Below, piece by piece: positions 1 through 64,000 of a stretch of DNA of 64,000 nucleotides (within the stretch, counting starts at the first letter, position 1; the number at the start of each line of letters is the position of its first letter). Source of the stretch: Micrococcus flavus. GTDB lineage: Bacteria; Actinomycetota; Actinomycetes; Actinomycetales; Micrococcaceae. Both the position numbers and the translations under genes were made by a program. The notes under the pieces are model-generated. The model searched no databases and was not told the origin of the DNA. It was given only the letters and a program-made list of their open reading frames with translations. Location: positions 1,116,001 to 1,180,000 of the forward strand of contig NZ_JACHMC010000001.1 of assembly GCF_014204815.1 (NCBI RefSeq), in the 5' to 3' direction.

Positions 1-1409
1 GGCGGGACGCGTTCCTGGCAGCCTCCCGCCTCTACTTCGAGCGCCACGCGTGGGGCAACGCCGAGCTCGCCGACTTCCTGGCCGTGCTCGGCGAGGCCTC
101 GGGCCGGGACATGGGCTCCTGGGCGCAGGCCTGGCTGCACACCGCCGGCGTGCCCGTGCTGCGCGTGGACCTCGACGGCGACGTCCCCGCCCTCGTGCAG
201 AGCGGCGTCGACCCCACCACCGGCGAGACCGTGCTCCGCCCCCACGCCGTGCGGGTGGGCGTCTACACGCCCGGGGCGGACGGCACGCTCGAGCGCACCG
301 GGCAGGTGGCCGTGGACGTGGCCGACGGCGACGGCGGCGCCCGCACCCCCCTGCCGGGCCTCGAGGTGCCCGCCGACGGCCCCCGACTCGTGCTGCCCAA
401 CGACGACGACCTCACCTACGCGGCCCTCGACCTGGACGCCGCGTCCGTGGACGCCGTCCTGGCCCACCCGATCGCCGACCCCCTCGCCGAGGCCACCGTG
501 TGGGCCGCCCTGTGGTCCATGGTCCGCGACGGCCGCCTGCCCGTGATCCGCTTCCTCGAGGCCGTCACCGGGCTCTCCGCCGGGATCGAGACCGTCGGCG
601 TGCACACGCAGGTCCTCGCCCAGGCGGGCGCCGCCGTCGGGCTCTACGCCCGGGCCCAGGACCGCGCGGCCCTGCGCACCCGCCTCGGCGCCGCCCTCGA
701 GGAGCAGGTCCGCACCCTGCCCCCCGGCTCCGACCGCCAGCGCACCGCCGCCCGCACCTGGGCCGTCCTCGCCCGACAGGACGCCGCCCAGGCCCTGCGC
801 GTGGAGGAGGTCCTCCTCGGCGGCGAGGCCACCGCCCCCGGCCTCGCCGCCGACGCCGAGCTGCGGTGGCTCGTCCTCCAGGCCCTCGCCGCCGCCGGGC
901 ACGCCGACGCCGACCGCCTGGACCAGGCCCTCGCCGCCGAGCGCACCGCCCAGACCGTCACGTGGCACCGGCTGGCGCTCGCGGCCCGGCCGGAGGCGGA
1001 TGTGAAGGTGCACGCGTGGGACGAGGTCATGGCCGGACGGACCGTGGAGGGACGGGTGCTGTCCAACGACCTGCTCTCCGCCACCGCCGCCGGCTTCGCC
1101 ACGGGGCCCGCGGCCCTGACCGCCGGCTTCGAGCGGCGCTTCTGGCCCGAGCTGGAGCCGGTGTGGGCCTCCCGGTCCAACGGCCTGGCCTCGCGCACGA
1201 TCAGCGGTCTGTTCCCCGGCCGGCAGGACGCCCTCGACGGCGACGCCGCCGCCCAGGAGGCCCACCCCGTGCTCGCCCGGGCACAGGCCTGGTTGGACGG
1301 CCACCCCGCGGCGCCGCGCGCGCTGCGCCGGCTCGTGGTGGAGGAGACGGACCAGCTGCGCCGCTCCCTGCGCGTGCAGGCGGCCCAGCCCGCAGCCTCC
1401 TCCTCCTGA
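1..1409 (+). CDS. pepN: Aminopeptidase N, C-terminal part (gene cut by window start)
   Basis: This is the last 468 codons of an M1-family zinc aminopeptidase, read from base 3 with no start inside the window. The visible part is the helical ERAP1-like C-terminal domain, with repeated Ala/Leu/Arg-rich helices and conserved stretches such as WGNAELADFL and MGSWAQAWLHTAGVP. The HExxH zinc site that performs catalysis lies upstream of the window. In this family the enzyme removes N-terminal residues from cytosolic peptides during protein turnover. The gene ends at TGA, and a hairpin at 1415-1465 separates it from the convergent lipoate ligase gene. The domain assignment comes from recognising the sequence; the exact subfamily cannot be checked from the C-terminus alone. 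Confidence 0.87.
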   Translation, partial: RDAFLAASRLYFERHAWGNAELADFLAVLGEASGRDMGSWAQAWLHTAGVPVLRVDLDGDVPALVQSGVDPTTGETVLRPHAVRVGVYTPGADGTLERTGQVAVDVADGDGGARTPLPGLEVPADGPRLVLPNDDDLTYAALDLDAASVDAVLAHPIADPLAEATVWAALWSMVRDGRLPVIRFLEAVTGLSAGIETVGVHTQVLAQAGAAVGLYARAQDRAALRTRLGAALEEQVRTLPPGSDRQRTAARTWAVLARQDAAQALRVEEVLLGGEATAPGLAADAELRWLVLQALAAAGHADADRLDQALAAERTAQTVTWHRLALAARPEADVKVHAWDEVMAGRTVEGRVLSNDLLSATAAGFATGPAALTAGFERRFWPELEPVWASRSNGLASRTISGLFPGRQDALDGDAAAQEAHPVLARAQAWLDGHPAAPRALRRLVVEETDQLRRSLRVQAAQPAASSS

Positions 1410-1414
1410 CCTTC

Positions 1415-1465
1415 GGGGGCGCTTCCTGGTGCCGTCAGGGCCTCACGGCGCCAGAAACCGCCCCC
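1415..1465. terminator. Imperfect hairpin between convergent pepN and lplA
   Basis: The left arm (GGGGGCG then CTTCCTGGTGCCGT) pairs imperfectly with the right arm (ACGGCGCCAG through CCGCCCCC) around a short loop. It sits between two genes that face each other, so it could end transcripts from both sides. There is no T-run, as is usual in such GC-rich actinobacteria. Confidence 0.5.
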
Positions 1466-1507
1466 ACAGCGCCGTCGGCGGCTCCCCCGGTGAAGGCCCC
1501 GCCCGGC

Positions 1508-2566
1508 TCACGGCACCCGCCGCAGCCACTCCTGGGTGCCGAACTTGGTGCGCGCCAGCTCCCGGGCCTCCTCGAGGGTGGCCTCGTCCAGCTCCACGCG
1601 GCGCGCGCCGTAGCGCTCCTCGAAGACCGCCGTCATGGTGTCCCAGATCTCGGGGCGGGTCAGGCCGGTCTGGCGGCGCAGCGGGTCCACGCGCTTCTTC
1701 GCGGAGGCCACGCCCTTGCCCTTGAGCTTCTCCCTGCCGATCCGCAGGACCTCGAGCATCCTGTCCGCGTCGATGTCGTAGCTCATGGTCACGTGGTGCA
1801 ACAGTCCGTGCGCACCCACGCGCTTCTGCGCGGCACCGCCGATCTTCCCCTCGGGCGTGGCGATGTCGTTGAGCGGCTGGTAGAACGCCTGCACACCCAT
1901 CCGGGAGAGCGCGTCCATCACCCATTCGTCGAGGAACGGGTAGGTCTCGGCGGTCTCGAGGCCGTCCACGAGGGACGCGGGCGCGTGCAGGGAGTACGTG
2001 ACGCAGTTGTCCGCCTCCATGAACATGGCCCCGCCGCCGGAGATCCGGCGCACCACGGTGATCCCGTGCCGCCGCACGCCCTCCGAGTCCACCTCGTTCG
2101 CGAGGGACTGGAACGCCCCGATGACCACGGCGGGCTCCGTCCACTGCCACAGCCGCATCGTGGGGTTCCGTCGGCCCTCGGCCACCTGCCGGGTCAGCAC
2201 CTCGTCGAGGGCCACGGTCAACGTGATGGGCAGCGGCTGCGGCGGGAGGATCTCCCACGCGTGGTCCTCCCACGTCGTCGCCTTCCCCAGCGCGCGGCGC
2301 ACGGCGGAGGCGATCGCGGACGCGTCCACGCCGAACAGCTCGGCCTCGGGCCGCAGGCCCTGCGCGACGGCGTCGCGGATCGCCCGGTGCTCGGCGTCGG
2401 CGGACAGTCCCGTCACCGCCGCGTTGAGGTCCTCGAGGGCCTCGTCCGGCTCGAGGAAGAAGTCGCCGTTGATGCTGGCGGAGGCGATCCGGCCGTCATC
2501 GACGGTCAGGTCCGCGGCCACCAGCTTGCCGCCGACCACCTTGTACTCGCCGTGGTGTGTGCTCAT
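1508..2566 (-). CDS. lplA: Lipoate-protein ligase A family protein
   Basis: This 352-residue enzyme probably activates lipoate with ATP and attaches it to lysines of E2 subunits and GcvH. The N-terminal ~90 residues (starting STHHGEYKVVGGKLVAADL) resemble the LplA accessory domain, which in E. coli lies at the C-terminus. The catalytic BPL/LPL domain follows, with the RRISGGGAMF motif that lines the lipoyl-AMP pocket and a later GGAAQKR segment. The start is set at ATG 2566 because a -10 box (TAGGGT on the minus strand, 2574-2579) ends 7 bases before it, predicting a leaderless mRNA; the more upstream ATG at 2575 would lie inside that promoter. The gene stands alone, downstream of rpmE2 and its hairpin. 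Family call is firm; substrate (free lipoate or octanoate) is inferred. Confidence 0.88.
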   Translation of the reverse strand: MSTHHGEYKVVGGKLVAADLTVDDGRIASASINGDFFLEPDEALEDLNAAVTGLSADAEHRAIRDAVAQGLRPEAELFGVDASAIASAVRRALGKATTWEDHAWEILPPQPLPITLTVALDEVLTRQVAEGRRNPTMRLWQWTEPAVVIGAFQSLANEVDSEGVRRHGITVVRRISGGGAMFMEADNCVTYSLHAPASLVDGLETAETYPFLDEWVMDALSRMGVQAFYQPLNDIATPEGKIGGAAQKRVGAHGLLHHVTMSYDIDADRMLEVLRIGREKLKGKGVASAKKRVDPLRRQTGLTRPEIWDTMTAVFEERYGARRVELDEATLEEARELARTKFGTQEWLRRVP

Positions 2567-2573
2567 GCCGTCC

Positions 2574-2579
2574 ACCCTA
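2574..2579 (-). promoter_or_regulatory. -10 box for leaderless lplA mRNA
   Basis: TAGGGT read on the minus strand, separated by 7 bases from ATG 2566. The spacing puts the predicted +1 on the start codon. Confidence 0.6.
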
Positions 2580-2591
2580 GACGCGGACGCG

Positions 2592-2635
2592 ACGAGGGGC
2601 CCGGCCCCGGTGCTCCCGGGTGCCGGACCCCTCGT
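2592..2635 (-). terminator. rpmE2 terminator hairpin
   Basis: ACGAGGGGCCCGGC pairs with GCCGGACCCCTCGT with one mismatch, around a 16-base loop. It lies just downstream of rpmE2 and upstream of the lplA promoter. Confidence 0.7.
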
Positions 2636-2668
2636 GTGGATCGGACGAGCGGCTCAGGCCGCCTCAGA

Positions 2669-2926
2669 TCACTTCTTGCCGCCGAAGCCCTTGAAGCGGG
2701 CGTTGAAGCGCTCGACGCGGCCGGCGGTGTCCATGATGCGCTGCTTGCCCGTGTAGAACGGGTGCGACGCGGCCGAGATCTCGACGTCGATGATCGGGTA
2801 CTCGTTGCCGTCCTCCCACTGCGCGGTCTTGTCCGAGTTCGCGGTGGTGCGGGTGAGGATCTTCTCACCGGAGGCGAGGTCGTTGAAGATGACGTAGCGG
2901 TAGTCCGGGTGGATCTCGGTCTTCAT
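2669..2926 (-). CDS. rpmE2: 50S ribosomal protein L31 type B
   Basis: This 85-residue protein of the large ribosomal subunit starts [20 protein letters not shown] and ends in a basic [12 protein letters not shown] tail. It contains no cysteine, so it is the zinc-independent (C-minus, type B) paralogue; in many actinobacteria that form replaces the zinc-binding L31 under zinc limitation, often under Zur control. No clear Zur box was identified upstream. The start is ATG 2926, which gives the usual family length; a longer reading to 3016 would add an unrelated Arg/Trp-rich extension. A hairpin at 2592-2635 follows the gene. It appears monocistronic, with TrmH upstream on the same strand about 110 bases away. 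Confidence 0.96.
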
Positions 2927-3038
2927 GGTGTGTCCTTCGTTCCAGCCGCCTGATTGGGACCAGGGGCGCGAGAGGTGGTCTGGGAGGCGCCGCCGTCGGG
3001 CGGGCCAGCGGCCCACTCTACCGCATGGGCCCTGCCCG

Positions 3039-3923
3039 TCACCGATCGGCGCGGCGGGCCCGCAGCTCCCACAGGGCCACGGCCGCGGCGGCCGCCACGT
3101 TGAGCGAGTCCACGCCCTCCGGCATGGGGATCACCACGTGGGCGTCGACGGCGGCCAGCGTCTCCGGACGCACGCCCGGACCCTCCTGGCCCAGCACGAG
3201 AGCGAGCCGGTCCGCGGTGCGGATCGGCTCGAGCCCGGGGGCGTCCAGCCCGAGGGCGCGGTCCGTGACCTCGAGGGCGGCGGTGGCGAACCCGGCCGCC
3301 CGCAGGGACCGGAGCACGTCCTCGAGCGGCCCGTCGGTGCGCGCCCAGGACAGGCGGAACACGGTGCCCATCGACACGCGGATCGCCCGCCGGTACAGCG
3401 GGTCCGCGGCGCGCGGGGTCAGCAGCAGGGCGTCCCAGCCGAGCGCGACGGCGGAGCGCACCACCGCGCCGAGGTTGGTGTGGTCCACGAGGTCCTCGGC
3501 GATCAGCACGCGCCGTGCCCCCGCGAGGACGTCCGTCACGGACCGCGGGGCGGGGCGGTCCATCGCGGCGAGGGCGCCGCGGTGCAGGTGGAACCCGGTC
3601 AGGGCCGTGAGGACCTGGTCCGGACCGGTGAACACCGGCACGCCCGGGTGGGCGGCGATCACGTCCGCGAACGTCTCCCGGTAGCGGTCCCCCAGCAGGA
3701 ACGAGCGCGGGGTGTGCCCGGCGTCGAGGGCGCGGCGCACCACGGGCGAGGACTCGGCCAGGAACACCCCGTGGGCGGCGTCCGCGTCCCGGCGCAGGGC
3801 CGCATCGGTGAGCGTGGTGTAGGGCGCCAGGCGGGGGTCGGCGAGGTCCGCCGTCGTGCGCAGCCGCACCTCCCCGGGGAACGGGGCGGGATCCTCGGCC
3901 GCGCCTGACCCGATCCCGCTCAC
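3039..3923 (-). CDS. TrmH/SpoU family RNA 2'-O-methyltransferase
   Basis: This 294-residue protein is a SPOUT-fold, SAM-dependent methyltransferase that modifies the ribose 2'-OH of rRNA or tRNA. The N-terminal third (about 1-105) resembles the SpoU substrate-binding domain. The catalytic domain shows motif 1 in [19 protein letters not shown] (Asn and Arg conserved), motif 2 in [11 protein letters not shown] and motif 3 in [20 protein letters not shown], which forms the trefoil knot. The start is GTG 3923, overlapping the stop of the upstream permease gene as GTGA, so the two are probably translationally coupled. Which nucleotide is methylated cannot be read from the sequence. It is the last gene of a three-gene operon (ABC ATPase, permease, methyltransferase). 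Confidence 0.9.
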
Positions 3924-4762
3924 GCGCCGACCTGCCGGGCGATCATCACCGCCAGTCCGGCCAGACCGACGACGACGATGGTCACGCGCAGCGCCACCGG
4001 CGAGATCCGCCGGCCGATCCGCGCGCCCACCGAGCCGCCCACCAGGGAGGACACGGCGATCAGCGCCACCGCGCGCCAGTCGATCCGGTCGAACGCGAAG
4101 AGCAGGTAGAAGGCGGCCGCGGTGAGGTTCACCACGAGGGACAGCCACGTCTTCACGGCGTTCGCGTGCACGAGCGTGCCGCCCACGAGCATGACGCCGA
4201 AGATCGCCATGAGCATGACGCCCTGGGCGGCCACGAAGTACCCGCCGTAGATGCCGGTGAGGAACACGAGGATCCACAGCCCCGGCGACGCCGGCCCCAC
4301 GGGCACGGGCGAGTCGGCGCCGGGGACCTCACCGCCGTCGGCCGAGCGACGCCGCACCCACGCCTGGATGCGCGGCTGCAGCACCACGATGGTCAGGGCC
4401 AGCACCAGCAGCACGGGCGCCGCGTAGCCGAACACTTCAGGCGGCAGGAAGGTCAGCAGGGTCGCGCCGATCACCGCACCCAGGAAGGACGCCAGCGTCA
4501 GCCGCGGCAGCAGCGCGCGGGACTCGCCGAGCTCCCGGCGGTAGCCGTACGTGCCGGAAGACCCGGAGGCCACCAGGCCCATCGCGTTGGACACCTGCGC
4601 GGTGACCGGCGGGAAGCCCACGGCCACGAGCGTCGGGAACGTCACCAGGGTGCCCGAGCCGATGATCGAGTTGATCGTCCCCGCCCAGAACCCGGCGGCC
4701 AGCACCAGCAGGACCTGCCACAGGTCCATGCCGAGGACCTGAACCGTCAGCAGCTCGTTCAC
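3920..4762 (-). CDS. TauE/SafE (TSUP) family membrane permease
   Basis: This 280-residue integral membrane protein has about eight hydrophobic helices in two similar halves, typical of the TSUP family that moves sulfite, sulfoacetate or related organic anions. The first half has the family signature region AAGFWAGTINSIIGSGTLVTFPTL, followed by PPVTAQVSNAMGLVASG; the second half repeats the pattern as FLTGIYGGYFVAAQGVMLMAIF. A charged cytoplasmic loop (RRRSADGGEVPGAD) separates the halves. The start is GTG 4762 and overlaps the preceding ABC gene by 4 bases; its own stop overlaps the TrmH start. The transported substrate is not evident: TSUP members are often annotated as sulfite exporters on homology alone. 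Confidence 0.88.
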   Translation of the reverse strand: MNELLTVQVLGMDLWQVLLVLAAGFWAGTINSIIGSGTLVTFPTLVAVGFPPVTAQVSNAMGLVASGSSGTYGYRRELGESRALLPRLTLASFLGAVIGATLLTFLPPEVFGYAAPVLLVLALTIVVLQPRIQAWVRRRSADGGEVPGADSPVPVGPASPGLWILVFLTGIYGGYFVAAQGVMLMAIFGVMLVGGTLVHANAVKTWLSLVVNLTAAAFYLLFAFDRIDWRAVALIAVSSLVGGSVGARIGRRISPVALRVTIVVVGLAGLAVMIARQVGA

Positions 4763-5607
4763 GCCGCGACGGCGGTGTAGCGCCCGTCGGCGCGGGTCAC
4801 CTTCAGCGCCGTCCCGAAGGCCTCGGAGAGCCGCTCGGAGGTGAGGGTCTCCTCGAGCGGGCCGGCGGCCACCGCGGCGCCCTCGCTCAGGAGCAGGGCG
4901 TGGGTGAAGCCCGGCGGCACCTCCTCCACGTGGTGCGTGACCAGCACGGTGGCGGGGGCGGCCTCGTCCTCGGCCAGGGCGGTCAGCTGCGCCACGAGGG
5001 CCTCGCGCCCGGCCAGGTCCAGCCCGGCGGCGGGCTCGTCCAGGAGCAGGAGCTCCGGGTCCGTCATGAGGGCCCGGGCGATCAGCACGCGCTTGCGCTC
5101 CCCCTCGGACAGCGTCCCGAACCGGCGGTGCGCCAGGCGGGCGAGGCCCCACTCGGAGACGAGGCCGAGCGCGCGGGCGCGGTCCTCCAGCTCGTACTCC
5201 TCGCGCCATCGGCCGGTCATGCCGTAGGAGGCGGTGATCACCGCGTCCTGCACGGTCTCCTCCTCGCGCACCTGGTTCGCCAGCAGCGCGGAGGACAGGC
5301 CGATGCGCGGGCGCAGCTCGAACACGTCGACGGCCCCGAGCACCTCGTCGAGGATGCCCACCTCACCCGAGGTCGGGAACATCCGCGACGCCGCGATCTG
5401 CAGGAGGGTGGACTTGCCGGCCCCGTTCGGGCCCATCACGATCCACCGCTCCCCCGCGCGCACGGTCCAGTCGACCCCGGCCAGGATGTCCTTCGCGCCG
5501 CGGCGCACGGTCACGCCGTGCAGCTGCAGGACCGCGTCCTCGTCGGGCGTGAAGGGCTCCTCGAACGCGGCGGGCGAGGGGCGGGCGGCATCGTGGGGCG
5601 CGGTCAT
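4759..5607 (-). CDS. ABC transporter ATP-binding protein
   Basis: This is a single 282-residue ATPase subunit. It carries Walker A GPNGAGKST (about residue 64), an ABC signature given as LSEGERKRVLIARAL, Walker B LLLLDEPAAGLD and the switch histidine in LVTHHVEEVP. The N-terminal 25 residues are a poorly conserved acidic extension. No dedicated membrane component is adjacent; the next gene is a TSUP permease, which does not need an ATPase, so the partner is unknown. The sequence resembles YlmA/ModF-like cytosolic ATPases. ATG 5607 is the start because a -10 box (TAGGCT, minus strand, 5615-5620) ends 7 bases upstream, predicting a leaderless mRNA for the whole operon. Confidence 0.88.
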   Translation of the reverse strand: MTAPHDAARPSPAAFEEPFTPDEDAVLQLHGVTVRRGAKDILAGVDWTVRAGERWIVMGPNGAGKSTLLQIAASRMFPTSGEVGILDEVLGAVDVFELRPRIGLSSALLANQVREEETVQDAVITASYGMTGRWREEYELEDRARALGLVSEWGLARLAHRRFGTLSEGERKRVLIARALMTDPELLLLDEPAAGLDLAGREALVAQLTALAEDEAAPATVLVTHHVEEVPPGFTHALLLSEGAAVAAGPLEETLTSERLSEAFGTALKVTRADGRYTAVAA

Positions 5608-5614
5608 GGCGGCC

Positions 5615-5620
5615 AGCCTA
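5615..5620 (-). promoter_or_regulatory. -10 box for ABC ATPase-permease-TrmH operon
   Basis: TAGGCT on the minus strand, 7 bases before ATG 5607. It predicts a leaderless three-gene transcript. Confidence 0.6.
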
Positions 5621-5679
5621 GTGCGGGGCCGTGGCGCGTGCACCCGCGCCATGTGCCCGCACCTGCTCCGCCCCGCCCC

Positions 5680-5685
5680 TACGAT
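5680..5685 (+). promoter_or_regulatory. -10 box for leaderless serB mRNA
   Basis: TACGAT followed by 6 bases and ATG 5692. It is divergent from the ABC operon promoter about 60 bases away. Confidence 0.55.
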
Positions 5686-5691
5686 CGGGGC

Positions 5692-6543
5692 ATGAGCCGG
5701 CTTCGCCACCTGATCCACCGCGCCCTCTCCCCCGCCGACGCCGCCGCGCCGCGGGCGGACCGTCCCGCCGGGGTCCCCGCCGGGGCCGAGGCCCTGCACG
5801 CCGAGGGCCCGGACGGCACCGTGCTCCAGGGCTGGCGCTGGCGGGGGTCGGAGGAGGCGCCCGCGCCGGCGGGCTGGGCCGCAGCCGTCCTGCCCGGTGA
5901 GCTCGCCGACGCCGAGCGGCCCCTCGTGGTCACGGACGTGGACTCGACGCTCATCCGTCAGGAGGTCATCGAGCTCCTGGCCGCCCACGCCGGACGGGAG
6001 GCGGAGGTCGCCGCCGTCACCGAGCGGGCCATGCGCGGCGAGCTCGACTTCGCCCAGTCCCTCCACGCGCGCGTCGAGACCCTGGCGGGCCTGCCGGCGT
6101 CGGTGGTGGACGACGTCGTCGCGCGGGTGGAGCCGACCGACGGGGCCGTGGAGCTCGTGGCGGCCGTGGCCGCCGCGGGCGGGCGCGTGTGCGCCGTCTC
6201 CGGCGGCTTCACGCAGGTGCTCGAGCCGCTGGCCGAGCGGTGGGGCCTGCACGCCTCGGCGGCCAACACGCTCGAGGTGATCGACGGGCGCCTCACCGGG
6301 CGCATCCTCGGCCACGTGGTGGACCGCGCCGCGAAGGCGCGGATGCTGCGGCACTGGGCAGAGGAGGCCGGGACGGCGGCGGAGCTGACCGTGGCCCTGG
6401 GCGACGGCGCCAACGACATCGACCTGCTGGCCGCGGCCGGCTGCGGCATCGCCGTGTGCGCCAAGCCGGCGCTGCGGGAGCACGCGGACGTCCAGCTGGA
6501 CGTCCCCTCCCTGACCCCCGTGCGCTGGCTGCTGGGGCTCTGA
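5692..6543 (+). CDS. serB: Phosphoserine phosphatase
   Basis: This 283-residue cytosolic HAD-superfamily enzyme performs the last step of serine synthesis, releasing phosphate from O-phosphoserine. The nucleophile motif DVDST is at residues 82-86 (Asp82 would carry the phosphoryl group and Asp84 act as acid/base). Motif II is in AVSGGF, the conserved lysine in DRAAKARML, and the Mg-binding motif in VALGDGANDIDLL. The first 75 residues form a variable N-terminal region; I do not see the intact ACT domain of mycobacterial SerB2. ATG 5692 directly follows a -10 box, so the mRNA is probably leaderless. The stop lies only 9 bases from that of the convergent SDR gene, leaving no room for a separate terminator. 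Confidence 0.93.
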   Translation: MSRLRHLIHRALSPADAAAPRADRPAGVPAGAEALHAEGPDGTVLQGWRWRGSEEAPAPAGWAAAVLPGELADAERPLVVTDVDSTLIRQEVIELLAAHAGREAEVAAVTERAMRGELDFAQSLHARVETLAGLPASVVDDVVARVEPTDGAVELVAAVAAAGGRVCAVSGGFTQVLEPLAERWGLHASAANTLEVIDGRLTGRILGHVVDRAAKARMLRHWAEEAGTAAELTVALGDGANDIDLLAAAGCGIAVCAKPALREHADVQLDVPSLTPVRWLLGL

Positions 6544-6552
6544 CCCGCGCGC

Positions 6553-7329
6553 TCAGCCCTGCTGCTGGCGGGCCAGGAAGTCCTGCGCGCCGCCGACCAG
6601 CTCGGTGTGACCGACCTCGAGGTCGGTGCGGCCGACGATCGAGGCCACCTCCGCCGCGAACTCCTCCACCGAGTAGAGCCTCCCGACGGCCTCGCGGCGG
6701 GCCTCGATGGCCCCCGGCTCGGCGCGGTTGAGCAGCGTGGCCGTGATGGTGCCCTCGATCATGTCGCCGGACACCACCGCGAAGCCCACGCCCTTCTCGG
6801 TGAACGCGGGGATGCGCTCGCGCAGAGCGTCCTCGCCGGCGCGCTTGGAGCGGGCCACGGGCTCATAGGCGTCCATGGTCTCCACCTCGTCGATGAAGTG
6901 CGCCTGATGGGACGTGACGAACACGATCTGGCCGCCCGCGGACATCCGCTCGAGCGCCGCGTCGGCCAGCGCGGCCTGGGCGTCCCGGTTGAGGGTCATG
7001 GCGTAGTCCTCGCCGAACTGCGACTCCATGCCGCCGGACGCGTTGAGCACGAGCACGTCCAGCGAGCCGAAGTGCTCCACCGCGGCGTCGAGCAGCGCGG
7101 CGCGGTCCTCCGCCCTCGTCACGTCCCCGCCCACGGCCACGGCACGGCCACCGGCGGCCTCGATGCCCTGGACCACCCTGTTCGCACGCGGAGCCTTCTG
7201 CCGGTAGTTCACGACGACGCCGGCACCCCGGGCGGCCAGCAGCGCGGCGGTCTCCGCGCCGATGCCGCGGGAGGAGCCCGTGACGACGACGCCCTTGCCG
7301 GCGAGGTCCTGGGTGGTGTTCTCGGTCAT
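6553..7329 (-). CDS. SDR-family oxidoreductase lacking the usual YxxxK motif
   Basis: This is a 258-residue Rossmann-fold protein of the classical SDR family. It has the NAD(P)-binding TGSSRGIG motif (residues 17-24) and the structural LNASGG segment at the position of the usual NAG. Ser140 fits the catalytic serine, but the Tyr-Lys pair is displaced: Tyr155 and Lys162 are separated by six residues instead of three (AYEPVARSK), and Val stands where the tyrosine would align. From memory the same displaced motif is present in Arthrobacter relatives, so it is probably ancestral and not damage. The gene lies 62 bases downstream of fabG on the same strand, a position held by enoyl reductase inhA in mycobacteria. 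Its substrate is unknown; an acyl-ACP or related reduction is only suggested by context. Confidence 0.83.
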   Translation of the reverse strand: MTENTTQDLAGKGVVVTGSSRGIGAETAALLAARGAGVVVNYRQKAPRANRVVQGIEAAGGRAVAVGGDVTRAEDRAALLDAAVEHFGSLDVLVLNASGGMESQFGEDYAMTLNRDAQAALADAALERMSAGGQIVFVTSHQAHFIDEVETMDAYEPVARSKRAGEDALRERIPAFTEKGVGFAVVSGDMIEGTITATLLNRAEPGAIEARREAVGRLYSVEEFAAEVASIVGRTDLEVGHTELVGGAQDFLARQQQG

Positions 7330-7391
7330 GGGTGCCTCCTGGGCGGGGTCTGGGGGTGAACGGGGCGCGGAGCCGGGGGCGGGCGTCGGGC

Positions 7392-8150
<759 letters not shown>

Positions 8151-8151
8151 C

Positions 8152-8157
8152 TAGACT
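8152..8157 (+). promoter_or_regulatory. Probable -10 box of DUF3099-SURF1 operon
   Basis: TAGACT on the plus strand. Transcription from about 8164 would give a leader of about 119 bases before ATG 8283. The motif core CTAG is self-complementary and lies between divergent fabG and DUF3099, so it could also serve the minus strand. Confidence 0.4.
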
Positions 8158-8282
8158 GGAGGGTCAACGGGCGACAGCGGTGATCCTCCCGGATCCCGCC
8201 CGTGCGCCCGCGGATGCAGCACCACTCTACGCACGGCTCGACGCCGCGGAGAGAACCTGACACCCCGGTGAGGAGCATTCCC

Positions 8283-8717
8283 ATGACCACCGCCGACCCC
8301 GGGACACCCGCAGGCCGCGGCGCACGGCGCACGCCGGACGTCCAGGGCGTGACCACCGCCGCCGCCCCACGCAGTGCGGACCGCGACGCCCGCATGCGCG
8401 TGTACGTGGTGCAGATGGCCGTGCGCACGGCATGCTTCGTCGCCGCCCTGTTCACGCACGGCTGGTGGCAGCTGCTGTTCATCGCCGGCGCCGTGATCCT
8501 CCCCTACGTGGCCGTGGTGCGCGTGAACAACGCGGGGCCCCGCACCGGCGGGCAGATCCGCGCCACCGCGCCGGCCCGGCCCGCGCTGGCGGCCGAGCCC
8601 TCCCGGCCCGCCCCCACGCCCGCCGAGCCCGTGGTGCTCGTGGGCGAGGTGGTCGACGAGGACGACCCCGCCGCGCGTCGTGCCCTGCCCGCAGGCCGCG
8701 CCAGGGACGCCGCGTGA
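8283..8717 (+). CDS. DUF3099 family membrane protein
   Basis: This 144-residue protein of unknown function belongs to the actinobacterial DUF3099 family, recognised by the N-terminal DVQGVTTA segment, the conserved RDARMRVYVVQMAVRTACF stretch and a following pair of hydrophobic helices ending in VILPYVAVVRVNNA. The two helices (about 48-65 and 69-87) make it a small membrane protein with a Pro/Ala-rich C-terminal tail. ATG 8283 is preceded by a GAGGAG ribosome site 8 bases upstream; a longer reading to 8202 adds a non-conserved region. Its stop overlaps the GTG of the next gene (GTGA), and that gene overlaps the SURF1 gene, so the three form one coupled operon. A link to cytochrome oxidase assembly is inferred only from SURF1. 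Confidence 0.85.
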   Translation: MTTADPGTPAGRGARRTPDVQGVTTAAAPRSADRDARMRVYVVQMAVRTACFVAALFTHGWWQLLFIAGAVILPYVAVVRVNNAGPRTGGQIRATAPARPALAAEPSRPAPTPAEPVVLVGEVVDEDDPAARRALPAGRARDAA

Positions 8718-9028
8718 CCGGCCCGGACCTGCTGGGCGCCCTGGCCGCCGGCCACGATCCGGGGGCCCCGTCCGCGTCGGCGTCCCGGCCCTCGGAGGAG
8801 GCACGCGCCGCGGACGGCTCCCCCGTGTGCTCGCGCCGCGGCTGCCCCGCCCCCGCGGTGTGGGCCCTGCACTGGAACAACCCGCGCGTCCACACCCCGG
8901 ACCGGCGCAAGACGTGGACCGCGTGCGAGGCCCACCGCGCGCACCTGGAGGACTTCCTCGCCTCGCGGGGATTCCTGCAGGACGTCACCGCCCTGACCGA
9001 CCCGACCCCCCGGGAGGAGACCGCATGA
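8714..9028 (+). CDS. Small Cys/His protein, putative metal binder
   Basis: This 104-residue protein is not one whose function I can name. After a 35-residue variable start it has a compact conserved core: CSRRGCPAPAVWALHWNN, then a basic HTPDRRKTW segment, then ACEAHRAHLEDFLASRGF. Three cysteines plus the histidine of CEAH give a CxxxxC...CxxH arrangement that could hold a zinc ion. Similar short proteins occur widely in actinobacteria. It starts with GTG 8714 overlapping the DUF3099 stop and ends overlapping the SURF1 start by ATGA, so its product is made together with both. A role in oxidase assembly is possible, but only context supports that. Confidence 0.8.
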   Translation: MTGPDLLGALAAGHDPGAPSASASRPSEEARAADGSPVCSRRGCPAPAVWALHWNNPRVHTPDRRKTWTACEAHRAHLEDFLASRGFLQDVTALTDPTPREETA

Positions 9029-9957
9029 GCCCCGCCCCCACGCCCGCCGTCGAGGAGGCGCGCGGCGAGGACCTCCCGCCGCTGCGGTTCGGGTTCGTGC
9101 TGAGCCCCGGCTGGATCTTCGGGTTCGTGGTGTGCATCCTCTTCGCCCTCCTGTGCCACGGGCTCGCGCAGTGGCAGTGGGACCGACGGGTGGAGGTCAT
9201 GCACCAGGTCAACCGGGTCCTGGAGAACTACGACGACGACCCCGTCCCCTTCTCCCAGGCGTCAGCGATGTTCACCGCCTTCGACACGGAGGACGAGTGG
9301 ACCCCCGTGACCCTGACCGGCGAGTACCTCGAGGAGCAGACCCTCGTGGTGCGCAACCGGCCCCGCGCCGGCCGACCCGGCTACGAGGTGCTCGTGCCGT
9401 TCCGCACCCAGGAGGGCCCTGTGGTGATCGTGGACCGCGGCTGGCTGCCCATCGGCTCCCAGCCGGGCCGACCGGACGCGATCCCCGCCCCGCACCCGGA
9501 GGCGCGCGAGGTGCTCGTGCGCGTCAAGCCCGGCGAGCCCGCCCTCGACCGGGACGCCCCGGAGGGTCAGGTGCCGTCGATCGACCTGGCGCGGATCGCG
9601 GGGCTGGTGGACGGGCCCGTGGCGGACACCGCCTACGGGCTGATGGTGGAGGAGACCCCGGCGCCCGAGGTGCGGCCGAACGCCCTCGTGGAGCCGACCC
9701 TGGACGAGGGGCCGCACCTGTCCTACGCGATCCAGTGGTACATCTTCGCGGCCATGGGGTTCGGCGTGTGGGGCTACTCCGCGTGGATGCGCGCCCGCAA
9801 CGACCGCGCCGACGCGCTGGAGGACGCCGAGGACGACGGCATGCTGGCCGCCCGGCGCGCGCCCCGGCCCCAGCAGCAGCGCCGTCGACGCGGGGGTCGG
9901 CCGTCCGACGAGGAGGTCGAGGACGCCCTGCAGGACGTCACGGCGCCCCGCGGCTGA
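9025..9957 (+). CDS. SURF1-family cytochrome oxidase assembly protein
   Basis: This 310-residue membrane protein belongs to the SURF1/SHY1 family, which helps insert heme A into subunit I of aa3-type cytochrome c oxidase. It has one transmembrane helix near the N-terminus (about 28-46, WIFGFVVCILFALLCHG, followed by the family's QWDRR), a large extracytoplasmic domain with VTLTGEYL, RNRPRAGRPGYEVLVPF and VDRGWLP, and a second helix near residue 237-255 preceded by HLSYAIQWY. The last 60 residues are a basic, Gln/Arg-rich cytoplasmic tail specific to this group. The start ATG overlaps the previous stop. The heme A synthesis genes ctaA and ctaB are about 11 kb away. Its stop lies 3 bases from that of the convergent ABC-F gene. 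Confidence 0.92.
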   Translation: MSPAPTPAVEEARGEDLPPLRFGFVLSPGWIFGFVVCILFALLCHGLAQWQWDRRVEVMHQVNRVLENYDDDPVPFSQASAMFTAFDTEDEWTPVTLTGEYLEEQTLVVRNRPRAGRPGYEVLVPFRTQEGPVVIVDRGWLPIGSQPGRPDAIPAPHPEAREVLVRVKPGEPALDRDAPEGQVPSIDLARIAGLVDGPVADTAYGLMVEETPAPEVRPNALVEPTLDEGPHLSYAIQWYIFAAMGFGVWGYSAWMRARNDRADALEDAEDDGMLAARRAPRPQQQRRRRGGRPSDEEVEDALQDVTAPRG

Positions 9958-9960
9958 GCG

Positions 9961-11559
9961 TCAGGCGAGCGAGATGAGGTCCAGGTAGTCCTCGCTCCAG
10001 AGGTCCTCGTCGCCGTCGGGCAGGAGCACCACGCGCTCGGGGTCGAGGGCCTCGACGGCGCCCTCGTCGTGCGTCACGAGGACCACGGCGCCCTCGTACT
10101 GGCGCAGCGCGTTGAGGATCTCCTCGCGGCTGGCCGGGTCGAGGTTGTTGGTGGGCTCGTCGAGCAGCAGGACGTTGGCGCTCGAGGCCACGAGCGTGGC
10201 CAGGGCCAGGCGGGTCTTCTCGCCGCCGGAGAGGACGCGCGCGGGCTTGTCGACGTCGTCGCCCTGGAAGAGGAAGCTGCCCAGGAGCGTGCGGCACTGC
10301 GTGTCCCCCAGCTGCGGAGCGGCGTGGCGCATGTTGTCCAGGACGGACGCGTCCTGGTCCAGGGTGTCGTGCTCCTGCGCGAAGTAGCCCAGCTTGAGGC
10401 CGTGGCCGGCGATCACCTCGCCGGTGTCCGGGATCTCGGTGCCGGCGAGCATCCGCAGCAGCGTGGTCTTGCCCGCGCCGTTGTAGCCGAGGATCACCAC
10501 GCGCGAGCCGCGGTCGATCGCCAGGTCCACGCCGGTGAAGATCTCCAGGGACCCGTAGGACTTGGACAGGTTCTGGGCGCTGAGCGGCGTCTTGCCGGAG
10601 GCCTGCGGCGTGGGGAACCGGATCGCGGCCACGCGGTCCTGCGCCCGCTCGCCCTCGACGCCGCGCATCATGCGCTCGGCGCGCTTGATCATGTTCTGCG
10701 CCGCCACGGCCTTGGTGGCCTTCGCGCGCATCTTCTCGGCCTGCGCCATGAGGGCCGAGGCCTTCTTCTCCGCGTTGGCGAACTCCCGACGGCGGCGCGC
10801 CTCGTCCTGCTGGCGCTGCGCCTGGTAGTTCTTCCAGTTCATGTTGTAGACGTCGATCGTCTGGCGGTTCGCGTCCAGGTAGAGGACCTTGTTGACGGTC
10901 ATCTCCATGAGCTCGACGTCGTGGCTGATCATCAGCAGCCCGCCCGAGTAGGTGCGCAGGTACTCGCGCAGCCACACGATCGAGTCGTGGTCCAGGTGGT
11001 TCGTGGGCTCGTCCAGGAGCATCGTGTCCGCGTCGGAGAACAGGATGCGAGCGAGCTCCACGCGGCGGCGCTGACCGCCGGAGAGAGTGTGCAGCGGCTG
11101 GTCCAGCACGCGGTCCGGCAGGCCGAGGTTGGACGTGATCCGCGCGGCCTCGGACTCCGCGGCGTACCCGCCGCGGGCCTCGAACTCCGCCTCGAGCCGC
11201 GAGTACCGGTCCATCGCCTTCTGGCGCTGGACGTCGTCGTCGGAGGCCATGCCCTCCTCCGCGGCGCGCATGCGGCGGATGGTCTGGTCGAGGTCGCGGG
11301 CGGAGAGGATCCGGTCCCGGCCGGACTGCTCCATGTCGTCGACCTTCGGGTCCTGGGGCAGGTACCCGATGCGGCCGGAGGCGGTCACGGTGCCGGCGGT
11401 GGGCTGGGTGCGGCCGGCGAGGACCTTGGTGAGGGTGGTCTTGCCGGCGCCGTTGCGGCCCACCAGGCCCACCTTGTCCCCCCGGTCCACGCGGAAGCTC
11501 ACCTCGTCCATGAGGAGGCGGGCGCCGACGCGCAGTTCGAGATCGGTGACGGTGAGCAT
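9961..11559 (-). CDS. ABC-F family ATPase
   Basis: This 532-residue protein has two tandem ABC ATPase domains and no membrane segments, the hallmark of ABC-F proteins, which act on the ribosome (translation factors of the EttA/Uup kind or antibiotic-resistance proteins). Domain 1 has GRNGAGKTT, LSGGQRRRVELARIL and MLLDEPTNHLD; domain 2 has GYNGAGKTT, LSGGEKTRLALATL and LLLDEPTNNLD. Between them is the charged inter-domain linker (about 240-310) rich in Arg, Lys, Glu and Gln. ATG 11559 is the start; the promoter (TAGACT on the minus strand, 11613-11618) gives a leader of about 47 bases. Housekeeping translation or ribosome rescue is more likely than resistance, but the sequence cannot settle it. 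Confidence 0.92.
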   Translation of the reverse strand: MLTVTDLELRVGARLLMDEVSFRVDRGDKVGLVGRNGAGKTTLTKVLAGRTQPTAGTVTASGRIGYLPQDPKVDDMEQSGRDRILSARDLDQTIRRMRAAEEGMASDDDVQRQKAMDRYSRLEAEFEARGGYAAESEAARITSNLGLPDRVLDQPLHTLSGGQRRRVELARILFSDADTMLLDEPTNHLDHDSIVWLREYLRTYSGGLLMISHDVELMEMTVNKVLYLDANRQTIDVYNMNWKNYQAQRQQDEARRRREFANAEKKASALMAQAEKMRAKATKAVAAQNMIKRAERMMRGVEGERAQDRVAAIRFPTPQASGKTPLSAQNLSKSYGSLEIFTGVDLAIDRGSRVVILGYNGAGKTTLLRMLAGTEIPDTGEVIAGHGLKLGYFAQEHDTLDQDASVLDNMRHAAPQLGDTQCRTLLGSFLFQGDDVDKPARVLSGGEKTRLALATLVASSANVLLLDEPTNNLDPASREEILNALRQYEGAVVLVTHDEGAVEALDPERVVLLPDGDEDLWSEDYLDLISLA

Positions 11560-11612
11560 GGGAAGGGAGGGCTCCTGGAGACGGGGGGATGCGCCGACTG
11601 CGGCGCCGGGCC

Positions 11613-11631
11613 AGTCTAGTCCGTCTACACT
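11613..11631. promoter_or_regulatory. Divergent -10 boxes for ABC-F and metallopeptidase genes
   Basis: A minus-strand TAGACT (11613-11618) and a plus-strand TACACT (11626-11631) lie 7 bases apart. The plus-strand box is 7 bases before ATG 11639, predicting a leaderless metallopeptidase mRNA. The two polymerases could hardly bind at the same time. Confidence 0.55.
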
Positions 11632-11638
11632 CGGGCGC

Positions 11639-12589
11639 ATGAGCTTCAACGAGAACGTGCAGATCAACGCCGGGCGCGCCCGCGGCGGCGGAGGCGGCCT
11701 GGGCGGCCGCGGCGCCGCGATCGGCGGCGGCGGCGGTCTGCTGGCTCTGCTCATCGCCGTGTTCTTCCCCCAGTACGCCGACGACCTCGGCATCGGCGGG
11801 GCGGGCGCGGACACCGGGTCCCCGTACGGGCAGTACCAGCAGCAGACCCCCGGCGGCGGCTCGCAGCCCGTCTCGGACGAGGAGTGCTCCACGGGCGCGG
11901 ACGCCAACCGGAGCACCGACTGCCGCGTGATCGCCACCACCGAGTCCGCGGACGAGTTCTGGGGCGAGTACATGGGCCAGTTCGACACCATCGACTGGCG
12001 CCAGCCGGACCTGATGCTGTTCACCGGGAACGTGACCACCGGCGGCTGCGGCTCGGCCACCTCCGCCACCGGCCCCTTCTACTGCCCCGCCGACGAGTCG
12101 ATGTACTTCGACACGGACTTCTTCGCCACCCTGAGCTCCGACTTCGGCGCCACGGGCGGCCCGCTGGCCGAGCAGTACATCGTGGCCCACGAGTACGGCC
12201 ACCACGTGCAGAACGTGGTCGGCTGGCTGCGGTACGCCCAGGACGGGCAGACCGGCGTGGAGTCCAACATCGTGCGCTCCGAGCTGCAGGCCGACTGTCT
12301 CGCGGGCATGTGGGCCGGGCAGGCCACCCAGACCGTCGACCCCGAGTCCGGTGAGCCCTTCCTCAAGCCCATCACCCAGGACCAGCTGGCCCAGGCCATC
12401 GACGCCGCCGGCGCCGTGGGCGACGACCGCATCCAGGAGCAGTACCGGGGCCGCGTCAACCCGGAGGCCTTCACACACGGCTCCTCCGAGCAGCGCCAGG
12501 CCTGGTTCATGCGCGGCTACGAGACGGCCCGGCAGAACCCGGACATCAACCAGTGCAACACCTTCCAGGCGCGCAGCCTGGACATCTGA
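11639..12589 (+). CDS. YpfJ-family neutral zinc metallopeptidase
   Basis: This 316-residue protein belongs to the YpfJ/zinc metallopeptidase family of unknown physiological substrate. A short cytoplasmic start with the family's MSFNENVQINAGRARGGGGG precedes one membrane helix (about 34-43), so the catalytic part faces outside. A Gln/Gly-rich linker leads to a domain with DTIDWRQPDLMLFTGNV, four or more cysteines likely in disulfides, and the zinc motif HEYGH at 184-188, followed by ELQADCLAGMWA, which supplies the downstream acidic ligand. ATG 11639 immediately follows a -10 box, so translation is probably leaderless. A perfect 20-bp-stem hairpin ends the gene. Annotation by family is firm; function in the cell envelope is inferred from the topology. 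Confidence 0.9.
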   Translation: MSFNENVQINAGRARGGGGGLGGRGAAIGGGGGLLALLIAVFFPQYADDLGIGGAGADTGSPYGQYQQQTPGGGSQPVSDEECSTGADANRSTDCRVIATTESADEFWGEYMGQFDTIDWRQPDLMLFTGNVTTGGCGSATSATGPFYCPADESMYFDTDFFATLSSDFGATGGPLAEQYIVAHEYGHHVQNVVGWLRYAQDGQTGVESNIVRSELQADCLAGMWAGQATQTVDPESGEPFLKPITQDQLAQAIDAAGAVGDDRIQEQYRGRVNPEAFTHGSSEQRQAWFMRGYETARQNPDINQCNTFQARSLDI

Positions 12590-12610
12590 GCCGCTCGCTC
12601 TCCGGACCAC

Positions 12611-12650
12611 GACGGCGCCCGCACCCTCGCGCGAGGGTGCGGGCGCCGTC
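12611..12650. terminator. Perfect 20-bp palindrome terminator
   Basis: Bases 12611-12630 are exactly complementary to 12631-12650, with no loop beyond what the hairpin tip needs. It lies between convergent genes (metallopeptidase and lipoprotein) and can work in both directions. Confidence 0.85.
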
Positions 12651-12682
12651 GTCCGTCCGGCCGCGGGCCGGGTCCGCGCCGG

Positions 12683-13324
12683 TCAACGGCCGAGCATCTC
12701 CTCGGTCCGGCGCTGCACGTCCGCCAGCGTGACGGCCCCGTCCGGCAGGATGAACTCCCCGTCGCCGGGCACCATCACCGTGCTCAGCGTCCCGCCGGCA
12801 TCGGGCCCGATCACGCCGGACCGGCTCACCGTCAACAGGGCGTCCGGTGTGTCCGCGGGCATCAGGTACCAGAGGTACGACTCGGTGGGCGGCTCCGCTG
12901 TCGGGGCAGGGCCGGCGACCCACACCCGGACGGTGTCCCCCGCCTCCCCGGTGATCCGCTCCTCCACCCGCACGGTGAGCAGGGAGGAGGTCTGGTCACC
13001 GTCGGCCGGGGCGGCGACGACGCGCCCGTCCACCTCCCGGACGCCGGTCGCCGCCATGACGAGACCGCGCACGATCACCGTCGACTTCTCCGTCAGGTCG
13101 TCGAAGCTCAACGCCGGGTCGACCTCGCTGACCATCGTGGCCTGGTAGCGCGCCCAGAAGGCCTCCTCCGCCGACGGGGAGGCGCCCGTCGAGGTCGGCG
13201 CCGGCGCGGCGGCGGAGTCCCCGTCGACGGGCCCGGCCGCCTCGGCGGCGCAGCCGGTCAGGGCGAGTGAGAGGGCCGTCGCCAGGGCGACCACGGGGCG
13301 GGCTGAGCGGGCGATCAGGACCAT
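12683..13324 (-). CDS. Hypothetical lipoprotein
   Basis: This 213-residue protein has a lipoprotein signal peptide: basic MVLIARSARP, a hydrophobic stretch VVALATALSLA, and the lipobox LTGC with Cys25 as the lipidated residue. A low-complexity Ala/Pro/Ser/Thr linker (about 27-50) follows, then a domain of about 160 residues with alternating strands (STVIVRGLVMAATGVREV, LLTVRVEERITGEAGDTVRVWV, ESYLWYLMPADTPDALL). I do not recognise a named family; the pattern resembles small extracellular beta-sandwich proteins. ATG 13324 is the start; a longer reading upstream lacks a signal sequence. No enzyme motif is visible. It stands alone, with terminators on both sides. Confidence 0.83.
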   Translation of the reverse strand: MVLIARSARPVVALATALSLALTGCAAEAAGPVDGDSAAAPAPTSTGASPSAEEAFWARYQATMVSEVDPALSFDDLTEKSTVIVRGLVMAATGVREVDGRVVAAPADGDQTSSLLTVRVEERITGEAGDTVRVWVAGPAPTAEPPTESYLWYLMPADTPDALLTVSRSGVIGPDAGGTLSTVMVPGDGEFILPDGAVTLADVQRRTEEMLGR

Positions 13325-13415
13325 GCGGGGACCCCTGTCCAGGATGCACCCCTCCCGGTGAGGGGCCTGTGCCCCGATTATCCACCGACGGCCCGGCCAG
13401 CGCCACCACGCGCGT

Positions 13416-13472
13416 CCATCCGGACCTTCGGACCGGAATCCGGCGCCCATACCGGTCAGAAGGTCCGGATGG
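13416..13472. repeat. Intergenic nested inverted repeat
   Basis: CCATCCGGACCTT (13416-13428) is exactly complementary to AAGGTCCGGATGG (13460-13472), and inside it GACCGG (13431-13436) pairs with CCGGTC (13452-13457) across a 2-by-2 internal loop, leaving a 15-base tip. It lies about 45 bases downstream of another terminator-like hairpin in the minus direction. It could be a second terminator, a structured leader of the lipoprotein mRNA, or a dispersed palindromic element. Confidence 0.6.
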
Positions 13473-13515
13473 GCGGCAGGTGCGGGCGGGAGTCCCACCG
13501 GTCCCCCGGCATGAC

Positions 13516-13557
13516 GACGCCGGCCCGCACCTGATCGGACAGGTGCGGGCCGGCGTC
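13516..13557 (-). terminator. suf operon terminator
   Basis: An 18-bp perfect stem (GACGCCGGCCCGCACCTG with its complement) closed by the 6-base loop ATCGGA, 14 bases downstream of the last suf-operon gene. Confidence 0.85.
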
Positions 13558-13571
13558 GGTCGCCAGGGGGA

Positions 13572-13898
13572 TCAGATGTTGAAGCCCAGGGCCCGCATCT
13601 GGTCCTTGCCGTCCTCGGTGATCCGCTCGGGACCCCACGGCGGCATCCAGACCCAGTTCAGGCGCCACTCGTCCACGAAGGTGCCGATGGCGCGGGAGAC
13701 CTGGTCCTCGATCTCGTCGGTGAGCGGGCAGGCGGCCGTGGTCAGGGTCATGTCCACGAGCAGCGCGCCGTCCTCGGCGTAGTGCAGCCCGTAGAGCAGG
13801 CCCAGATCCACGACGTTCACGCCGAGCTCGGGGTCGATCACGTCCTTGAGGGCCTCGCGGACGTCCTCGACCGGCGTCTGTGCAGCGGAGTCGGTCAT
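13572..13898 (-). CDS. MIP18/DUF59 family Fe-S assembly factor (SufT-like)
   Basis: This 108-residue protein is of the MIP18 (DUF59, PaaD-like) family, which helps transfer iron-sulfur clusters to target proteins. Conserved features are VREALKDVIDPELGVNVVDLGL at the start, TLTTAACPLTDEIEDQV with the single conserved cysteine, and WVWMPPWGPERITEDGKDQMRALGF at the end. It is the last gene of sufR-sufB-sufD-sufC, starting 2 bases after the sufC stop. In actinobacteria this member is often called SufT. The usual sufS and sufU genes, which lie between sufC and this gene in many relatives, are absent here. The terminator hairpin follows 14 bases downstream. Confidence 0.92.
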   Translation of the reverse strand: MTDSAAQTPVEDVREALKDVIDPELGVNVVDLGLLYGLHYAEDGALLVDMTLTTAACPLTDEIEDQVSRAIGTFVDEWRLNWVWMPPWGPERITEDGKDQMRALGFNI

Positions 13899-13900
13899 GC

Positions 13901-14665
13901 TCAGACCCCCGCCGAGGCCTTCACGAAGCGCTCGTAGCCCTCGGCCTCGAGCTGGTCGGCCAGCTCGGGGCCGCCGGACTCGGCGACGCGGCCGTTCACG
14001 AGCACGTGCACGTGGTCGGGCTTGATGTAGTTGAGGATGCGCGTGTAGTGCGTGATGAGCAGGGTGCCCATCTCGTTCGCCTCCGCGGCACGGTTGACGC
14101 CCTCGGAGACGATGCGCAGGGCGTCCACGTCCAGGCCGGAGTCGGTCTCGTCGAGGATGGCGAACGTCGGCTTGAACAGCTCGAGCTGGAGGATCTCGGC
14201 GCGCTTCTTCTCGCCGCCGGAGAAGCCCTCGTTGACGTTGCGGTTCATGAACGCGGGGTCGATCTGCAGGGCCTCGAAGGCGCCCTTGACGTCCTTGGTC
14301 CACGTGCGCAGCGAGGGGGCCTCGCCGTCGATCGCGGTCTTGGCGGTGCGCAGGAAGTTGGTCATGGTGACGCCCGGGATCTCCACGGGGTACTGCATGG
14401 CCAGGAACAGGCCGGCCTGGGCGCGCTCGTCCACGGACATCTCCAGCACGTCCTCGCCGTCGAGGGTGATGGACCCGGAGGTCACCTCGTAGCGGGGGTG
14501 GCCGGCGATCGTGGAGGCGAGCGTCGACTTGCCGGAGCCGTTCGGCCCCATGATGGCGTGGGTCTCGCCGGTGTTGAGGGTCAGGGACAGGCCCTTGAGG
14601 ATCTCCTTGGGGCCGTTCTCGGTCTCGATCTGCACGTGCAGGTCGGTGATCTGCAGGGTTGCCAT
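13901..14665 (-). CDS. sufC: Fe-S cluster assembly ATPase SufC
   Basis: This 254-residue ABC-type ATPase drives the SufBC2D scaffold on which iron-sulfur clusters are built. It has Walker A GPNGSGKST (about residues 39-47), the ABC signature in GFSGGEKKRAEILQL and the SufC-type Walker B end LDETDSGLDVDALRIV, in which the residues after the aspartate differ from transport ATPases. The H-loop is in LLITHYTRIL. ATG 14665 begins MATLQITDLHVQ, with a GGAGAA-type ribosome site upstream. It lies 47 bases after sufD and 2 bases before the MIP18 gene, so all are probably one transcript controlled by SufR. Confidence 0.97.
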   Translation of the reverse strand: MATLQITDLHVQIETENGPKEILKGLSLTLNTGETHAIMGPNGSGKSTLASTIAGHPRYEVTSGSITLDGEDVLEMSVDERAQAGLFLAMQYPVEIPGVTMTNFLRTAKTAIDGEAPSLRTWTKDVKGAFEALQIDPAFMNRNVNEGFSGGEKKRAEILQLELFKPTFAILDETDSGLDVDALRIVSEGVNRAAEANEMGTLLITHYTRILNYIKPDHVHVLVNGRVAESGGPELADQLEAEGYERFVKASAGV

Positions 14666-14712
14666 GGGCGGTTCTCCTTGGGAAGGCGTGTGGTGTGGGG
14701 TGCGGGCGGGGC

Positions 14713-15951
14713 TCAGAGCGGGGTGACCTGGAGCTCCGCCTCCATGACGTCCGTGAGCTCCTGCTCGACGTCCGGGATCCGGATCTTCTGGATGATCTCG
14801 TTGAGGAAGCCGCGCACGATCAGCTGGCGCGCCTCGGCCTCCGGGATGCCGCGGGCCATGAGGTAGAAGAGCTGGGTCTCGTCGAAGCGGCCGGTGGCGG
14901 ACGCGTGCCCCGCGCCCTCGATCACGCCGGTCTCGATCTCCAGGTTCGGCACGGAGTCGGCGCGGGCGCCGTCCGTGAGGAGCAGGTTCTCGTTCTTCTC
15001 GTACGAGTCCGTGCCCTCGGCCTCGGCGCGGATCAGGACGTCGCCCACCCACACGGTGCGTGCGTCCTGTCCCTGCAGGGCGCCCTTGTACAGCACGTTG
15101 GAGACGCAGTTCGGGCGGTTGTGGTCCACGAACAGGCGGTTCTCCAGGTGCTGGCCGGCGTCGGCGAAGTACAGGCCGTACATCTCGGCCTCGCCGCGCT
15201 CGCCCGCGAAGCGGGAGGTCGGGGTCAGGCGCACCAGCGAGCCGCCGTGGGACACGGTGACGTGCTTGAGGTGCGCGTTCTGCGCCACGGACGCCTGGTG
15301 GGCGCCCACGTGGACGGCGTCGTCCTCCCACGCCTGGACGGACACCACGTTGAGGCGGGCGTCCCGGCGCACGTCGAACTCGACATTCTGGGCCACCACG
15401 GCCGTGCCCCGGTGGGTGATCACGACGTCGGCGGCCGCGTTCTCCTCCACCACAACGGTCAGGTGGTGCGCGGCGGGCGCGGGCCCGGCGCCGGTGACGT
15501 CGATCCGCACGGGAGCCGAGACCTCCGTGCCGGCGGCCACGGTGACGACCGTGGCCTGCTCCAACGAGGCCCAGGCGGCGGCGGACACGCGGTCGTCCGG
15601 GGTGAGGACGGAGCCCACGCGGGCGTCCTCACGCCCCACGGTCTCCACGGTGACGCCCTCGTGCTCGGACACGGTCACGGTCGGGGCCGCGCCGGCGAGG
15701 CGGGCGTCGTCGCCCTCGGGCAGGTGCAGCCCCTGCAGACGGTCCAGCGGGGTGAAGCGCCAGTCCTCCTCGCGGCCGGTGAGGGCCGGGAAGTCGGCGA
15801 GGTCCTTCGAGGCCACGCGGTCGGCGCGGGACTGGCCGACGGCACGCGGCGGGCGCGTCACCTCCGCGTTCTGGCCGCGGGCGAGCTGCTCGCCCTCCTC
15901 CCCCATGCCGGGGATCAGGTTGCGCTCGATCACATCCATGGTCTCGGCCAC
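14713..15951 (-). CDS. sufD: Fe-S cluster assembly protein SufD
   Basis: This 412-residue scaffold subunit pairs with SufB in the SufBC2D complex. It is mostly a right-handed parallel beta-helix, visible as repeated strands (APVRIDVTGAGPAPAAHHLTVVVEENAAADVVITHRG), and ends in the helical segment AEARQLIVRGFLNEIIQKIRIP that binds SufC. The FDETQLFYLMARGIPEAEARQLI segment parallels SufB. The reading frame starts at GTG 15951, directly abutting the sufB stop; an internal ATG at 15939 (MDVIERNLIPG) is an alternative that would shorten the protein by four residues. Length is typical of the family. Confidence 0.95.
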   Translation of the reverse strand: MAETMDVIERNLIPGMGEEGEQLARGQNAEVTRPPRAVGQSRADRVASKDLADFPALTGREEDWRFTPLDRLQGLHLPEGDDARLAGAAPTVTVSEHEGVTVETVGREDARVGSVLTPDDRVSAAAWASLEQATVVTVAAGTEVSAPVRIDVTGAGPAPAAHHLTVVVEENAAADVVITHRGTAVVAQNVEFDVRRDARLNVVSVQAWEDDAVHVGAHQASVAQNAHLKHVTVSHGGSLVRLTPTSRFAGERGEAEMYGLYFADAGQHLENRLFVDHNRPNCVSNVLYKGALQGQDARTVWVGDVLIRAEAEGTDSYEKNENLLLTDGARADSVPNLEIETGVIEGAGHASATGRFDETQLFYLMARGIPEAEARQLIVRGFLNEIIQKIRIPDVEQELTDVMEAELQVTPL

Positions 15952-17424
15952 TCAGCCCACCGACCCTTCCATCTGCAGTTCGATCAGCTTGTTCAGCTCG
16001 AGGGCGTATTCCATCGGCAGCTCCCGGGCAATCGGCTCGATGAAGCCGCGCACGATCATGGCCATGGCCTCGTCCTCGGAGAGGCCGCGGCTCATGAGGT
16101 AGAACAGCTGCTCCTCGGACACGCGGGACACGGTGGCCTCGTGGCCGAGGGTCACGTCGTCCTCGCGGATGTCGATGTACGGGTAGGTGTCCGAGCGGGA
16201 GACGGTGTCCACGAGCAGGGCGTCGCAGACCACGGAGTTCGCCGAGCCCTTGGCGCCCTCGCTCACCTGCACGAGGCCGCGGTAGGCGGCGCGGCCGCCG
16301 TTGCGGGCCACGGACTTCGAGACGATCGAGCTCGAGGTGTTCGGGGCCATGTGCACCATCTTGGAGCCGGTGTCCTGGTGCTGGTCCTTGCCGGCGAAGG
16401 CCACGGACAGGGTCTCGCCGGTGGCGTGCTCGCCCGTGAGGTACACGGCCGGGTACTTCATGGTGACCTTGGAGCCGATGTTGCCGTCGATCCACTCCAT
16501 GGTGCCGCCGGCCTCGACCACGGCGCGCTTGGTCACCAGGTTGTACACGTTGGTGGACCAGTTCTGGATGGTGGTGTACCGCACGCGGGCGTTCTTCTTC
16601 ACCACGATCTCCACGACCGCCGAGTGCAGCGAGTCGGAGTTGTAGATCGGGGCGGTGCAGCCCTCGATGTAGTGGACGTAGGAGTCCTCGTCCGCGATGA
16701 TCAGCGTCCGCTCGAACTGGCCCATGTTCTCCGTGTTGATGCGGAAGTAGGCCTGGAGCGGGATCTCCACGTGCACGCCCTTGGGGACGTACACGAACGA
16801 GCCGCCGGACCACACGGCGGTGTTGAGGGAGGCGAACTTGTTGTCGCCCACCGGGATCACGGTGCCGAAGTACTCCTCGAAGATCTCGGGGTGCTCCTTG
16901 AGGGCGGTGTCCGTGTCCAGGAAGACCACGCCCTGCTCCTCCAGGTCCTCGCGGATCTGGTGGTAGACCACCTCGGACTCGTACTGGGCGGCCACGCCGG
17001 CCACCAGGCGGTCGCGCTCGGCCTCGGGGATGCCCAGGCGCTCGTAGGTGTTGCGGATGTCCTCGGGCAGGTCGTCCCACGTCTTGGCCTGGCCCTCGGT
17101 GGAGCGCACGAAGTACTTGATGTTGTCGAAGTCGATCCCGGACAGGTCCGGCCCCCATGCGGGCATCGGCTTGCGGTCGAAGTACTTCAAGGCCTTGAGG
17201 CGGAGCGTGGTCATCCACTCCGGCTCGTCCTTCTTCGCGGAGATGTCCTTGACGACGTCCTCGTTCAGGCCGCGGCGGGCGGTCTGCCCGGCGGTGTCGG
17301 AGTCGGCCCAGCCGTACTGGTAGGCGCCGATGGCGTTGAGCTCGGGGTTCTTCTCGAGGATCTCGTTGATCACGCCGGGGTCGACGGTCTGCGAGCTGTC
17401 CTGCTGGATGATCTGGTCGGTCAT
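15952..17424 (-). CDS. sufB: Fe-S cluster assembly protein SufB
   Basis: This 490-residue protein is the main scaffold for iron-sulfur cluster formation with SufC and SufD. It is highly conserved: the N-terminal region has [12 protein letters not shown] and [21 protein letters not shown]; the beta-helix core has [18 protein letters not shown] and [13 protein letters not shown]; the C-terminal part carries [13 protein letters not shown] with the cysteine needed for cluster assembly in E. coli, and [24 protein letters not shown] 17424 gives [11 protein letters not shown]. It contains no intein, unlike several mycobacterial sufB genes. It is the first structural gene after sufR on the same strand, 50 bases downstream of it. 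Confidence 0.97.
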
Positions 17425-17474
17425 CTCAGCCTCTCTCTCGGTCGGGATGGACGGTGGGTGGTCGGTGGGGGCGG

Positions 17475-18158
17475 TCAGGGCCGCCCGAGCGGGACATGCG
17501 TGGTGCACACGTGCCCGCCGGAGGCGAGGGTGGAGAGCCGTCGCACGTCCACGCCCAGGAGGCGGGCGAACAGGGCGGTCTCCTCCTCGCAGAACTCGGG
17601 GTGACGGTCCGGCAGGCCCTGCAGGGGGCAGTGGCCCTGGCAGACCTGGTCCGCGCGCAGGGTGGGCGCCAGTCCAGCCCCCACGCGTCGGACGCTCGCG
17701 GCGAAGCCGGTCTCGTCGAGGACCTGGGTCAGCACGCGGGTGCGCTCGGCCAGCTCGAGGGTCCGGCCGGCGACGGCGGCCGTGTAGGCGTCCTCGACGT
17801 GGGCGAAGGCGCCGCGGGCCTGGCGGCGCAGCTCCTCCTCGCCGCCCAGCTCCACGAGCCGCTCGAGCGAGGCCAGGGCCACGTCGAGGTGGTCGCCGCC
17901 CAGCCGGCGCTGCGCCTGCGGTGTGACCACATAGCGCCGGGAGGGCCGGCCGGCGCCGCGGGCAGCGGACACGGTCTTGACGGCCACAAGGCCCTCGTCC
18001 TCGAGGGCGTCCAGGTGGCGGCGCACGGCGGCGGGGGTGAGCCCCAGGGCACGGCCGACCTCGGCCGCGGAGACCGGCCCCCGCGTGAGCACCCGGTCCA
18101 GGACACGCTCGCGCGTGCCCGGGGCGGGCGCGGCGGTCTCATGGGGCTCGGAATACAC
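17475..18158 (-). CDS. sufR: SufR-type iron-sulfur-sensing transcriptional regulator
   Basis: This 227-residue DNA-binding protein has an N-terminal winged helix (about 16-75: [38 protein letters not shown]) and a C-terminal sensor part with cysteines at 173, 177, 190 and 218. CQGHCPLQ and FCEEE match the SufR cluster-ligand pattern, so it should hold an Fe-S cluster and repress suf when the cluster is present. The start is taken as GTG 18158 because a good promoter (TTGAAC, 18 bases, CATAGT) ends 6 bases before it, predicting a leaderless mRNA; a TTG at 18194 would lie within that promoter's -35 box. The gene heads the suf operon. The operator was not identified with certainty. Confidence 0.9.
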
Positions 18159-18164
18159 AAGGAC

Positions 18165-18194
18165 ACTATGACGTATTGATCTGGAACCGTTCAA
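18165..18194 (-). promoter_or_regulatory. sufR/suf operon promoter
   Basis: On the minus strand a -35 box TTGAAC (18189-18194) and a -10 box CATAGT (18165-18170) are 18 bases apart, and the -10 lies 6 bases before GTG 18158. The likely SufR operator overlaps or adjoins this site. Confidence 0.6.
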
Positions 18195-18265
18195 GTCATG
18201 GCGCTCGTGGCGCGCGCCACCCGCCCCGGCCGCGCCGCGCCGCGGAGACGCCCAGGCCGCGCGCC

Positions 18266-18271
18266 TAGACT
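18266..18271 (+). promoter_or_regulatory. -10 box for leaderless ABC exporter mRNA
   Basis: TAGACT followed by 6 bases and GTG 18278. Confidence 0.6.
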
Positions 18272-18277
18272 GGGGCG

Positions 18278-19321
18278 GTGCCTCAGACCCCTGCCCCCCG
18301 CCCCGGCGCGCCCGCCCTGCGCCTGACCGGGGTGCACCGCTCCCTGGGCCGCGGCCGAGCCCGCACCGAGGTGCTCCGCGGCGTCGACCTCACGGTCCGC
18401 GGCGGCGCCGTCACCGTGCTCCTCGGCCCGAACGGGGCGGGCAAGTCCACCACCCTCGGCGTGTGCCACGGCTCCGACCGCCCCGACGCCGGCACCGTCC
18501 GCGTGTTCGGCGAGGACCCCTGGCGGGCCTCCGCCGACCTGCGCGCCCGCATCGGCGTCATGTGGCAGGAGGGCGGGCTGCCGCCGTCGGTGACGGCACG
18601 GCGGTTCGTGCGGCACGTCGCCTCCCTGTACCGGGCGCCCCTGGACCCGGACGCCCTCCTGGACCGCCTGCGCATCGGCACGGTCGCCGACCGGCCGCTG
18701 CGGCGCCTCTCCGGAGGCCAGCGCCAGCGCGCGGCCCTGGCGGCTGCCGTCGTCGGGGCGCCCGACCTGCTGTTCCTCGACGAGCCCACCGCCGGCCTGG
18801 ACCCCGAGACCCGCCCGGTGGTGCACGAGGTCATCCGCGAGCACACCGCCCGCGGCGCCGCGGTCCTGCTCACCACGCACCTGCTCGACGACGCCGAGCG
18901 TCTCGCGGACGAGGTCGCCATCCTCCGCGCGGGACGCGTGGTGCGGGCTGGGACCCTGGAGGACCTGACCCGGGTGGCCGACGGGGACGTCCTGGACGTC
19001 GACTTCGGGGACGCGTCCCCGGCCACCGTCGCCGCCTGGGCGGACGCGGTGGCCGGCGCCTTCCCCGTGACGGCCGACCGGGACGCGCCCACCGCCCGCG
19101 TGACCGGGGTGCGCTCCCCGGCCGATCTCGAGGCCCTGGCCGGCACATGGACGGCCCACGGCCTCTTCCCCGCCCGGATCGAACGGGCGACGCTGCGGCT
19201 CGAGCGGCTCCTCCAGGACACCGGCCACTCCGCCGAGGGCGGCCACGCCCGGACCGGTGCCGACCGCGCCGAGGGCGCCCCCACCCCGACCGCCGCGACC
19301 CCCGCCGGGAGCCGACCATGA
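18278..19321 (+). CDS. ABC exporter ATP-binding protein (DrrA/CcmA type)
   Basis: This 347-residue ATPase subunit of a two-gene exporter carries Walker A GPNGAGKST (about 50-57), Q-loop VMWQEGGLPPSV, signature LSGGQRQRAALAAAVV, Walker B LLFLDEPTAGLD and H-loop LLTTHLLDDAE. After the ATPase core a C-terminal domain of about 110 residues (DVLDVDFGDASPATVAAW onwards) resembles the extension of DrrA-like subunits. It starts with GTG 18278 behind a -10 box and overlaps the permease start by ATGA. The pair sits next to sufR and ctaA in the Micrococcaceae and relatives, a conserved neighbourhood whose reason is unknown. The substrate is not predictable. Confidence 0.9.
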   Translation: MPQTPAPRPGAPALRLTGVHRSLGRGRARTEVLRGVDLTVRGGAVTVLLGPNGAGKSTTLGVCHGSDRPDAGTVRVFGEDPWRASADLRARIGVMWQEGGLPPSVTARRFVRHVASLYRAPLDPDALLDRLRIGTVADRPLRRLSGGQRQRAALAAAVVGAPDLLFLDEPTAGLDPETRPVVHEVIREHTARGAAVLLTTHLLDDAERLADEVAILRAGRVVRAGTLEDLTRVADGDVLDVDFGDASPATVAAWADAVAGAFPVTADRDAPTARVTGVRSPADLEALAGTWTAHGLFPARIERATLRLERLLQDTGHSAEGGHARTGADRAEGAPTPTAATPAGSRP

Positions 19322-20082
19322 CCCCGACCGCCCCGACCGCCTCCCCCACGCCGCACGCCGGCGCCGCCCCCCTGGGTGCCCGGGTGGCCCGCCAGGCCGC
19401 CTACGAGACCGGCACCGCGCTGCGCAACGGCGAGCAGCTCCTCGTCACGCTGATCCTGCCGCTGCTGGCACTGGTGGGCATCCACGTCACCGGCCTGCTG
19501 GACACGCCCGCCCGGTCCGGCCTGGACGTCGCCGTGCCGGGCGTGCTCGCCCTGGCCGTGGTGAGCTCGGCCTTCACGGCCACGGCCATCTCCACCGGGT
19601 TCGAGCGCCGCTACGACGTCCTGGCCGCCCTGGCCGGCACCCCGCTGGGGACCCTGGGCCTCGTGGCCGGCAAGGCGCTGTCCGTGATCGCGGTGCTGGG
19701 CCTTCAGACCGTGGCGATCGGCGGCGTCGGGCTGCTGCTCGGGTGGCGGCCCGACCCGGCCGGGCTCGTCCCGGCGCTGCTCGCGCTCGCGCTGGGCGCG
19801 GCCGCGTTCACCGCCCTGGGCCTGCTGCTGGCCGGCACCGCGCGCCCCGAGGCGACTCTCGCCGTCGCCAACCTGGTGTGGGTGCTGCTCGGCGCCGTGG
19901 GCGGCACGGTCTTCCCGCCGCGCTGGGCCTGGCTCGAGCTGACCCCCTCCGGTGCCCTCGGCGCCGCCCTGCGCGCCGCCCTCCTGGACGGCGCCTGGGC
20001 CCCCGGCGCGCTCGTGGTCCTCCTCCTGTGGACCGCCGCCGCCGTCGCCGCCGCCCTGCGCTGGTTCCGCTGGCGTCCCTGA
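19318..20082 (+). CDS. ABC-2 type transporter permease
   Basis: This 254-residue protein is the membrane partner of the preceding ATPase. Six hydrophobic helices can be seen: LLVTLILPLLALVGIHV, VAVPGVLALAVVSSAFTATAI, LSVIAVLGLQTVAIGGVGLLL, LVPALLALALGAAAFTALGLLLAG, LAVANLVWVLLGAVGG and a last one, APGALVVLLLWTAAAVAAAL. A conserved ISTGFERRYDVLAALAGTPLG loop lies between helices 2 and 3, typical of ABC-2 exporters. The ATG overlaps the ATPase stop. CtaA starts 44 bases downstream with its own ribosome site, so all three genes may share a transcript. Confidence 0.88.
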   Translation: MTPTAPTASPTPHAGAAPLGARVARQAAYETGTALRNGEQLLVTLILPLLALVGIHVTGLLDTPARSGLDVAVPGVLALAVVSSAFTATAISTGFERRYDVLAALAGTPLGTLGLVAGKALSVIAVLGLQTVAIGGVGLLLGWRPDPAGLVPALLALALGAAAFTALGLLLAGTARPEATLAVANLVWVLLGAVGGTVFPPRWAWLELTPSGALGAALRAALLDGAWAPGALVVLLLWTAAAVAAALRWFRWRP

Positions 20083-20126
20083 CGCCCCCCGACTCCCCAC
20101 CGCCCCGACCGACCCGGAAGGACGCC

Positions 20127-21176
20127 ATGTCCCCCACTCCCACCGCCCCGCGGACCCCCGACGACGAGGGCGGTCTCGCCGCGCGGCTGCCCCGACGGAT
20201 CTCCCCGCTGACCCGCCGCCTGGCCATCGCCTCGCTCGCGTCCGAGATCGGCATCATCGTCACCGGCGGGGCCGTGCGGCTCACCGGCTCCGGCCTGGGC
20301 TGCCCCACGTGGCCGCGCTGCACGCCGGAGTCCATCACCAACACCCCGGAGATGGGCATCCACGGGATCATCGAGTTCGGCAACCGCACGCTGACGTTCG
20401 TCCTGGTGATCATCGCCGCCGCCATGTTCCTCACCCTGTGGAACCTGCGCCGCACCCACCGCTCCCTGTTCTGGATGTCGGTCGGCCTGCTGGCCGGCAT
20501 CCCCGCCCAGGCCGTGGTGGGCGGCATCACCGTCCTCACCCAGCTGAACCCGTGGGTGGTGGCGCTGCACTTCATCGTCTCCGCGGTGATGGTGGCCGTC
20601 GCCACCCTGATGGTCATCCGCGTGAATGCCGAGCTGCGGGCCGAGGAGCCCGGCGCCCCGGTCGTGGACGGGCGCACCACCCCCGTGACCCGCGCGGCGG
20701 GCTGGGCCGTCTTCGCGCTCACCTGGGTCGTGGTGTACCTCGGGACCGTGGTCACCGGCACGGGCCCGCACGGCGGCGACCCGGGCGCTCCGCGGCACGC
20801 CTTCGATCCGCTGCTCGTCACCCGCGTGCACGCCCTGCCCGTCTACCTGATCCTGGCCACCACGCTCGTGCTGCTGTTCACCGTGCACGGCGCCGCGGGG
20901 GCCTCGACGCGCCAGCGCGGCGCGGTGCTGCGCCTGCTGGCGATCCTCGTCGTCCAGGCCGGCATCGGCTACACGCAGCACTTCACCGGCCTGCCCGTCG
21001 GGCTGGTCATCCTCCACCTGCTCGGCTCGGCCCTGCTCGTGGCGGCCGCCACCGAGGTGTGGGACCGCCAGCGCTCCCGCTACCTCACGCACGGGACGGA
21101 CCCGTTCGGCGTGATCTCCCCGTCCGCAGACGGCCCCTCGGCAACGCACGCGGCCGCTCCAGCGGGGCGCCGCTGA
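20127..21176 (+). CDS. ctaA: Heme A synthase (COX15/CtaA family)
   Basis: This 349-residue polytopic membrane enzyme oxidises the C8 methyl of heme O to make heme A for cytochrome aa3 oxidase. Eight hydrophobic helices are visible. Family marks are the first-helix GGAVRLTGSGLGCPTWPRC with a cysteine pair, IHGIIEFGNRTLTF with a heme-ligand histidine, VVALHFIVSA, TGTGPHGGDPGAPRH with another histidine, and VRVHALPVYL-like helices plus LPVGLVILHLLGSALLVA near the end. ATG 20127 is preceded by AAGGAC. A strong hairpin follows. The gene converges on ctaB, whose product makes heme O, the substrate of this enzyme; SURF1 for heme A insertion is at 9025. Confidence 0.93.
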   Translation: MSPTPTAPRTPDDEGGLAARLPRRISPLTRRLAIASLASEIGIIVTGGAVRLTGSGLGCPTWPRCTPESITNTPEMGIHGIIEFGNRTLTFVLVIIAAAMFLTLWNLRRTHRSLFWMSVGLLAGIPAQAVVGGITVLTQLNPWVVALHFIVSAVMVAVATLMVIRVNAELRAEEPGAPVVDGRTTPVTRAAGWAVFALTWVVVYLGTVVTGTGPHGGDPGAPRHAFDPLLVTRVHALPVYLILATTLVLLFTVHGAAGASTRQRGAVLRLLAILVVQAGIGYTQHFTGLPVGLVILHLLGSALLVAAATEVWDRQRSRYLTHGTDPFGVISPSADGPSATHAAAPAGRR

Positions 21177-21204
21177 CGCACCGACAGCGGGCTGGACCCG
21201 CCCC

Positions 21205-21243
21205 GACGGCGCCGCTCCCCTCCGCGAGGGGGGCGGCGCCGTC
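21205..21243 (+). terminator. ctaA terminator
   Basis: An 18-bp stem (GACGGCGCCGCTCCCCTC with its complement, one G-U pair) closed by a 3-base loop, 28 bases after the ctaA stop. Confidence 0.82.
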
Positions 21244-21279
21244 GTCGTCCCCTGCCCCGTGCCGGGACTCGTCCGCGTC

Positions 21280-21341
21280 CTGGTGAGGACACACCGTCAG
21301 GGGTGCCCGTTCCGGAGCCCGAGAGGGCGTGTCCTCACCAG
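21280..21341. repeat. Inverted repeat between ctaA and ctaB
   Basis: CTGGTGAGGACAC (21280-21292) is exactly complementary to GTGTCCTCACCAG (21329-21341) with 36 bases between, themselves partly self-complementary. It lies between the two gene terminators, so neither gene needs it. The rest of 21177-21470 holds nothing else that I can assign. Confidence 0.55.
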
Positions 21342-21425
21342 TCGCGGCAGGCGGGGGCGTGGAGCGGCGGGGGCGCACGGTGGGACGCCGGGGCAGGGGC
21401 GGCTCCGGCACCCCGAGATGCAGAA

Positions 21426-21455
21426 CGGCCCCGCACCGTCTCCGGTGCGGGGCCG
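21426..21455 (-). terminator. ctaB terminator
   Basis: CGGCCCCGCACCG (21426-21438) pairs perfectly with 21443-21455 around the loop TCTC, 15 bases after the ctaB stop. Confidence 0.85.
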
Positions 21456-21470
21456 AGGGGTCCGGGCGGG

Positions 21471-22463
21471 TCAGCGGCCGACGGCCACCTGCATGAGCGG
21501 CTCGCCCACGAAGGGGTCCACCGCGAGGGCGATGAACAGCAGCGTGAGGTACGTGATGGACAGGTGGAAGACCTTCATCGCCTTGCGGTCCTCGAAGTCG
21601 TCCCGCTGGGCCTCGCGCTGGAGGACGTGGGACTCCCAGACGAACCAGCCGCCCACGCCGAGGGCCACGGCCGTGTAGACGATGCCGGCCCAGCCCATGG
21701 GCACCAGCAGCAGCGAGCACACCACGGTGGCCCACGCGTAGAGGACCACCTGGTTGGACACCAGGCGAGCGGAGGCCACGGCGCCCAGCATGGGCACGTC
21801 CGCTTCCTGGTAGTCCCGCTTGTACTTCATGGACAGCGGCCAGTAGTGCGGCGGCGTCCACAGGAAGATCACGGTGAACAGGACGATCGCGGGCCACTCC
21901 ACGGTGCCCCGCACCGCGGCCCAGCCGATCACCACGGGGAAGCAGCCGGCGATCCCGCCCCACACGATGTTCTGCTCCGTGCGGCGTTTGAGGATCAGCG
22001 AGTAGACCACCACGTAGAAGAAGATCGCCGCCACGCCGAGCGCCGCGGCGAGCCAGTTCGCGCCGAAGCCCAGGATGAGCACCGAGAGCACGGCGAGGGT
22101 CCAGGAGAACACGAGCGCCTCGCGGGGGGTCACCTCCCCGGTGACCAGAGGACGGCGCTCGGTGCGCTTCATGAGCCGGTCGATGTCCCGGTCGATGTAG
22201 CAGTTGAACGCGCCCGACGCGCCGGCGGCCAGTGCCCCGCCCACGAGGGTGGCGAGCATGGTGAGGACGTCCGGGAAGCCCCGCTGCGCGAAGATCATCG
22301 TGGGCAGCGTGGTGACCAGCAGCAGCTCGATCACGCGGGGCTTGGTCAGCTCGACGTAGGCGCGGATCTTGCGTCCCGCCGTCATGGGCGGACGGGACGC
22401 GACGGCGTCCGGGCCCGGGCTGACGGCGGGGACGGAGGAGGTGTACTCCACGGAGGATGACAT
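21471..22463 (-). CDS. ctaB: Protoheme IX farnesyltransferase (heme O synthase)
   Basis: This 330-residue membrane enzyme of the UbiA prenyltransferase superfamily adds a farnesyl group to protoheme to make heme O. The first Asp-rich motif is in [15 protein letters not shown] and the second catalytic region in [38 protein letters not shown] is the typical first helix. Nine or so hydrophobic segments are present. ATG 22463 gives [10 protein letters not shown], a 28-residue variable start before the first helix. A minus-strand TAAGAT (22559-22564) is a plausible -10 box, giving a leader of about 90 bases. It shares its upstream region with the divergent tkt gene, and its product feeds convergent ctaA. 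Confidence 0.94.
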
Positions 22464-22558
22464 CGGCTTCTCACGGGGGAGGGGACGGGGACGGCCCCGG
22501 GATCGTCCCGACGGGATCCCGTGGTCGGGGCGCGCAGGACGGAAGAGGCCTTCCCGCC

Positions 22559-22633
22559 ATCTTACCCGTCCGGTCATGCGTTCGCGGGGGACGAACCCCA
22601 CACCGGGCGGCGCCGCGCCGCGCGCACTAGGCT
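22559..22633. promoter_or_regulatory. Divergent promoters of ctaB and tkt
   Basis: A minus-strand TAAGAT (22559-22564) points to ctaB; a plus-strand TAGGCT (22628-22633) points to tkt, with a predicted start near 22640 and a leader of about 70 bases containing GAGGAG before ATG 22712. No convincing -35 boxes were seen. Confidence 0.45.
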
Positions 22634-22711
22634 GGCCGAGAGGGCGCGCGCTCGACCCACGAGAGATCCGCCGCCGCCGCACGTCCGAGCACCAGCACCG
22701 AGGAGCCGCAC

Positions 22712-24874
22712 ATGACCGAGACCTCCCCCACCCCGCTCGACCGGACCCGCCCCGCCCGCGGGTTCGTGTACGACCAGCAGGACCGACGCATGGTGGACAC
22801 GCTCAAGGTGCTGGCCGCGGACGCCGTCGAGAAGGCGGGCCACGGCCACCCCGGCACCGCCATCTCCCTGGCCCCGGTGGCCTGGCAGCTCTTCCAGAAC
22901 GTCATGCACCTGGACCCGACCGACGATGCGTGGGCCGGCCGCGACCGGTTCATCCTCTCCGCCGGCCACTCCTCCCTGACGCTCTACCTCCAGCTGTTCG
23001 CGGCGGGGGCGGGCCTCGAGATCGAGGACATCGCCGCCCTCCGGACCGAGGGCTCCAAGACCCCGGGGCATCCCGAGCACGGCCACACCGCGCACGTGGA
23101 GATGACCACCGGGCCGCTGGGCCAGGGCCTGGCCTCGTCGGTGGGCTTCGCCTACGACCAGCGCCGGGTGCGCGGCCTGCTGGACCCCGACGCCGCCCCG
23201 GGCACCTCCCCCTTCGACCACCACGTGTTCGTGATCGCCTCGGACGGCGACGTCCAGGAGGGCGTCTCCGCCGAGGCCTGCGCGCTGGCCGGCCACCAGG
23301 AGCTCGGCAACCTGGTGGTGCTGTACGACGCGAACCGGATCTCCATCGAGGACGACACCGACATCTCCTTCACCGAGGACGTCTCCCAGCGGTACGAGTC
23401 CTACGGCTGGCACGTCCAGGAGGTGGACTGGACCAACGGGGCCCAGGGCCACGACGTCTCCGAGTACACCGAGGACGTCGAGAAGCTGTACGAGGCGATC
23501 GCCGCCGCGAAGGCGGAGACCGGGCGCCCGTCCCTGATCAAGCTGCGCACCGTGATCGGCTGGCCCTCCCCCGGCAAGCAGAACACCGGCGGCATCCACG
23601 GCTCCAAGCTCGGCGAGGACGAGGTGCGCGAGCTCAAGTCCCACCTCGGGTTCGACGTCGAGGAGCACTTCGCCGTCGACGAGGCCCTGCTGGCCCACGC
23701 CCGCCAGGTGGGCGAGCGTTCGGCCGCCTACCGCGCCGAGTGGGAGCGAGCCCTGGAGTCGTGGCGCGCGGCGAACCCGGAGCGCGCCCGCCTGTTCGAC
23801 CGGCTGCGCGCGCAGGAGCTGCCGGAGGGCTTCGAGGCCGCCTTCCCCACGTGGGAGGCGGACGAGAAGGGCCTGGCCACCCGCGCCGCCTCGGGGAAGG
23901 TCCTGACGGCGCTCGCCCCGGTGATGCCCGAGCTGTGGGGCGGCTCCGCCGACCTGGCCGGGTCCAACAACACCACCATGGAGGGCGAGCCGTCCTTCAT
24001 CCCCGCGCACCGCTCCACCGCCACGTGGCAGGGCGACCCCTACGGCCGCACCCTGCACTTCGGCATCCGCGAGTTCGCCGCCGGCGCGATCGTCAACGGC
24101 ATCACCCTCGGCGGGCTCACCCGTGCCTACATGGGCACCTTCCTCACGTTCTCCGACTACATGCGCGGGGCCGTGCGGCTGGCCGCCCTGATGGGCACCC
24201 CGAGCGTGTACGTGTGGACCCACGACTCCGTGGGCCTCGGCGAGGACGGCCCCACCCACCAGCCGATCGAGCACCTGGCGTCCCTCCGCGCCATCCCGGG
24301 CCTCGACGTCGTCCGCCCCGCCGACGCCAACGAGACCGCGTGGGCGTGGCGGACGATCCTGGAGCGCCGGGACCACCCGGCGGGCCTGGTCCTGACCCGC
24401 CAGGGCGTGCCGACCCTGCCGCGCGAGGTCGACGGGTTCGCCCCGGCCTCCGGGACGGCCCGCGGCGCCTACGTCCTGGTGGACGCCACGGACGCCGACG
24501 GCGCCCCCGCCCCGGCCCGGGTCCTGCTGATCGCCACCGGGTCCGAGGTCGCGGTCGCGGTGGGCGCCCGGGAGCGGCTGCAGGCCGAGGGCGTGCCCAC
24601 GCGCGTCGTCTCCGCCCCGTGCCTCGAGTGGTTCGCCGAGCAGGACGAGGCCTACCGCTCCTCCGTGCTCCCCGACGGCCCGGAGGCCCCCGTGCGCGTC
24701 TCGGTGGAGGCCGGCACCGCAATGCCGTGGTTCGAGCTGACCGTCACCGAGCGCTCCCGCGGCGCGCGCGTCAGCATCGAGCACTACGGCGAGTCCGCCG
24801 ACGGGCCGCACCTGCTGCGCAAGTACGGCTTCACCCCCGAGCACGTGGCGGACGTGGCCCGCGGGCTGCTCTGA
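22712..24874 (+). CDS. tkt: Transketolase
   Basis: This 720-residue cytosolic enzyme moves two-carbon ketol units between sugar phosphates in the non-oxidative pentose phosphate pathway, using thiamine diphosphate and Mg. The TPP motif is in [34 protein letters not shown]-type sequence near residues 175-210 (the GDG equivalent reads SDGD). [13 protein letters not shown] near the start and [14 protein letters not shown] hold substrate and cofactor histidines. The central domain has [14 protein letters not shown] with the catalytic glutamate, and [23 protein letters not shown] 22712 is preceded by a GAGGAG ribosome site. It heads the tkt-tal-pgi-zwf-opcA operon with short gaps or overlaps between genes. 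Confidence 0.97.
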
Positions 24875-24911
24875 CGCACCCGCCCGCACGCCCCAGGAGA
24901 GGAACGACCCC

Positions 24912-26063
24912 ATGACCGACCTGCAGCGCACCGCCGACGAGGCCGTGCAGAGTCCGGCCACCACCGCCCTCGCGGAGGCCGGCGTGTCCATCTGGCTGGA
25001 CGACCTGTCCCGCACCCGCCTGGACGAGGGCAGCCTCGAGAAGCTCCTCACCACGCGGACGGTGACGGGCGTGACCACCAACCCGTCCATCTTCGCCGCC
25101 GCCCTGAAGCACGCCGACGCGTACGAGGAGCAGCTGCGCGAACTCGCCGCGGAGGGGGCGGACGTGGACGCCGCGGTCACCGCCCTCACCACCACGGACG
25201 TCCGCCGGGCGTGCGACCTGCTGGCGCCGGTGCACGAGGCCACGGACGGACGGGACGGCTACGTGTCCATCGAGGTGGACCCGCGGCTGGCCCGGGACAC
25301 CGCCGGCACCGTGGCCCAGGCGCGCGAGCTCGCCGACGCCGTGGACCGGCCCAACCTCATGGTGAAGATCCCGGCCACCGTGGAGGGGCTGCCCGCCATC
25401 ACGGAGGTGCTGGGGGCCGGGATCAACGTCAACGTGACGCTGATCTTCTCCCTGCCCCGGTACCGCGAGGTGGTCAACGCCTGGCTGGCCGGCCTCGAGC
25501 AGGCCCGCGCGAACGGTCACGACATCTCCTGCATCCACTCGGTGGCCTCGTTCTTCGTGTCCCGCGTGGACACGGACGTGGACGCGCAGCTGCGGGACCT
25601 CGCCGCGGACGGCCACCCGGAGGCGGCGCAGCTCACCGGCCGCGCCGGGCTGGCGAACGCCCGCCTGGCGTACCGCGCGTTCGAGCAGGCTCTCGACTCG
25701 GAGCGCTGGCGCCTGCTCGAGGCCGCCGGGGCCCACGTCCAGCGCCCCCTGTGGGCCTCCACCGGGGTCAAGGACCCCGACCTGCCGGACACGCTGTACG
25801 TCACCGGCCTGGTGGCCCCCCACACCGTCAACACCATGCCGGAGAAGACCCTCGAGGCGTTCGCCGACCACGGCGAGGTCACCGGGGACACCGTCACCGG
25901 CGCCTACGACCGGGCCGACGCCGACCTCGACGCGATCGGCGAGCTGGGGGTCTCCTACCCCGAGCTCGTGGAACGCCTCGAGACGGAGGGCCTGCAGAAG
26001 TTCGAGGACGCGTGGGACGAGCTGCTGGCCTCCGTGCGCGCCGGCCTCGACGCCCACCACTGA
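24912..26063 (+). CDS. tal: Transaldolase
   Basis: This 383-residue TIM-barrel enzyme transfers a three-carbon dihydroxyacetone unit between sugar phosphates. The Schiff-base lysine is in [14 protein letters not shown] (about residue 150); other conserved parts are [34 protein letters not shown] and [20 protein letters not shown]. It is the long actinobacterial type. ATG 24912 follows a GGAGAGGAAC ribosome site, 37 bases after tkt. The next gene, pgi, follows 40 bases later; in some other bacteria tal and pgi are a single fused gene, so the adjacency here looks like the unfused arrangement. Confidence 0.97.
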
Positions 26064-26103
26064 GACCCCGCCGCACCGCCGCACGCCGCTGAAAGGACCC
26101 CAG

Positions 26104-27723
26104 ATGAGCACCCTCGGCCTCATTGCCACCGGAGCCGCCCTCGAGGCGATCGACCGCCACGTCCCCGACCTCGTGGCGCAGCAGTTCGCCTCCCGCCTCG
26201 CCGACCAGGACGCCGGCCTGTGGGGTGAGGCCGCCCGGGACGAGGCCGCCCAGCGCCTGGGCTGGATCGACCTCTTCGACGACTCCCGCGCCGTCGCCGA
26301 GGACGTCGCGGGCCTCGCAGCACATCTGCGCGAGGAGGGCCTGACCCGCGTGGTGCTCGCGGGCATGGGCGGATCCTCCCTGGCCCCCGAGGTCATCGCG
26401 GCCACGGCCGGGCGGCCGCTCGAGGTGCTCGACTCCACCGACCCGGAGCAGGTCGCCGCCGTGCTCGGGCGCGACCTCGAGCGCACGGTGCTCGTGGTCT
26501 CCTCCAAGTCCGGCTCCACGGTGGAGACCGACTCGCAGCGCCGGGTGGTGGAGGCCGCGTTCACCGCCGAGGGGATCGACGCCGCCTCCCGGATCGTCGT
26601 GGTCACGGACCCGGGCTCCCCGCTGCAGGACGCCTCGATCAAGGCCGGCTACCGCGCGGTGTTCACCGCCGACCCCACCGTGGGCGGGCGCTACTCCGCG
26701 CTCACGGCCTTCGGGATCGTCCCGGCCGCCCTCGCGGGCGTGGACGTCGTCGCGCTCCTGGACGAGGCCGAGGAGGTGGTGGACCTGCTCACCGCGGACG
26801 AGGAGGACAATCCCGGCCTGCGCCTCGGCGCGGCCATCGGCGGCACCGCGCCGCTGCGGGACAAGCTCGTGGTCCAGGACCTCGGCTCCGGGATCGAGGG
26901 CTTCGGGGACTGGGTGGAGCAGCTGATCGCCGAGTCCACCGGCAAGGAGCGCACGGGCCTGCTGCCCGTCGTCGTCCGCGCCGGCGACCCGGAGACCGAC
27001 TGGGACGCCCCCGACCTGCTGCAGGTGCGCCTCGTGGCGGAGGACGACGAGTCCGTCCCGCCGCCGCACGCCGTCCAGCTCCACGGCTCGCTCGGCGCGC
27101 TCATGCTGACCTGGGAGGTCGCCACGGCCGTGGCCGGCCGCCTGCTCCGGATCAACCCGTTCGACCAGCCCGATGTGGAGGCCGCGAAGGCCGCCGCCCG
27201 CGACCTGCTGGACTCCCCCGCCCCGGCCGCCGAGGCCGGCGCCGTGGTCCAGGGGGTCGAGGTGTCCGGGGACGATGAGGTCCTCGCCGCCGACGACCTC
27301 GCCGGCGTGCTCGCGGCCGTGGGCGCGCAGGTGCCGGAGAACGGCTACCTCGCCGTGCACGCCTACCTGGACCGCCACGCGGACGTGGACCTCGCGGAGA
27401 TCCGCGCCGACCTGGCCCGCTCCCTCGGCCGTCCCGTGACGTTCGGCTGGGCCCCCCGGTTCCTGCACTCGACCGGCCAGTACCACAAGGGCGGACCCCG
27501 CACCGGCGTCTTCCTGCAGGTCACGGGCGAGGCGAGCACCGACGTCGAGGTGCCCGGCCGCCCGTTCTCCCTGGGCCAGCTCATCGCGGCCCAGGCGGCG
27601 GGCGACGCCGGCGTGCTGCGCCGCCTCGGCCGTCCGGTGACCACGCTGCGCCTGCGCGACCGCGGCGCCGGCGTGGCCGCACTGCGCACCGCCGCCCGAC
27701 GGGCCGAGCTCCGTGGCGCCTGA
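26104..27723 (+). CDS. pgi: Glucose-6-phosphate isomerase
   Basis: This 539-residue enzyme interconverts glucose 6-phosphate and fructose 6-phosphate, joining glycolysis to the pentose phosphate genes around it. It is the SIS-fold type found in actinobacteria and in the C-terminal half of tal-pgi fusions: VVLAGMGGSSLAPEVI and VVSSKSGSTVETDSQ bind the phosphate, VVVTDPGSPL follows, and GRYSALTAFGIVPAALAG ends the first SIS domain. The C-terminal part has LHSTGQYHKGGPRTGVFLQV with the catalytic lysine/histidine region. ATG 26104 is preceded by GAAAGGACCCC. Its last 11 bases overlap the zwf start. Confidence 0.94.
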   Translation: MSTLGLIATGAALEAIDRHVPDLVAQQFASRLADQDAGLWGEAARDEAAQRLGWIDLFDDSRAVAEDVAGLAAHLREEGLTRVVLAGMGGSSLAPEVIAATAGRPLEVLDSTDPEQVAAVLGRDLERTVLVVSSKSGSTVETDSQRRVVEAAFTAEGIDAASRIVVVTDPGSPLQDASIKAGYRAVFTADPTVGGRYSALTAFGIVPAALAGVDVVALLDEAEEVVDLLTADEEDNPGLRLGAAIGGTAPLRDKLVVQDLGSGIEGFGDWVEQLIAESTGKERTGLLPVVVRAGDPETDWDAPDLLQVRLVAEDDESVPPPHAVQLHGSLGALMLTWEVATAVAGRLLRINPFDQPDVEAAKAAARDLLDSPAPAAEAGAVVQGVEVSGDDEVLAADDLAGVLAAVGAQVPENGYLAVHAYLDRHADVDLAEIRADLARSLGRPVTFGWAPRFLHSTGQYHKGGPRTGVFLQVTGEASTDVEVPGRPFSLGQLIAAQAAGDAGVLRRLGRPVTTLRLRDRGAGVAALRTAARRAELRGA

Positions 27724-29275
27724 GCCCCGCGGCGCGCGGCGGAACCCGCTGCGCGACCCCCGTGACCGACGGCTGACGCGCATCGCGGGTCCCTCGTCCC
27801 TCGTGCTGTTCGGCGTCACGGGCGACCTCGCCCGCAAGAAGCTGCTCCCGGCCATGTACGACCTGGCCCATCGGGGCCTGCTGCCGCCGTCGTTCTCCCT
27901 GGTCGGCTTCGGCCGCCGGGACTGGTCGGACGCCGCGTTCGCCGACTATGTGCGGGCGGCCGTGGAGTCCGGCTCGCGCACCCCGTTCGACGAGACCGTC
28001 TGGGAGCAGTTCCGCGGCGGACTGCGGTTCGTCTCCGGGGCGTTCGACGACGCCCCCGCCTACGAGCGCCTCGGCGAGGTCCTCGCGGAGCTGGAGACCT
28101 CGCGCGGCACCGGCGGCAACACGGCGTTCTACCTGTCCATCCCGCCGGACTGGTTCGAGGACGTCTCACGGCACCTCGCGGACCAGGGCCTGGCGGAGCG
28201 GGACCAGCCCGCGGACGGCCCGTGGCGGCGCGTGGTGATCGAGAAGCCCTTCGGCCACGACCTGGCCAGTGCCCGGGAGCTGAACGCCGTGATCGAGCGG
28301 GTGTTCCCCTCCGACGCGGTGTTCCGGATCGACCACTACCTCGGCAAGGAGACCGTCCAGAACATCCTCGCGTTCCGGTTCGCCAACCGGATCTTCGAGC
28401 CGCTCTGGAACGCCGAGCACGTCGACCACGTGCAGATCACCATGGCCGAGGACATCGGCATCGGCGGCCGCGCGGGCTACTACGACGGCGTGGGCGCGGC
28501 CCGCGACGTCATCCAGAACCACCTCCTCCAGCTGCTGGCCCTGACCGCCATGGAGGAGCCGCTGTCCTTCGACGCGGCGCACCTGCGCGCGGAGAAGGAG
28601 AAGGTCCTCGAGGCCGTCCGCGTCCCGGACACCCCGGAGGGCCTCGACGCCGCCTCCGCCCGCGGCCAGTACACCGGCGGGTGGCAGGGCGGTGAGGAGG
28701 TCACCGGGTTCCTCGACGAGGAGGGCTTCAACCCCGCGTCCACCACGGAGACCTTCGCGGCCCTCAAGGTCGGGATCCAGACCCGCCGCTGGCAGGGCGT
28801 GCCGTTCTACCTGCGCGCCGGCAAGCGCCTGGGCCGGCGGGTCACGGAGATCGCGGTGGTGTTCAAGGACCCCCCGCACCTGCTCTTCCCCGTGCATCCG
28901 GGGGACGGCTTCGGTGAGAACGTGATCGTCATCCGCGTCCAGCCGGACGAGGGCGTGACCATCCGCTTCGCCTCGAAGGTGCCGGGCACCCAGCAGGAGG
29001 TCCGGGACGTCACCATGGACTTCGGCTACGGGCACGCGTTCACCGAGGACTCCCCCGAGGCGTATGAGCGCCTCATCCTCGACGTGCTGCTCGGCGAGCC
29101 GCCGCTGTTCCCCCGGCAGGCCGAGGTGGAGCTGTCCTGGCGCATCGTGGACCCGTTCGAGGAGCACTGGGCCGCGCTGCCCGACCAGCCCGAGCCGTAC
29201 GCGCCGGGCTCCTGGGGTCCGGCCTCCGCCGACGCCCTGATGGCCCGCGACGGCCGGACCTGGAGGCGACCGTGA
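27713..29275 (+). CDS. zwf: Glucose-6-phosphate dehydrogenase
   Basis: This 520-residue NADP-dependent enzyme commits glucose 6-phosphate to the pentose phosphate pathway. The N-terminal Rossmann domain has LVLFGVTGDLARKKLLPAMYDL, the NADP fingerprint. The substrate motif RIDHYLGKETVQNIL, with the catalytic histidine, is near residue 205, and KPFGHDLASARELN precedes it. The beta+alpha C-terminal domain has GVPFYLRAGKRL and LSWRIVDPFEEHW. The start is GTG 27713, inside the last codons of pgi, which implies coupled translation. The stop overlaps the GTG of opcA. Length and gene order are typical of actinobacteria. Confidence 0.96.
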   Translation: MAPEPRGARRNPLRDPRDRRLTRIAGPSSLVLFGVTGDLARKKLLPAMYDLAHRGLLPPSFSLVGFGRRDWSDAAFADYVRAAVESGSRTPFDETVWEQFRGGLRFVSGAFDDAPAYERLGEVLAELETSRGTGGNTAFYLSIPPDWFEDVSRHLADQGLAERDQPADGPWRRVVIEKPFGHDLASARELNAVIERVFPSDAVFRIDHYLGKETVQNILAFRFANRIFEPLWNAEHVDHVQITMAEDIGIGGRAGYYDGVGAARDVIQNHLLQLLALTAMEEPLSFDAAHLRAEKEKVLEAVRVPDTPEGLDAASARGQYTGGWQGGEEVTGFLDEEGFNPASTTETFAALKVGIQTRRWQGVPFYLRAGKRLGRRVTEIAVVFKDPPHLLFPVHPGDGFGENVIVIRVQPDEGVTIRFASKVPGTQQEVRDVTMDFGYGHAFTEDSPEAYERLILDVLLGEPPLFPRQAEVELSWRIVDPFEEHWAALPDQPEPYAPGSWGPASADALMARDGRTWRRP

Positions 29276-30213
29276 AGATCCGCATGCACGACACCACCAC
29301 CTCCCAGGTGGCCAAGCGGCTCACCGCGCTGCGCGAGGCCGGGGGCGTGGCGGCGCTCGGCCGCGTGCTCTCCCTCGTGATCAGCACGGACGACGCCGGC
29401 ATCGAGCTCGCCCTGCAGGCCGCCAACGCCGCCTCGCTCGAGCATCCCTGCCGCATCGTGGTGCTCGCCCTCGGCGACCCGGACGCCCCGACCCGCCTGG
29501 ACGCGGAGATCCGCGTGGGCGGCGACGCCGGCGCGTCCGACGTCGTGATCCTCTGGTGCCAGGGCGCCAACGCCCACGCGGGTGAGCCGCTCGTGGCGGC
29601 GCTGCTGCTGCCCGACGCCCCGATCGTCGTCTGGTGGCCGGGCGTGCCCCCGCAGGTCCCCGCGGACACCCCGCTGGGCCGTCTGGCGCACCGCCGCATT
29701 ACGGACTCGGCGACGTGCCCGGATGCCGAGGCCGCGCTGCGCTCACTGGCCGAGGGGCACCGGGACGGGGACACCGACCTGGCGTGGACGCGTCTGACCC
29801 TCTGGCGCATCCAGGTGGCCGGCATCCTCGACCACCTGCCGCTGTCCCGGGTCCGCTCCGTCACCGTGGACGGGGCCCCGGACTCCCCCAGCACCATGCT
29901 GCTCGCCGCCTGGCTCACCCTGGGCCTTCGGCGGCCGGTGACCATCGCCCACTCGAAGGCCGGCCACGGCATCCGCGCCGTCCGCCTCCGCGGCCCCGAG
30001 GGGGACGTCGTGCTCTCCCGTTCCCAGTCCCAGGTGGCCCGCCTCTACCAGCAGGGGCGGCCCGTGCAGCGCATCTCCCTGCCCCGGCGCACGGACCAGG
30101 ACTGCCTGGCGGAGGAGCTGCGCCGCCTGGACCCGGACGAGGTCTACGGCGAGGTCCTGCGCGTCGGCCTGGCGCGCACCGACCTCGCCGCCGTCGACGC
30201 CAGCGACCGCTGA
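29272..30213 (+). CDS. opcA: Glucose-6-phosphate dehydrogenase assembly protein OpcA
   Basis: This 313-residue protein is the accessory factor that activates G6P dehydrogenase in actinobacteria and cyanobacteria. Typical stretches are MKIRMHDTTTSQVAKRL at the start, VLSLVISTDDAGIELALQAANAASLEHPCRIVVL, DVVILWCQGANAHAGEPLVAALLLPDAPIVVWWPG in the middle, and the RRLDPDEVYGEVL end. No catalytic motif is present, as expected for a partner protein. It starts with GTG 29272 overlapping the zwf stop by 4 bases, so the two subunits are made together. It ends the five-gene operon, followed by a perfect 18-bp terminator stem. Confidence 0.94.
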   Translation: MKIRMHDTTTSQVAKRLTALREAGGVAALGRVLSLVISTDDAGIELALQAANAASLEHPCRIVVLALGDPDAPTRLDAEIRVGGDAGASDVVILWCQGANAHAGEPLVAALLLPDAPIVVWWPGVPPQVPADTPLGRLAHRRITDSATCPDAEAALRSLAEGHRDGDTDLAWTRLTLWRIQVAGILDHLPLSRVRSVTVDGAPDSPSTMLLAAWLTLGLRRPVTIAHSKAGHGIRAVRLRGPEGDVVLSRSQSQVARLYQQGRPVQRISLPRRTDQDCLAEELRRLDPDEVYGEVLRVGLARTDLAAVDASDR

Positions 30214-30225
30214 CCGTCCACGACG

Positions 30226-30266
30226 ACGCCGGCCCCGCACCCTGTTCGAGGGTGCGGGGCCGGCGT
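30226..30266. terminator. Bidirectional terminator between opcA and secG
   Basis: An 18-bp perfect stem (ACGCCGGCCCCGCACCCT with its complement) closed by GTTCG. It separates the pentose phosphate operon from the convergent glycolytic genes. Confidence 0.88.
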
Positions 30267-30287
30267 GCTCGCCCGGAGGGCGGGGGC

Positions 30288-30539
30288 TCAGGAGTCGACG
30301 TTGAACCGGGCCAGCAGGCCCAGGGCCACGATGGCGGCGCCCCACAGGAGCGCGGAGGTCACCGTCACGCGGGTCAGCAGGCGCTGGGCCGAGCCGGAGG
30401 AGCTCATGGACGTGGTGACGCCGCCGCCGAACATGTCCGAGACGCCGCCGCCGCGGCCCTTGTGCAGCAGCACGAGCAGGATGATCAGCACGCTCAGCAG
30501 CACGACCGCGATCTGCAGCAGCAGGGTCAGGATATCCAT
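30288..30539 (-). CDS. secG: Preprotein translocase subunit SecG
   Basis: This 83-residue membrane protein stimulates export through SecYEG. Two helices are evident: LTLLLQIAVVLLSVLIILLVLLH (about 4-26) and VTSALLWGAAIVALGLLARF near the C-terminus. Between them is the conserved HKGRGGGVSDMFGGGVTTSMSSSGSA loop, typical of actinobacterial SecG. It follows tpiA by 57 bases; the tpiA-secG neighbourhood is widely conserved in actinobacteria, probably as the tail of the gap-pgk-tpiA transcript. ATG 30539 gives the family length. Confidence 0.95.
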   Translation of the reverse strand: MDILTLLLQIAVVLLSVLIILLVLLHKGRGGGVSDMFGGGVTTSMSSSGSAQRLLTRVTVTSALLWGAAIVALGLLARFNVDS

Positions 30540-30596
30540 GGGGCCTTCCCTCGTCGGGTGTGTTCCTCGGGGCGCCGAGCCGGCGACCGGCGGTCC

Positions 30597-31385
30597 TCAG
30601 CGGGCCGCGTCGAACCGGACGATCTTAGCAAACTCGTCCGCGTCGAGGCTGGCGCCGCCCACGAGGGCGCCGTCCACGTCCTCCTGCGCGAGCAGCTCCG
30701 GTGCCGAGGACGACTTCACAGAACCGCCGTACAGCAGGCGCATCCCGGACGCGACGTCCGCGCCGTGGGCTCCGGCGAGGTCCTTCCGCAGCACGGCGCA
30801 CATCTCCTGGGCGTCCTCGGCGCTGGCCACCTCGCCGGTGCCGATCGCCCAGACGGGCTCGTAGGCCACGACGACGCGGGCCGTGTCCTCCGCGGACAGG
30901 CCCTCGAGCGATCCCCGCAGCTGCGCCACGGTGTGCTCGACGTGCTTCCCGGCCTGGCGCACGTCGAGGCCCTCGCCGACGCACACCACGGGGGTGAGCC
31001 CGTGGCGCAGGGCGGCGGCCGCCTTGCGGGCCACGAGGGCGTCGTCCTCCCCGTGGATCGTGCGGCGCTCCGAGTGGCCCACGATCACGTAGGAGCAGCC
31101 CAGGGCGGACAGGAACGCACCGGAGACGTCGCCGGTGTAGGCGCCGGAGTCCTCCGGGCTGAGGTCCTGGGCGCCGTACGCCAGCTCGATCCGGTCGCCC
31201 GTGACCAGGGTCTGCACCGCGCGCAGGTCGGTGAAGGGCGGGAACACCGCCACCTCCACGTCCTCCTGCTCGTGGTCCGCGTCCTGGAGCAGCCATGCCA
31301 GGCGCTGCACGAGGGTGACGGCCTCGCGGTGGTCCAGGTTCATCTTCCAGTTGCCCGCGATCAGCGGGGTGCGGGCCGCGACCAT
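30597..31385 (-). CDS. tpiA: Triosephosphate isomerase
   Basis: This 262-residue TIM-barrel enzyme interconverts dihydroxyacetone phosphate and glyceraldehyde 3-phosphate. Active-site residues are all present: the N-terminal lysine in [11 protein letters not shown], the histidine in [10 protein letters not shown], the glutamate in [17 protein letters not shown], and the phosphate loops [17 protein letters not shown] and [17 protein letters not shown]. It starts at ATG 31385, 2 bases after the pgk stop, so it is co-translated with pgk. Confidence 0.98.
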
Positions 31386-31387
31386 GC

Positions 31388-32632
31388 TCAGGCCTCCTGA
31401 CGGGTCAGGGCGGTGACGCCGGGCAGCTCCTTGCCCTCGAGGTACTCGAGGGAGGCGCCGCCGCCGGTGGAGATGTGGCCGAACTGGGAGTCCTCGAAGC
31501 CGAGCGATCGCACGGCCGCCGCGGAGTCGCCGCCGCCGACCACGGACAGACCGCCGTCCGCGGTCGCCTCGGTGAGGGCCTGGGCCACGGCGCGGGTGCC
31601 CTCGGCGAACGCGGGGAACTCGAAGACGCCCATGGGACCGTTCCAGAACACGGTCTTCGCGCCGGCGATCCGGGCGGCGAAGTCCTTCGCCGTCTCCGGA
31701 CCGATGTCCAGGCCGAGCGCCTCCGCGCCGTGGGCGCCGGTGGTGAGCGCGTCCACGGGGAGCACCTCGTGCTCGGCGTCCTTCGCGAATGCGGAGGCCA
31801 TCACGATGTCGGTGGGCAGCACGATCTCGGCGGCGTCCTTGCCCGAGCGCTCGAGGTAGCCCTTGACCGTGTCCAGCTGGTCCTCCTCGAGCAGGGAGGC
31901 GCCGACCTCGTGGCCCTGGGCCTTGAGGAACGTGAAGAGCATGCCGCCGCCGATCAGGAGGGTGTCCGCCTTCTCGAGCAGGTTGTCGATCACGGCGAGC
32001 TTGTCCGAGACCTTGGATCCACCGAGGACCACCACGTACGGGCGCTCCGGGGACTCGGTGAGACGGGTGAGGACCTCGAGCTCGGTGGCCACCAGCGGGC
32101 CCTGATGGGCCGGCAGCAGGGCGGCGATGTCCGCCACGGAGGCGTGGGCGCGGTGCACGGCGCCGAAGGCGTCGCCCACGTAGGCGCCGTCCGCCCCCGC
32201 GAGGTCCGCCATCTCCCGGGCGAGCTCGCCGCGCTCGGCGGCGTCCTTCGAGGTCTCGCGGGCGTCGAAACGGACGTTCTCGAGCAGGAGGACCTGGCCG
32301 TCGGCCAGGGCCGCGGCCTTGGCGCGGGCGTCCTCGCCCGTGACGTCGGCAGCCAGCTGGACGTCGGTGCCGAGGACCTCGCCGAGGCGGGCGGCCACGG
32401 GGGCCAGGGAGTACTTCGGGTCCGGCTCGCCCTGGGGACGGCCGAGGTGGGCCATGACGACCACGCGGGCGCCGGCGTCGGCCAGCTCCTTGATGGCCGG
32501 CGCGGAGGCGCGGATGCGGCCGTCGTCGGTGACGGTCTGCCCGTCCAGCGGGACGTTGAGGTCCGAGCGGATCAGGACGGTGCGTCCGGCGACGCCGGCC
32601 TCGAGCAGGTCGGTCAGGGTCTGGGCGGTCAT
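31388..32632 (-). CDS. pgk: Phosphoglycerate kinase
   Basis: This 414-residue two-lobed enzyme makes ATP from 1,3-bisphosphoglycerate. Conserved parts are [66 protein letters not shown], and the nucleotide loop [22 protein letters not shown] with GGGDSAAAV. The start is ATG 32632, with an AGGAGG ribosome site 7 bases upstream; a reading from 32656 would place that site inside the gene. A minus-strand TAGACT at 32668-32673 is a promoter between gap and pgk, so pgk-tpiA can be transcribed separately from gap. Confidence 0.97.
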
Positions 32633-32667
32633 GGGGTGCCTCCTGGTGTCGGTCACGGTCGCTCGTC

Positions 32668-32673
32668 AGTCTA
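32668..32673 (-). promoter_or_regulatory. -10 box for pgk-tpiA(-secG)
   Basis: TAGACT on the minus strand. The predicted start near 32661 leaves a leader of about 29 bases holding the AGGAGG ribosome site. Confidence 0.55.
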
Positions 32674-32678
32674 GGCAG

Positions 32679-32716
32679 ACGGCCCGGGCCGGTGGAGGTC
32701 CACCGGCCCGGGCCGT
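32679..32716 (-). terminator. gap terminator
   Basis: A 17-bp perfect stem (ACGGCCCGGGCCGGTGG with its complement) closed by AGGT, 16 bases after the gap stop and just upstream of the pgk -10 box. Confidence 0.85.
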
Positions 32717-32732
32717 CCGGGTCGCGCGCCGC

Positions 32733-33743
32733 TCAGAGCTGCGCGGCGATGTGCTTCGTCAGGTCCAGGAGCTGGCAGGTGTAGCCGTACTCGTTGTCAT
32801 ACCAGCCGATGATCTTCACGGTCTGGGCGATGGACTTGGTCAGCGGGGCGTCGAAGGTGCACGCGGCCGGGGAGGTCACGATGTCCGAGGAGACGATCGG
32901 GTCCTCGGAGTACACGAGGCGGCCGGCCATGGGGCCGGACTCCGCGGCCTTGCGGAAGGCGGCGTTGACCTCCTCGACCTCCACGTGGCGCGTGAGCTCG
33001 ACCGTGAGATCCGTGGCGGAACCGGTGATGGTGGGCACGCGCATCGCGAAGCCGTCCAGCTTGCCCTTGAGCTCCGGGATGACCTCGCCGATCGCCTTGG
33101 CGGCGCCGGTGGAGGTCGGCACCATGTTCTGCGCGGCGGCGCGGGCGCGGCGGCGGTCCTTCTTGTGCACGTTGTCGTGCAGGTTCTGGTCGCCGGTGTA
33201 CGCGTGGATCGTCGTCATGATGCCGTTGACGATGCCGAACTCGTCGTTGAGCACCTTGGCCATCGGCGCCAGGCAGTTCGTGGTGCAGGACGCGTTGGAC
33301 ACGATGTGCATCGACGCGGCGTCGTACGTCTCCTCGTTCACGCCCATCACGAAGGTGCCGTCGACCTCCTTGCCGGGGGCGGAGATGACGACCTTCTTGG
33401 CGCCCGCGTCCAGATGGGCCTTGGCCTTGGGGCCGGAGGTGAAGATGCCGGTGCAGTCGATCACGATGTCGACGCCGAGCTCACTCCACGGCAGCTGGGC
33501 CGGGTCGGTCTCGGAGAACAGGGCGACCTCGCGGCCGTCCACCACGAAGCCCTTGTCCGAGATCTCGAGCTCGCCGGGGTAGCGGCCGAGGATGGTGTCG
33601 TACTTGGAGAGCCAGAACAGGTCCTCCTTGTCCGCCAGGTCGTTCACGGCCACGAGCTCGAGGCCCTGGTCCTTGCGGTCCGCGAGCACGCGGAGGATGT
33701 TGCGGCCGATGCGGCCGAAGCCGTTGATGGCGATCTTGGTCAT
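32733..33743 (-). CDS. gap: Glyceraldehyde-3-phosphate dehydrogenase, type I
   Basis: This 336-residue enzyme oxidises glyceraldehyde 3-phosphate with NAD and phosphate. The NAD domain begins KIAINGFGRIGRNILRVL. The catalytic cysteine is in IVSNASCTTNCLAPMAKVL (about residue 155), with the histidine in TTIHAYTGDQNLHD. The substrate loop reads NMVPTSTGAAKAIGEV and the end WYDNEYGYTCQLLDLTKHIA. Length and motifs fit the NAD-dependent glycolytic form. ATG 33743 is used. It is separated from pgk by a terminator and a new promoter, so gap is probably expressed both alone and with the downstream genes. Confidence 0.97.
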   Translation of the reverse strand: MTKIAINGFGRIGRNILRVLADRKDQGLELVAVNDLADKEDLFWLSKYDTILGRYPGELEISDKGFVVDGREVALFSETDPAQLPWSELGVDIVIDCTGIFTSGPKAKAHLDAGAKKVVISAPGKEVDGTFVMGVNEETYDAASMHIVSNASCTTNCLAPMAKVLNDEFGIVNGIMTTIHAYTGDQNLHDNVHKKDRRRARAAAQNMVPTSTGAAKAIGEVIPELKGKLDGFAMRVPTITGSATDLTVELTRHVEVEEVNAAFRKAAESGPMAGRLVYSEDPIVSSDIVTSPAACTFDAPLTKSIAQTVKIIGWYDNEYGYTCQLLDLTKHIAAQL

Positions 33744-33864
33744 GATGCCTCGCTTCCTGGCGCCCGTCGCGGGGCGCGTCCATGGGCTGATGGGATGATC
33801 CGATGCATGCCCTCGCACGTCGTCGGACGAGGCCACGGTCGACGCGCGGGGCGCCGATCCGCGA

Positions 33865-33890
33865 GTCGACCGCCCGATCGGGCGGTCGAC
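33865..33890 (-). terminator. Superoxide dismutase gene terminator
   Basis: A 26-base perfect palindrome (13-bp arms, GTCGACCGCCCGA) starting 23 bases after the sod stop. The arms extend outward as CCGCG/CGCGG after one mismatch. Confidence 0.78.
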
Positions 33891-33913
33891 CCGCGGAGGG
33901 TGAGGGGGCAGGG

Positions 33914-34540
33914 TCAGGCCGGCAGCACGAGGCCCCGGGCGCCCTGGCGGGCCGCCTCGAAGCGCTGCTGGACGTCCGCCCAGTTCACGATGTTCCACAC
34001 GGCCTTGACGTAGTCGGCCTTGACGTTCTGGTAGTCCAGGTAGAAGGCGTGCTCCCACATGTCCAGCTGGAACAGCGGGATGGTGGCCACCGGGACGCCG
34101 TTCTGCTGGTCGTAGAACTGCTCGATGACGAGGTTGCCGCCGATGGGCTCGTACGCGAGCACGGCCCAGCCGGAGCCCTGGATGCCCAAGGCGGCGGCGG
34201 TGAAGTGGGCCTGGAACTTGTCGAACGAGCCGAAGTACTCGTCGATCGCGGCGGCCAGCTCGCCGGTCGGCTTGTCGCCGCCCTCGGGCGAGAGGTTCTT
34301 CCAGAAGATGGAGTGGTTCGTGTGACCGCCCAGGTTGAAGGCGAGGTCCTTCGAGAGCTGGTTGACGGCGCCGAAGTCCTCGGCGTCGCGGGCCGCGGCG
34401 AGCTTCTCCAGGGCCGTGTTCGCGCCCTTCACGTACGTGGCGTGGTGCTTGGAGTGGTGCAGCTCCATGATGCGCGCGGAGATGTGCGGCTCCAGCGCGG
34501 CGTAGTCGTAGTCCAGCTCGGGGAGAGTGAATTCGGTCAT
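33914..34540 (-). CDS. Superoxide dismutase (Fe/Mn family)
   Basis: This 208-residue enzyme converts superoxide to hydrogen peroxide and oxygen. The metal ligands are in [13 protein letters not shown] (first His), [20 protein letters not shown] (second His) and [20 protein letters not shown] (Asp and His). Distinguishing Mn from Fe by sequence alone is uncertain; many actinobacterial relatives are Mn or cambialistic, so no symbol is given. ATG 34540 is preceded by AAGGAGGAAG, an excellent ribosome site. The gene is probably monocistronic, bounded by a palindromic terminator downstream and the hairpin at 34604-34623 upstream. Confidence 0.96.
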
Positions 34541-34603
34541 GCTTCCTCCTTCAGTCGTCACCGCCGGGCCGCGGTTTGCCGACCGGCGGTGCTGTATGGG
34601 GGA

Positions 34604-34623
34604 ACCCCGCACGGATGCGGGGT
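34604..34623 (-). terminator. Short hairpin between whiA and superoxide dismutase gene
   Basis: ACCCCGCA pairs with TGCGGGGT around CGGA, an 8-bp stem about 60 bases after the whiA stop on the minus strand, followed in the transcript by TTCCC. It may terminate the whiA transcript or form part of the sod leader. Confidence 0.5.
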
Positions 34624-34682
34624 ATTCCTGAACCCATTGTGGACGGCACGGGTCGCCGGGCGCCATGGACGGCGGCCTGCGG

Positions 34683-35645
34683 TCAGCGGCCGGCGTCCCC
34701 GGTGCCGGGGACGCCGAGCTCCGCGGCCCGTCGGTCCGCCGTGGACAGGAGGCGCCGGATGCGTCCGGCGATCGCGTCCTTGGTCATCGGCGGGTCGGCC
34801 AGGCGCCCCAGCTCGTCGAGGGAGGCCTGCTTGTTCTCGAGGCGCAGCCGGCCGGCGTAGAGCAGGTGCTCAGGGACGTCCTCCCCCAGGATCTCGAGGG
34901 CGCGCTCCACCCGGGCGCCGGCGGCCACCGCGGCCTGCGCGGAGCGGCGCAGGTTGGCGTCGTCGAAGTTGGCCAGGCGGTTGGCGGTGGCGCGGACCTC
35001 CTTGCGCTCGCGCCGCTCCTGCCACAGGGCCGCGGTCTGCGTGGCCCCGACGGCGGTGAGCAGAGTGGCGATGGCCTCGCCGTCGCGCACCACCACCCGG
35101 TCCGCCTGGCGGACCTCGCGGGCCTTCGCCGCGACGTGCAGGCGTCGGGCGGCCCCCACCAGGGCGAGGGCTGCCTGGGGACCGGGCGTGGTCACCTCCA
35201 GGGAGGAGGAGCGCCCGGGCTCGGTCAGGGACCCGTGCGCCAGCAGCGCCCCGCGCCACACCGCGGCCGTGCCCGCCGCACTGCCCTGCACGAGGGCCGG
35301 GGGCAGGCCGCGGACAGGGCGGCCACGCTGGTCGAGGAGCCCGGTCTGGCGCGCGAGGTCCTCTCCCCCGGCCACCACGCGGATCACGTACCGCTGACCG
35401 CGGCGCAGGTTGCCGCCGGACACCACCACGATCTCCGTGGCGTGGCCGTAGACCTCGGTGATCGCCGCGCGCAGGCGCCGGGCGCTGGCCCCGTGGTCGA
35501 GCTCGGCCTCGATCACGACGCGGCCGGACACCAGGTGCAGGCCGCCGGCGAACCGGAGCATCGTGGCCGCCTCGGCGCGCCGCTCGGGCGTGGACGCCGC
35601 CGGGACGCGGGCGAGCTCCTCCTTGAGGGTCATGGTCAGCGCCAT
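34683..35645 (-). CDS. whiA: DNA-binding regulator WhiA
   Basis: This 320-residue protein is WhiA, a transcription factor that controls cell division and sporulation in Streptomyces and is conserved in non-sporulating Gram-positives. The N-terminal two-thirds resemble a LAGLIDADG homing-endonuclease fold without its catalytic residues ([48 protein letters not shown]). The C-terminal helix-turn-helix is in [30 protein letters not shown]. It follows yvcK by 68 bases in the conserved order uvrC-rapZ-yvcK-whiA. ATG 35645 is used; an internal ATG at 35633 is possible. Confidence 0.96.
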
Positions 35646-35713
35646 GTCGGGCTCCTTCGGGGATGGACGACGGGTCGGACCGGGCGCGCGGACGCGCCGG
35701 ACCGCGACGGACG

Positions 35714-36772
35714 TCAGGCGGTCATGGCCTCGTCGAGCGCCACGGCCAGGCGCAGGGGGTCGTGGACGAGGGGGTCGGCGGGGCTGCTCACTCTACTGAA
35801 GGCCGTCCTGGCCCCCAGGCGCGCCGCCTCGGCGACGACGGCGTCGCGGTCCCGGACGGCGTCCGCGTCCGCCACCACGACGTCGAGGCGCAGCCCGGGC
35901 GCGTGCGCGCGCAGGGCCTTGAGGTGGTCGGCGTGCGTCATGCCCGTGGTCTCCTGGGTCCCGGTGTCCGTGTTCAGCACGAAGACCCGCCCCGCGGAGG
36001 TGCCCTCGAGGGCCGCGCGGACATCCGGCAGCAGCAGGTGCGGCAGGACGGAGGTGTAGAGGGACCCCGGCCCGATCACCACCCAGTCGGCGCGGGCGAT
36101 GGCCTCCAGCGCCTCGGGGGCGGCCGCGGCGTCGGCCGGGCTCAGGCGGACGTCCGTGACGCGTCCCTCCCGGGCGGCCAGGGCGAGGGCCACCTGCCCC
36201 TGCACGTGTCGGCGCACGAGGGCGCCGCCCTCCGCCTCCGAGAGCACCTCCCCGCCGATGGTCAGCGGGACGCGGGAGACCGGCAGCACCTCGCCGTGGG
36301 CGCGCAGCAGGGCGCCGGCCCAGCGGAGGCCGTCCACGGGGTCGCCCAGCAGCTCCCACAGGGCCACGATCAGCAGGTTCCCCAGCGCGTGCCCGTCGAG
36401 GGTGGCCTCCTCCGGGGCCACTTCGGTGGAGCGGAACCGGTGCTGCATGGCCTGGGCCCACGTCCGGCCCCAGTCCGTGTCGTCGCACAGCGCGGCCAGC
36501 GCCATGCGGAGGTCCCCCGGCGGCAGGACGTCCATCTCGCGACGGATGGTGCCAGAGGACCCGCCGTCGTCGGCCACCGTGACCACGGCGGTCAGGTGGC
36601 CCGCGATCAGGCGCAGGGCGGACAGCGAGGCGGACAGGCCGTGGCCACCGCCCAGGGCGGTCACCCGCAGGTCGGCGCGGGCCGCACCCAGGGGACCGCC
36701 CGAGGGGCGCGTGGCGGCTGCGGGCGGCAGGGGCAGCTGACCCGTCAGCGGGGTGTGGGACGGGTGGGTCAT
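35714..36772 (-). CDS. yvcK: YvcK family UDP-N-acetylglucosamine-binding protein
   Basis: This 352-residue protein belongs to the YvcK/GlmR (CofD-like) family. Members bind UDP-GlcNAc and adjust flux into cell-wall precursors and gluconeogenesis. Conserved segments are [18 protein letters not shown] (nucleotide-sugar loop), [43 protein letters not shown], and [20 protein letters not shown] with [12 protein letters not shown]. The first 35 residues are a variable Pro-rich tail. The stop overlaps rapZ in the opposite direction of reading, with 4 bases shared (36769-36772), so rapZ and yvcK are coupled. Despite its frequent annotation, no gluconeogenesis role has been shown for this copy. Confidence 0.95.
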
Positions 36773-37668
36773 TCGCGGCCCATGTCCCGGTGCTGGACGT
36801 GGACGGTCACCCGGGGGCGCTGGGCGATCCGGCGGGCGAGCTCCTCGGCCACGGCCACGGAGCGGTGCTTGCCGCCCGTGCAGCCCACGGCCAGTGTGGC
36901 GTAGTGCTTGTTCTCCCGCCGGTACCCCTCGAACACGGGGTCCAGGGCCGCCAGGTAGGCGGTGAGGAACGCGTCGACCCCGGGCTGGCTCAGCACGTAG
37001 TCCGCGACCTGCGCCTCCACGCCGGTGTGCGGGCGCAGGGTCGGCACCCAGTGCGGATTCGGGATGAACCGCATGTCCGCCACGAAGTTGGCGTCCGCGG
37101 GGAGCCCGTACTTGAACCCGAAGCTCATGACGTTCAGCCGCAGGGTCACGGGACCGTCCTCGGAGAACAGCTCCGTGACCTCCGTGGCCAGGCCGTGCAC
37201 GTTCAGCGCACTCGTGTCCACGACGACGTCGGCCGCCTCCTTGAGCTCGGAGACGATCTCCCGCTCGGCCTGGATGCCGTCCAGGAGGCGGGCGTTGCCC
37301 TGCAGCGGATGGGGACGCCGGCCGGCCTCGAACCGGCGGACGAGGACGTCGTCGGCCGCCTCGAGGAACAGCGTGCGGTACTCCACGCCCTCGCTCTCGA
37401 GCTGGTGCAGGGCCGAGCGCAGCTCGTGGAGGTAGGTGCGGGAGCGCACGTCCACGACGATCGCCAGGCGTGGGAACGCCTCGGGCGAACGGGCCACCAG
37501 GTCCGCCAGCGTGATGAACAGCTGCGGCGGCATGTTCTCCACCACGTACCAGCCGTGGTCCTGCAGGGCGTGGGCCGCCGTCGTCCGGCCCGCCCCCGAC
37601 ATGCCGGTGATGACGAGGACTTCGGAGGACGGGGGCTTCTCGGGCTGCAGCTGCAGGTCCAGGCTCAT
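36769..37668 (-). CDS. rapZ: RNase adapter/nucleotide-binding protein RapZ
   Basis: This 299-residue P-loop protein (YvcJ/RapZ family) has Walker [20 protein letters not shown] near residue 20; the usual lysine position of GKS/T reads GRT, which is seen in the sequence and deserves care, although many relatives have GAGRS here. Other marks are [37 protein letters not shown], and the C-terminal [20 protein letters not shown]. In E. coli the protein steers RNase E to a sugar-regulating RNA; in Gram-positives its role is less clear. It overlaps uvrC and yvcK by 4 bases at each end. Confidence 0.95.
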
Positions 37669-39593
37669 GCCCTCACTGTATCCCCGCCCCCGGACGCCGT
37701 CAGGGCCGCATGCACGGTCTGCGCGAGGGTCGGACCGATGCCCGCCACCTCGGTGAGCCGCTCCGGTCCCGCGGCGCGGATCTGCTCCACCGACCCGAAG
37801 TGGGTCAGTAGGGCCTGGCGCCGCGCGGGCCCCAGGCCGGGCACGGCGTCCAGGGCGGACGCCGTCATCGCCTTGGTCCTGCGTCCGCGGTGTCCGGCGA
37901 TCGCGAACCGGTGCGACTCGTCGCGGATGCGCTGGAGCAGGTAGAGGCCCTCGGATGCCCGCGGCAGGACGACCGGGAACTCGTCACCGGGCACCCACAC
38001 CTCCTCGAGGCGCTTCGCCAGGCCCACGACGGGCAGGTCGTCCAGGCCGAGCTCCTCGAGCACGGCGGCGGCCGCGGCCACCTGGGGCGGGCCGCCGTCG
38101 ACCACCACGAGGGAGGGGGGATAGGCGAACCGGCGGTCGCCGGCGTCGGCCTCGTCGGCCTCCACCTGACCGGTCACCACGACGCCCTCCTGCCGCTCCT
38201 TCGCCATGCGGGCGAAGCGCCGGCGCAGCACGTCCTTCATGGAGGCCGTGTCGTCCCGGGCGGCCTCCCCCGTCACGTTGAACCGGCGGTAGTCCTTCTT
38301 CTTCGGCAGGCCGTCCTCCACGACCACCATGGAGCCGACGACGTTGGTGCCCTGGGAGTGCGAGATGTCGTAGCACTCGATCCGCAGCAGCGGGTCGTCG
38401 ATCCCGAGGGCGTCCTGCAGCTCCCGCAGCGCGGCCGAGCGGGTGGTGAGGTCCCCCGAGCGACGGGTCTTGTGGAGCTTGAGGGCCATCTCGGCGTTCT
38501 CCCGGACGGTCTCCATGAGGTCGGCCTTGGCGCCCCGCTGCGGCACCCGCACCTGGACGCGGGCCCCGCGCAGCCCGGAGAGCCACGCGGTGAGCTGCTC
38601 GGCCTCGGACGGCTCCACCGGGACCAGGACCTCGTGCGGGATCCGCTCGGTGCCGCCCAGGTCGCCGTACACCTGCTTGAGCAGCTCCTCCACCATGACG
38701 TCCTGCCCGACGTCCTCCACGCGCTCCATGACCCACCCGCGCTGGCCCCGGATGCGGCCCTGGCGGACGTGGAACACCTGCACCGCGACCTCGAGCTCGT
38801 CCATGTGCAGGGCGAAGACGTCCGCCTCCGTGTTCTCCGGGAGCACGACGGCGTTGCGCTCGAACACCCGTCGCAGGGCCGTGATGTCGTCCCGCAGCCG
38901 GGCCGCCTCCTCGAAGCGCAGCTCCTCGACGGCGGCCGCCATGGCGCTCTCGAGCTCCTTGACGAACCGCTCGGCGTCCCCGGCCATGAAGTCGCAGAAG
39001 TCCTGGGCCAGGGCGCGGTGCTCCGCCGGGGAGATCCGTCCCACGCACGGCGCCGAGCACTTGCCGATGTAGCCGAGCAGGCAGGGACGGTCCTGGGCGC
39101 GGGCGCGCTTGAACACGCTCGCCGAGCACGTGCGCACCGGGAACACCCGCAGCATGAGGTCCACCGTCTCGCGGATGGCCTTGGCGGGGTGGAACGGCCC
39201 GAAGTACTTCACCCCGGGCTTGCGGTCCCCGCGCATCACGAGCACGCGGGGGAACTGCTCGTTCATGGTCACGGCCAGGTACGGGTAGGACTTGTCGTCC
39301 CGGTACATGATGTTGAACCGGGGCCGGTACTCCTTGATCCACGTGTACTCGAGCTGGAGGGCCTCGAGCTCGGAGCCCACCACGGTCCACTCCACGGCCG
39401 AGGCCGTGAAGACCATGGTGCGGGTCTTGGTGGCCAGCTTCGACGGATCCTGGAAGTAGGAGCTCAGCCGGGCCCGCAGGTTCTTCGCCTTGCCCACGTA
39501 GACGACCCGGCCGTCCGGGTCGCGGAACCGGTACACGCCGGGGGACGTGGAGATCTCCCCGGGCGCGGGGCGGTACGAGCGCGGGTCAGCCAC
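37665..39593 (-). CDS. uvrC: Excinuclease ABC subunit C
   Basis: This 642-residue protein makes both incisions in nucleotide excision repair. Domains in order: GIY-YIG nuclease (about 15-95, [25 protein letters not shown]) for the 3' cut; a Cys-rich stretch ([30 protein letters not shown]) for an Fe-S cluster; the UVR segment ([23 protein letters not shown]) that meets UvrB; an RNase H-like endonuclease domain ([33 protein letters not shown]) for the 5' cut; and a C-terminal HhH2 ([22 protein letters not shown]). ATG 39593 overlaps the plsC-like stop by 8 bases. uvrA lies two genes upstream and uvrB at 54.5-56.7 kb. Confidence 0.97.
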
Positions 39594-40257
39594 GGGCGCC
39601 CGGGACCGTGTTGTACTCGTCCACCCGCTCCTGGCCGGACAGCGCGGCGATGGCGTCCATGACGTCGGCGGTCGCCTGGCGTCGCTCGGGCAGGCCGTGG
39701 CGGCGGCCGGGATGGCAGAACCGCAGCGGCTCCCCCGCCGCGAGGGTGAACCGGTGCGGGCGGAAGCCGCGTCCGCCCGGCGGCTGCAGCCGCTCGGTGC
39801 CGCGCAGGCCCACGGGGACCACCGGTGCGCCCGTGGTGAGGGCCAGCCAGCCCACGCCGGTGCGGCCCCGGTAGAGCCGGCCGTCCCGGCTGCGCGTGCC
39901 CTCGGGGTAGATGCCGACGCCCTGGCCGTCCTCGAGCAGGGAGACGAGCTCCTCGAGGGCCGCCACCGAGGCCGACTGGTCGCCCCGTTGGACGGGGATG
40001 GAGCCCACGGACTCGAAGAACAGCCGCTGCACCTGTCCGGTGAGACCGGGGGCGGTGAAGTACTCCGCCTTCGCGAAGAAGTGCACGGGCCGCGGACACA
40101 GGGCCTGCAGGAGGACGGAGTCCAGGAAGGACAGGTGGTTCGAGGCCAGGATGAACGGGCCTGAGGTCGGCACGTTCTCCAGGCCGGTGACGTGGGGCCG
40201 GCACGACAGCCGGAACATCCCGGCGAACGCGCGGCGGACGGGCTCGGAGGTCGCCAT
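39586..40257 (-). CDS. 1-acyl-glycerol-3-phosphate acyltransferase family protein
   Basis: This 223-residue PlsC-domain protein probably acylates lysophosphatidic acid in phospholipid synthesis. The HX4D motif is in [17 protein letters not shown] (about 40-45), the second block is [14 protein letters not shown], the third is [20 protein letters not shown] and the fourth is [11 protein letters not shown]. It has no strong membrane helix apart from the hydrophobic segments at the active site, as usual. It sits between uvrA and uvrC, 74 bases after the former and overlapping the latter by 8 bases; the link to repair genes is probably incidental. Substrate specificity cannot be told from sequence. 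Confidence 0.9.
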
Positions 40258-40331
40258 GGGGTCCTCGCCTGCCTCTCGTGGTGTGGGGGCCGGCGTCGCC
40301 GGGCGGGGACGACGCCGGCCGGGTGGGTCGG

Positions 40332-43334
<3,003 letters not shown>

Positions 43335-43340
43335 CGGGCC

Positions 43341-43346
43341 AGTCTA
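43341..43346 (-). promoter_or_regulatory. -10 box for leaderless uvrA mRNA
   Basis: TAGACT on the minus strand, 6 bases before GTG 43334. No LexA box was recognised next to it. Confidence 0.6.
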
Positions 43347-43416
43347 GGCGGGCGCCCGGACGCGGTACGGGCCGGACGGCCCCGGATCCGCCCCTGGCGG
43401 AGGCGGGCCCCGTCCG

Positions 43417-43422
43417 TAGACT
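43417..43422 (+). promoter_or_regulatory. -10 box for leaderless metallo-hydrolase mRNA
   Basis: TAGACT followed by 7 bases and ATG 43430; divergent from the uvrA promoter about 70 bases away. Confidence 0.6.
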
Positions 43423-43429
43423 GTCCCGC

Positions 43430-44110
43430 ATGCCCGCCTCCGCCGAGATCCGTCTCCTCCATGACCTGCCCGCCGTGACCGTGCGCGCCGTCTCCGTGTC
43501 CGACATGGACAACAACGCGTATGCGATCACGTCCAAGACCACGGGAGCCCAGGTCCTGATCGACGCGGCGGACGCGCCGGAGACCCTGCGGGACCTGCTG
43601 GCCTCGGCGTCGGCGGACACCCCCTGCGAGCCGCACCTGGCCCTGATCGTGACCACCCACCGCCACTGGGACCACGTCCGCGCCCTGCCCGCGCTCGCCT
43701 CGGTGACCGGCACCCGCACGGCCGCCGGCGCGGACGACGCCGAGGCGATCGCGGCGGACACGGGGGTCGCCCCGGACGTGACGCTGCACCACGGCGAGAC
43801 CGTGTCCGTGGACGGGATCGATCTCGAGGTGATCGCCCTGCGCGGCCACACCCCCGGGTCCGTGGCCCTCGCCTACCGTCCCGAGGCGGACGAGCCGGCC
43901 GTGCTCTTCACCGGCGACTCCCTCTTCCCGGGCGGCGTGGGCAACACCCAGGGCGACGCCGACCGCTTCGCCCGCCTCATCGACGACGTCGAGCACCGCC
44001 TCTTCGCGGCCTTCGACGACGACGTGGTGGTCCACCCCGGTCACGGTGCCTCCACCACGCTCGGTGCCGAGCGGCCCCACCTGGCGGGGTGGCGCGAGCG
44101 GGGCTGGTGA
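43430..44110 (+). CDS. MBL-fold metallo-hydrolase (glyoxalase II-like)
   Basis: This 226-residue protein has the metallo-beta-lactamase fold. Metal ligands are THRHWDH at 76-82 (HxHxDH), a histidine in LRGHTPGSV, an aspartate in LFTGDSLFPGG and a final histidine in VVVHPGHG. The arrangement and length fit the glyoxalase II-like subgroup of hydrolases that act on thioesters or related small molecules; the exact substrate is unknown. NAYAITSKTTGAQVLIDAADAPE is typical of the first strands. ATG 43430 directly follows a -10 box. It is a single gene, with 145 bases to the tetR gene that hold operator-like repeats. Confidence 0.9.
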   Translation: MPASAEIRLLHDLPAVTVRAVSVSDMDNNAYAITSKTTGAQVLIDAADAPETLRDLLASASADTPCEPHLALIVTTHRHWDHVRALPALASVTGTRTAAGADDAEAIAADTGVAPDVTLHHGETVSVDGIDLEVIALRGHTPGSVALAYRPEADEPAVLFTGDSLFPGGVGNTQGDADRFARLIDDVEHRLFAAFDDDVVVHPGHGASTTLGAERPHLAGWRERGW

Positions 44111-44179
44111 GCCCATCCCCCTCGTCGGGGCCTGCGGTGAGGGCCAGATCGTCAACAACGGCGGCCATATCCGCTGTCC

Positions 44180-44210
44180 GAACACCGTTCGATAGCAACG
44201 AACGCCGTTC
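44180..44210. promoter_or_regulatory. Tandem operator-like palindromes upstream of TetR gene
   Basis: Two copies of GAAC-N3-GTTC (GAACACCGTTC at 44180-44190 and GAACGCCGTTC at 44200-44210) start exactly 20 bases apart, about two helical turns. They lie 34 bases before the -10 box of the tetR gene, where a repressor or activator could act on it. Confidence 0.6.
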
Positions 44211-44243
44211 ATCCGTGACCCGTCCGGCGTCCGCATCCCCCGC

Positions 44244-44249
44244 TAGGGT
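44244..44249 (+). promoter_or_regulatory. -10 box for leaderless tetR-family mRNA
   Basis: TAGGGT followed by 6 bases and ATG 44256. Confidence 0.55.
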
Positions 44250-44255
44250 GGGCCT

Positions 44256-44987
44256 ATGACCGCCACGACCGACCCTCTGGACCCCCGCGACGCGGACGTC
44301 CCCGCCCCGCCCGGCGCCGTCCGGGACCTGCACCGGCGCGAGCGGCGCCGCCTGCTCACCGAGGAGGCGATCGTGGCGGCCGCCCTGCGCATCACGGCCG
44401 CCCAGGGGGTCGCGGCCGTCACCATGCGGCGCGTGGCCGAGGACCTCGGCGTCGCCGCGTCGAGCCTCTACCCCCACGTCGGCAGCCGCGAGAGGCTCAT
44501 CGACCTGGCCGTCCGCGAGGTGCTGCGCGGGGTGGGCCCCCTCCCCGACTCGGGCGACTGGCGCGCGGACCTGCGCGGCCACGTCCTCGAGGTGCATGAA
44601 CGCCTGTCCGCCCACGCCGACCTGGCCCAGCACGCCTTCTTCTCGGCGGTGGCCCCGAGTACCGCCGAGGACCTCGAGGCTCTCGAGCACCTGCTGGCCC
44701 GGCTCACCGGGGAGGGACTGGACGCGGATCTGGTGCTCACCGCCTACGACCGCATGATGCTGTGCACCGTGGCGGACGTGCATGAGCAGTGGCAGCGCCG
44801 CCACCGGGTGGACGACGCCGAGGTGTCGGCCTGGCTCGTGAGCTTCAGCGCCCATGTGGCCGAGCTGCCCGAGGACCGCTTCCCGCACCTGCGCACCCGC
44901 GCCCGCCGGCTCGTCGCCCCCGAGCCGACGGCGCGGTTCCTCGCCGGCATCGACCTCCTCCTGGACGGCCTGGCCGCCCGCTCCTGA
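44256..44987 (+). CDS. TetR-family transcriptional regulator
   Basis: This 243-residue regulator has an N-terminal helix-turn-helix (about 36-85: EEAIVAAALRITAAQGVAAVTMRRVAEDLGVAASSLYPHVGSRERLIDLAV), the usual TetR pattern with a conserved YxHV at the recognition helix end. The C-terminal part is a helical ligand-binding domain without recognisable relatives that tell its inducer. The first 30 residues are a Pro/Asp-rich extension. ATG 44256 follows a -10 box at leaderless distance. Two identical-type palindromes upstream are likely binding sites, so autoregulation is probable. Its other targets may be the helicase-hydrolase pair that starts 26 bases downstream, or the metallo-hydrolase. Confidence 0.9.
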   Translation: MTATTDPLDPRDADVPAPPGAVRDLHRRERRRLLTEEAIVAAALRITAAQGVAAVTMRRVAEDLGVAASSLYPHVGSRERLIDLAVREVLRGVGPLPDSGDWRADLRGHVLEVHERLSAHADLAQHAFFSAVAPSTAEDLEALEHLLARLTGEGLDADLVLTAYDRMMLCTVADVHEQWQRRHRVDDAEVSAWLVSFSAHVAELPEDRFPHLRTRARRLVAPEPTARFLAGIDLLLDGLAARS

Positions 44988-45000
44988 CCGGCGCCGCGGA

Positions 45001-45006
45001 TACCCT
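45001..45006 (+). promoter_or_regulatory. -10 box for leaderless DUF3516 helicase mRNA
   Basis: TACCCT followed by 7 bases and ATG 45014, in the short gap after the tetR stop. Confidence 0.5.
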
Positions 45007-45013
45007 GGGGGCG

Positions 45014-47665
45014 ATGACCTCCTCCGCCCCCGCCTCCGTGCCCACCCCCGCCGCGCCCTCCCTCACCGGACGCCTCGACGCCCTCGGCCGCTCCCCCGAC
45101 GGCGACGCGGTGTACGAGGCCTTCACCGCCTGGACGGACGCCCGCGGCATCCGCCTCTACCCCGCGCAGGAGGAGGCCGTCCTCGAGCTGGTGGCCGGCA
45201 ACCACGTGATCCTGGCGACGCCGACCGGCTCGGGCAAGTCCCTCGTGGCCCTCGGCGCCCACGCCGACGCCCTGGCCCACGGGAAGGTCTCCTACTACAC
45301 GGCCCCCATCAAGGCGCTCGTCTCCGAGAAGTTCTTCGCCCTGGTGGACGTCTTCGGCGCGGAGAACGTCGGCATGGTCACGGGCGACTCCTCGGTCAAC
45401 GCGGACGCGCCCATCATCTGCTGCACCGCGGAGATCCTGGCGAACCGCGCGCTGCGCGAGGGCTCCGGCATGGAGATCGGCACCGTGGTGATGGACGAGT
45501 TCCACTACTACGCGGACCCCGCGCGGGGGTGGGCCTGGCAGCTGCCGCTGCTCGAGCTGCCGCAGGCGCGCTTCCTGCTCATGTCCGCCACCCTCGGGGA
45601 CACCACCCGCCTCGAGGAGGACCTCGCCGAGCGCACCGGGCGCGAGGTCGCCGTCGTCGCCCACGCCGAGCGGCCCATCCCTCTGACCTTCGAGTGGTCC
45701 GAGGTGCCGCTGCAAGAGAAGGTGGAGGAGCTGGTCTCCACGCACCAGGCGCCGGTGTACATCGTGCACTTCTCGCAGCTGGACGCCGTGGAGACGGCGG
45801 TGGGCCTGGCCTCCGTGTCCGTCACCACGAAGGAGGAGAAGGAGGCGATCGCCGAGCGGATCGCCGGGTTCCGGTTCTCCGCGGGGTTCGGCAAGACCCT
45901 GAACCGGCTCGTCCGCGCCGGGATCGGCGTGCACCACGCCGGCATGCTGCCCAAGTACCGCCGGCTCGTGGAGAAGCTCGCCCAGGAGGGGCTGCTCAAG
46001 GTCATCTCCGGCACGGACACGCTCGGCGTGGGCATCAACGTGCCCATCCGCACCGTGCTGATCACTGCCCTGTCCAAGTTCGACGGCGAGCGGACGCGGA
46101 TCCTGCAGTCCCGCGAGTTCCACCAGATCGCCGGCCGCGCCGGCCGCGCGGGGTTCGACACCTCCGGCACCGTGGTGGTCCAGGCCCCCGAGCACGTGAT
46201 CGAGAACAGGGCGGCCGAGCGCAGGGCCGCCGCGAAGTTCGCCGGCGTCAAGGACGAGGCCGAGCGGGCCAAGCGCATGAAGCAGTCGGTCAAGGGGACC
46301 AAGAGGAAGACGCCACCGCAGGGGTTCGTCTCGTGGGGTCCCGCCACGTTCGAGAAGCTCGTGGCCTCCGAGCCGGAGCCCATGGTGTCCCGCATGCGGA
46401 TCACCCACTCCATGCTGCTGAACATCCTGGACCGGCCGGGCGACCCCGTCCTCGCCGTCCGCCGCCTGCTGCGCGCCACCCACGAGACCCCTGCCCGCCA
46501 GGCCCAGCTGATGCGCCGCGCCCTGGGGATCTTCCGCGAGCTGCTGGCCACGGGCGTCGTCGAAGTGCTGCCCGTGCCCGACGCCGAGGGCCGCACCGTG
46601 GACCTCACGGTGGACCTGCAGCCGGACTTCGCGCTCAACCAGCCGCTCTCCCCCTTCGCCCTCGCGGCGCTGGACCTGCTGGACCCCGCCGAGCCGGACC
46701 ACCACCTGGACGTCGTGTCCGTGATCGAGGCGACCCTCGACCCGCCCCGTCAGGTCCTCTCCGCCCAGGTCAAGAAGGCCAAGGGCGAGGCGGTGGCGGC
46801 CATGAAGGCCGAGGGCATGGACTACCAGGACCGCATGCGCGCCCTCGACGAGGTCACCCATCCGCAGCCGCTCGCCGAGCTGCTCGAGCAGCAGTTCGAG
46901 CTCTACCGCCAGGACGCCCCGTGGCTGGCCGAGTTCGAGCTCTCCCCCAAGTCCGTGGTCCGGGACATGTTCGAGCGCGCCATGGGCTTCGGCGACTACG
47001 TCCAGTTCTACGGCCTGGCCCGCTCCGAGGGCGTCCTGCTGCGCTACCTGACGGACGCGGTCAAGGCGCTGCGCCAGACGGTGCCGCAGGAGGACCGCAC
47101 CGAGGACCTGCAGGTCCTCCTCGACTGGCTGGACGAGATGGTCAAGCAGACCGACTCCTCCCTGCTCGAGGAGTGGGAGGACCTCGTGGCCGGGGACATC
47201 GACGAGCTGCGCCGGGACATGGAGTCCCTCGAGCCCACCCCGCCGCCGCGCCTGACGGACAACGCGGCCGTGTTCCGCGTGATGATCCGCAACGCGATGT
47301 TCCAGCGCGTGCGCCTGTTCGGCGACGAGCAGGATGGCCGGCTCGCCGAACTCTCGGGCGACCTCTCCGCGGACGACTGGGCGGACGCCCTGGACGCCTA
47401 CTTCGACGACCACGAGGACATCGACGACGGCCCCGCCGCGCGCGGGTCCGAGTTCTTCCGCGTGGCGGAGCGCCCCGAGGGACGCTGCCCCGTGGAGCTG
47501 GCGGGGACGCGCTGGTGGGCGGTGCGCCAGGTCCTCAAGGACCACGACGGCGACCACGACCACGGCATCAACGCGGTGGTGGACCTGGACGCCTCCGACG
47601 AGGCCGGGCACCCCGTGGTCCACGTCCTCTCCGTGGGGGCGCCCGTGCCCGGGTGGGATCTGTGA
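45014..47665 (+). CDS. DEAD/DEAH-box helicase with C-terminal DUF3516
   Basis: This 883-residue superfamily-2 helicase is of an actinobacterial type related to Ski2/HelY. The Q-motif region is RLYPAQEEAVLELVAG, motif I is ATPTGSGKSLVA (about 77-84), motif II reads DEFHYY in place of DEAD/DEAH, motif III is LMSATLGD, and motif VI is QIAGRAGRAGF. HHAGMLPKYRRLVEKLAQEG and SGTDTLGVGINVP are the helicase C-terminal parts. The last 350 residues match DUF3516. A His/Asp-rich patch (DHDGDHDHG) lies near the end. Its biological role (RNA or DNA processing) is unknown. ATG 45014 follows a -10 box, and the stop overlaps the next GTG (GTGA), so it is co-expressed with the peptidase. Confidence 0.92.
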   Translation: MTSSAPASVPTPAAPSLTGRLDALGRSPDGDAVYEAFTAWTDARGIRLYPAQEEAVLELVAGNHVILATPTGSGKSLVALGAHADALAHGKVSYYTAPIKALVSEKFFALVDVFGAENVGMVTGDSSVNADAPIICCTAEILANRALREGSGMEIGTVVMDEFHYYADPARGWAWQLPLLELPQARFLLMSATLGDTTRLEEDLAERTGREVAVVAHAERPIPLTFEWSEVPLQEKVEELVSTHQAPVYIVHFSQLDAVETAVGLASVSVTTKEEKEAIAERIAGFRFSAGFGKTLNRLVRAGIGVHHAGMLPKYRRLVEKLAQEGLLKVISGTDTLGVGINVPIRTVLITALSKFDGERTRILQSREFHQIAGRAGRAGFDTSGTVVVQAPEHVIENRAAERRAAAKFAGVKDEAERAKRMKQSVKGTKRKTPPQGFVSWGPATFEKLVASEPEPMVSRMRITHSMLLNILDRPGDPVLAVRRLLRATHETPARQAQLMRRALGIFRELLATGVVEVLPVPDAEGRTVDLTVDLQPDFALNQPLSPFALAALDLLDPAEPDHHLDVVSVIEATLDPPRQVLSAQVKKAKGEAVAAMKAEGMDYQDRMRALDEVTHPQPLAELLEQQFELYRQDAPWLAEFELSPKSVVRDMFERAMGFGDYVQFYGLARSEGVLLRYLTDAVKALRQTVPQEDRTEDLQVLLDWLDEMVKQTDSSLLEEWEDLVAGDIDELRRDMESLEPTPPPRLTDNAAVFRVMIRNAMFQRVRLFGDEQDGRLAELSGDLSADDWADALDAYFDDHEDIDDGPAARGSEFFRVAERPEGRCPVELAGTRWWAVRQVLKDHDGDHDHGINAVVDLDASDEAGHPVVHVLSVGAPVPGWDL

Positions 47666-49101
47666 CGGCGGGACACGTCCCCGGCGACCCCCGCGGCTTC
47701 ACCCCCGTTGGCCCGGCCGAGCACCGGCCGGGGCCGGCGACGGTGCTCGTCGACGGCACGCCCGTGCTCGAGCACCGCTTCCTCGTGCCGATCGACCACG
47801 CCCTCACGCTCGAGCAGGCGCGCGTCCAGGACGCGGACGGGACGGGCGTCGGCCCGGGCGGCCGCGGCACCCTGGAGGTCCTGGCCCGCGAGGTCCGGGC
47901 CCCCGACGACCCGGACGGCGAGCGGCCGTGGCTGCTCTACCTCCAGGGCGGCCCCGGCTTCGGGGCGCCCCGGCCCGCCCGGCTGGGCGGCTGGCAGCGG
48001 GAGCTGGCGAAGGACTTCCGGCTGCTCCTGCTCGACCAGCGCGGCACCGGGGGCTCGACCCCGGCCACCGCCGCCACGCTGGCCGCCCTGCCCGACGACG
48101 CCGCCCGCGCGGCGTACCTCACGCACCTGCGCGCGCCGTCGATCGTGCAGGACGCCGAGATGATCCGGCGCGCCCTCGGCGCAGGCCCCTGGACGACCCT
48201 CGGCCAGAGCTTCGGCGGATTCTGCACCCTGAGCTACCTCTCGTGGCACCCGGCGGGGCTCGAGCGCTGCCTGATCACCGGCGGACTGGCGCCGCTCACC
48301 GGCCACGCGGACCGCGTCTACCGGGCCACGTACGCCCGGATGCGCGCCCGCGCCGAGGAGTTCTTCGCCCGACACCCCGGGGACCGCGCCAGGTGGGCCG
48401 AGGTGGTGGGCCTGGCGCGAGCGGCCGAGACCGCCGGCGACCCCGTCCGACTGCCGGACGGCTCTCCCCTCACGGCGGGCCGGGTGCAGCAGCTCGGCAT
48501 GCTGCTGGGCGGGAACACCCGCGTGGACCAGCTGCACTGGGCCCTCGCGGACGCGGTGGACCGCACCGGGGCGGCGCCGCGGCTGTCGGAGGCGTTCGGG
48601 GCCGCCGTTGCCGCCCAGGTGGAGCGGGGCACGAACCCGCTGTACGCCGTGCTGCACGAGGCGATCTACGCCCAGCCCGCAGGGCTGGCGGACGGGCGTC
48701 CCGCCACGGACTGGTCGGCCGCCCGCACGCTCGCCCAGCACGTGGACTTCGACCCGGCCCGCTCCCCCGCGCCGCTGCCCACCGGCGAGCACGTCATGCC
48801 CTGGTCCTTCGAGACGGAGGCGGCGCTGCGGCCACTCGCGGGCACCGCCCGCCTGCTGGCCGCGAAGGAGGACTGGGGTCCGCTGTACGACCTCGACGTC
48901 CTCGCGGCGAACGACGTGCCCGTCGCTGCGGCCGTGTACATGCACGACGTCTACGTGGACCGGGACCTCTCCCTCGAGACCGCGGGACGCGTCCGGAACC
49001 TGCAGGTCTGGGAGACCGACGCGTTCCACCACGACGGCCTCGCCGACGACGGCCCGGCGATCGTCCGCCGCCTGCTCGACCTCACCCGCGGCGAGGACTG
49101 A
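47662..49101 (+). CDS. Alpha/beta hydrolase, proline iminopeptidase-like
   Basis: This 479-residue serine hydrolase belongs to the proline iminopeptidase/S33 family. The oxyanion region is YLQGGPGFGAP (residues 94-104), followed by LLLLDQRGTGGS, and the nucleophile elbow GQSFGG places the catalytic serine at 183. The Asp is probably in VAAAVYMHDVYVD, and the His in AFHHDGL (family-typical spacing). An extra lid domain fills about 200-400. There is no signal peptide, so it acts in the cytosol, perhaps on short peptides with N-terminal proline. It starts with GTG 47662, overlapping the helicase stop. A perfect terminator hairpin follows. Confidence 0.9.
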   Translation: MTAGHVPGDPRGFTPVGPAEHRPGPATVLVDGTPVLEHRFLVPIDHALTLEQARVQDADGTGVGPGGRGTLEVLAREVRAPDDPDGERPWLLYLQGGPGFGAPRPARLGGWQRELAKDFRLLLLDQRGTGGSTPATAATLAALPDDAARAAYLTHLRAPSIVQDAEMIRRALGAGPWTTLGQSFGGFCTLSYLSWHPAGLERCLITGGLAPLTGHADRVYRATYARMRARAEEFFARHPGDRARWAEVVGLARAAETAGDPVRLPDGSPLTAGRVQQLGMLLGGNTRVDQLHWALADAVDRTGAAPRLSEAFGAAVAAQVERGTNPLYAVLHEAIYAQPAGLADGRPATDWSAARTLAQHVDFDPARSPAPLPTGEHVMPWSFETEAALRPLAGTARLLAAKEDWGPLYDLDVLAANDVPVAAAVYMHDVYVDRDLSLETAGRVRNLQVWETDAFHHDGLADDGPAIVRRLLDLTRGED

Positions 49102-49128
49102 GGGCCGCCCGACCCGGCTCCCGGAACC

Positions 49129-49170
49129 GACGACGAGGCCCCCTCCCGCGCGGGAGGGGGCCTCGTCGTC
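49129..49170. terminator. Bidirectional terminator between peptidase and TerC gene
   Basis: A perfect 20-bp stem (GACGACGAGGCCCCCTCCCG with its complement) around two bases, between two convergent genes. Confidence 0.88.
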
Positions 49171-49198
49171 GTGTCCGGTCCCGGGGTCGGGAGACGGG

Positions 49199-50455
49199 TC
49201 AGACCGTCGGCCCGTCCTGGGCCACAATCTTCTGCGAGACACCGGCGGCGTCCGCGTCGCGCAGGTCCGCCAGGCGCGCCTCGTGGGCCTGGCGGATGAT
49301 CGCCGACCACCGATCCTTGTGATCGATCAGCTGGTCATGCCACTTGCCGTCCACGCGCTCGGCGCGGCGGATCCACTCGTCCATCAGGGCGGCGGCCTTC
49401 TCGCGCTCGGCCGGGGTGGCGGCGTCGTCGAGCTCGGTGTAGCGGTGGGAGTACTTCTCCGCGTTCTGCAGGGCGCGCAGCGCCTGTCCCTTGGGCGAGG
49501 CGAGCGAGGCGATCACGGTGAGCACGAGGATGCCGACCACCACGAGGAGGGACAGGGTGGTGGGGATCTCCGTGACGGGGACGGGCTGCCCGTCGTTGAT
49601 GAAGCCGAGGGTGTTCTCGTGGAGGGCGTGCAGCACCAGCTTGACGCCGATGAACGCGAGGATCGCGGCGAGGCCGTAGGAGAGGTACACGAGGCGGTCC
49701 AGCAGGCCGTCGATGAGGAAGAACAGCTGGCGCAGGCCCATGAGGGAGAAGGCGGTGGCCGCAAACACGATGTACGGCTCCTGGGTGACGCCGTAGATCG
49801 CCGGGATGGAGTCGAACGCGAAGAGGATGTCCGTCAGGCCGATCGCGATCATCACGAGCAGCATCGGCGTCATGACCTTCTTCCCGTTCTCCACGGTGAA
49901 GAGGCGGTCGCCGTCGTAGTGGTCCGAGGCGGGCAGGAACCTCTTCACGAAGCGGACCATGACGTTGTCCGCCTCCTCCTCTGCCTCGTCCGCGTCGCCC
50001 ATCTCGCTCTTGAGCTGCAGGCCCGCGATCACGATCAGGGCGATGCCGAAGAGGTAGAAGACCCAGGAGAACGCGGAGATGGCCGCCGCGCCGATGAGGA
50101 TGAACACGGTGCGCGAGATGATCGCGAAGGTGATGCCGAACAGCAGCACCTTCTGCTGGTAGTCCCGCGGCACTCCGAAGCTGGCCATGATCACCAGGAA
50201 CACGAAGAGGTTGTCGACGCTGAGCGCCTTCTCGAGGATGTAGCCGGTGTAGTACTCGACGGCGTGCTGGGTGTCCCCGAAGAGGAAGAACACGAGGCCG
50301 AAGGCCAGGGCCAGTGCGATGTAGATCCCGGACCACACCGCCGCCTCGCGGATGGTGGGGGTGTGCGCCTTGCGCACGTGGGCGAAGTAGTCGAAGGCGA
50401 GGAGGCCGACGATCAGCGCGATCGTCAGGCCCCAGGTCAATCCGTTGATCTCCAC
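49199..50455 (-). CDS. TerC/Alx family membrane protein
   Basis: This 418-residue protein has the TerC domain of about nine membrane helices (LTIALIVGLLAFDYFA, AAVWSGIYIALALAFGLVFFL, SVDNLFVFLVIMASF, KVLLFGITFAIISRTVFIL, SWVFYLFGIALIVIAG and others). The conserved acidic patches YILEKALSVDNLFVF and LTDILFAFDSIPAIYGVTQEP are metal-binding in the family and are intact. After the last helix there is a charged C-terminal domain of about 90 residues with helical Ala/Glu/Arg content. TerC/Alx proteins export or balance manganese and help metallate secreted proteins. The 5' leader holds a probable yybP-ykoY element, so Mn control is likely. ATG 50455 gives MEINGLTWGL. Confidence 0.92.
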   Translation of the reverse strand: MEINGLTWGLTIALIVGLLAFDYFAHVRKAHTPTIREAAVWSGIYIALALAFGLVFFLFGDTQHAVEYYTGYILEKALSVDNLFVFLVIMASFGVPRDYQQKVLLFGITFAIISRTVFILIGAAAISAFSWVFYLFGIALIVIAGLQLKSEMGDADEAEEEADNVMVRFVKRFLPASDHYDGDRLFTVENGKKVMTPMLLVMIAIGLTDILFAFDSIPAIYGVTQEPYIVFAATAFSLMGLRQLFFLIDGLLDRLVYLSYGLAAILAFIGVKLVLHALHENTLGFINDGQPVPVTEIPTTLSLLVVVGILVLTVIASLASPKGQALRALQNAEKYSHRYTELDDAATPAEREKAAALMDEWIRRAERVDGKWHDQLIDHKDRWSAIIRQAHEARLADLRDADAAGVSQKIVAQDGPTV

Positions 50456-50473
50456 GCGGGGAGCACCTTTCGG

Positions 50474-50616
50474 GAGGGGACTCGGTCAATGCTCGCAAGT
50501 CTCTCCGCCCCGCCCCGGCATGACCGACGGCGTGGGCCGCTGCGTCCGGCGGACGGGGCCGACGACCGGCCGCGCCGTCCACGTGGTGACGTCCGCAGTG
50601 TTCTGGATACTCCCCT
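50474..50616 (-). ncRNA. Probable yybP-ykoY manganese riboswitch upstream of TerC gene
   Basis: The minus-strand leader opens with GGGGAGTA (50608-50615) and soon has CTGCGGACGTCA (50587-50598), both resembling the conserved loops of the yybP-ykoY aptamer. It closes with TGACCGAGTCCCC, whose TCCCC can pair with GGGGA as the base stem, and GGTCA/TGACC also pair inside. A -10 box (TAGAGT, 50628-50633) places the 5' end near 50621. The aptamer lies before a TerC gene, the classic target (ykoY of B. subtilis, alx of E. coli). The assignment rests on remembered consensus elements, not a covariance model. Confidence 0.62.
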
Positions 50617-50627
50617 ACGACAGGATG

Positions 50628-50633
50628 ACTCTA
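50628..50633 (-). promoter_or_regulatory. -10 box of riboswitch-TerC transcript
   Basis: TAGAGT on the minus strand, 12 bases upstream of GGGGAGTA; transcription would begin near 50621, giving a leader of about 165 bases. Confidence 0.45.
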
Positions 50634-50693
50634 CAGCATCGGGGCCGGTCGCCCGCGGGCGGCCGGCCCTATAGCCGTCGGGTCGGCGGACGC

Positions 50694-51733
50694 TCAGCGG
50701 TCGTCGCGGCGCGCGGCGTCGGACACCTGGCGCATGCGCTCCGCGGACTCGGCGCGCGGCACGTCGCCCTCGTGGGCGGCCTTGCCCCAGAGCAGGGAGG
50801 CCACCGTGGCCACCACGAGCGTGCCGACGATGACGCCGAGGGAGAGGAAGGTGGAGATCTCGGGCACGGGAACGGGCTGGCCGCCGTTGATGAACGGCAG
50901 CTCGTTCTCATGCAGCGCATGCAGGATGAGTTTGACACCGATGAACGCCAGGATGAACGCGAGGCCGTGCTTGAGGTACACGAGGCGGTCCATCAGCCCG
51001 CCGAGCAGGAAGTAGAGCTGGCGCAGGCCCATGAGGGCGAAGATGTTGGCCGTCAGGACGATGAACCCGTTCTGGGTGAGGCCGAAGATCGCCGGGATGG
51101 AGTCCACCGCGAACATGACGTCCGTCAGTCCGATCGTGATGAACACGACCACCATGGGGGTGAACATGCGCTTGCCGTTCACCGTGGTGCGCAGCTTGTT
51201 GCCGTCGTAGTCCTCCGCCACGTTGAGGCGGCGGGTCAGCTTGGCGACCAGGCCGGGCTCGGCCTCCTCGCCGTCGTCGTCGTCCTTGAGCTGGTGCCAC
51301 GCGGTCCAGAGCAGGAACGCGCCGAAGATGTAGAACACCCAGGTGAGATGCTCGATGGCGACGGCGCCGATCGCGATGAAGACTACCCGCGCGATGAGGG
51401 CGATGATGATGCCCACCATCAAGACCTCCTGCTGGTACCGGCGCGGCACCTGGAACTCGGCCATGATGATGAGGAACACGAACAGGTTGTCCACCGAGAG
51501 GCTGTACTCCGTGACCCAGCCCGCCAGGAACTCGGTGCCGTGCTGGACGTCTCCCAGGACGAACAGCAGGCCCGCGAAGATCAGCGCCAGGGTGACGTAG
51601 AAGCCGATCCAGAGTCCGGCCTCCTTACGGAGGGCTCGTGCGGGCGCTTGACCACGTACAGCAGGTCGAAGAGCAGGATCAGGCCGAGGACCACGAGGGT
51701 GGTGGTTTGGAAGGCGGGACTGAGGACATCCAT
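50694..51733 (-). pseudogene. TerC/Alx family membrane protein, frame broken near the N-terminus
   Basis: A second TerC gene, but interrupted. From ATG 51733 the reading gives a good first helix (MDVLSPAFQTTTLVVLGLIL, then LLFDLLYVVKRPHEPS) and then a stop at 51581-51583. The TerC body continues in another frame from about 51625 (RKEAGLWIGFYVTLALIFAG) to the stop at 50694. Adding one base in 51624-51635 (CCTTACGGAGGG) would rejoin them to about 346 residues, aligned with the first TerC (HTPTIREAAVW against HEPSRKEAGLW). The acidic motifs (SVDNLFVFLIIMAEF and DVMFAVDSIPAIFGLTQ) are intact. It is therefore either a recent pseudogene or a sequencing slip. The two TerC copies are tandem and similar in their helices but differ in C-termini. 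Confidence 0.8.
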
Positions 51734-51811
51734 CGGGGCGTGGCCTCTCGTGGCAGGGACGCGTCATGGTACCTCGCAGGGCCTCGCCCGCCGTGCGGCC
51801 CCGTGGCCGGA

Positions 51812-52531
51812 TCAGGCCAGGCCGAGGGCCAGGTGGACCAGCACGCCGGCTCCGGCGGCCAGGGTCCAGCTGGCGAGCGAGCCGATCAGGAACTCCTCGG
51901 CGCTGGCGCCCGCCGGCCCGCCCTTCGGGTCCTGGGCCCGGGCGTCCTGGGCGATCTCGGGGAACCGGACGATGCCCTTGGCCGCCATGATGGCCGCCAC
52001 GACCTGCCATGCGGCCAGGAGCCCGAGAACCGTCATCAGCAGGCGCTCCATGGGGCCGATGAACCGCCCGCCGCGCAGTCCCGCCGCATCCCGCTCCCGG
52101 TCCGCCGGCGGGTCCGCCTCCCCCGACGGCCGGCCCGCGAGGGCGAGCACGTCCCGCGTCACGACGTTCGCGGTCTCCACGAGGACCAGGCCCGCGGCGA
52201 GCAGGACCAGCCCGACCGGGGCCGGGGGGACGACCGCCGCGCCCGTGTGCTCGGCCACGGCCAGCAGGACCACGACGCCGACGACGCCCGTCCGCCACAC
52301 GGGGCGGCGGGCGGCGGCGAGGGCGTGCCAGACGCCGGCCACTCCCAGGGCCGTCGTCGCCGCGGCGAGGGGCCCCGGGCCCGGCCCTGCGGACGGGGAC
52401 AGGACGAGGACGCCCAGGAGGATGGCCGCCACGGCCGCCGCGAGCCGCAGCCAGGGCCGGCGCGCCGCGGGCCCGGGGGTGACGGCGGCCAGGTCGTGCA
52501 CGCCGAGGCCGAGCAGAATGAGGGCCGTCAC
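51812..52531 (-). CDS. SatE-like (DUF3307-related) membrane protein
   Basis: This 239-residue membrane protein has six or seven hydrophobic helices rich in Ala, Leu and Val. The C-terminal part, GPMERLLMTVLGLLAAWQVVAAIMAAKGIVRFPEI and then EEFLIGSLASWTLAAGAGV, matches my memory of the end of SatE-like DUF3307 proteins. The gene starts with GTG 52531 inside the stop of satD (GTGA), so the pair is translated together. In streptococci the satD and satE genes occur together in the sat operon of acid tolerance. Function is not established. Confidence in the family is moderate because the N-terminal half is generic hydrophobic sequence. Confidence 0.8.
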   Translation of the reverse strand: MTALILLGLGVHDLAAVTPGPAARRPWLRLAAAVAAILLGVLVLSPSAGPGPGPLAAATTALGVAGVWHALAAARRPVWRTGVVGVVVLLAVAEHTGAAVVPPAPVGLVLLAAGLVLVETANVVTRDVLALAGRPSGEADPPADRERDAAGLRGGRFIGPMERLLMTVLGLLAAWQVVAAIMAAKGIVRFPEIAQDARAQDPKGGPAGASAEEFLIGSLASWTLAAGAGVLVHLALGLA

Positions 52532-53217
52532 GCCTGATCCCCTCCGGCAGGTGTGGCCGCCTCGAGTGCGGCGTCGAGGTCGAGCAGCTCCCGGATGCCG
52601 GAGCGGGACACGGCCTGGGAGACGGCGGACTGCGTGATGCGCTCGGCCCGGGCTGCCTGGGCCTGCGTCCGTCCGGCCAGCAGCGCGGCCGCCAGGCGGC
52701 GCTCGCGTGCGCGCAGGCGGCCCACGAGGTGATCCCGCAGCAGCAGCTGCCCGTCGAGGGCGAGGCTCAGCGCGGCGTCCTCCCCGACGAAGGCCGTGGC
52801 GGCGCCGGCGGCACGGTCGGCGGCCGTCTCGAGGGCGGCGCGGGCGCGGTGCCATGCTGAGCCGTCCAGGATCGGCCCGCCCTCGCCCTCGACGGGGGCG
52901 GCCACCTCCACGTGCTCCCCCTCGCCGATCCCGAAGCGGAGCTCGACGCCGCCGGGCAGGGCCAGGCCGACGCGCAGGACGCTGCGGGCCGCGGCCGCCC
53001 AGTGGGCGTGGAGGGACTGGAACTCGTCGCCGACGGTCGCCCAGGCGGGCACCACGGGCGGCACCTGACGCTCGGCCTCGGCGAAGGCCGCGAGGACGGC
53101 CGCCTGGGCCTCCGCCCGGTCGGACAGGCGGCGGGACCCGACGATGTCGGCGATGACGGCCGCGCGGGGGTCCGGCGTCGCGCCCGCGGGGGCGAGGGTG
53201 GTCTCCGCCTGCATCAT
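52528..53217 (-). CDS. SatD family protein
   Basis: This 229-residue protein has the SatD-family start VIADIVGSRRLSDRAEAQ, followed by VPAWATVGDEFQSLHAHWAAAARSVLRVGLAL and RFGIGEGEHVEV, which resemble a cyclase-like fold. The C-terminal 65 residues read RERRLAAALLAGRTQAQAARAERITQSAVSQAVSRSGIRELL, a helix-turn-helix of the SatD type, so it may be a DNA-binding regulator. The start ATG is at 53217 or 53214. A good sigma-70-like promoter with an AT-rich spacer lies directly upstream (53245-53273). The membrane partner SatE overlaps it. Regulation of the partner's activity by SatD is an inference. Confidence 0.85.
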   Translation of the reverse strand: MMQAETTLAPAGATPDPRAAVIADIVGSRRLSDRAEAQAAVLAAFAEAERQVPPVVPAWATVGDEFQSLHAHWAAAARSVLRVGLALPGGVELRFGIGEGEHVEVAAPVEGEGGPILDGSAWHRARAALETAADRAAGAATAFVGEDAALSLALDGQLLLRDHLVGRLRARERRLAAALLAGRTQAQAARAERITQSAVSQAVSRSGIRELLDLDAALEAATPAGGDQA

Positions 53218-53244
53218 GGTCCCGACGTTACACGAACAGTGATA

Positions 53245-53273
53245 ATTATGAAATATCAGCGTTTTTGAGTCAC
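53245..53273 (-). promoter_or_regulatory. AT-rich promoter of the satD-satE pair
   Basis: On the minus strand GTGACT (53268-53273), 17 bases and CATAAT (53245-53250) make the best consensus-like promoter seen in the window. The -35 covers the stop codon of the MFS gene. GATAATTATGAAATATC (53241-53257) overlaps it as an imperfect palindrome, a possible operator. The AT content stands out against the very GC-rich surroundings. Confidence 0.65.
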
Positions 53274-54355
53274 GCGCCCGGCCCGCCGGGGACCGCCTGG
53301 ACCAGGACGCGATCGGGGCCCCTGACGAGTTCGGACACGCGGGCGGAGCCGGCCACCGTGGCCGCGGACCACCCGAGGCCGAGGAGGACCAGGCCCACGG
53401 TGACCACGGGCACGGAGCCGCGTCCCGCCCCCGCCAGCAGGCAGGCGGCCACCAGTGTCCCCAGGCCGGCCGCCGTGAGCCGGACGCGCCCCCACCGGTC
53501 CGCCAGGTGGCCCATCACCGGGGAGAGCGCGTACATGCCCGCGATGTGCAGCGAGATGACGAGGCCGATCACCACGAAGGTGTCCGGGGCGGTGTCCAGG
53601 TGCGCGGCGTGCTCCTGCGCGGCGTGCGCGGCGTGCTCCTGCGCGGCGTGCGCCGCACCGGGGGCCTCGTCCGGGGACGCCGGGTCCTGGGCCACGCAGG
53701 CCAGGTGCACGGGCGTCATGGACATGACGGCCACCATCACCGCGTGCGCGGTCACCACGGCCGTCACGGCGAGAGCGACCGCCCGCTCCCGGCGCAGGAC
53801 GGTGAGACCGTCGGCGAGCCGCGGGCGCGGGGCGGGGGGTCCGCCGCCGAGGCGCAGGGCGGTGGTGAGGGGGTCGGGGCGGAGGCCGACCTGGAGGATG
53901 GCGACGGCGAGCAGCATGCCCGCCAGGGACAGCAGGAACGGGCCGGACGTGTCCGGCAGCCCCAGCGGACGCGCCAGGGCGGCGCCGGGACCGATGAGGT
54001 TGGGGCCGGCGACGGCGCCGAGGGTGATGGACCAGACGACGAGGCCCAGGTCCCGGGCTCGCGTGACGTCGTCGGCCAGGTCCGTGGCGGCGAAGCGGGC
54101 CTGGAGGTTGCCGGCGGCGCCGAGTCCCACGAGGAGCGCGGCGGCGAGGAGCAGGGGGTAGCTGCCGAGCACGGGGGCGAGGACCATGCCGACGGTGCCG
54201 AGGGCGGCGAGGCCGTTGGCGGCGGTGAGCGCCGTGCGTCGGCCGTGGGCGAGCGCGAGGCGGGCCAGGGGCAGGGCGCTCAGCGCCCCGGCCAGGGACA
54301 TGGCCATGCTGGTGGTCCCGCCCCAGCCGGCGTGGCCGCTGAGCTCGACGGCCAT
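53270..54355 (-). CDS. MFS transporter, intact part (N-terminal helix out of frame)
   Basis: This 361-codon open reading frame encodes an MFS exporter starting inside its first helix at ATG 54355. In-frame upstream codons (RRTVRALAASQVFSGLGNGSALAVGSV by translation) complete helix 1 and lead back to GTG 54524, which overlaps the uvrB stop as GTGA. A 25-bp tandem duplication (54446-54495) shifts the frame between GTG and the body; with one copy the protein would be 409 residues, normal for the family. Motif A-like LAHGRRTALTAANGL and HLADRWGRVRL are visible. A His/Gln/Ala-rich external loop between helices 7 and 8 is made of two 24-bp repeats. The exported compound is unknown. As sequenced, only a truncated product starting near 54355 could be made. 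Confidence 0.78.
   Translation of the reverse strand: MAVELSGHAGWGGTTSMAMSLAGALSALPLARLALAHGRRTALTAANGLAALGTVGMVLAPVLGSYPLLLAAALLVGLGAAGNLQARFAATDLADDVTRARDLGLVVWSITLGAVAGPNLIGPGAALARPLGLPDTSGPFLLSLAGMLLAVAILQVGLRPDPLTTALRLGGGPPAPRPRLADGLTVLRRERAVALAVTAVVTAHAVMVAVMSMTPVHLACVAQDPASPDEAPGAAHAAQEHAAHAAQEHAAHLDTAPDTFVVIGLVISLHIAGMYALSPVMGHLADRWGRVRLTAAGLGTLVAACLLAGAGRGSVPVVTVGLVLLGLGWSAATVAGSARVSELVRGPDRVLVQAVPGGPGA
53602..53649. repeat. Two 24-bp tandem repeats in MFS gene
   Basis: Unit 53602-53625 is repeated exactly at 53626-53649. Because 24 is a multiple of three, copy number changes the length of the His-rich loop by 8 residues without changing the frame. Confidence 0.92.
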
Positions 54356-54445
54356 GACCGAGCCGACCGCGAGCGCGGACCCGTTGCCGAGGCCGGAGAA
54401 GACCTGGCTGGCGGCGAGGGCGCGGACGGTGCGGCGTTGGGCGGC

Positions 54446-54495
54446 GCGGCGGGGGGTGGTGTCGAGGAGCGCGGCGGGGGGTGGTGTCGAGGAGC
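54446..54495. repeat. Two 25-bp tandem repeats that set the frame of the MFS gene
   Basis: Bases 54446-54470 are repeated exactly at 54471-54495, followed by the first 10 bases of a third copy (54496-54505). The unit begins GCGGCGGGGGG and ends TCGAGGAGC. It lies between GTG 54524 and the first helix of the MFS gene, so each copy moves the reading frame by one base: one or four copies are in frame, two or three are not. Confidence 0.93.
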
Positions 54496-54520
54496 GCGGC
54501 GGGGGCGGGGCCGGTGGGGG

Positions 54521-56649
<2,129 letters not shown>

Positions 56650-56653
<4 letters not shown>

Positions 56654-57267
56654 GCGGCCATCCCCCGCCACACGGCGCGGGTGAGCTCGCGCAGGCGCTC
56701 GAGGTCGCCGTCGTTGACGATCACGACGTCGGCCACCGCCGCCCGCTGCTCGTCCGTGGCCTGGGCGGCGATGCGGGCCTCGGCGTCTTCGACGCTCATG
56801 CCGCGGTCCTCGACCATGCGGCGGATGCGCTCCTCGCGGGGTGCCTGGACCACGAGGACCAGATCGAACGCGTCCGCCTGGCCCGTCTCCACCAGCAGGG
56901 GGACGTCCTGCACCACGACGACGTCGGGACCCGCCTGCGCCACGATCTCCCGGGCCATCCGCCGCACGCGCGGGTGCACGATCCGGTTGAGGCGCTCGCG
57001 CTGGCCGGCGTCGGCGAACACGATCGCGGCCAGCGCCGCGCGGTCCAGCAAGCCGTCGGCGGCGATCACCCGGTCGCCGAAGGCCTCCTGGACGGCCGCC
57101 AGCCCCTCCGTGCCGGGCTCGAGGACGAGCCGGGCGAGGGCGTCGGAGTCCACGAGCAGGGCGCCGCACCGCTCCAGCTCGGCCGCCACGGCGGACTTGC
57201 CGGCGGCGATGCCCCCGGTGAGGCCCACGTGCAGACGCGGGCGCAGGGTCGGGTCGGTCACGGTCAT
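56650..57267 (-). CDS. coaE: Dephospho-CoA kinase
   Basis: This 205-residue P-loop kinase makes CoA from dephospho-CoA and ATP. Walker A is [11 protein letters not shown] (15-25), followed by the acidic [18 protein letters not shown] with the base-like Asp, and [15 protein letters not shown] with the substrate-binding DVPLL. The lid has [28 protein letters not shown]. It precedes uvrB with a 4-base overlap, a conserved pairing in actinobacteria. A BCCT transporter with a second, degenerate CoaE-like domain lies upstream on the same strand, about 180 bases away. Confidence 0.96.
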
Positions 57268-57397
57268 CGGGCGTCCTCCTCGGGTCGGGCCCGCACGGCG
57301 GGGTCCGCCGGGGCCGCGTCCAGCACCGGCTGGACCTTCTCGGCTCCCAGTATGCCCGGCCCGGCGGAACCCGCCCCAGCCGCGCGTGCGGACGGCG

Positions 57398-57434
57398 ACG
57401 GGCGCCCGCCCCCGAGCGGGGTGCGGGCGCCCGT
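57398..57434 (-). terminator. BCCT-CoaE-like gene terminator
   Basis: ACGGGCGCCCGC (57398-57409) pairs with GCGGGCGCCCGT (57423-57434), with further CCCC/GGGG pairing inside. It follows the BCCT fusion gene by 16 bases. Confidence 0.75.
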
Positions 57435-57449
57435 GGGGTGCCGGTGCGG

Positions 57450-59819
57450 TCAGCCGACCTTGCCGGCGGCGTGCGGGTCCAGGACGGGGAGGATGCGCTC
57501 GTCCCAGTACGCCCGCACGGCGGCCGCGAGGTCCTCGCGGGTGCCGTCGTTGGGGATCACGGTGTCGGCAATCTCGGCGCGGGCCCCGTCCGCCGCACCG
57601 CCGTCGATGACGGCCCACGCCTGCTCGCGGGACAGGCCGCGGTCGGCCATGAGGCGGTCCACGCGCTGCTCGGCCGGGGCGGTCACGGTGACCACCTGGT
57701 CGAAGTCCCTGTGGCTGCCGGTCTCGGCGAGCACGGCCAGGTCGACCACGAGGACCGCGTCCTCACCGGCGGCCTTCGCTCGCCGGTCCGCCTCAGCGCG
57801 GACCGCGGGAGTGACGACCTCGAGGTAGCGCTGGCGCGCGGCCTGGGACCGGTTCGTCAGCCGGTCGAGCGCACGCAGGTCGACCGAGCCGTCCGGTCGG
57901 ACGATCTCCTCGCCGAAGACGTCGCGCAGCTCGTCCACCAGGGGCGAGCCCGACACGAGCAGGTCCTCCGCCACGTCGTCGAACTCCACGACGACGGCGC
58001 CGAGGCGCTCGAACTCCTCGCCCACCGCGGTGCGGCCGGAGGCGATCCCGCCGGTGAGGCCCACGGTGACGCGGGCCCGCTGGGCGACGGCCTGCTGCTG
58101 GTGCCACGTGTTGGGGGTGTGCGTGTCGAACTCGGGCTCGGTGCCCGGCTCGAACTCGGGGCGGATGACGTACGCGGAGACGTCGCCCTCCTCCTGGGCG
58201 CGGCGGTGGTACTCCTCCGCCGGGAGCACGCGCTTCCACTGGCGGGTGCGGATCGGGCGGGCGGCGCCGGCGTCCTCGCGCAGCGCCTGCACGAGCAGGC
58301 CGGCCTGCAGGACGGTGAGGATCATGACCGGGAAGCCGATCACGATGATGACCTCCTGGAGCGCGTCCAGGCCGCCGTCGCCGGACGTGATCAGGATCGC
58401 GGTGCACACCGCGCCGACGCTGAGCGCCCAGAACACGCGCTGACGACGGGAGACGACATCCTCCTGGCCGTTGGCCATGGCGTCCATCACCAGGGCGCCG
58501 GAGTCGATCGAAGTGATGAAGAAGATCACGATGATGATCAGCGCGAGCGTGGCGATCGGCAGGTAGAGCGGAAGCTCCTGCAGGTACTGGAACAGGGCCG
58601 CCTGGACGTTGCCCTCCTCCACGATTGTCCGGGTCAGGGCGCCGCCGGTGAGCGGGGCCCCCGCGGAGGCGCGGTCCATCGCGAACGCGGAGTTGCCGTA
58701 GATGCCGATCCAGATGATGACGAAGAGGGTCGGCAGCCCGATCGAGGCGCTCACGAACTCACGGATGGTGCGGCCCCGCGAGATCTTCGCGACGAACATG
58801 CCCACGAACGGCGCCCAGGTGACGGTCCACGCCCAGTAGAAGACGGTCCAGGCACCGGACCACTCACCCGAATGGAAGGTGTCGTTGAAGGTGCTCAACA
58901 GGGGAAGCGAGGAGACGTAGCGGCCGGCGGACTCCACGGTGCCGCGGACGACGTCCATCGACGAGGCGGCCCACATGAGGCAGTACACCATCAGGGCGAT
59001 CGCCATGAGGATGTTGATGTAGGAGAGGCGCTTGACGCCCTTGTCCATGCCGGCGAGCACCGAGGTGATCGCGGCAGCCGTGATGACGGCCATGATCAGC
59101 GCCTGGATCCACCCGGCCACGGGGGTGCCGAACACGTAGTTCATGCCGGCGTTGATCTGCAGCGCACCGAGGCCGGTGGACACGGCCACGCCGAACACGG
59201 TGGACACGATGGAGATGGTGTCGATCGTCTTGCCGATGGGGCCGTGGATGCGGTCGCCGATCAGCGGGTAGAAGGCCGAGGACACCCGCGGCGGCAGCTT
59301 GCGCTTGTAGGTGAAGTAGCCGAAGGACAGACCCGGCACGATCAGGATCGCCCACATGTGGACGCCGAAGTGGAAATTCGCGATCGACAGCGCGTTGTGG
59401 GCGGCCTTGTCGCTGAACGGCGCGGTGTCCTCCAGAGGCGGCAGCGCGTAGTGGTACATCGGCTCGGCGATGCCCCAGAACATGAGGACGGCGCCCACGC
59501 CGGCGGCGAACATCATGCCGAACCAGGCGATGCCGGAGTACTCCGGCCGGGAGTCGTCGTCGCCCAGCTTGACGCGGCCGTACCTCGAGAACGCGAGGCC
59601 CAGGGCGAACACGACCAGGAGCGTCGCGCTCAGGGTGTAGAACCAGCCGATGTCGTAGCGGAGCCATGAGGCCCCGATCCCGAACAGGCCCTGGACCTGC
59701 GCGGGGAAGATGCTCATGGCGGCCGTGAACAGGACCACCACGAGGGCGGCCGGGAAGAAGATCGCCGGGGAGGTGCGCAGTCCCAGGCGGTCGTGGAGTT
59801 TCGTGAGGGGTGATGACAT
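57450..59819 (-). CDS. BCCT transporter fused to a degenerate CoaE-like domain
   Basis: This 789-residue protein has two parts. Residues 1-520 form a 12-helix BCCT carrier for betaine, choline, carnitine or similar: [50 protein letters not shown] and [30 protein letters not shown] are typical, and the Gly-rich helix supports sodium-coupled uptake. A hydrophilic linker (521-583) leads to a domain (584-780) like dephospho-CoA kinase, with [14 protein letters not shown] at 587-600; Arg596 replaces the P-loop lysine, and the DVPLL motif is degraded (DLAVLAETG), so kinase activity is unlikely. ATG 59819 is the start. The true coaE is next downstream. The tail may sense osmotic or metabolic state; that is inference. 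Confidence 0.9.
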
Positions 59820-59906
59820 GGGTGTCTCATCCGGTCGTCGGAACCCCTGACGCGGCCGGTCCAATCGGCTCACGCCGGGGCTGGTGCACGGTGGGCACGA
59901 GCATCG

Positions 59907-59912
59907 ACCCTA
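59907..59912 (-). promoter_or_regulatory. Possible -10 box of BCCT-fusion gene
   Basis: TAGGGT on the minus strand, 87 bases upstream of ATG 59819, which would leave an 81-base leader. No -35 was seen. Confidence 0.35.
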
Positions 59913-59989
59913 CCGGTGGGTCAGTGGTCGACGCATCCCGGTGTCGACCGAGGGCGTCCCTGCCGCCCCGCCACCGGTGCTGCCCCCCC

Positions 59990-59995
59990 TAGGCT
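59990..59995 (+). promoter_or_regulatory. -10 box for leaderless YigZ-family mRNA
   Basis: TAGGCT followed by 7 bases and ATG 60003. Confidence 0.6.
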
Positions 59996-60002
59996 GGCGG
60001 GC

Positions 60003-60737
60003 ATGCCCTCCCCCGTCCCGACCGATGCCGCGCCCCGCCCGTCCGGGCCCGTCGAGTGCACCGTCCCCGCGGCCGGCCTGATGCACGAATGCGGCTGGAT
60101 CCGGCACGAGGAGGAGGTCCGCCGCAGCCGCTTCCTGGCGTACCTGGCCCGGACGCCGCACGAGGAGTCCGCGCGGGCCGTGGTGGCCGCGCTGCGCCGG
60201 CGGCACCACGACGCCCGCCACGTGTGCAGCGCCTGGATCCTCGGGGCGGACCGGGCCCGCAGGCGCTCCAGCGACGACGGCGAGCCCGCCGGCACCGCCG
60301 GCGTCCCGATGCTCGAGGCGCTCGCCCTGCGCGAGACCGCGCCCGGGCGCGCCGACCTCACCGACGTCACCGCCGTGGTGGTCCGGTACTTCGGCGGCGT
60401 CAAGCTCGGTGCCGGCGGGCTCGTGCGCGCGTACTCGGACGCCGTCAGCCGCGCCCTCGACGCCGCACCGCTCGTGGCCCGCCGTCGCCGCGCCCTGTTC
60501 GCCGTCGCCGCTCCCCACGGCGAGGCCGGCCGCTGGGCCCACGAGCTCGAGCTGGCGGGCGCGCCCGTGACGGGGATCCGGTGGGACGGCCCGGAGGCCG
60601 TGATCGAGCTGGGCGTCGCCGACAGCCCCCAGGCCGTCGGCGGCCTGCACACGGCCCTGGCCCGGATCACCGCGGGCCACGCGCGGGCAGAGCCGGCCGG
60701 GCACGCCTGGACCGACGACCCCGCGGCGCGTTCCTAG
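60003..60737 (+). CDS. YigZ/IMPACT family protein
   Basis: This 244-residue protein is of the YigZ (UPF0029/IMPACT) family. The N-terminal domain has RRSRFLAYLARTPHEESARAVVAALRRRHHDARHVCSAWIL, DDGEPAGTAGVPMLEAL and VVVRYFGGVKLGAGGLVRAYSDAV, the family's best-conserved block. A DUF1949-like ferredoxin fold occupies the end. Molecular function is unclear; eukaryotic relatives bind the translation regulator GCN1. ATG 60003 follows a -10 box at leaderless distance. Its TAG stop (60735-60737) is also the first half of the -10 box of the next gene. Confidence 0.9.
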   Translation: MPSPVPTDAAPRPSGPVECTVPAAGLMHECGWIRHEEEVRRSRFLAYLARTPHEESARAVVAALRRRHHDARHVCSAWILGADRARRRSSDDGEPAGTAGVPMLEALALRETAPGRADLTDVTAVVVRYFGGVKLGAGGLVRAYSDAVSRALDAAPLVARRRRALFAVAAPHGEAGRWAHELELAGAPVTGIRWDGPEAVIELGVADSPQAVGGLHTALARITAGHARAEPAGHAWTDDPAARS

Positions 60738-60740
60738 GAT
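60735..60740 (+). promoter_or_regulatory. -10 box of the methyltransferase gene, overlapping the yigZ stop
   Basis: TAGGAT followed by 7 bases and ATG 60748. TAG is the stop codon of the preceding gene. This decides the start at 60748 over the ATG at 60739, which would lie in the promoter. Confidence 0.6.
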
Positions 60741-60747
60741 GGGCGCC

Positions 60748-62067
60748 ATGGACGCCTCCCCCGACACCGCCCGCCTGGACGCGCGGTCCCTGACCACCCC
60801 CGACGTGGGCGGCCGCCCCCTGCCGCGGCACTGGAGCGCGGCGTTCGACCTCGGCCGTCTCGAGCGCTGGCCCCTGTCCGCATCCCGGGAGCGGCAGGCG
60901 CACGACGCCGCCGACGTCCTGCTCGTCGACACCCTGGCCGGCTGGGCCGCCGACGGACGCGACCCGGCCCCCGTGGCCGTGCTGCACGACCAGCACGGCG
61001 CCGTCTGCCTGCCGCTGCTGGCCCAGGGGCTGGACGTGCGCCTCGGCGTGGACGAGGCCTCGGCGGCCCGCTCGGTGCGGCACAACCTGGAGCAGTTCCA
61101 GGACGCCGACGGCCGCCTGCCCGCCGGCTGGGGCGAGCTGACCGTCGGGGGCGTGGACGGGACCACGCTGGCGGGCGCCCGCACCATGCTGCTCTCGCTG
61201 CCCCGCGCCCTGGACGCCCTGCACCTGACCGCCTCCGCGGTGGCCGTGCACGCCGCCGACGACGTCCTCGTCCTGGGCGCGGGGCGGGACAAGCACATGA
61301 GCCCGGCCATGAACGACGTCCTGGCCCGCTCCTTCCGCACCGTGGTGCCCGGCCGGGGCCGGTCGAAGTCGCGCGTGCTGACCGCGGCCCACCCGCGCCC
61401 GGACGCGGCGATCCCCGCCCCGCGCACCCGGGTCCACCGCCTGGCGGGGCTGGGCGAGGTGACGCTCGTGGGCGGCTGGGCCACCTTCGGCGGCGCCGCC
61501 GCGGACCCGGGGAGCCGGCTGCTGGCGCGCACGCTCGCCGAGCGCTCCCCCGCCCTGCCCGAGCCGCACGCCGGCAGGGTGCGCACCGCCTCCGGGCTGG
61601 AGGTGGACCTGCCCTGGCGTGCCCCGGCGAGCGTGCCGGACGTCGTCGACGCCGGCAGCGGCAACGGGCTGCTGGCGGTCGTCGCCGCCCGGGTGTGGCC
61701 CGAGGCGAGCGTCCTGGCCAGCGACCAGTCCGCCGACGCCGTGGCCTCCTCGGCGGCGACGGCCGCCGCGAACGGCCTGGCCGACCGGATCACGGCGGTC
61801 CAGGACGACGCCCTGGGCGGGGTGCCGGACGGCTCGGTGCGGGCCGTGGTACTCAACCCGCCCTTCCATGACGCCACCGCGGTGGACCCCACGGTGGCCC
61901 ACCGCATGATCGAGGCCGCCGGCCGCGTCCTCGCCCCGGGCGGCCAGCTCTGGTGCGTGTGGAACTCCCACCTGCGGCATCGCCCGGTCCTGGAGGCCGT
62001 CGTCGGACCGACCCGCCAGGTCGCCCGGGACCGGACGTTCACGGTCACGGTGTCCACGCGGGCCTGA
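60748..62067 (+). CDS. Class I SAM methyltransferase, RsmC/RlmG-like
   Basis: This 439-residue protein has an N-terminal domain (about 30-230) and a catalytic SAM-binding domain near the end: VDAGSGNGLLAVVAA is motif I, LASDQSADAV motif II, and VLNPPFHDAT is the NPPFH catalytic loop of RsmC/RlmG enzymes that N2-methylate guanines in rRNA. It has the two-domain length of RlmG/RsmC. ATG 60748 gives MDASPDTARL; the start is fixed by the -10 box before it. A perfect terminator follows. Which rRNA position is methylated cannot be told. Confidence 0.88.
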   Translation: MDASPDTARLDARSLTTPDVGGRPLPRHWSAAFDLGRLERWPLSASRERQAHDAADVLLVDTLAGWAADGRDPAPVAVLHDQHGAVCLPLLAQGLDVRLGVDEASAARSVRHNLEQFQDADGRLPAGWGELTVGGVDGTTLAGARTMLLSLPRALDALHLTASAVAVHAADDVLVLGAGRDKHMSPAMNDVLARSFRTVVPGRGRSKSRVLTAAHPRPDAAIPAPRTRVHRLAGLGEVTLVGGWATFGGAAADPGSRLLARTLAERSPALPEPHAGRVRTASGLEVDLPWRAPASVPDVVDAGSGNGLLAVVAARVWPEASVLASDQSADAVASSAATAAANGLADRITAVQDDALGGVPDGSVRAVVLNPPFHDATAVDPTVAHRMIEAAGRVLAPGGQLWCVWNSHLRHRPVLEAVVGPTRQVARDRTFTVTVSTRA

Positions 62068-62097
62068 GGCGTCGAGCGCGGCCGGCTGCGCGGACGA

Positions 62098-62137
62098 CGA
62101 CGGGCCCCGTCCTCCCGGAGGAGGACGGGGCCCGTCG
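62098..62137. terminator. Terminator between methyltransferase gene and rpsA
   Basis: An 18-bp perfect stem (CGACGGGCCCCGTCCTCC with its complement) around a 4-base loop CGGA, between two convergent genes. Confidence 0.88.
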
Positions 62138-62184
62138 GTGTGCGGGCCGGGCGGCGCTCCGTGGAGCCCGCCCGGCCGGGGCGC

Positions 62185-63639
62185 TCAGTTGCCGGTGAGC
62201 TTCTCGCGCAGGGCGGCGAGGGCCTCGTCGGAGGCCAGGGTGCCGCCGTCGGAGGCCGGAGCCTCGGACGAGTAGGTGGAGCCGCCGGAAGCGGGCGCCT
62301 CGGCGACCGCCTGGGTCTCCTCCTCGAGGGAGCGGCGGACCTGCTCCTTGTGGGACTCCCAGCGCGACTGGGCGTCGGCGTACTGCTGCTCCCAGGCGCC
62401 GCGCTCGGCCTCGAAGCCCTCCATCCACTCGTTGGTCTCGACGTCGAAGCCCTCGGGGTACTTGTAGTTGCCCTCGTCGTCGTACTCGGCGGCCATGCCG
62501 TAGAGCGCCGGGTCGAACTCGGTGCCCTCGGGGTCCACGCCCTCGTTGGCCTGCTTGAGGGACAGCGAGATGCGGCGACGCTCGAGGTCGATGTCGATGA
62601 CCTTGACGAACAGCTCGTCGTTGACCGACACGACCTGCTCGGCGGTGTCGATGTGGCGCGAGGCCAGCTCGGAGATGTGCACGAGGCCCTCGATGCCGTC
62701 CTCGACGCGCACGAACGCACCGAAGGGCACCAGCTTCGTGACCTTGCCCGGCACGACCTGACCCAGGGCGTGGGTGCGGGCGAAGAGCTGCCACGGGTCC
62801 TCCTGGGTCGCCTTCAGCGACAGGGAGACACGCTCGCGGTCCATGTCCACCTCGAGGACCTCGACGGTGACCTCGGTGCCCACCTCGACGACCTCGGACG
62901 GGTGGTCGATGTGCTTCCAGGACAGCTCGGAGACGTGCACGAGGCCGTCCACGCCGCCCAGGTCCACGAAGGCGCCGAAGTTGACGATGGAGGAGACGGT
63001 GCCGGAGCGGACCTGGCCCTTCTCCAGCTTGTGCAGGAAGTTCGAGCGGACCTCGGACTGGGTCTGCTCGAGCCAGGCGCGGCGGGACAGGACCACGTTG
63101 TTGCGGTTCTTGTCCAGCTCGATGATCTTCGCCTCGAGCTTCTGGCCGATGTACGGGGCCAGGTCGCGCACGCGGCGCATCTCCACGAGCGAGGCCGGGA
63201 GGAAGCCGCGCAGGCCGATGTCGATGATGAGGCCGCCCTTGACGACCTCGATGACGGTGCCCTCGACGACGCCGTCCTCTTCCTTGATCTTCTCGATGTC
63301 GCCCCAGGCGCGCTCGTACTGGGCGCGCTTCTTCGAGAGGATCAGGCGACCCTCCTTGTCCTCCTTGGTGAGGACCAGGGCCTCGACGGTGTCGCCCACG
63401 GCCACGACCTCGTCCGGGTCCACGTCGTGCTTGATGGACAGCTCGCGGGACGGGATGACGCCCTCGGTCTTATAGCCGATGTCGAGCAGGACCTCGTCGC
63501 GGTCCACCTTGACGACGATGCCCTCGACGAGGTCCCCATCGTTGAAGTACTTGATGGTCGCGTCGATGGCGGCGAGCAGGTCCTCGGCGGTGCCGATGTC
63601 GTTGATGGTGACCTGCGGGGCGTTGGAAGTGGTGGTCAT
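62185..63639 (-). CDS. rpsA: 30S ribosomal protein S1
   Basis: This 484-residue protein helps the ribosome hold mRNA and has four S1 (OB-fold) domains, at about 35-105, 120-190, 205-275 and 290-360; the third and fourth have the classic VPFGAFVRVEDGIEGLVHISEL and VNFGAFVDLGGVDGLVHVSELSW patterns. The last 115 residues are an acidic, poorly structured tail typical of actinobacterial S1. ATG 63639 gives MTTTSNAPQVTINDIGTAEDL. The gene runs alone; about 140 bases lie before it up to the next gene. Many mRNAs in this window look leaderless, which do not need S1 for initiation in other bacteria. Confidence 0.97.
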   Translation of the reverse strand: MTTTSNAPQVTINDIGTAEDLLAAIDATIKYFNDGDLVEGIVVKVDRDEVLLDIGYKTEGVIPSRELSIKHDVDPDEVVAVGDTVEALVLTKEDKEGRLILSKKRAQYERAWGDIEKIKEEDGVVEGTVIEVVKGGLIIDIGLRGFLPASLVEMRRVRDLAPYIGQKLEAKIIELDKNRNNVVLSRRAWLEQTQSEVRSNFLHKLEKGQVRSGTVSSIVNFGAFVDLGGVDGLVHVSELSWKHIDHPSEVVEVGTEVTVEVLEVDMDRERVSLSLKATQEDPWQLFARTHALGQVVPGKVTKLVPFGAFVRVEDGIEGLVHISELASRHIDTAEQVVSVNDELFVKVIDIDLERRRISLSLKQANEGVDPEGTEFDPALYGMAAEYDDEGNYKYPEGFDVETNEWMEGFEAERGAWEQQYADAQSRWESHKEQVRRSLEEETQAVAEAPASGGSTYSSEAPASDGGTLASDEALAALREKLTGN

Positions 63640-63781
63640 GTAGGAGGGACTCCGTCGGGATCAGGGGACACACCGGGTACCGTGCCGTCCGCGGACGGCG
63701 TCCGGGCGCCTGAGGCGCCCCACCCGGCGTGGGTCGTGATGGACATGTTTCTGGTGCGCACGAATGTGCTCATCTAGCGTA

Positions 63782-64000
63782 TCAGAAGCGCGTCAGCAGA
63801 TGGACGGGCGCCGCGGGATGCAGGAGTGCGTCGAGTCGGGCGGCGGCACCGGGCGCCCGCTCCGCCACGACGCCGGCGCCCACGAGCGCCCCGACCCGCA
63901 TCCCGCCGAGCCAGACGCCGGAGAGGTGCGCGACGTCGAGCTCGAGATCGGCCCGCGCGTCGTCCCCCAGCGGCTCGACCCGGCCGACGCCCCGGGCGAC
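63782..64000 (-). CDS. Eis-like GNAT acetyltransferase, C-terminal end (cut by window end)
   Basis: Only the last 72 codons are in the window, read from 64000 to the TGA at 63782-63784. The sequence DDARADLELDVAHLSGVWLGGMRVGALVGAGVVAERAPGAAARLDALL with the end HPAAPVHLLTRF resembles the SCP2-like C-terminal domain of Eis-family N-acetyltransferases, which acetylate aminoglycosides or proteins. The catalytic N-terminal GNAT domains lie beyond the window. It is upstream of rpsA on the same strand, about 140 bases away. Confidence 0.72.
   Translation of the reverse strand, partial: VARGVGRVEPLGDDARADLELDVAHLSGVWLGGMRVGALVGAGVVAERAPGAAARLDALLHPAAPVHLLTRF

Follow-up and report, generated by a model that had tools for sequence, protein, structure and literature searches.

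The window (the whole stretch of Micrococcus flavus DNA that we analyzed, 64,000 nucleotides long) contains two TerC genes with a leader of about 165 nucleotides between them on the minus strand, ahead of the TerC gene that starts with GTG. The product of this gene is 95% identical to TerC of M. lacusdianchii. We consider the leader, which lies upstream of the intact TerC gene on the minus strand, a candidate Mn riboswitch of the yybP-ykoY type (Table 1). A frameshift near 51620-51660 divides the second TerC gene (50694-51757, minus strand), placing the first ~46 residues in one frame and the remainder in another; the copy in a relative (L032) is intact, and the split gene may be a pseudogene or the product of a sequencing error. 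An initial annotation of this DNA had stated that the neighboring second TerC gene has no such leader, and this holds in the window, as the covariance model R1, which was built from eight Micrococcus leaders, has one match in the 64 kb at E ≤ 0.01.

Table 1. Positions of the leader elements and of the TerC gene in the window
Feature	Position	Strand	Basis
-10 box TAGAGT	50628-50633	minus	TAnnnT conservation
Aptamer domain, P1 to P1	50494-50619	minus	models R1 and R2, covariation
P1 5' strand CGTAGG	50614-50619	minus	RNAalifold, covariation
L1 5' strand GGAGTA	50608-50613	minus	GGGAGTA in 68/68; role per PMC6754395
GGGGAGTATC, the strand with L1 in the putative OFF pairing	50606-50615	minus	10 bp, -19.4 kcal/mol, 0/200 shuffles
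P1.2 5' strand TCC	50605-50607	minus	RNAalifold, covariation
P3.1 5' strand CTGCG	50594-50598, continued by CG 50590-50591	minus	five pairs, all with two-sided change in relatives
L3 loop TCACCAC	50583-50589	minus	third base A in 68/68
P3.2 base 5' strand GTGG	50579-50582	minus	RNAalifold, covariation
P3.2 base 3' strand CCGC	50549-50552	minus	RNAalifold, covariation
P3.1 3' strand CGCAG	50540-50544, preceded by CG 50547-50548	minus	covariation
P4 base 5' strand GCCC	50534-50537	minus	four pairs, all with two-sided change in relatives
P4 base 3' strand GGGC	50507-50510	minus	covariation
P1.2 3' strand GGA	50504-50506	minus	RNAalifold, covariation
L1 3' strand GAGA	50500-50503	minus	AGAGAC in 68/68
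P1 3' strand CTTGCG	50494-50499	minus	RNAalifold, covariation
Shine-Dalgarno-like GAAAGG	50466-50471	minus	
GGTGCTCCCC adjacent to the start codon, pairing with 50606-50615 and overlapping the Shine-Dalgarno by two bases	50458-50467	minus	calculated pairing
TerC-family gene, 418 aa, GTG start	49199-50455	minus	PF03741, E 4.2e-47

TerC is present in 11 of 11 genomes of the genus. Alignment A1 consisted of eight distinct Micrococcus leaders, leaving out the window itself (L021), a leader containing Ns (L022), and one identical to another (L027, the same as L026). These eight leaders share a core for which RNAalifold, without a supplied structure, returned P1 (CGUAGG/CUUGCG), P1.2 (UCC/GGA), P3.1, P3.2, and P4. 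The fold in the window has three arms, as it does in relatives, and a P2 arm is absent both there and from the 68 family sequences described below. The conserved 3' side of the element (GGAGAGACTTGCG / GGAGAGACUUGCG, 50494-50506) forms P1 (CGTAGG/CTTGCG) and P1.2 (TCC/GGA), with GAGACTTGCG (50494-50503) as the 3' closing strand. We confirmed on the minus strand two of the motifs on which the initial annotation had relied, GGGGAGTA (50608-50615) and CTGCGGACGTCA (50587-50598), both of which are largely invariant among relatives. A third, TGACCGAGTCCCC, is indeed present on the minus strand (50476-50488), but its proposed role as the closing strand did not stand. It falls beyond the conserved block, and the genus leaders compared do not preserve it; we therefore ruled out a closing stem made of GGGGA/TCCCC and GGTCA/TGACC. 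Folding of the single leader gave a z-score of -1.87 with 8 of 200 shuffles as good, which is a modest gain over shuffled sequences, so that the strength of the case comes from comparison. Covariation within the genus was thin, with two-sided change in 3 of 24 pairs, a number that 227 of 500 shuffles also reached.

Comparison across the family was more informative. At E ≤ 10, R1 had matches in 174 of 197 family genomes, and these cover 31 of 32 genera; 6 of the 174 are weaker than 1e-3 as read from the results table. We examined 68 sequences, comprising the window, 27 of 30 loci from this R1 search, and 40 fetched regions, after dropping L038 (the window) and L045 and L050 (judged by equal scores to be copies of L044 and L049). 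A TerC match lay within 1,400 nucleotides downstream in all 68 examined family R1 matches. About half of these TerC matches start at query residue 1 with 57-100% identity; the others, at ~46-53% identity from a later residue, may represent a paralogue. One element from a genus genome (L052 of G154), which was added only after A1, stands ahead of a TerC gene 52% identical to that of the window, and no close copy of the window TerC was found in that genome.

In alignment A2 of the 68 sequences, which was fitted to the model and hence leans towards it, 98.0% of cells pair, and two-sided change is seen in 15 of 24 pairs (153 cells). None of 500 shuffles matched this covariation, and when the partner was shifted by 1 to 3 columns as a control, 35-51% remained paired. 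The structure-free MAFFT alignment A3, which we compared with A2 for conserved blocks, displayed the same ones. The P1.2 pairs are almost invariant over the 68 sequences and thus add little to the support for the fold. These findings establish a conserved, covarying fold linked to TerC. A chance resemblance in G+C-rich DNA without any functional RNA would be in keeping with the modest single-sequence fold and with the lack of an Rfam match described below, but the covariation, the TerC linkage, and the recovery of the E. coli alx element by our family model reduce this explanation to a negligible probability.

The whole 64-kb window contains no Rfam family at the gathering cut-off. RF00080 was not among the four Rfam matches at E ≤ 10 in a 301-nucleotide stretch searched for the leader, and an RF00080 search of the strain's own genome found nothing. 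The initial annotation had put forward a search with RF00080 as a check on the leader and held that the absence of a match, combined with the absence of compensatory changes, would speak against a riboswitch. The leader indeed has no RF00080 match, as likewise is the case for alx, and compensatory changes are present, on both sides of the 15 pairs noted above. The E. coli alx riboswitch (locus L254, 3371-3502) has no match to RF00080 of Rfam 15 at E ≤ 10. Because RF00080 misses this accepted member, its silence on the window leader means little and its score does not define the family; we dropped it as a judge of membership. RF00080 scored the E. coli mntP riboswitch at 41.6 bits in a 440-nucleotide stretch, below the cut-off of 45. 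Among the 197 family genomes, 0 exceeded the cut-off and 55 had weak matches at E ≤ 10, none of which sits at the window leader. We inspected four weak matches (L001, L002, L005, and L006), all of which have an L1 of the GTAGCTCC type. The sub-threshold matches in L001, L005, and L006 (around 1501) are upstream of VIT-family (PF01988) metal transporter genes, and these elements look like the mntP type; the gene downstream of the L002 match has no Pfam match. L165 precedes a GDT1 gene.

In contrast to RF00080, a covariance model built from family leaders only (R2) did find the E. coli alx element, with 35.4 bits and an E value of 3.2e-6 over 81 loci. Searched against the 7-kb alx locus alone, R2 gave an E value of 6.8e-8 for this element, which was the only match there. 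R1 also detected alx in the 7 kb, though only at 14.3 bits and E 0.0081, and the R2 search did not match the E. coli mntP riboswitch. According to PMC9603457, alx is a Mn-regulated member of the yybP-ykoY family, and Alx is described as a TerC homologue in PMC10550928. The recovery of alx by R2 is the strongest of our tests and establishes homology of the window element to alx.

The letters of the Mn site are also conserved. GGGAGUA and AGAGAC are kept in 68 of 68 sequences including the window, giving an L1 of GGGGAGUA with an opposite GAGA strand. A leg of P1, L1, and P1.2 and a leg of P3.1, L3, and P3.2 are both present in the window, as returned by RNAalifold without a supplied structure and supported by covariation. 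L3 has seven bases, the third of which is A in 68 of 68 sequences, and reads TCACCAC in the window. The reference loops are ACA48UACU in X. oryzae and UCA41AUUC in L. lactis, in which that A gives its N7 to Mn, as set out in PMC6754395. By its place in the loop, A at 50587 corresponds to this Mn-binding A48 or A41. The same conserved fold might instead sense another metal or pH, as Mn is a predicted ligand for the window leader and, according to PMC9603457, alkaline pH elicits a response from the mntP and alx riboswitches of E. coli as well. However, none of the 68 sequences departs from the Mn-site letters, among them the adenine at the third position of L3, and all examined family matches precede TerC, which PMC10550928 links to Mn; we regard a ligand other than Mn as very improbable. 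The naming of the leader as a Mn riboswitch of the yybP-ykoY family in the initial annotation is thus supported by covariation and by the finding of alx with the family model, and the leader very likely belongs to the Mn-sensing yybP-ykoY riboswitches, with Mn binding predicted from sequence.

Among known systems, E. coli alx is the closest in architecture to the window element in that it has three arms, an L1 of GGGGAGUA, a seven-base L3 with A in third place, and a GUGAGACC strand, and it precedes a TerC homologue as the window element precedes TerC. Unlike the window element, alx has a longer P4, other letters in P1.2, and a differing leader after the aptamer, and its R2 score is only 35.4 bits. 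E. coli mntP shares with the window element its family (RF00080, 41.6 bits), an L1 of GGGGAGUAG, and GAGACC, but it has four arms, an L3 of the ACAUACU type, and the gene mntP rather than TerC downstream, and R2 misses it. Crystal structures display a four-way junction with a P2 arm, whereas the window element has no P2 arm. We considered the missing P2 arm as a sign of a new variant and ruled this out, since alx is also three-armed; with three arms in alx and four in mntP, the P2 arm does not define the family. Judged by its letters and predicted arms, the window element is of the three-arm alx type. In actinobacteria, the leader of C. glutamicum cg2157 (terC) was listed as RF00080 in 2013, scoring 49.13 bits with the Rfam model then in use, and its 5' end coincides with an RNA-seq start (PMC3890552); by this listing it is an actinobacterial terC leader like that of the window. 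Neither the kind of riboswitch nor its position before an actinobacterial terC is new. Our literature search, which was mostly without subscription papers, returned no title on a Mn riboswitch of Micrococcus or Micrococcaceae.

A -10 box just upstream of the aptamer, as noted in the initial annotation, is backed by conservation in relatives. Of 68 family leaders, all 68 have TAnnnT within 25 nucleotides upstream of P1, compared with 3 of 68 for a control stretch further upstream. In 66 of 68 leaders it is 7 to 10 nucleotides before P1, so that the mRNA probably begins with the aptamer, transcription probably starting just before P1. A consensus promoter scan of the leader, in which a -35 box was also required, found no promoter and no -35 box.

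We found no terminator in a scan of the leader, and the start codon is 38 nucleotides beyond the aptamer, which together suggest control of translation. We infer Mn binding, control at translation, and the ON direction, and propose the following model. Transcription would begin just before P1, and Mn2+ would bind at the L1/L3 docking site via A at 50587. Bound Mn2+ would lock P1 and L1, and this locking would free the ribosome-binding site, allowing TerC to be translated at high Mn. Without Mn, the L1 strand GGGGAGUAUC would mask the start region by pairing with the adjacent GGUGCUCCCC. Stabilization of P1.1 by Mn is described for X. oryzae in PMC6754395, and we assume the same step for the window leader. 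For the reading as a whole, a three-arm yybP-ykoY Mn riboswitch that stands before TerC and lets it be translated at high Mn, we estimate a probability of roughly 0.88.

Calculation establishes an alternative pairing in the window, as L1 pairs with the ribosome-binding site in 97% of the computed ligand-free ensemble. What this pairing occupies is chiefly the spacer adjacent to the start codon. It was reached by 0 of 200 shuffles in 3 of 8 genus leaders and had p < 0.05 in 12 of 64 leaders, the Shine-Dalgarno and pairing calculations being made on the 64 leaders with a TerC match that begins at residue 1. By a six-base measure, the window Shine-Dalgarno scored 0.55 with P1 and 0.68 without, indicating that P1 does not open it. 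Computed P1 was near zero without ligand in 8 of 8 genus leaders, which leaves the calculation silent on the ON state. Because P1 does not open the window Shine-Dalgarno and the L1 pairing occurs in few leaders, we consider a translational ON switch with Mn reasonably probable, and we propose only tentatively, at slightly under even odds, that the modeled L1 pairing may be the real OFF state in this strain.

We also considered pairing of the P1 3' strand with the Shine-Dalgarno as the window's own switch, and this candidate is unsupported within the family, though strong outside it. Complementarity in 40 family leaders averaged -6.13 for a leader's own partners, -5.42 for swapped partners, and -5.98 for shuffled ones, and forcing P1 in these leaders opened the Shine-Dalgarno in 12 and closed it in 14. 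In 24 order- and class-level leaders, the mean was -14.1 kcal/mol versus -6.58 for shuffled Shine-Dalgarno regions, and pairings outside the family reach 9 bp, e.g., CCUCCGGUA with UACCGGAGG. Swapping partners among the 24 leaders still gave -12.23, so that most of this fit is common to the group and not specific to a leader. Forcing P1 in the 24 leaders opened the Shine-Dalgarno in 20 and closed it in 3. These data bear on whether the Mn riboswitch might act on transcription, e.g., through Rho or pausing, instead of translation. Within the family, the Shine-Dalgarno calculation does not favor translation; however, the leader lacks an intrinsic terminator, and the 24 leaders pair the P1 3' strand with the Shine-Dalgarno, which P1 opens in 20 of them, leaving action on transcription unlikely.

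Elements of this kind extend beyond the family. With R2 at E ≤ 0.01, matches occurred in 140 of 297 genomes sampled at the order level and in 98 of 296 sampled at the class level, with both samples including some family genomes. From the 55 order- and class-level loci L108-L162 we checked 38, of which 36 have TerC downstream; the two loci lacking it were L132, in which the contig ends 24 nucleotides on, and L159. Approached from the gene, the best 80 of 546 TerC loci included 30 with an R2 match just upstream by our own count, and among these best 80 there was no Nocardia, Mycobacterium, or Kribbella locus with an upstream R2 match. RF00080 of Rfam 15 matched 11 of 296 class-level genomes at E ≤ 0.01, in a sample drawn in the same manner as that for R2, a count that may be low since these searches used fast first filters that lose weak matches (of 14 named genomes, 3 were positive in the RF00080 control). 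The current RF00080 model leaves a gap, with 0 of 296 class-level genomes over the cut-off versus 98 of 296 for R2 at E ≤ 0.01, and an absent Rfam match should therefore not be read as an absent Mn riboswitch.

Our findings offer a concrete, testable candidate for Mn control of TerC in Micrococcus and its relatives, which fits a role of TerC in metal handling. It is possible, although we hold this more loosely than the proposed OFF state, that actinomycetes possess a widespread three-arm, alx-type Mn riboswitch before TerC that the current Rfam model overlooks and whose output end has been rewired between lineages, with the P1 3' strand serving as an anti-Shine-Dalgarno outside the Micrococcaceae and L1 pairing with the ribosome-binding site in this Micrococcus. 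If such rewiring is true, the ligand-binding strand L1 would double as the switching strand in this Micrococcus.

Some individual loci depart from the common arrangement. In L159, the R2 match (1501-1610) has an L1 of GGGGAGTAGTCC, and the next long open reading frame has no Pfam match. Two loci carry two copies of the element each, at 128-250 and 1348-1475 in L189 and at 1341-1447 and 3213-3322 in L242, and these paired copies perhaps stand before two TerC genes.

Follow-up and report, generated by a model that had tools for sequence, protein, structure and literature searches.

The 64,000-nucleotide stretch of the Micrococcus flavus genome analyzed here (contig NZ_JACHMC010000001.1, positions 1,116,001 to 1,180,000; hereafter, the window) carries on its minus strand a gene in which a transporter of the BCCT family is joined, in one reading frame, to a domain derived from dephospho-CoA kinase (CoaE). 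The locus comprises, in window coordinates:

57450..59819, minus strand: BCCT-CoaE fusion gene, 789 amino acids plus stop, open from ATG
58272..59762, minus strand: BCCT transporter domain, residues 20-516 (Pfam PF02028, 528 bits; AlphaFold model versus TmaT, TM-score 0.96 by target length)
58080..58250, minus strand: linker, residues 524-580 (from an alignment of 28 fused proteins; pLDDT low, 46-72)
57453..58079, minus strand: CoaE-derived tail, residues 581-789 (Pfam CoaE match at 585-761; dN/dS of 0.07-0.30 in close pairs)
58029..58061, minus strand: altered P-loop, residues 587-597, with R596 replacing Lys (from sequence comparison; about four losses of this Lys on the tail tree)
57603..57617, minus strand: tail-specific W735 to D739, on the former lid helix (W735 in 37 of 37 tails and 0 of 44 genuine CoaE)
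56650..57267, minus strand: genuine coaE, all motifs intact (above the Pfam and NCBIfam cut-offs; ATG start behind AGGAGG)

The genuine coaE lies ~180 bases downstream of the fusion gene on the same strand and is followed by uvrB, the start of which overlaps the coaE stop. In Micrococcus, the block of rpsA, methyltransferase, UPF0029, BCCT-CoaE, coaE, and uvrB is conserved wherever the contig is long enough. The orthologous BCCT gene of Rothia (loci L072-L077 and L085) is unfused and lies between coaE and uvrB or beside them, in the order coaE-BCCT-uvrB, the reverse of that at the fusion locus, and in two Kocuria genomes unfused BCCT genes flank coaE on both sides. BCCT and coaE genes thus adjoin each other in relatives that are free of the fusion; their neighbourhood is old. 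Between the fusion stop and coaE, a GC-rich inverted repeat with 16-nt arms and a 5-nt loop is located at positions 57398-57434, without a T run; a scan of the locus for promoters and terminators, as well as a search of it for structured RNA, found none.

The minus-strand frame starts with ATG and contains no internal stop, and Pfam matches cover both the BCCT domain and a complete CoaE domain (119 bits), so the continuous 789-residue frame described in the original prediction was borne out. The 60-residue linker that had been placed between the two parts is present as a stretch of sequence, but a large part of it is the normal C-terminal end of the BCCT subfamily: the first half of the linker carries the conserved pattern RTRQWK.VLP.EEY.RR, which is also found in unfused relatives.

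The transporter part is a complete BCCT domain, scoring far above the Pfam cut-off of 27 bits and matching TIGR00842 with 460.7 bits (cut-off 407.55), and a Foldseek search with the full-length AlphaFold model returned TmaT, BetT, and BetP as the best matches. The aromatic box of TmaT (W146, W151, Y154, W326) corresponds to F151, W156, L159, and T332 in the fusion protein, with only W151 being kept; Thr at position 332 is common to nearly the whole subfamily, fused or unfused. Conservation of W146, Y154, W326, and W329 is reported to be restricted to carriers of quaternary ammonium compounds (PMC11708041). Of the features that mark Na+-coupled BCCT carriers (GxGxG motif and sodium-site residues), the third Gly of GxGxG is V111 here, and the ATVFG-like and FFITSxDS stretches are conserved. 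The score of 457.3 bits with the glycine betaine equivalog NF047988 is below its cut-off of 650. Given the differences at three of the four aromatic-box positions and the missed NF047988 cut-off, the designation of an osmolyte carrier is a family-level guess; the BCCT half of the original assignment holds, whereas a role of the fusion protein in osmolyte transport is uncertain. A pantothenate importer, considered as a reason for the link to coaE, was unsupported: every Micrococcus genome has panC, and the PanF profile had no match above cut-off in any relative. In Arcanobacterium pluranimalium (L152:10445-12615), the fusion gene is followed by genes for an M20 amidohydrolase and a DUF7916 protein, the former of which could point to the transporter substrate, as a weak hint at most.

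A search of relatives for the same architecture, as the original prediction had proposed, recovered the full-length fusion, without a break, in each of the 11 Micrococcus genomes examined, in two further genera of the family, Citricoccus (including 'M. terreus') and Kocuria, and also in Dermacoccus (two genomes) and Arcanobacterium (A. bovis, A. ihumii, and A. pluranimalium). The fused set comprises 35 proteins from five named genera and one MAG, and, the partial MAG aside, each tested genome with the fusion also has an intact coaE of its own. That two neighbouring genes were joined by a sequencing or assembly error is an explanation of negligible probability: relatives carrying the two parts as separate genes with a stop between them, which would have pointed to such an error, were not seen, the same unbroken frame recurs across many independent assemblies, and an intact coaE exists besides the fused copy. 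No carriers besides the known members were found beyond the order among 395 class-level genomes. A plasmid or viral origin of the fusion was rejected because no plasmid record covers 80% of the fusion query and the tail occurs on no viral contig. A Citricoccus-like fusion is also found in a MAG (AS06rmzACSIP_140, L101) that is assigned to Gammaproteobacteria; this label is probably wrong or the MAG contaminated. Compared with Kocuria marina SO9-6, the tail in K. marina KCTC 9943 (L068:7067-9322) is without its normal C-terminal end, which may reflect either a frameshift or a sequencing error.

The tree of the tail domain with neighbouring CoaE, also proposed originally, was built from 28 tails, 36 neighbouring coaE, and 19 outgroup coaE. 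The tails all fall into one clade (99/97), whose sister group (100/98) is the coaE of Micrococcus and Citricoccus, and the BCCT parts from the 35 fused proteins likewise group in one clade (100/99); in both trees, Dermacoccus branches inside Micrococcus and Arcanobacterium beside it. The matching clades show a single fusion, with both parts transferred together. The simplest reading is that coaE was duplicated once in the ancestor of Micrococcus and Citricoccus, that the copy was fused once, and that the joined gene then spread horizontally to Kocuria, Dermacoccus, and Arcanobacterium. Neither coaE nor uvrB was found near the Arcanobacterium fusion, indicating that the fusion has left its original locus there. 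The earlier proposal that a coaE copy was duplicated next door and recruited as a tail is thus supported as regards its origin from coaE and its retention under selection as a transporter part, but not as a recent event: a recent local duplication was rejected, as the tree gives one old duplication in the Micrococcus and Citricoccus ancestor. Judged from these sequence comparisons, the gene represents a genuine domain fusion that is conserved and moves horizontally.

To describe the state of the kinase motifs, tails were scored at 52 columns that are nearly invariant in 44 genuine CoaE. The window tail keeps 35 of these positions, the Arcanobacterium tails 35-38, the Kocuria tails 25-35, and six of the seven Citricoccus tails 46-48. 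The difference between the P-loops of the tail and the neighbouring coaE was exactly as first described, Arg596 breaking the GxxxxGK[ST] pattern, and the DVPLL motif is indeed lost, with DLAVL in its place. Further, T670, A695, V737, and G741 occupy positions at which genuine CoaE is nearly invariant (HP, D[VI]PLL, and the lid R...Q), and the first Asp of DxD is absent. D614 and R722, which correspond to the catalytic Asp32 and Arg140 of Mycobacterium tuberculosis CoaE, are present in the window tail. No tail has lost the P-loop glycines G590 and G595, which in CoaE are ligand residues, and R722 is found in 37 of 37. D739 occurs in 35 of 37 tails and, by its conservation along with that of W735, marks a tail-specific constraint around the former lid helix, common to intact and eroded tails.

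Losses of CoaE residues follow different patterns between lineages. Micrococcus tails have lost the HP histidine, the DVPLL proline, and the lid Arg and Gln, as well as, in most cases, the first DxD Asp, and one Micrococcus subclade, including the window, has also replaced the P-loop Lys by Arg. Kocuria tails mostly keep the P-loop Lys, with the catalytic Asp lost in most, and Arcanobacterium tails have Ala or Thr in place of the P-loop Lys and keep the HP and PLL motifs. By parsimony on the tail tree, next to the changes at the Lys, D614, H670, and P695 have each changed twice and R722 not at all. In M. tuberculosis CoaE, the K14A variant retains ~80% of kcat, while Asp32 and Arg140 are critical and R140A abolishes activity (PMC3019153). 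The Lys-to-Arg replacement alone, to which the original prediction had appealed, is therefore the weakest argument for a dead kinase. The combined loss of His670, the first DxD Asp, Pro695, lid Arg737, and Gln741 is stronger evidence against kinase activity, and the window tail is likely to be catalytically dead; the description of the domain as dead-looking thus stands on the joint loss of acceptor and lid residues but not on R596, and it is tempered by the presence of D614 and R722. With 77.8 bits, the window tail is still above the TIGR00152 cut-off of 65.55 and continues to be labelled a dephospho-CoA kinase by this profile, so that genome annotation may mislead.

Despite this erosion, the tail is retained. 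The upper bootstrap limit of its dN/dS in close pairs is at most 0.43, and the values are in a range similar to those of genuine coaE (0.13-0.33 in informative pairs), which indicates purifying selection on the tail sequence; the wider pair G000-G002, less reliable than the close pairs, gave 0.55 for the tail and 0.35 for the BCCT part. The AlphaFold2 model of the tail (pLDDT 93, pTM 0.87) had only dephospho-CoA kinases as its best PDB matches, and the CoaE fold is thus predicted to be kept despite the motif erosion. In the full-length model (pLDDT 82), the BCCT part resembles TmaT and BetP and the linker is of low confidence, so the placement of the tail relative to the membrane is not fixed by the model.

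A tail kept by selection, with enzyme residues lost in several lineages and co-transferred with the transporter, is probably a control module rather than an enzyme. The favoured reading, to which a probability of roughly 0.6 is assigned, is that the captured CoaE domain serves as a cytoplasmic control or assembly module of a BCCT-fold secondary transporter, most likely one that reads a nucleotide or CoA-type ligand. The tail would no longer be mainly a kinase; its kept cleft, with the P-loop glycines and R722, would read the ligand, and its state would be passed to the carrier, a trimer by homology, via a tail-specific surface including W735 and D739. Kinase residues have been lost in differing combinations alongside a separate intact coaE, which argues for such a role. 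Against it stand the six of seven Citricoccus tails that keep the kinase motifs, for which a kinase role is possible, and the D614 and R722 still present in the window protein. Moreover, the ligand site varies by lineage, as in Arcanobacterium, where the P-loop Lys is absent and the acceptor motifs are kept, which is a poor fit to one fixed ligand, and selection on the tail could reflect stability or assembly alone.

A rival reading is a scaffold in the strict sense, in which the CoaE fold aids trimer assembly, stability, or placement and binds no small molecule. The fold and W735 are kept while ligand residues vary between lineages, and CoaE can trimerize: the E. coli enzyme was crystallized as a trimer and that of M. 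tuberculosis interconverts between trimer and monomer, with dephospho-CoA and CTP shifting the balance (PMC3123319), which would suit a trimeric BCCT transporter such as TmaT (PMC11708041). However, retention of the CoaE ligand residues G590, G595, and R722 in all tails speaks against a purely structural part, and this explanation is considered possible but doubtful. The same trimers make a ligand-dependent switch geometrically plausible by analogy: if the tail were a pseudo-kinase sensor, ATP, CTP, or (dephospho-)CoA might, on binding, switch the association of tails under the transporter trimer and so gate uptake by CoA or energy status, a reading of low probability that is put forward tentatively. 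Sensing of CoA or energy status, as first proposed, is still conjecture. Alternatively, the tail might be an active second dephospho-CoA kinase, tethered so that CoA is made at the membrane. The near-intact Citricoccus tails (the one tested exceeds both NCBIfam dephospho-CoA kinase equivalog cut-offs), the TIGR00152 score and the D614 and R722 of the window tail, and the tolerance of M. tuberculosis CoaE to K14A all favour activity, but the window tail lacks the residues listed above, Kocuria tails are eroded further, and all complete genomes with the fusion that were tested have an intact coaE besides, making this unlikely. A decaying relic of an accidental read-through fusion without function is highly improbable; motif erosion and the truncated tail of the K. 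marina L068 assembly would fit it, but dN/dS is far below 1 in all close pairs, on which ground a neutral relic was rejected, nearly all members are full length, and the tail moved to other genera together with the transporter.

BetT is a BCCT carrier in which a cytoplasmic C-terminal part, placed after the last transmembrane helix, controls activity. The same is true of BetP from Corynebacterium glutamicum, which shares with the fusion protein the BCCT fold and a cytoplasmic C-terminal part after the last transmembrane helix (review PMC10710835). The fusion differs from both in its substrate-site residues and in ending with an entire P-loop kinase domain taken from coaE instead of a short charged tail. 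Among solved structures, TmaT, a trimethylamine transporter (PDB 8zw8, 8zxk), is closest to the carrier part (35% identity); it is without a kinase tail, and the fusion departs from it at three of the four location-I aromatic-box residues and at the third Gly of GxGxG. CoaE (PF01121; PDB 6n39, 9bkz, 1jjv) is homologous to the tail over the whole domain, with the predicted fold intact, but the tail is fused to a transporter, has lost several CoaE-invariant residues, and has gained W735. Fused C-terminal control domains are a recognized theme among transporters: MFS transporters with UspA, CBS, or cyclic-nucleotide domains also carry a C-terminal soluble domain on a secondary transporter, for which nucleotide or energy sensing has been proposed (PMC10710835). 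Those belong to another transporter family, whereas the domain here is enzyme-derived. A search of literature largely outside subscription journals found no paper on a BCCT transporter with a dephospho-CoA kinase and none on a CoA-biosynthesis enzyme as a control domain of a membrane transporter. The fused proteins form a natural series on nearly the same transporter, from almost intact tails in Citricoccus, through partly lost motifs in Arcanobacterium and Micrococcus, to strong erosion in Kocuria, and thus allow the change from enzyme to control part to be studied stepwise.

Two Micrococcus genomes, G001 (L021:11517-16433) and G007 (L027:9026-13952), carry a tandem pair of fused genes; in G007, the P-loop position is Lys in one tail and Arg in the other. 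Between the window (57453-59819) and its near relative G003 (L023:7302-9668), synonymous divergence is 0.065 in the BCCT part and 0.317 in the tail, a jump that suggests a recombination breakpoint inside the fusion gene.
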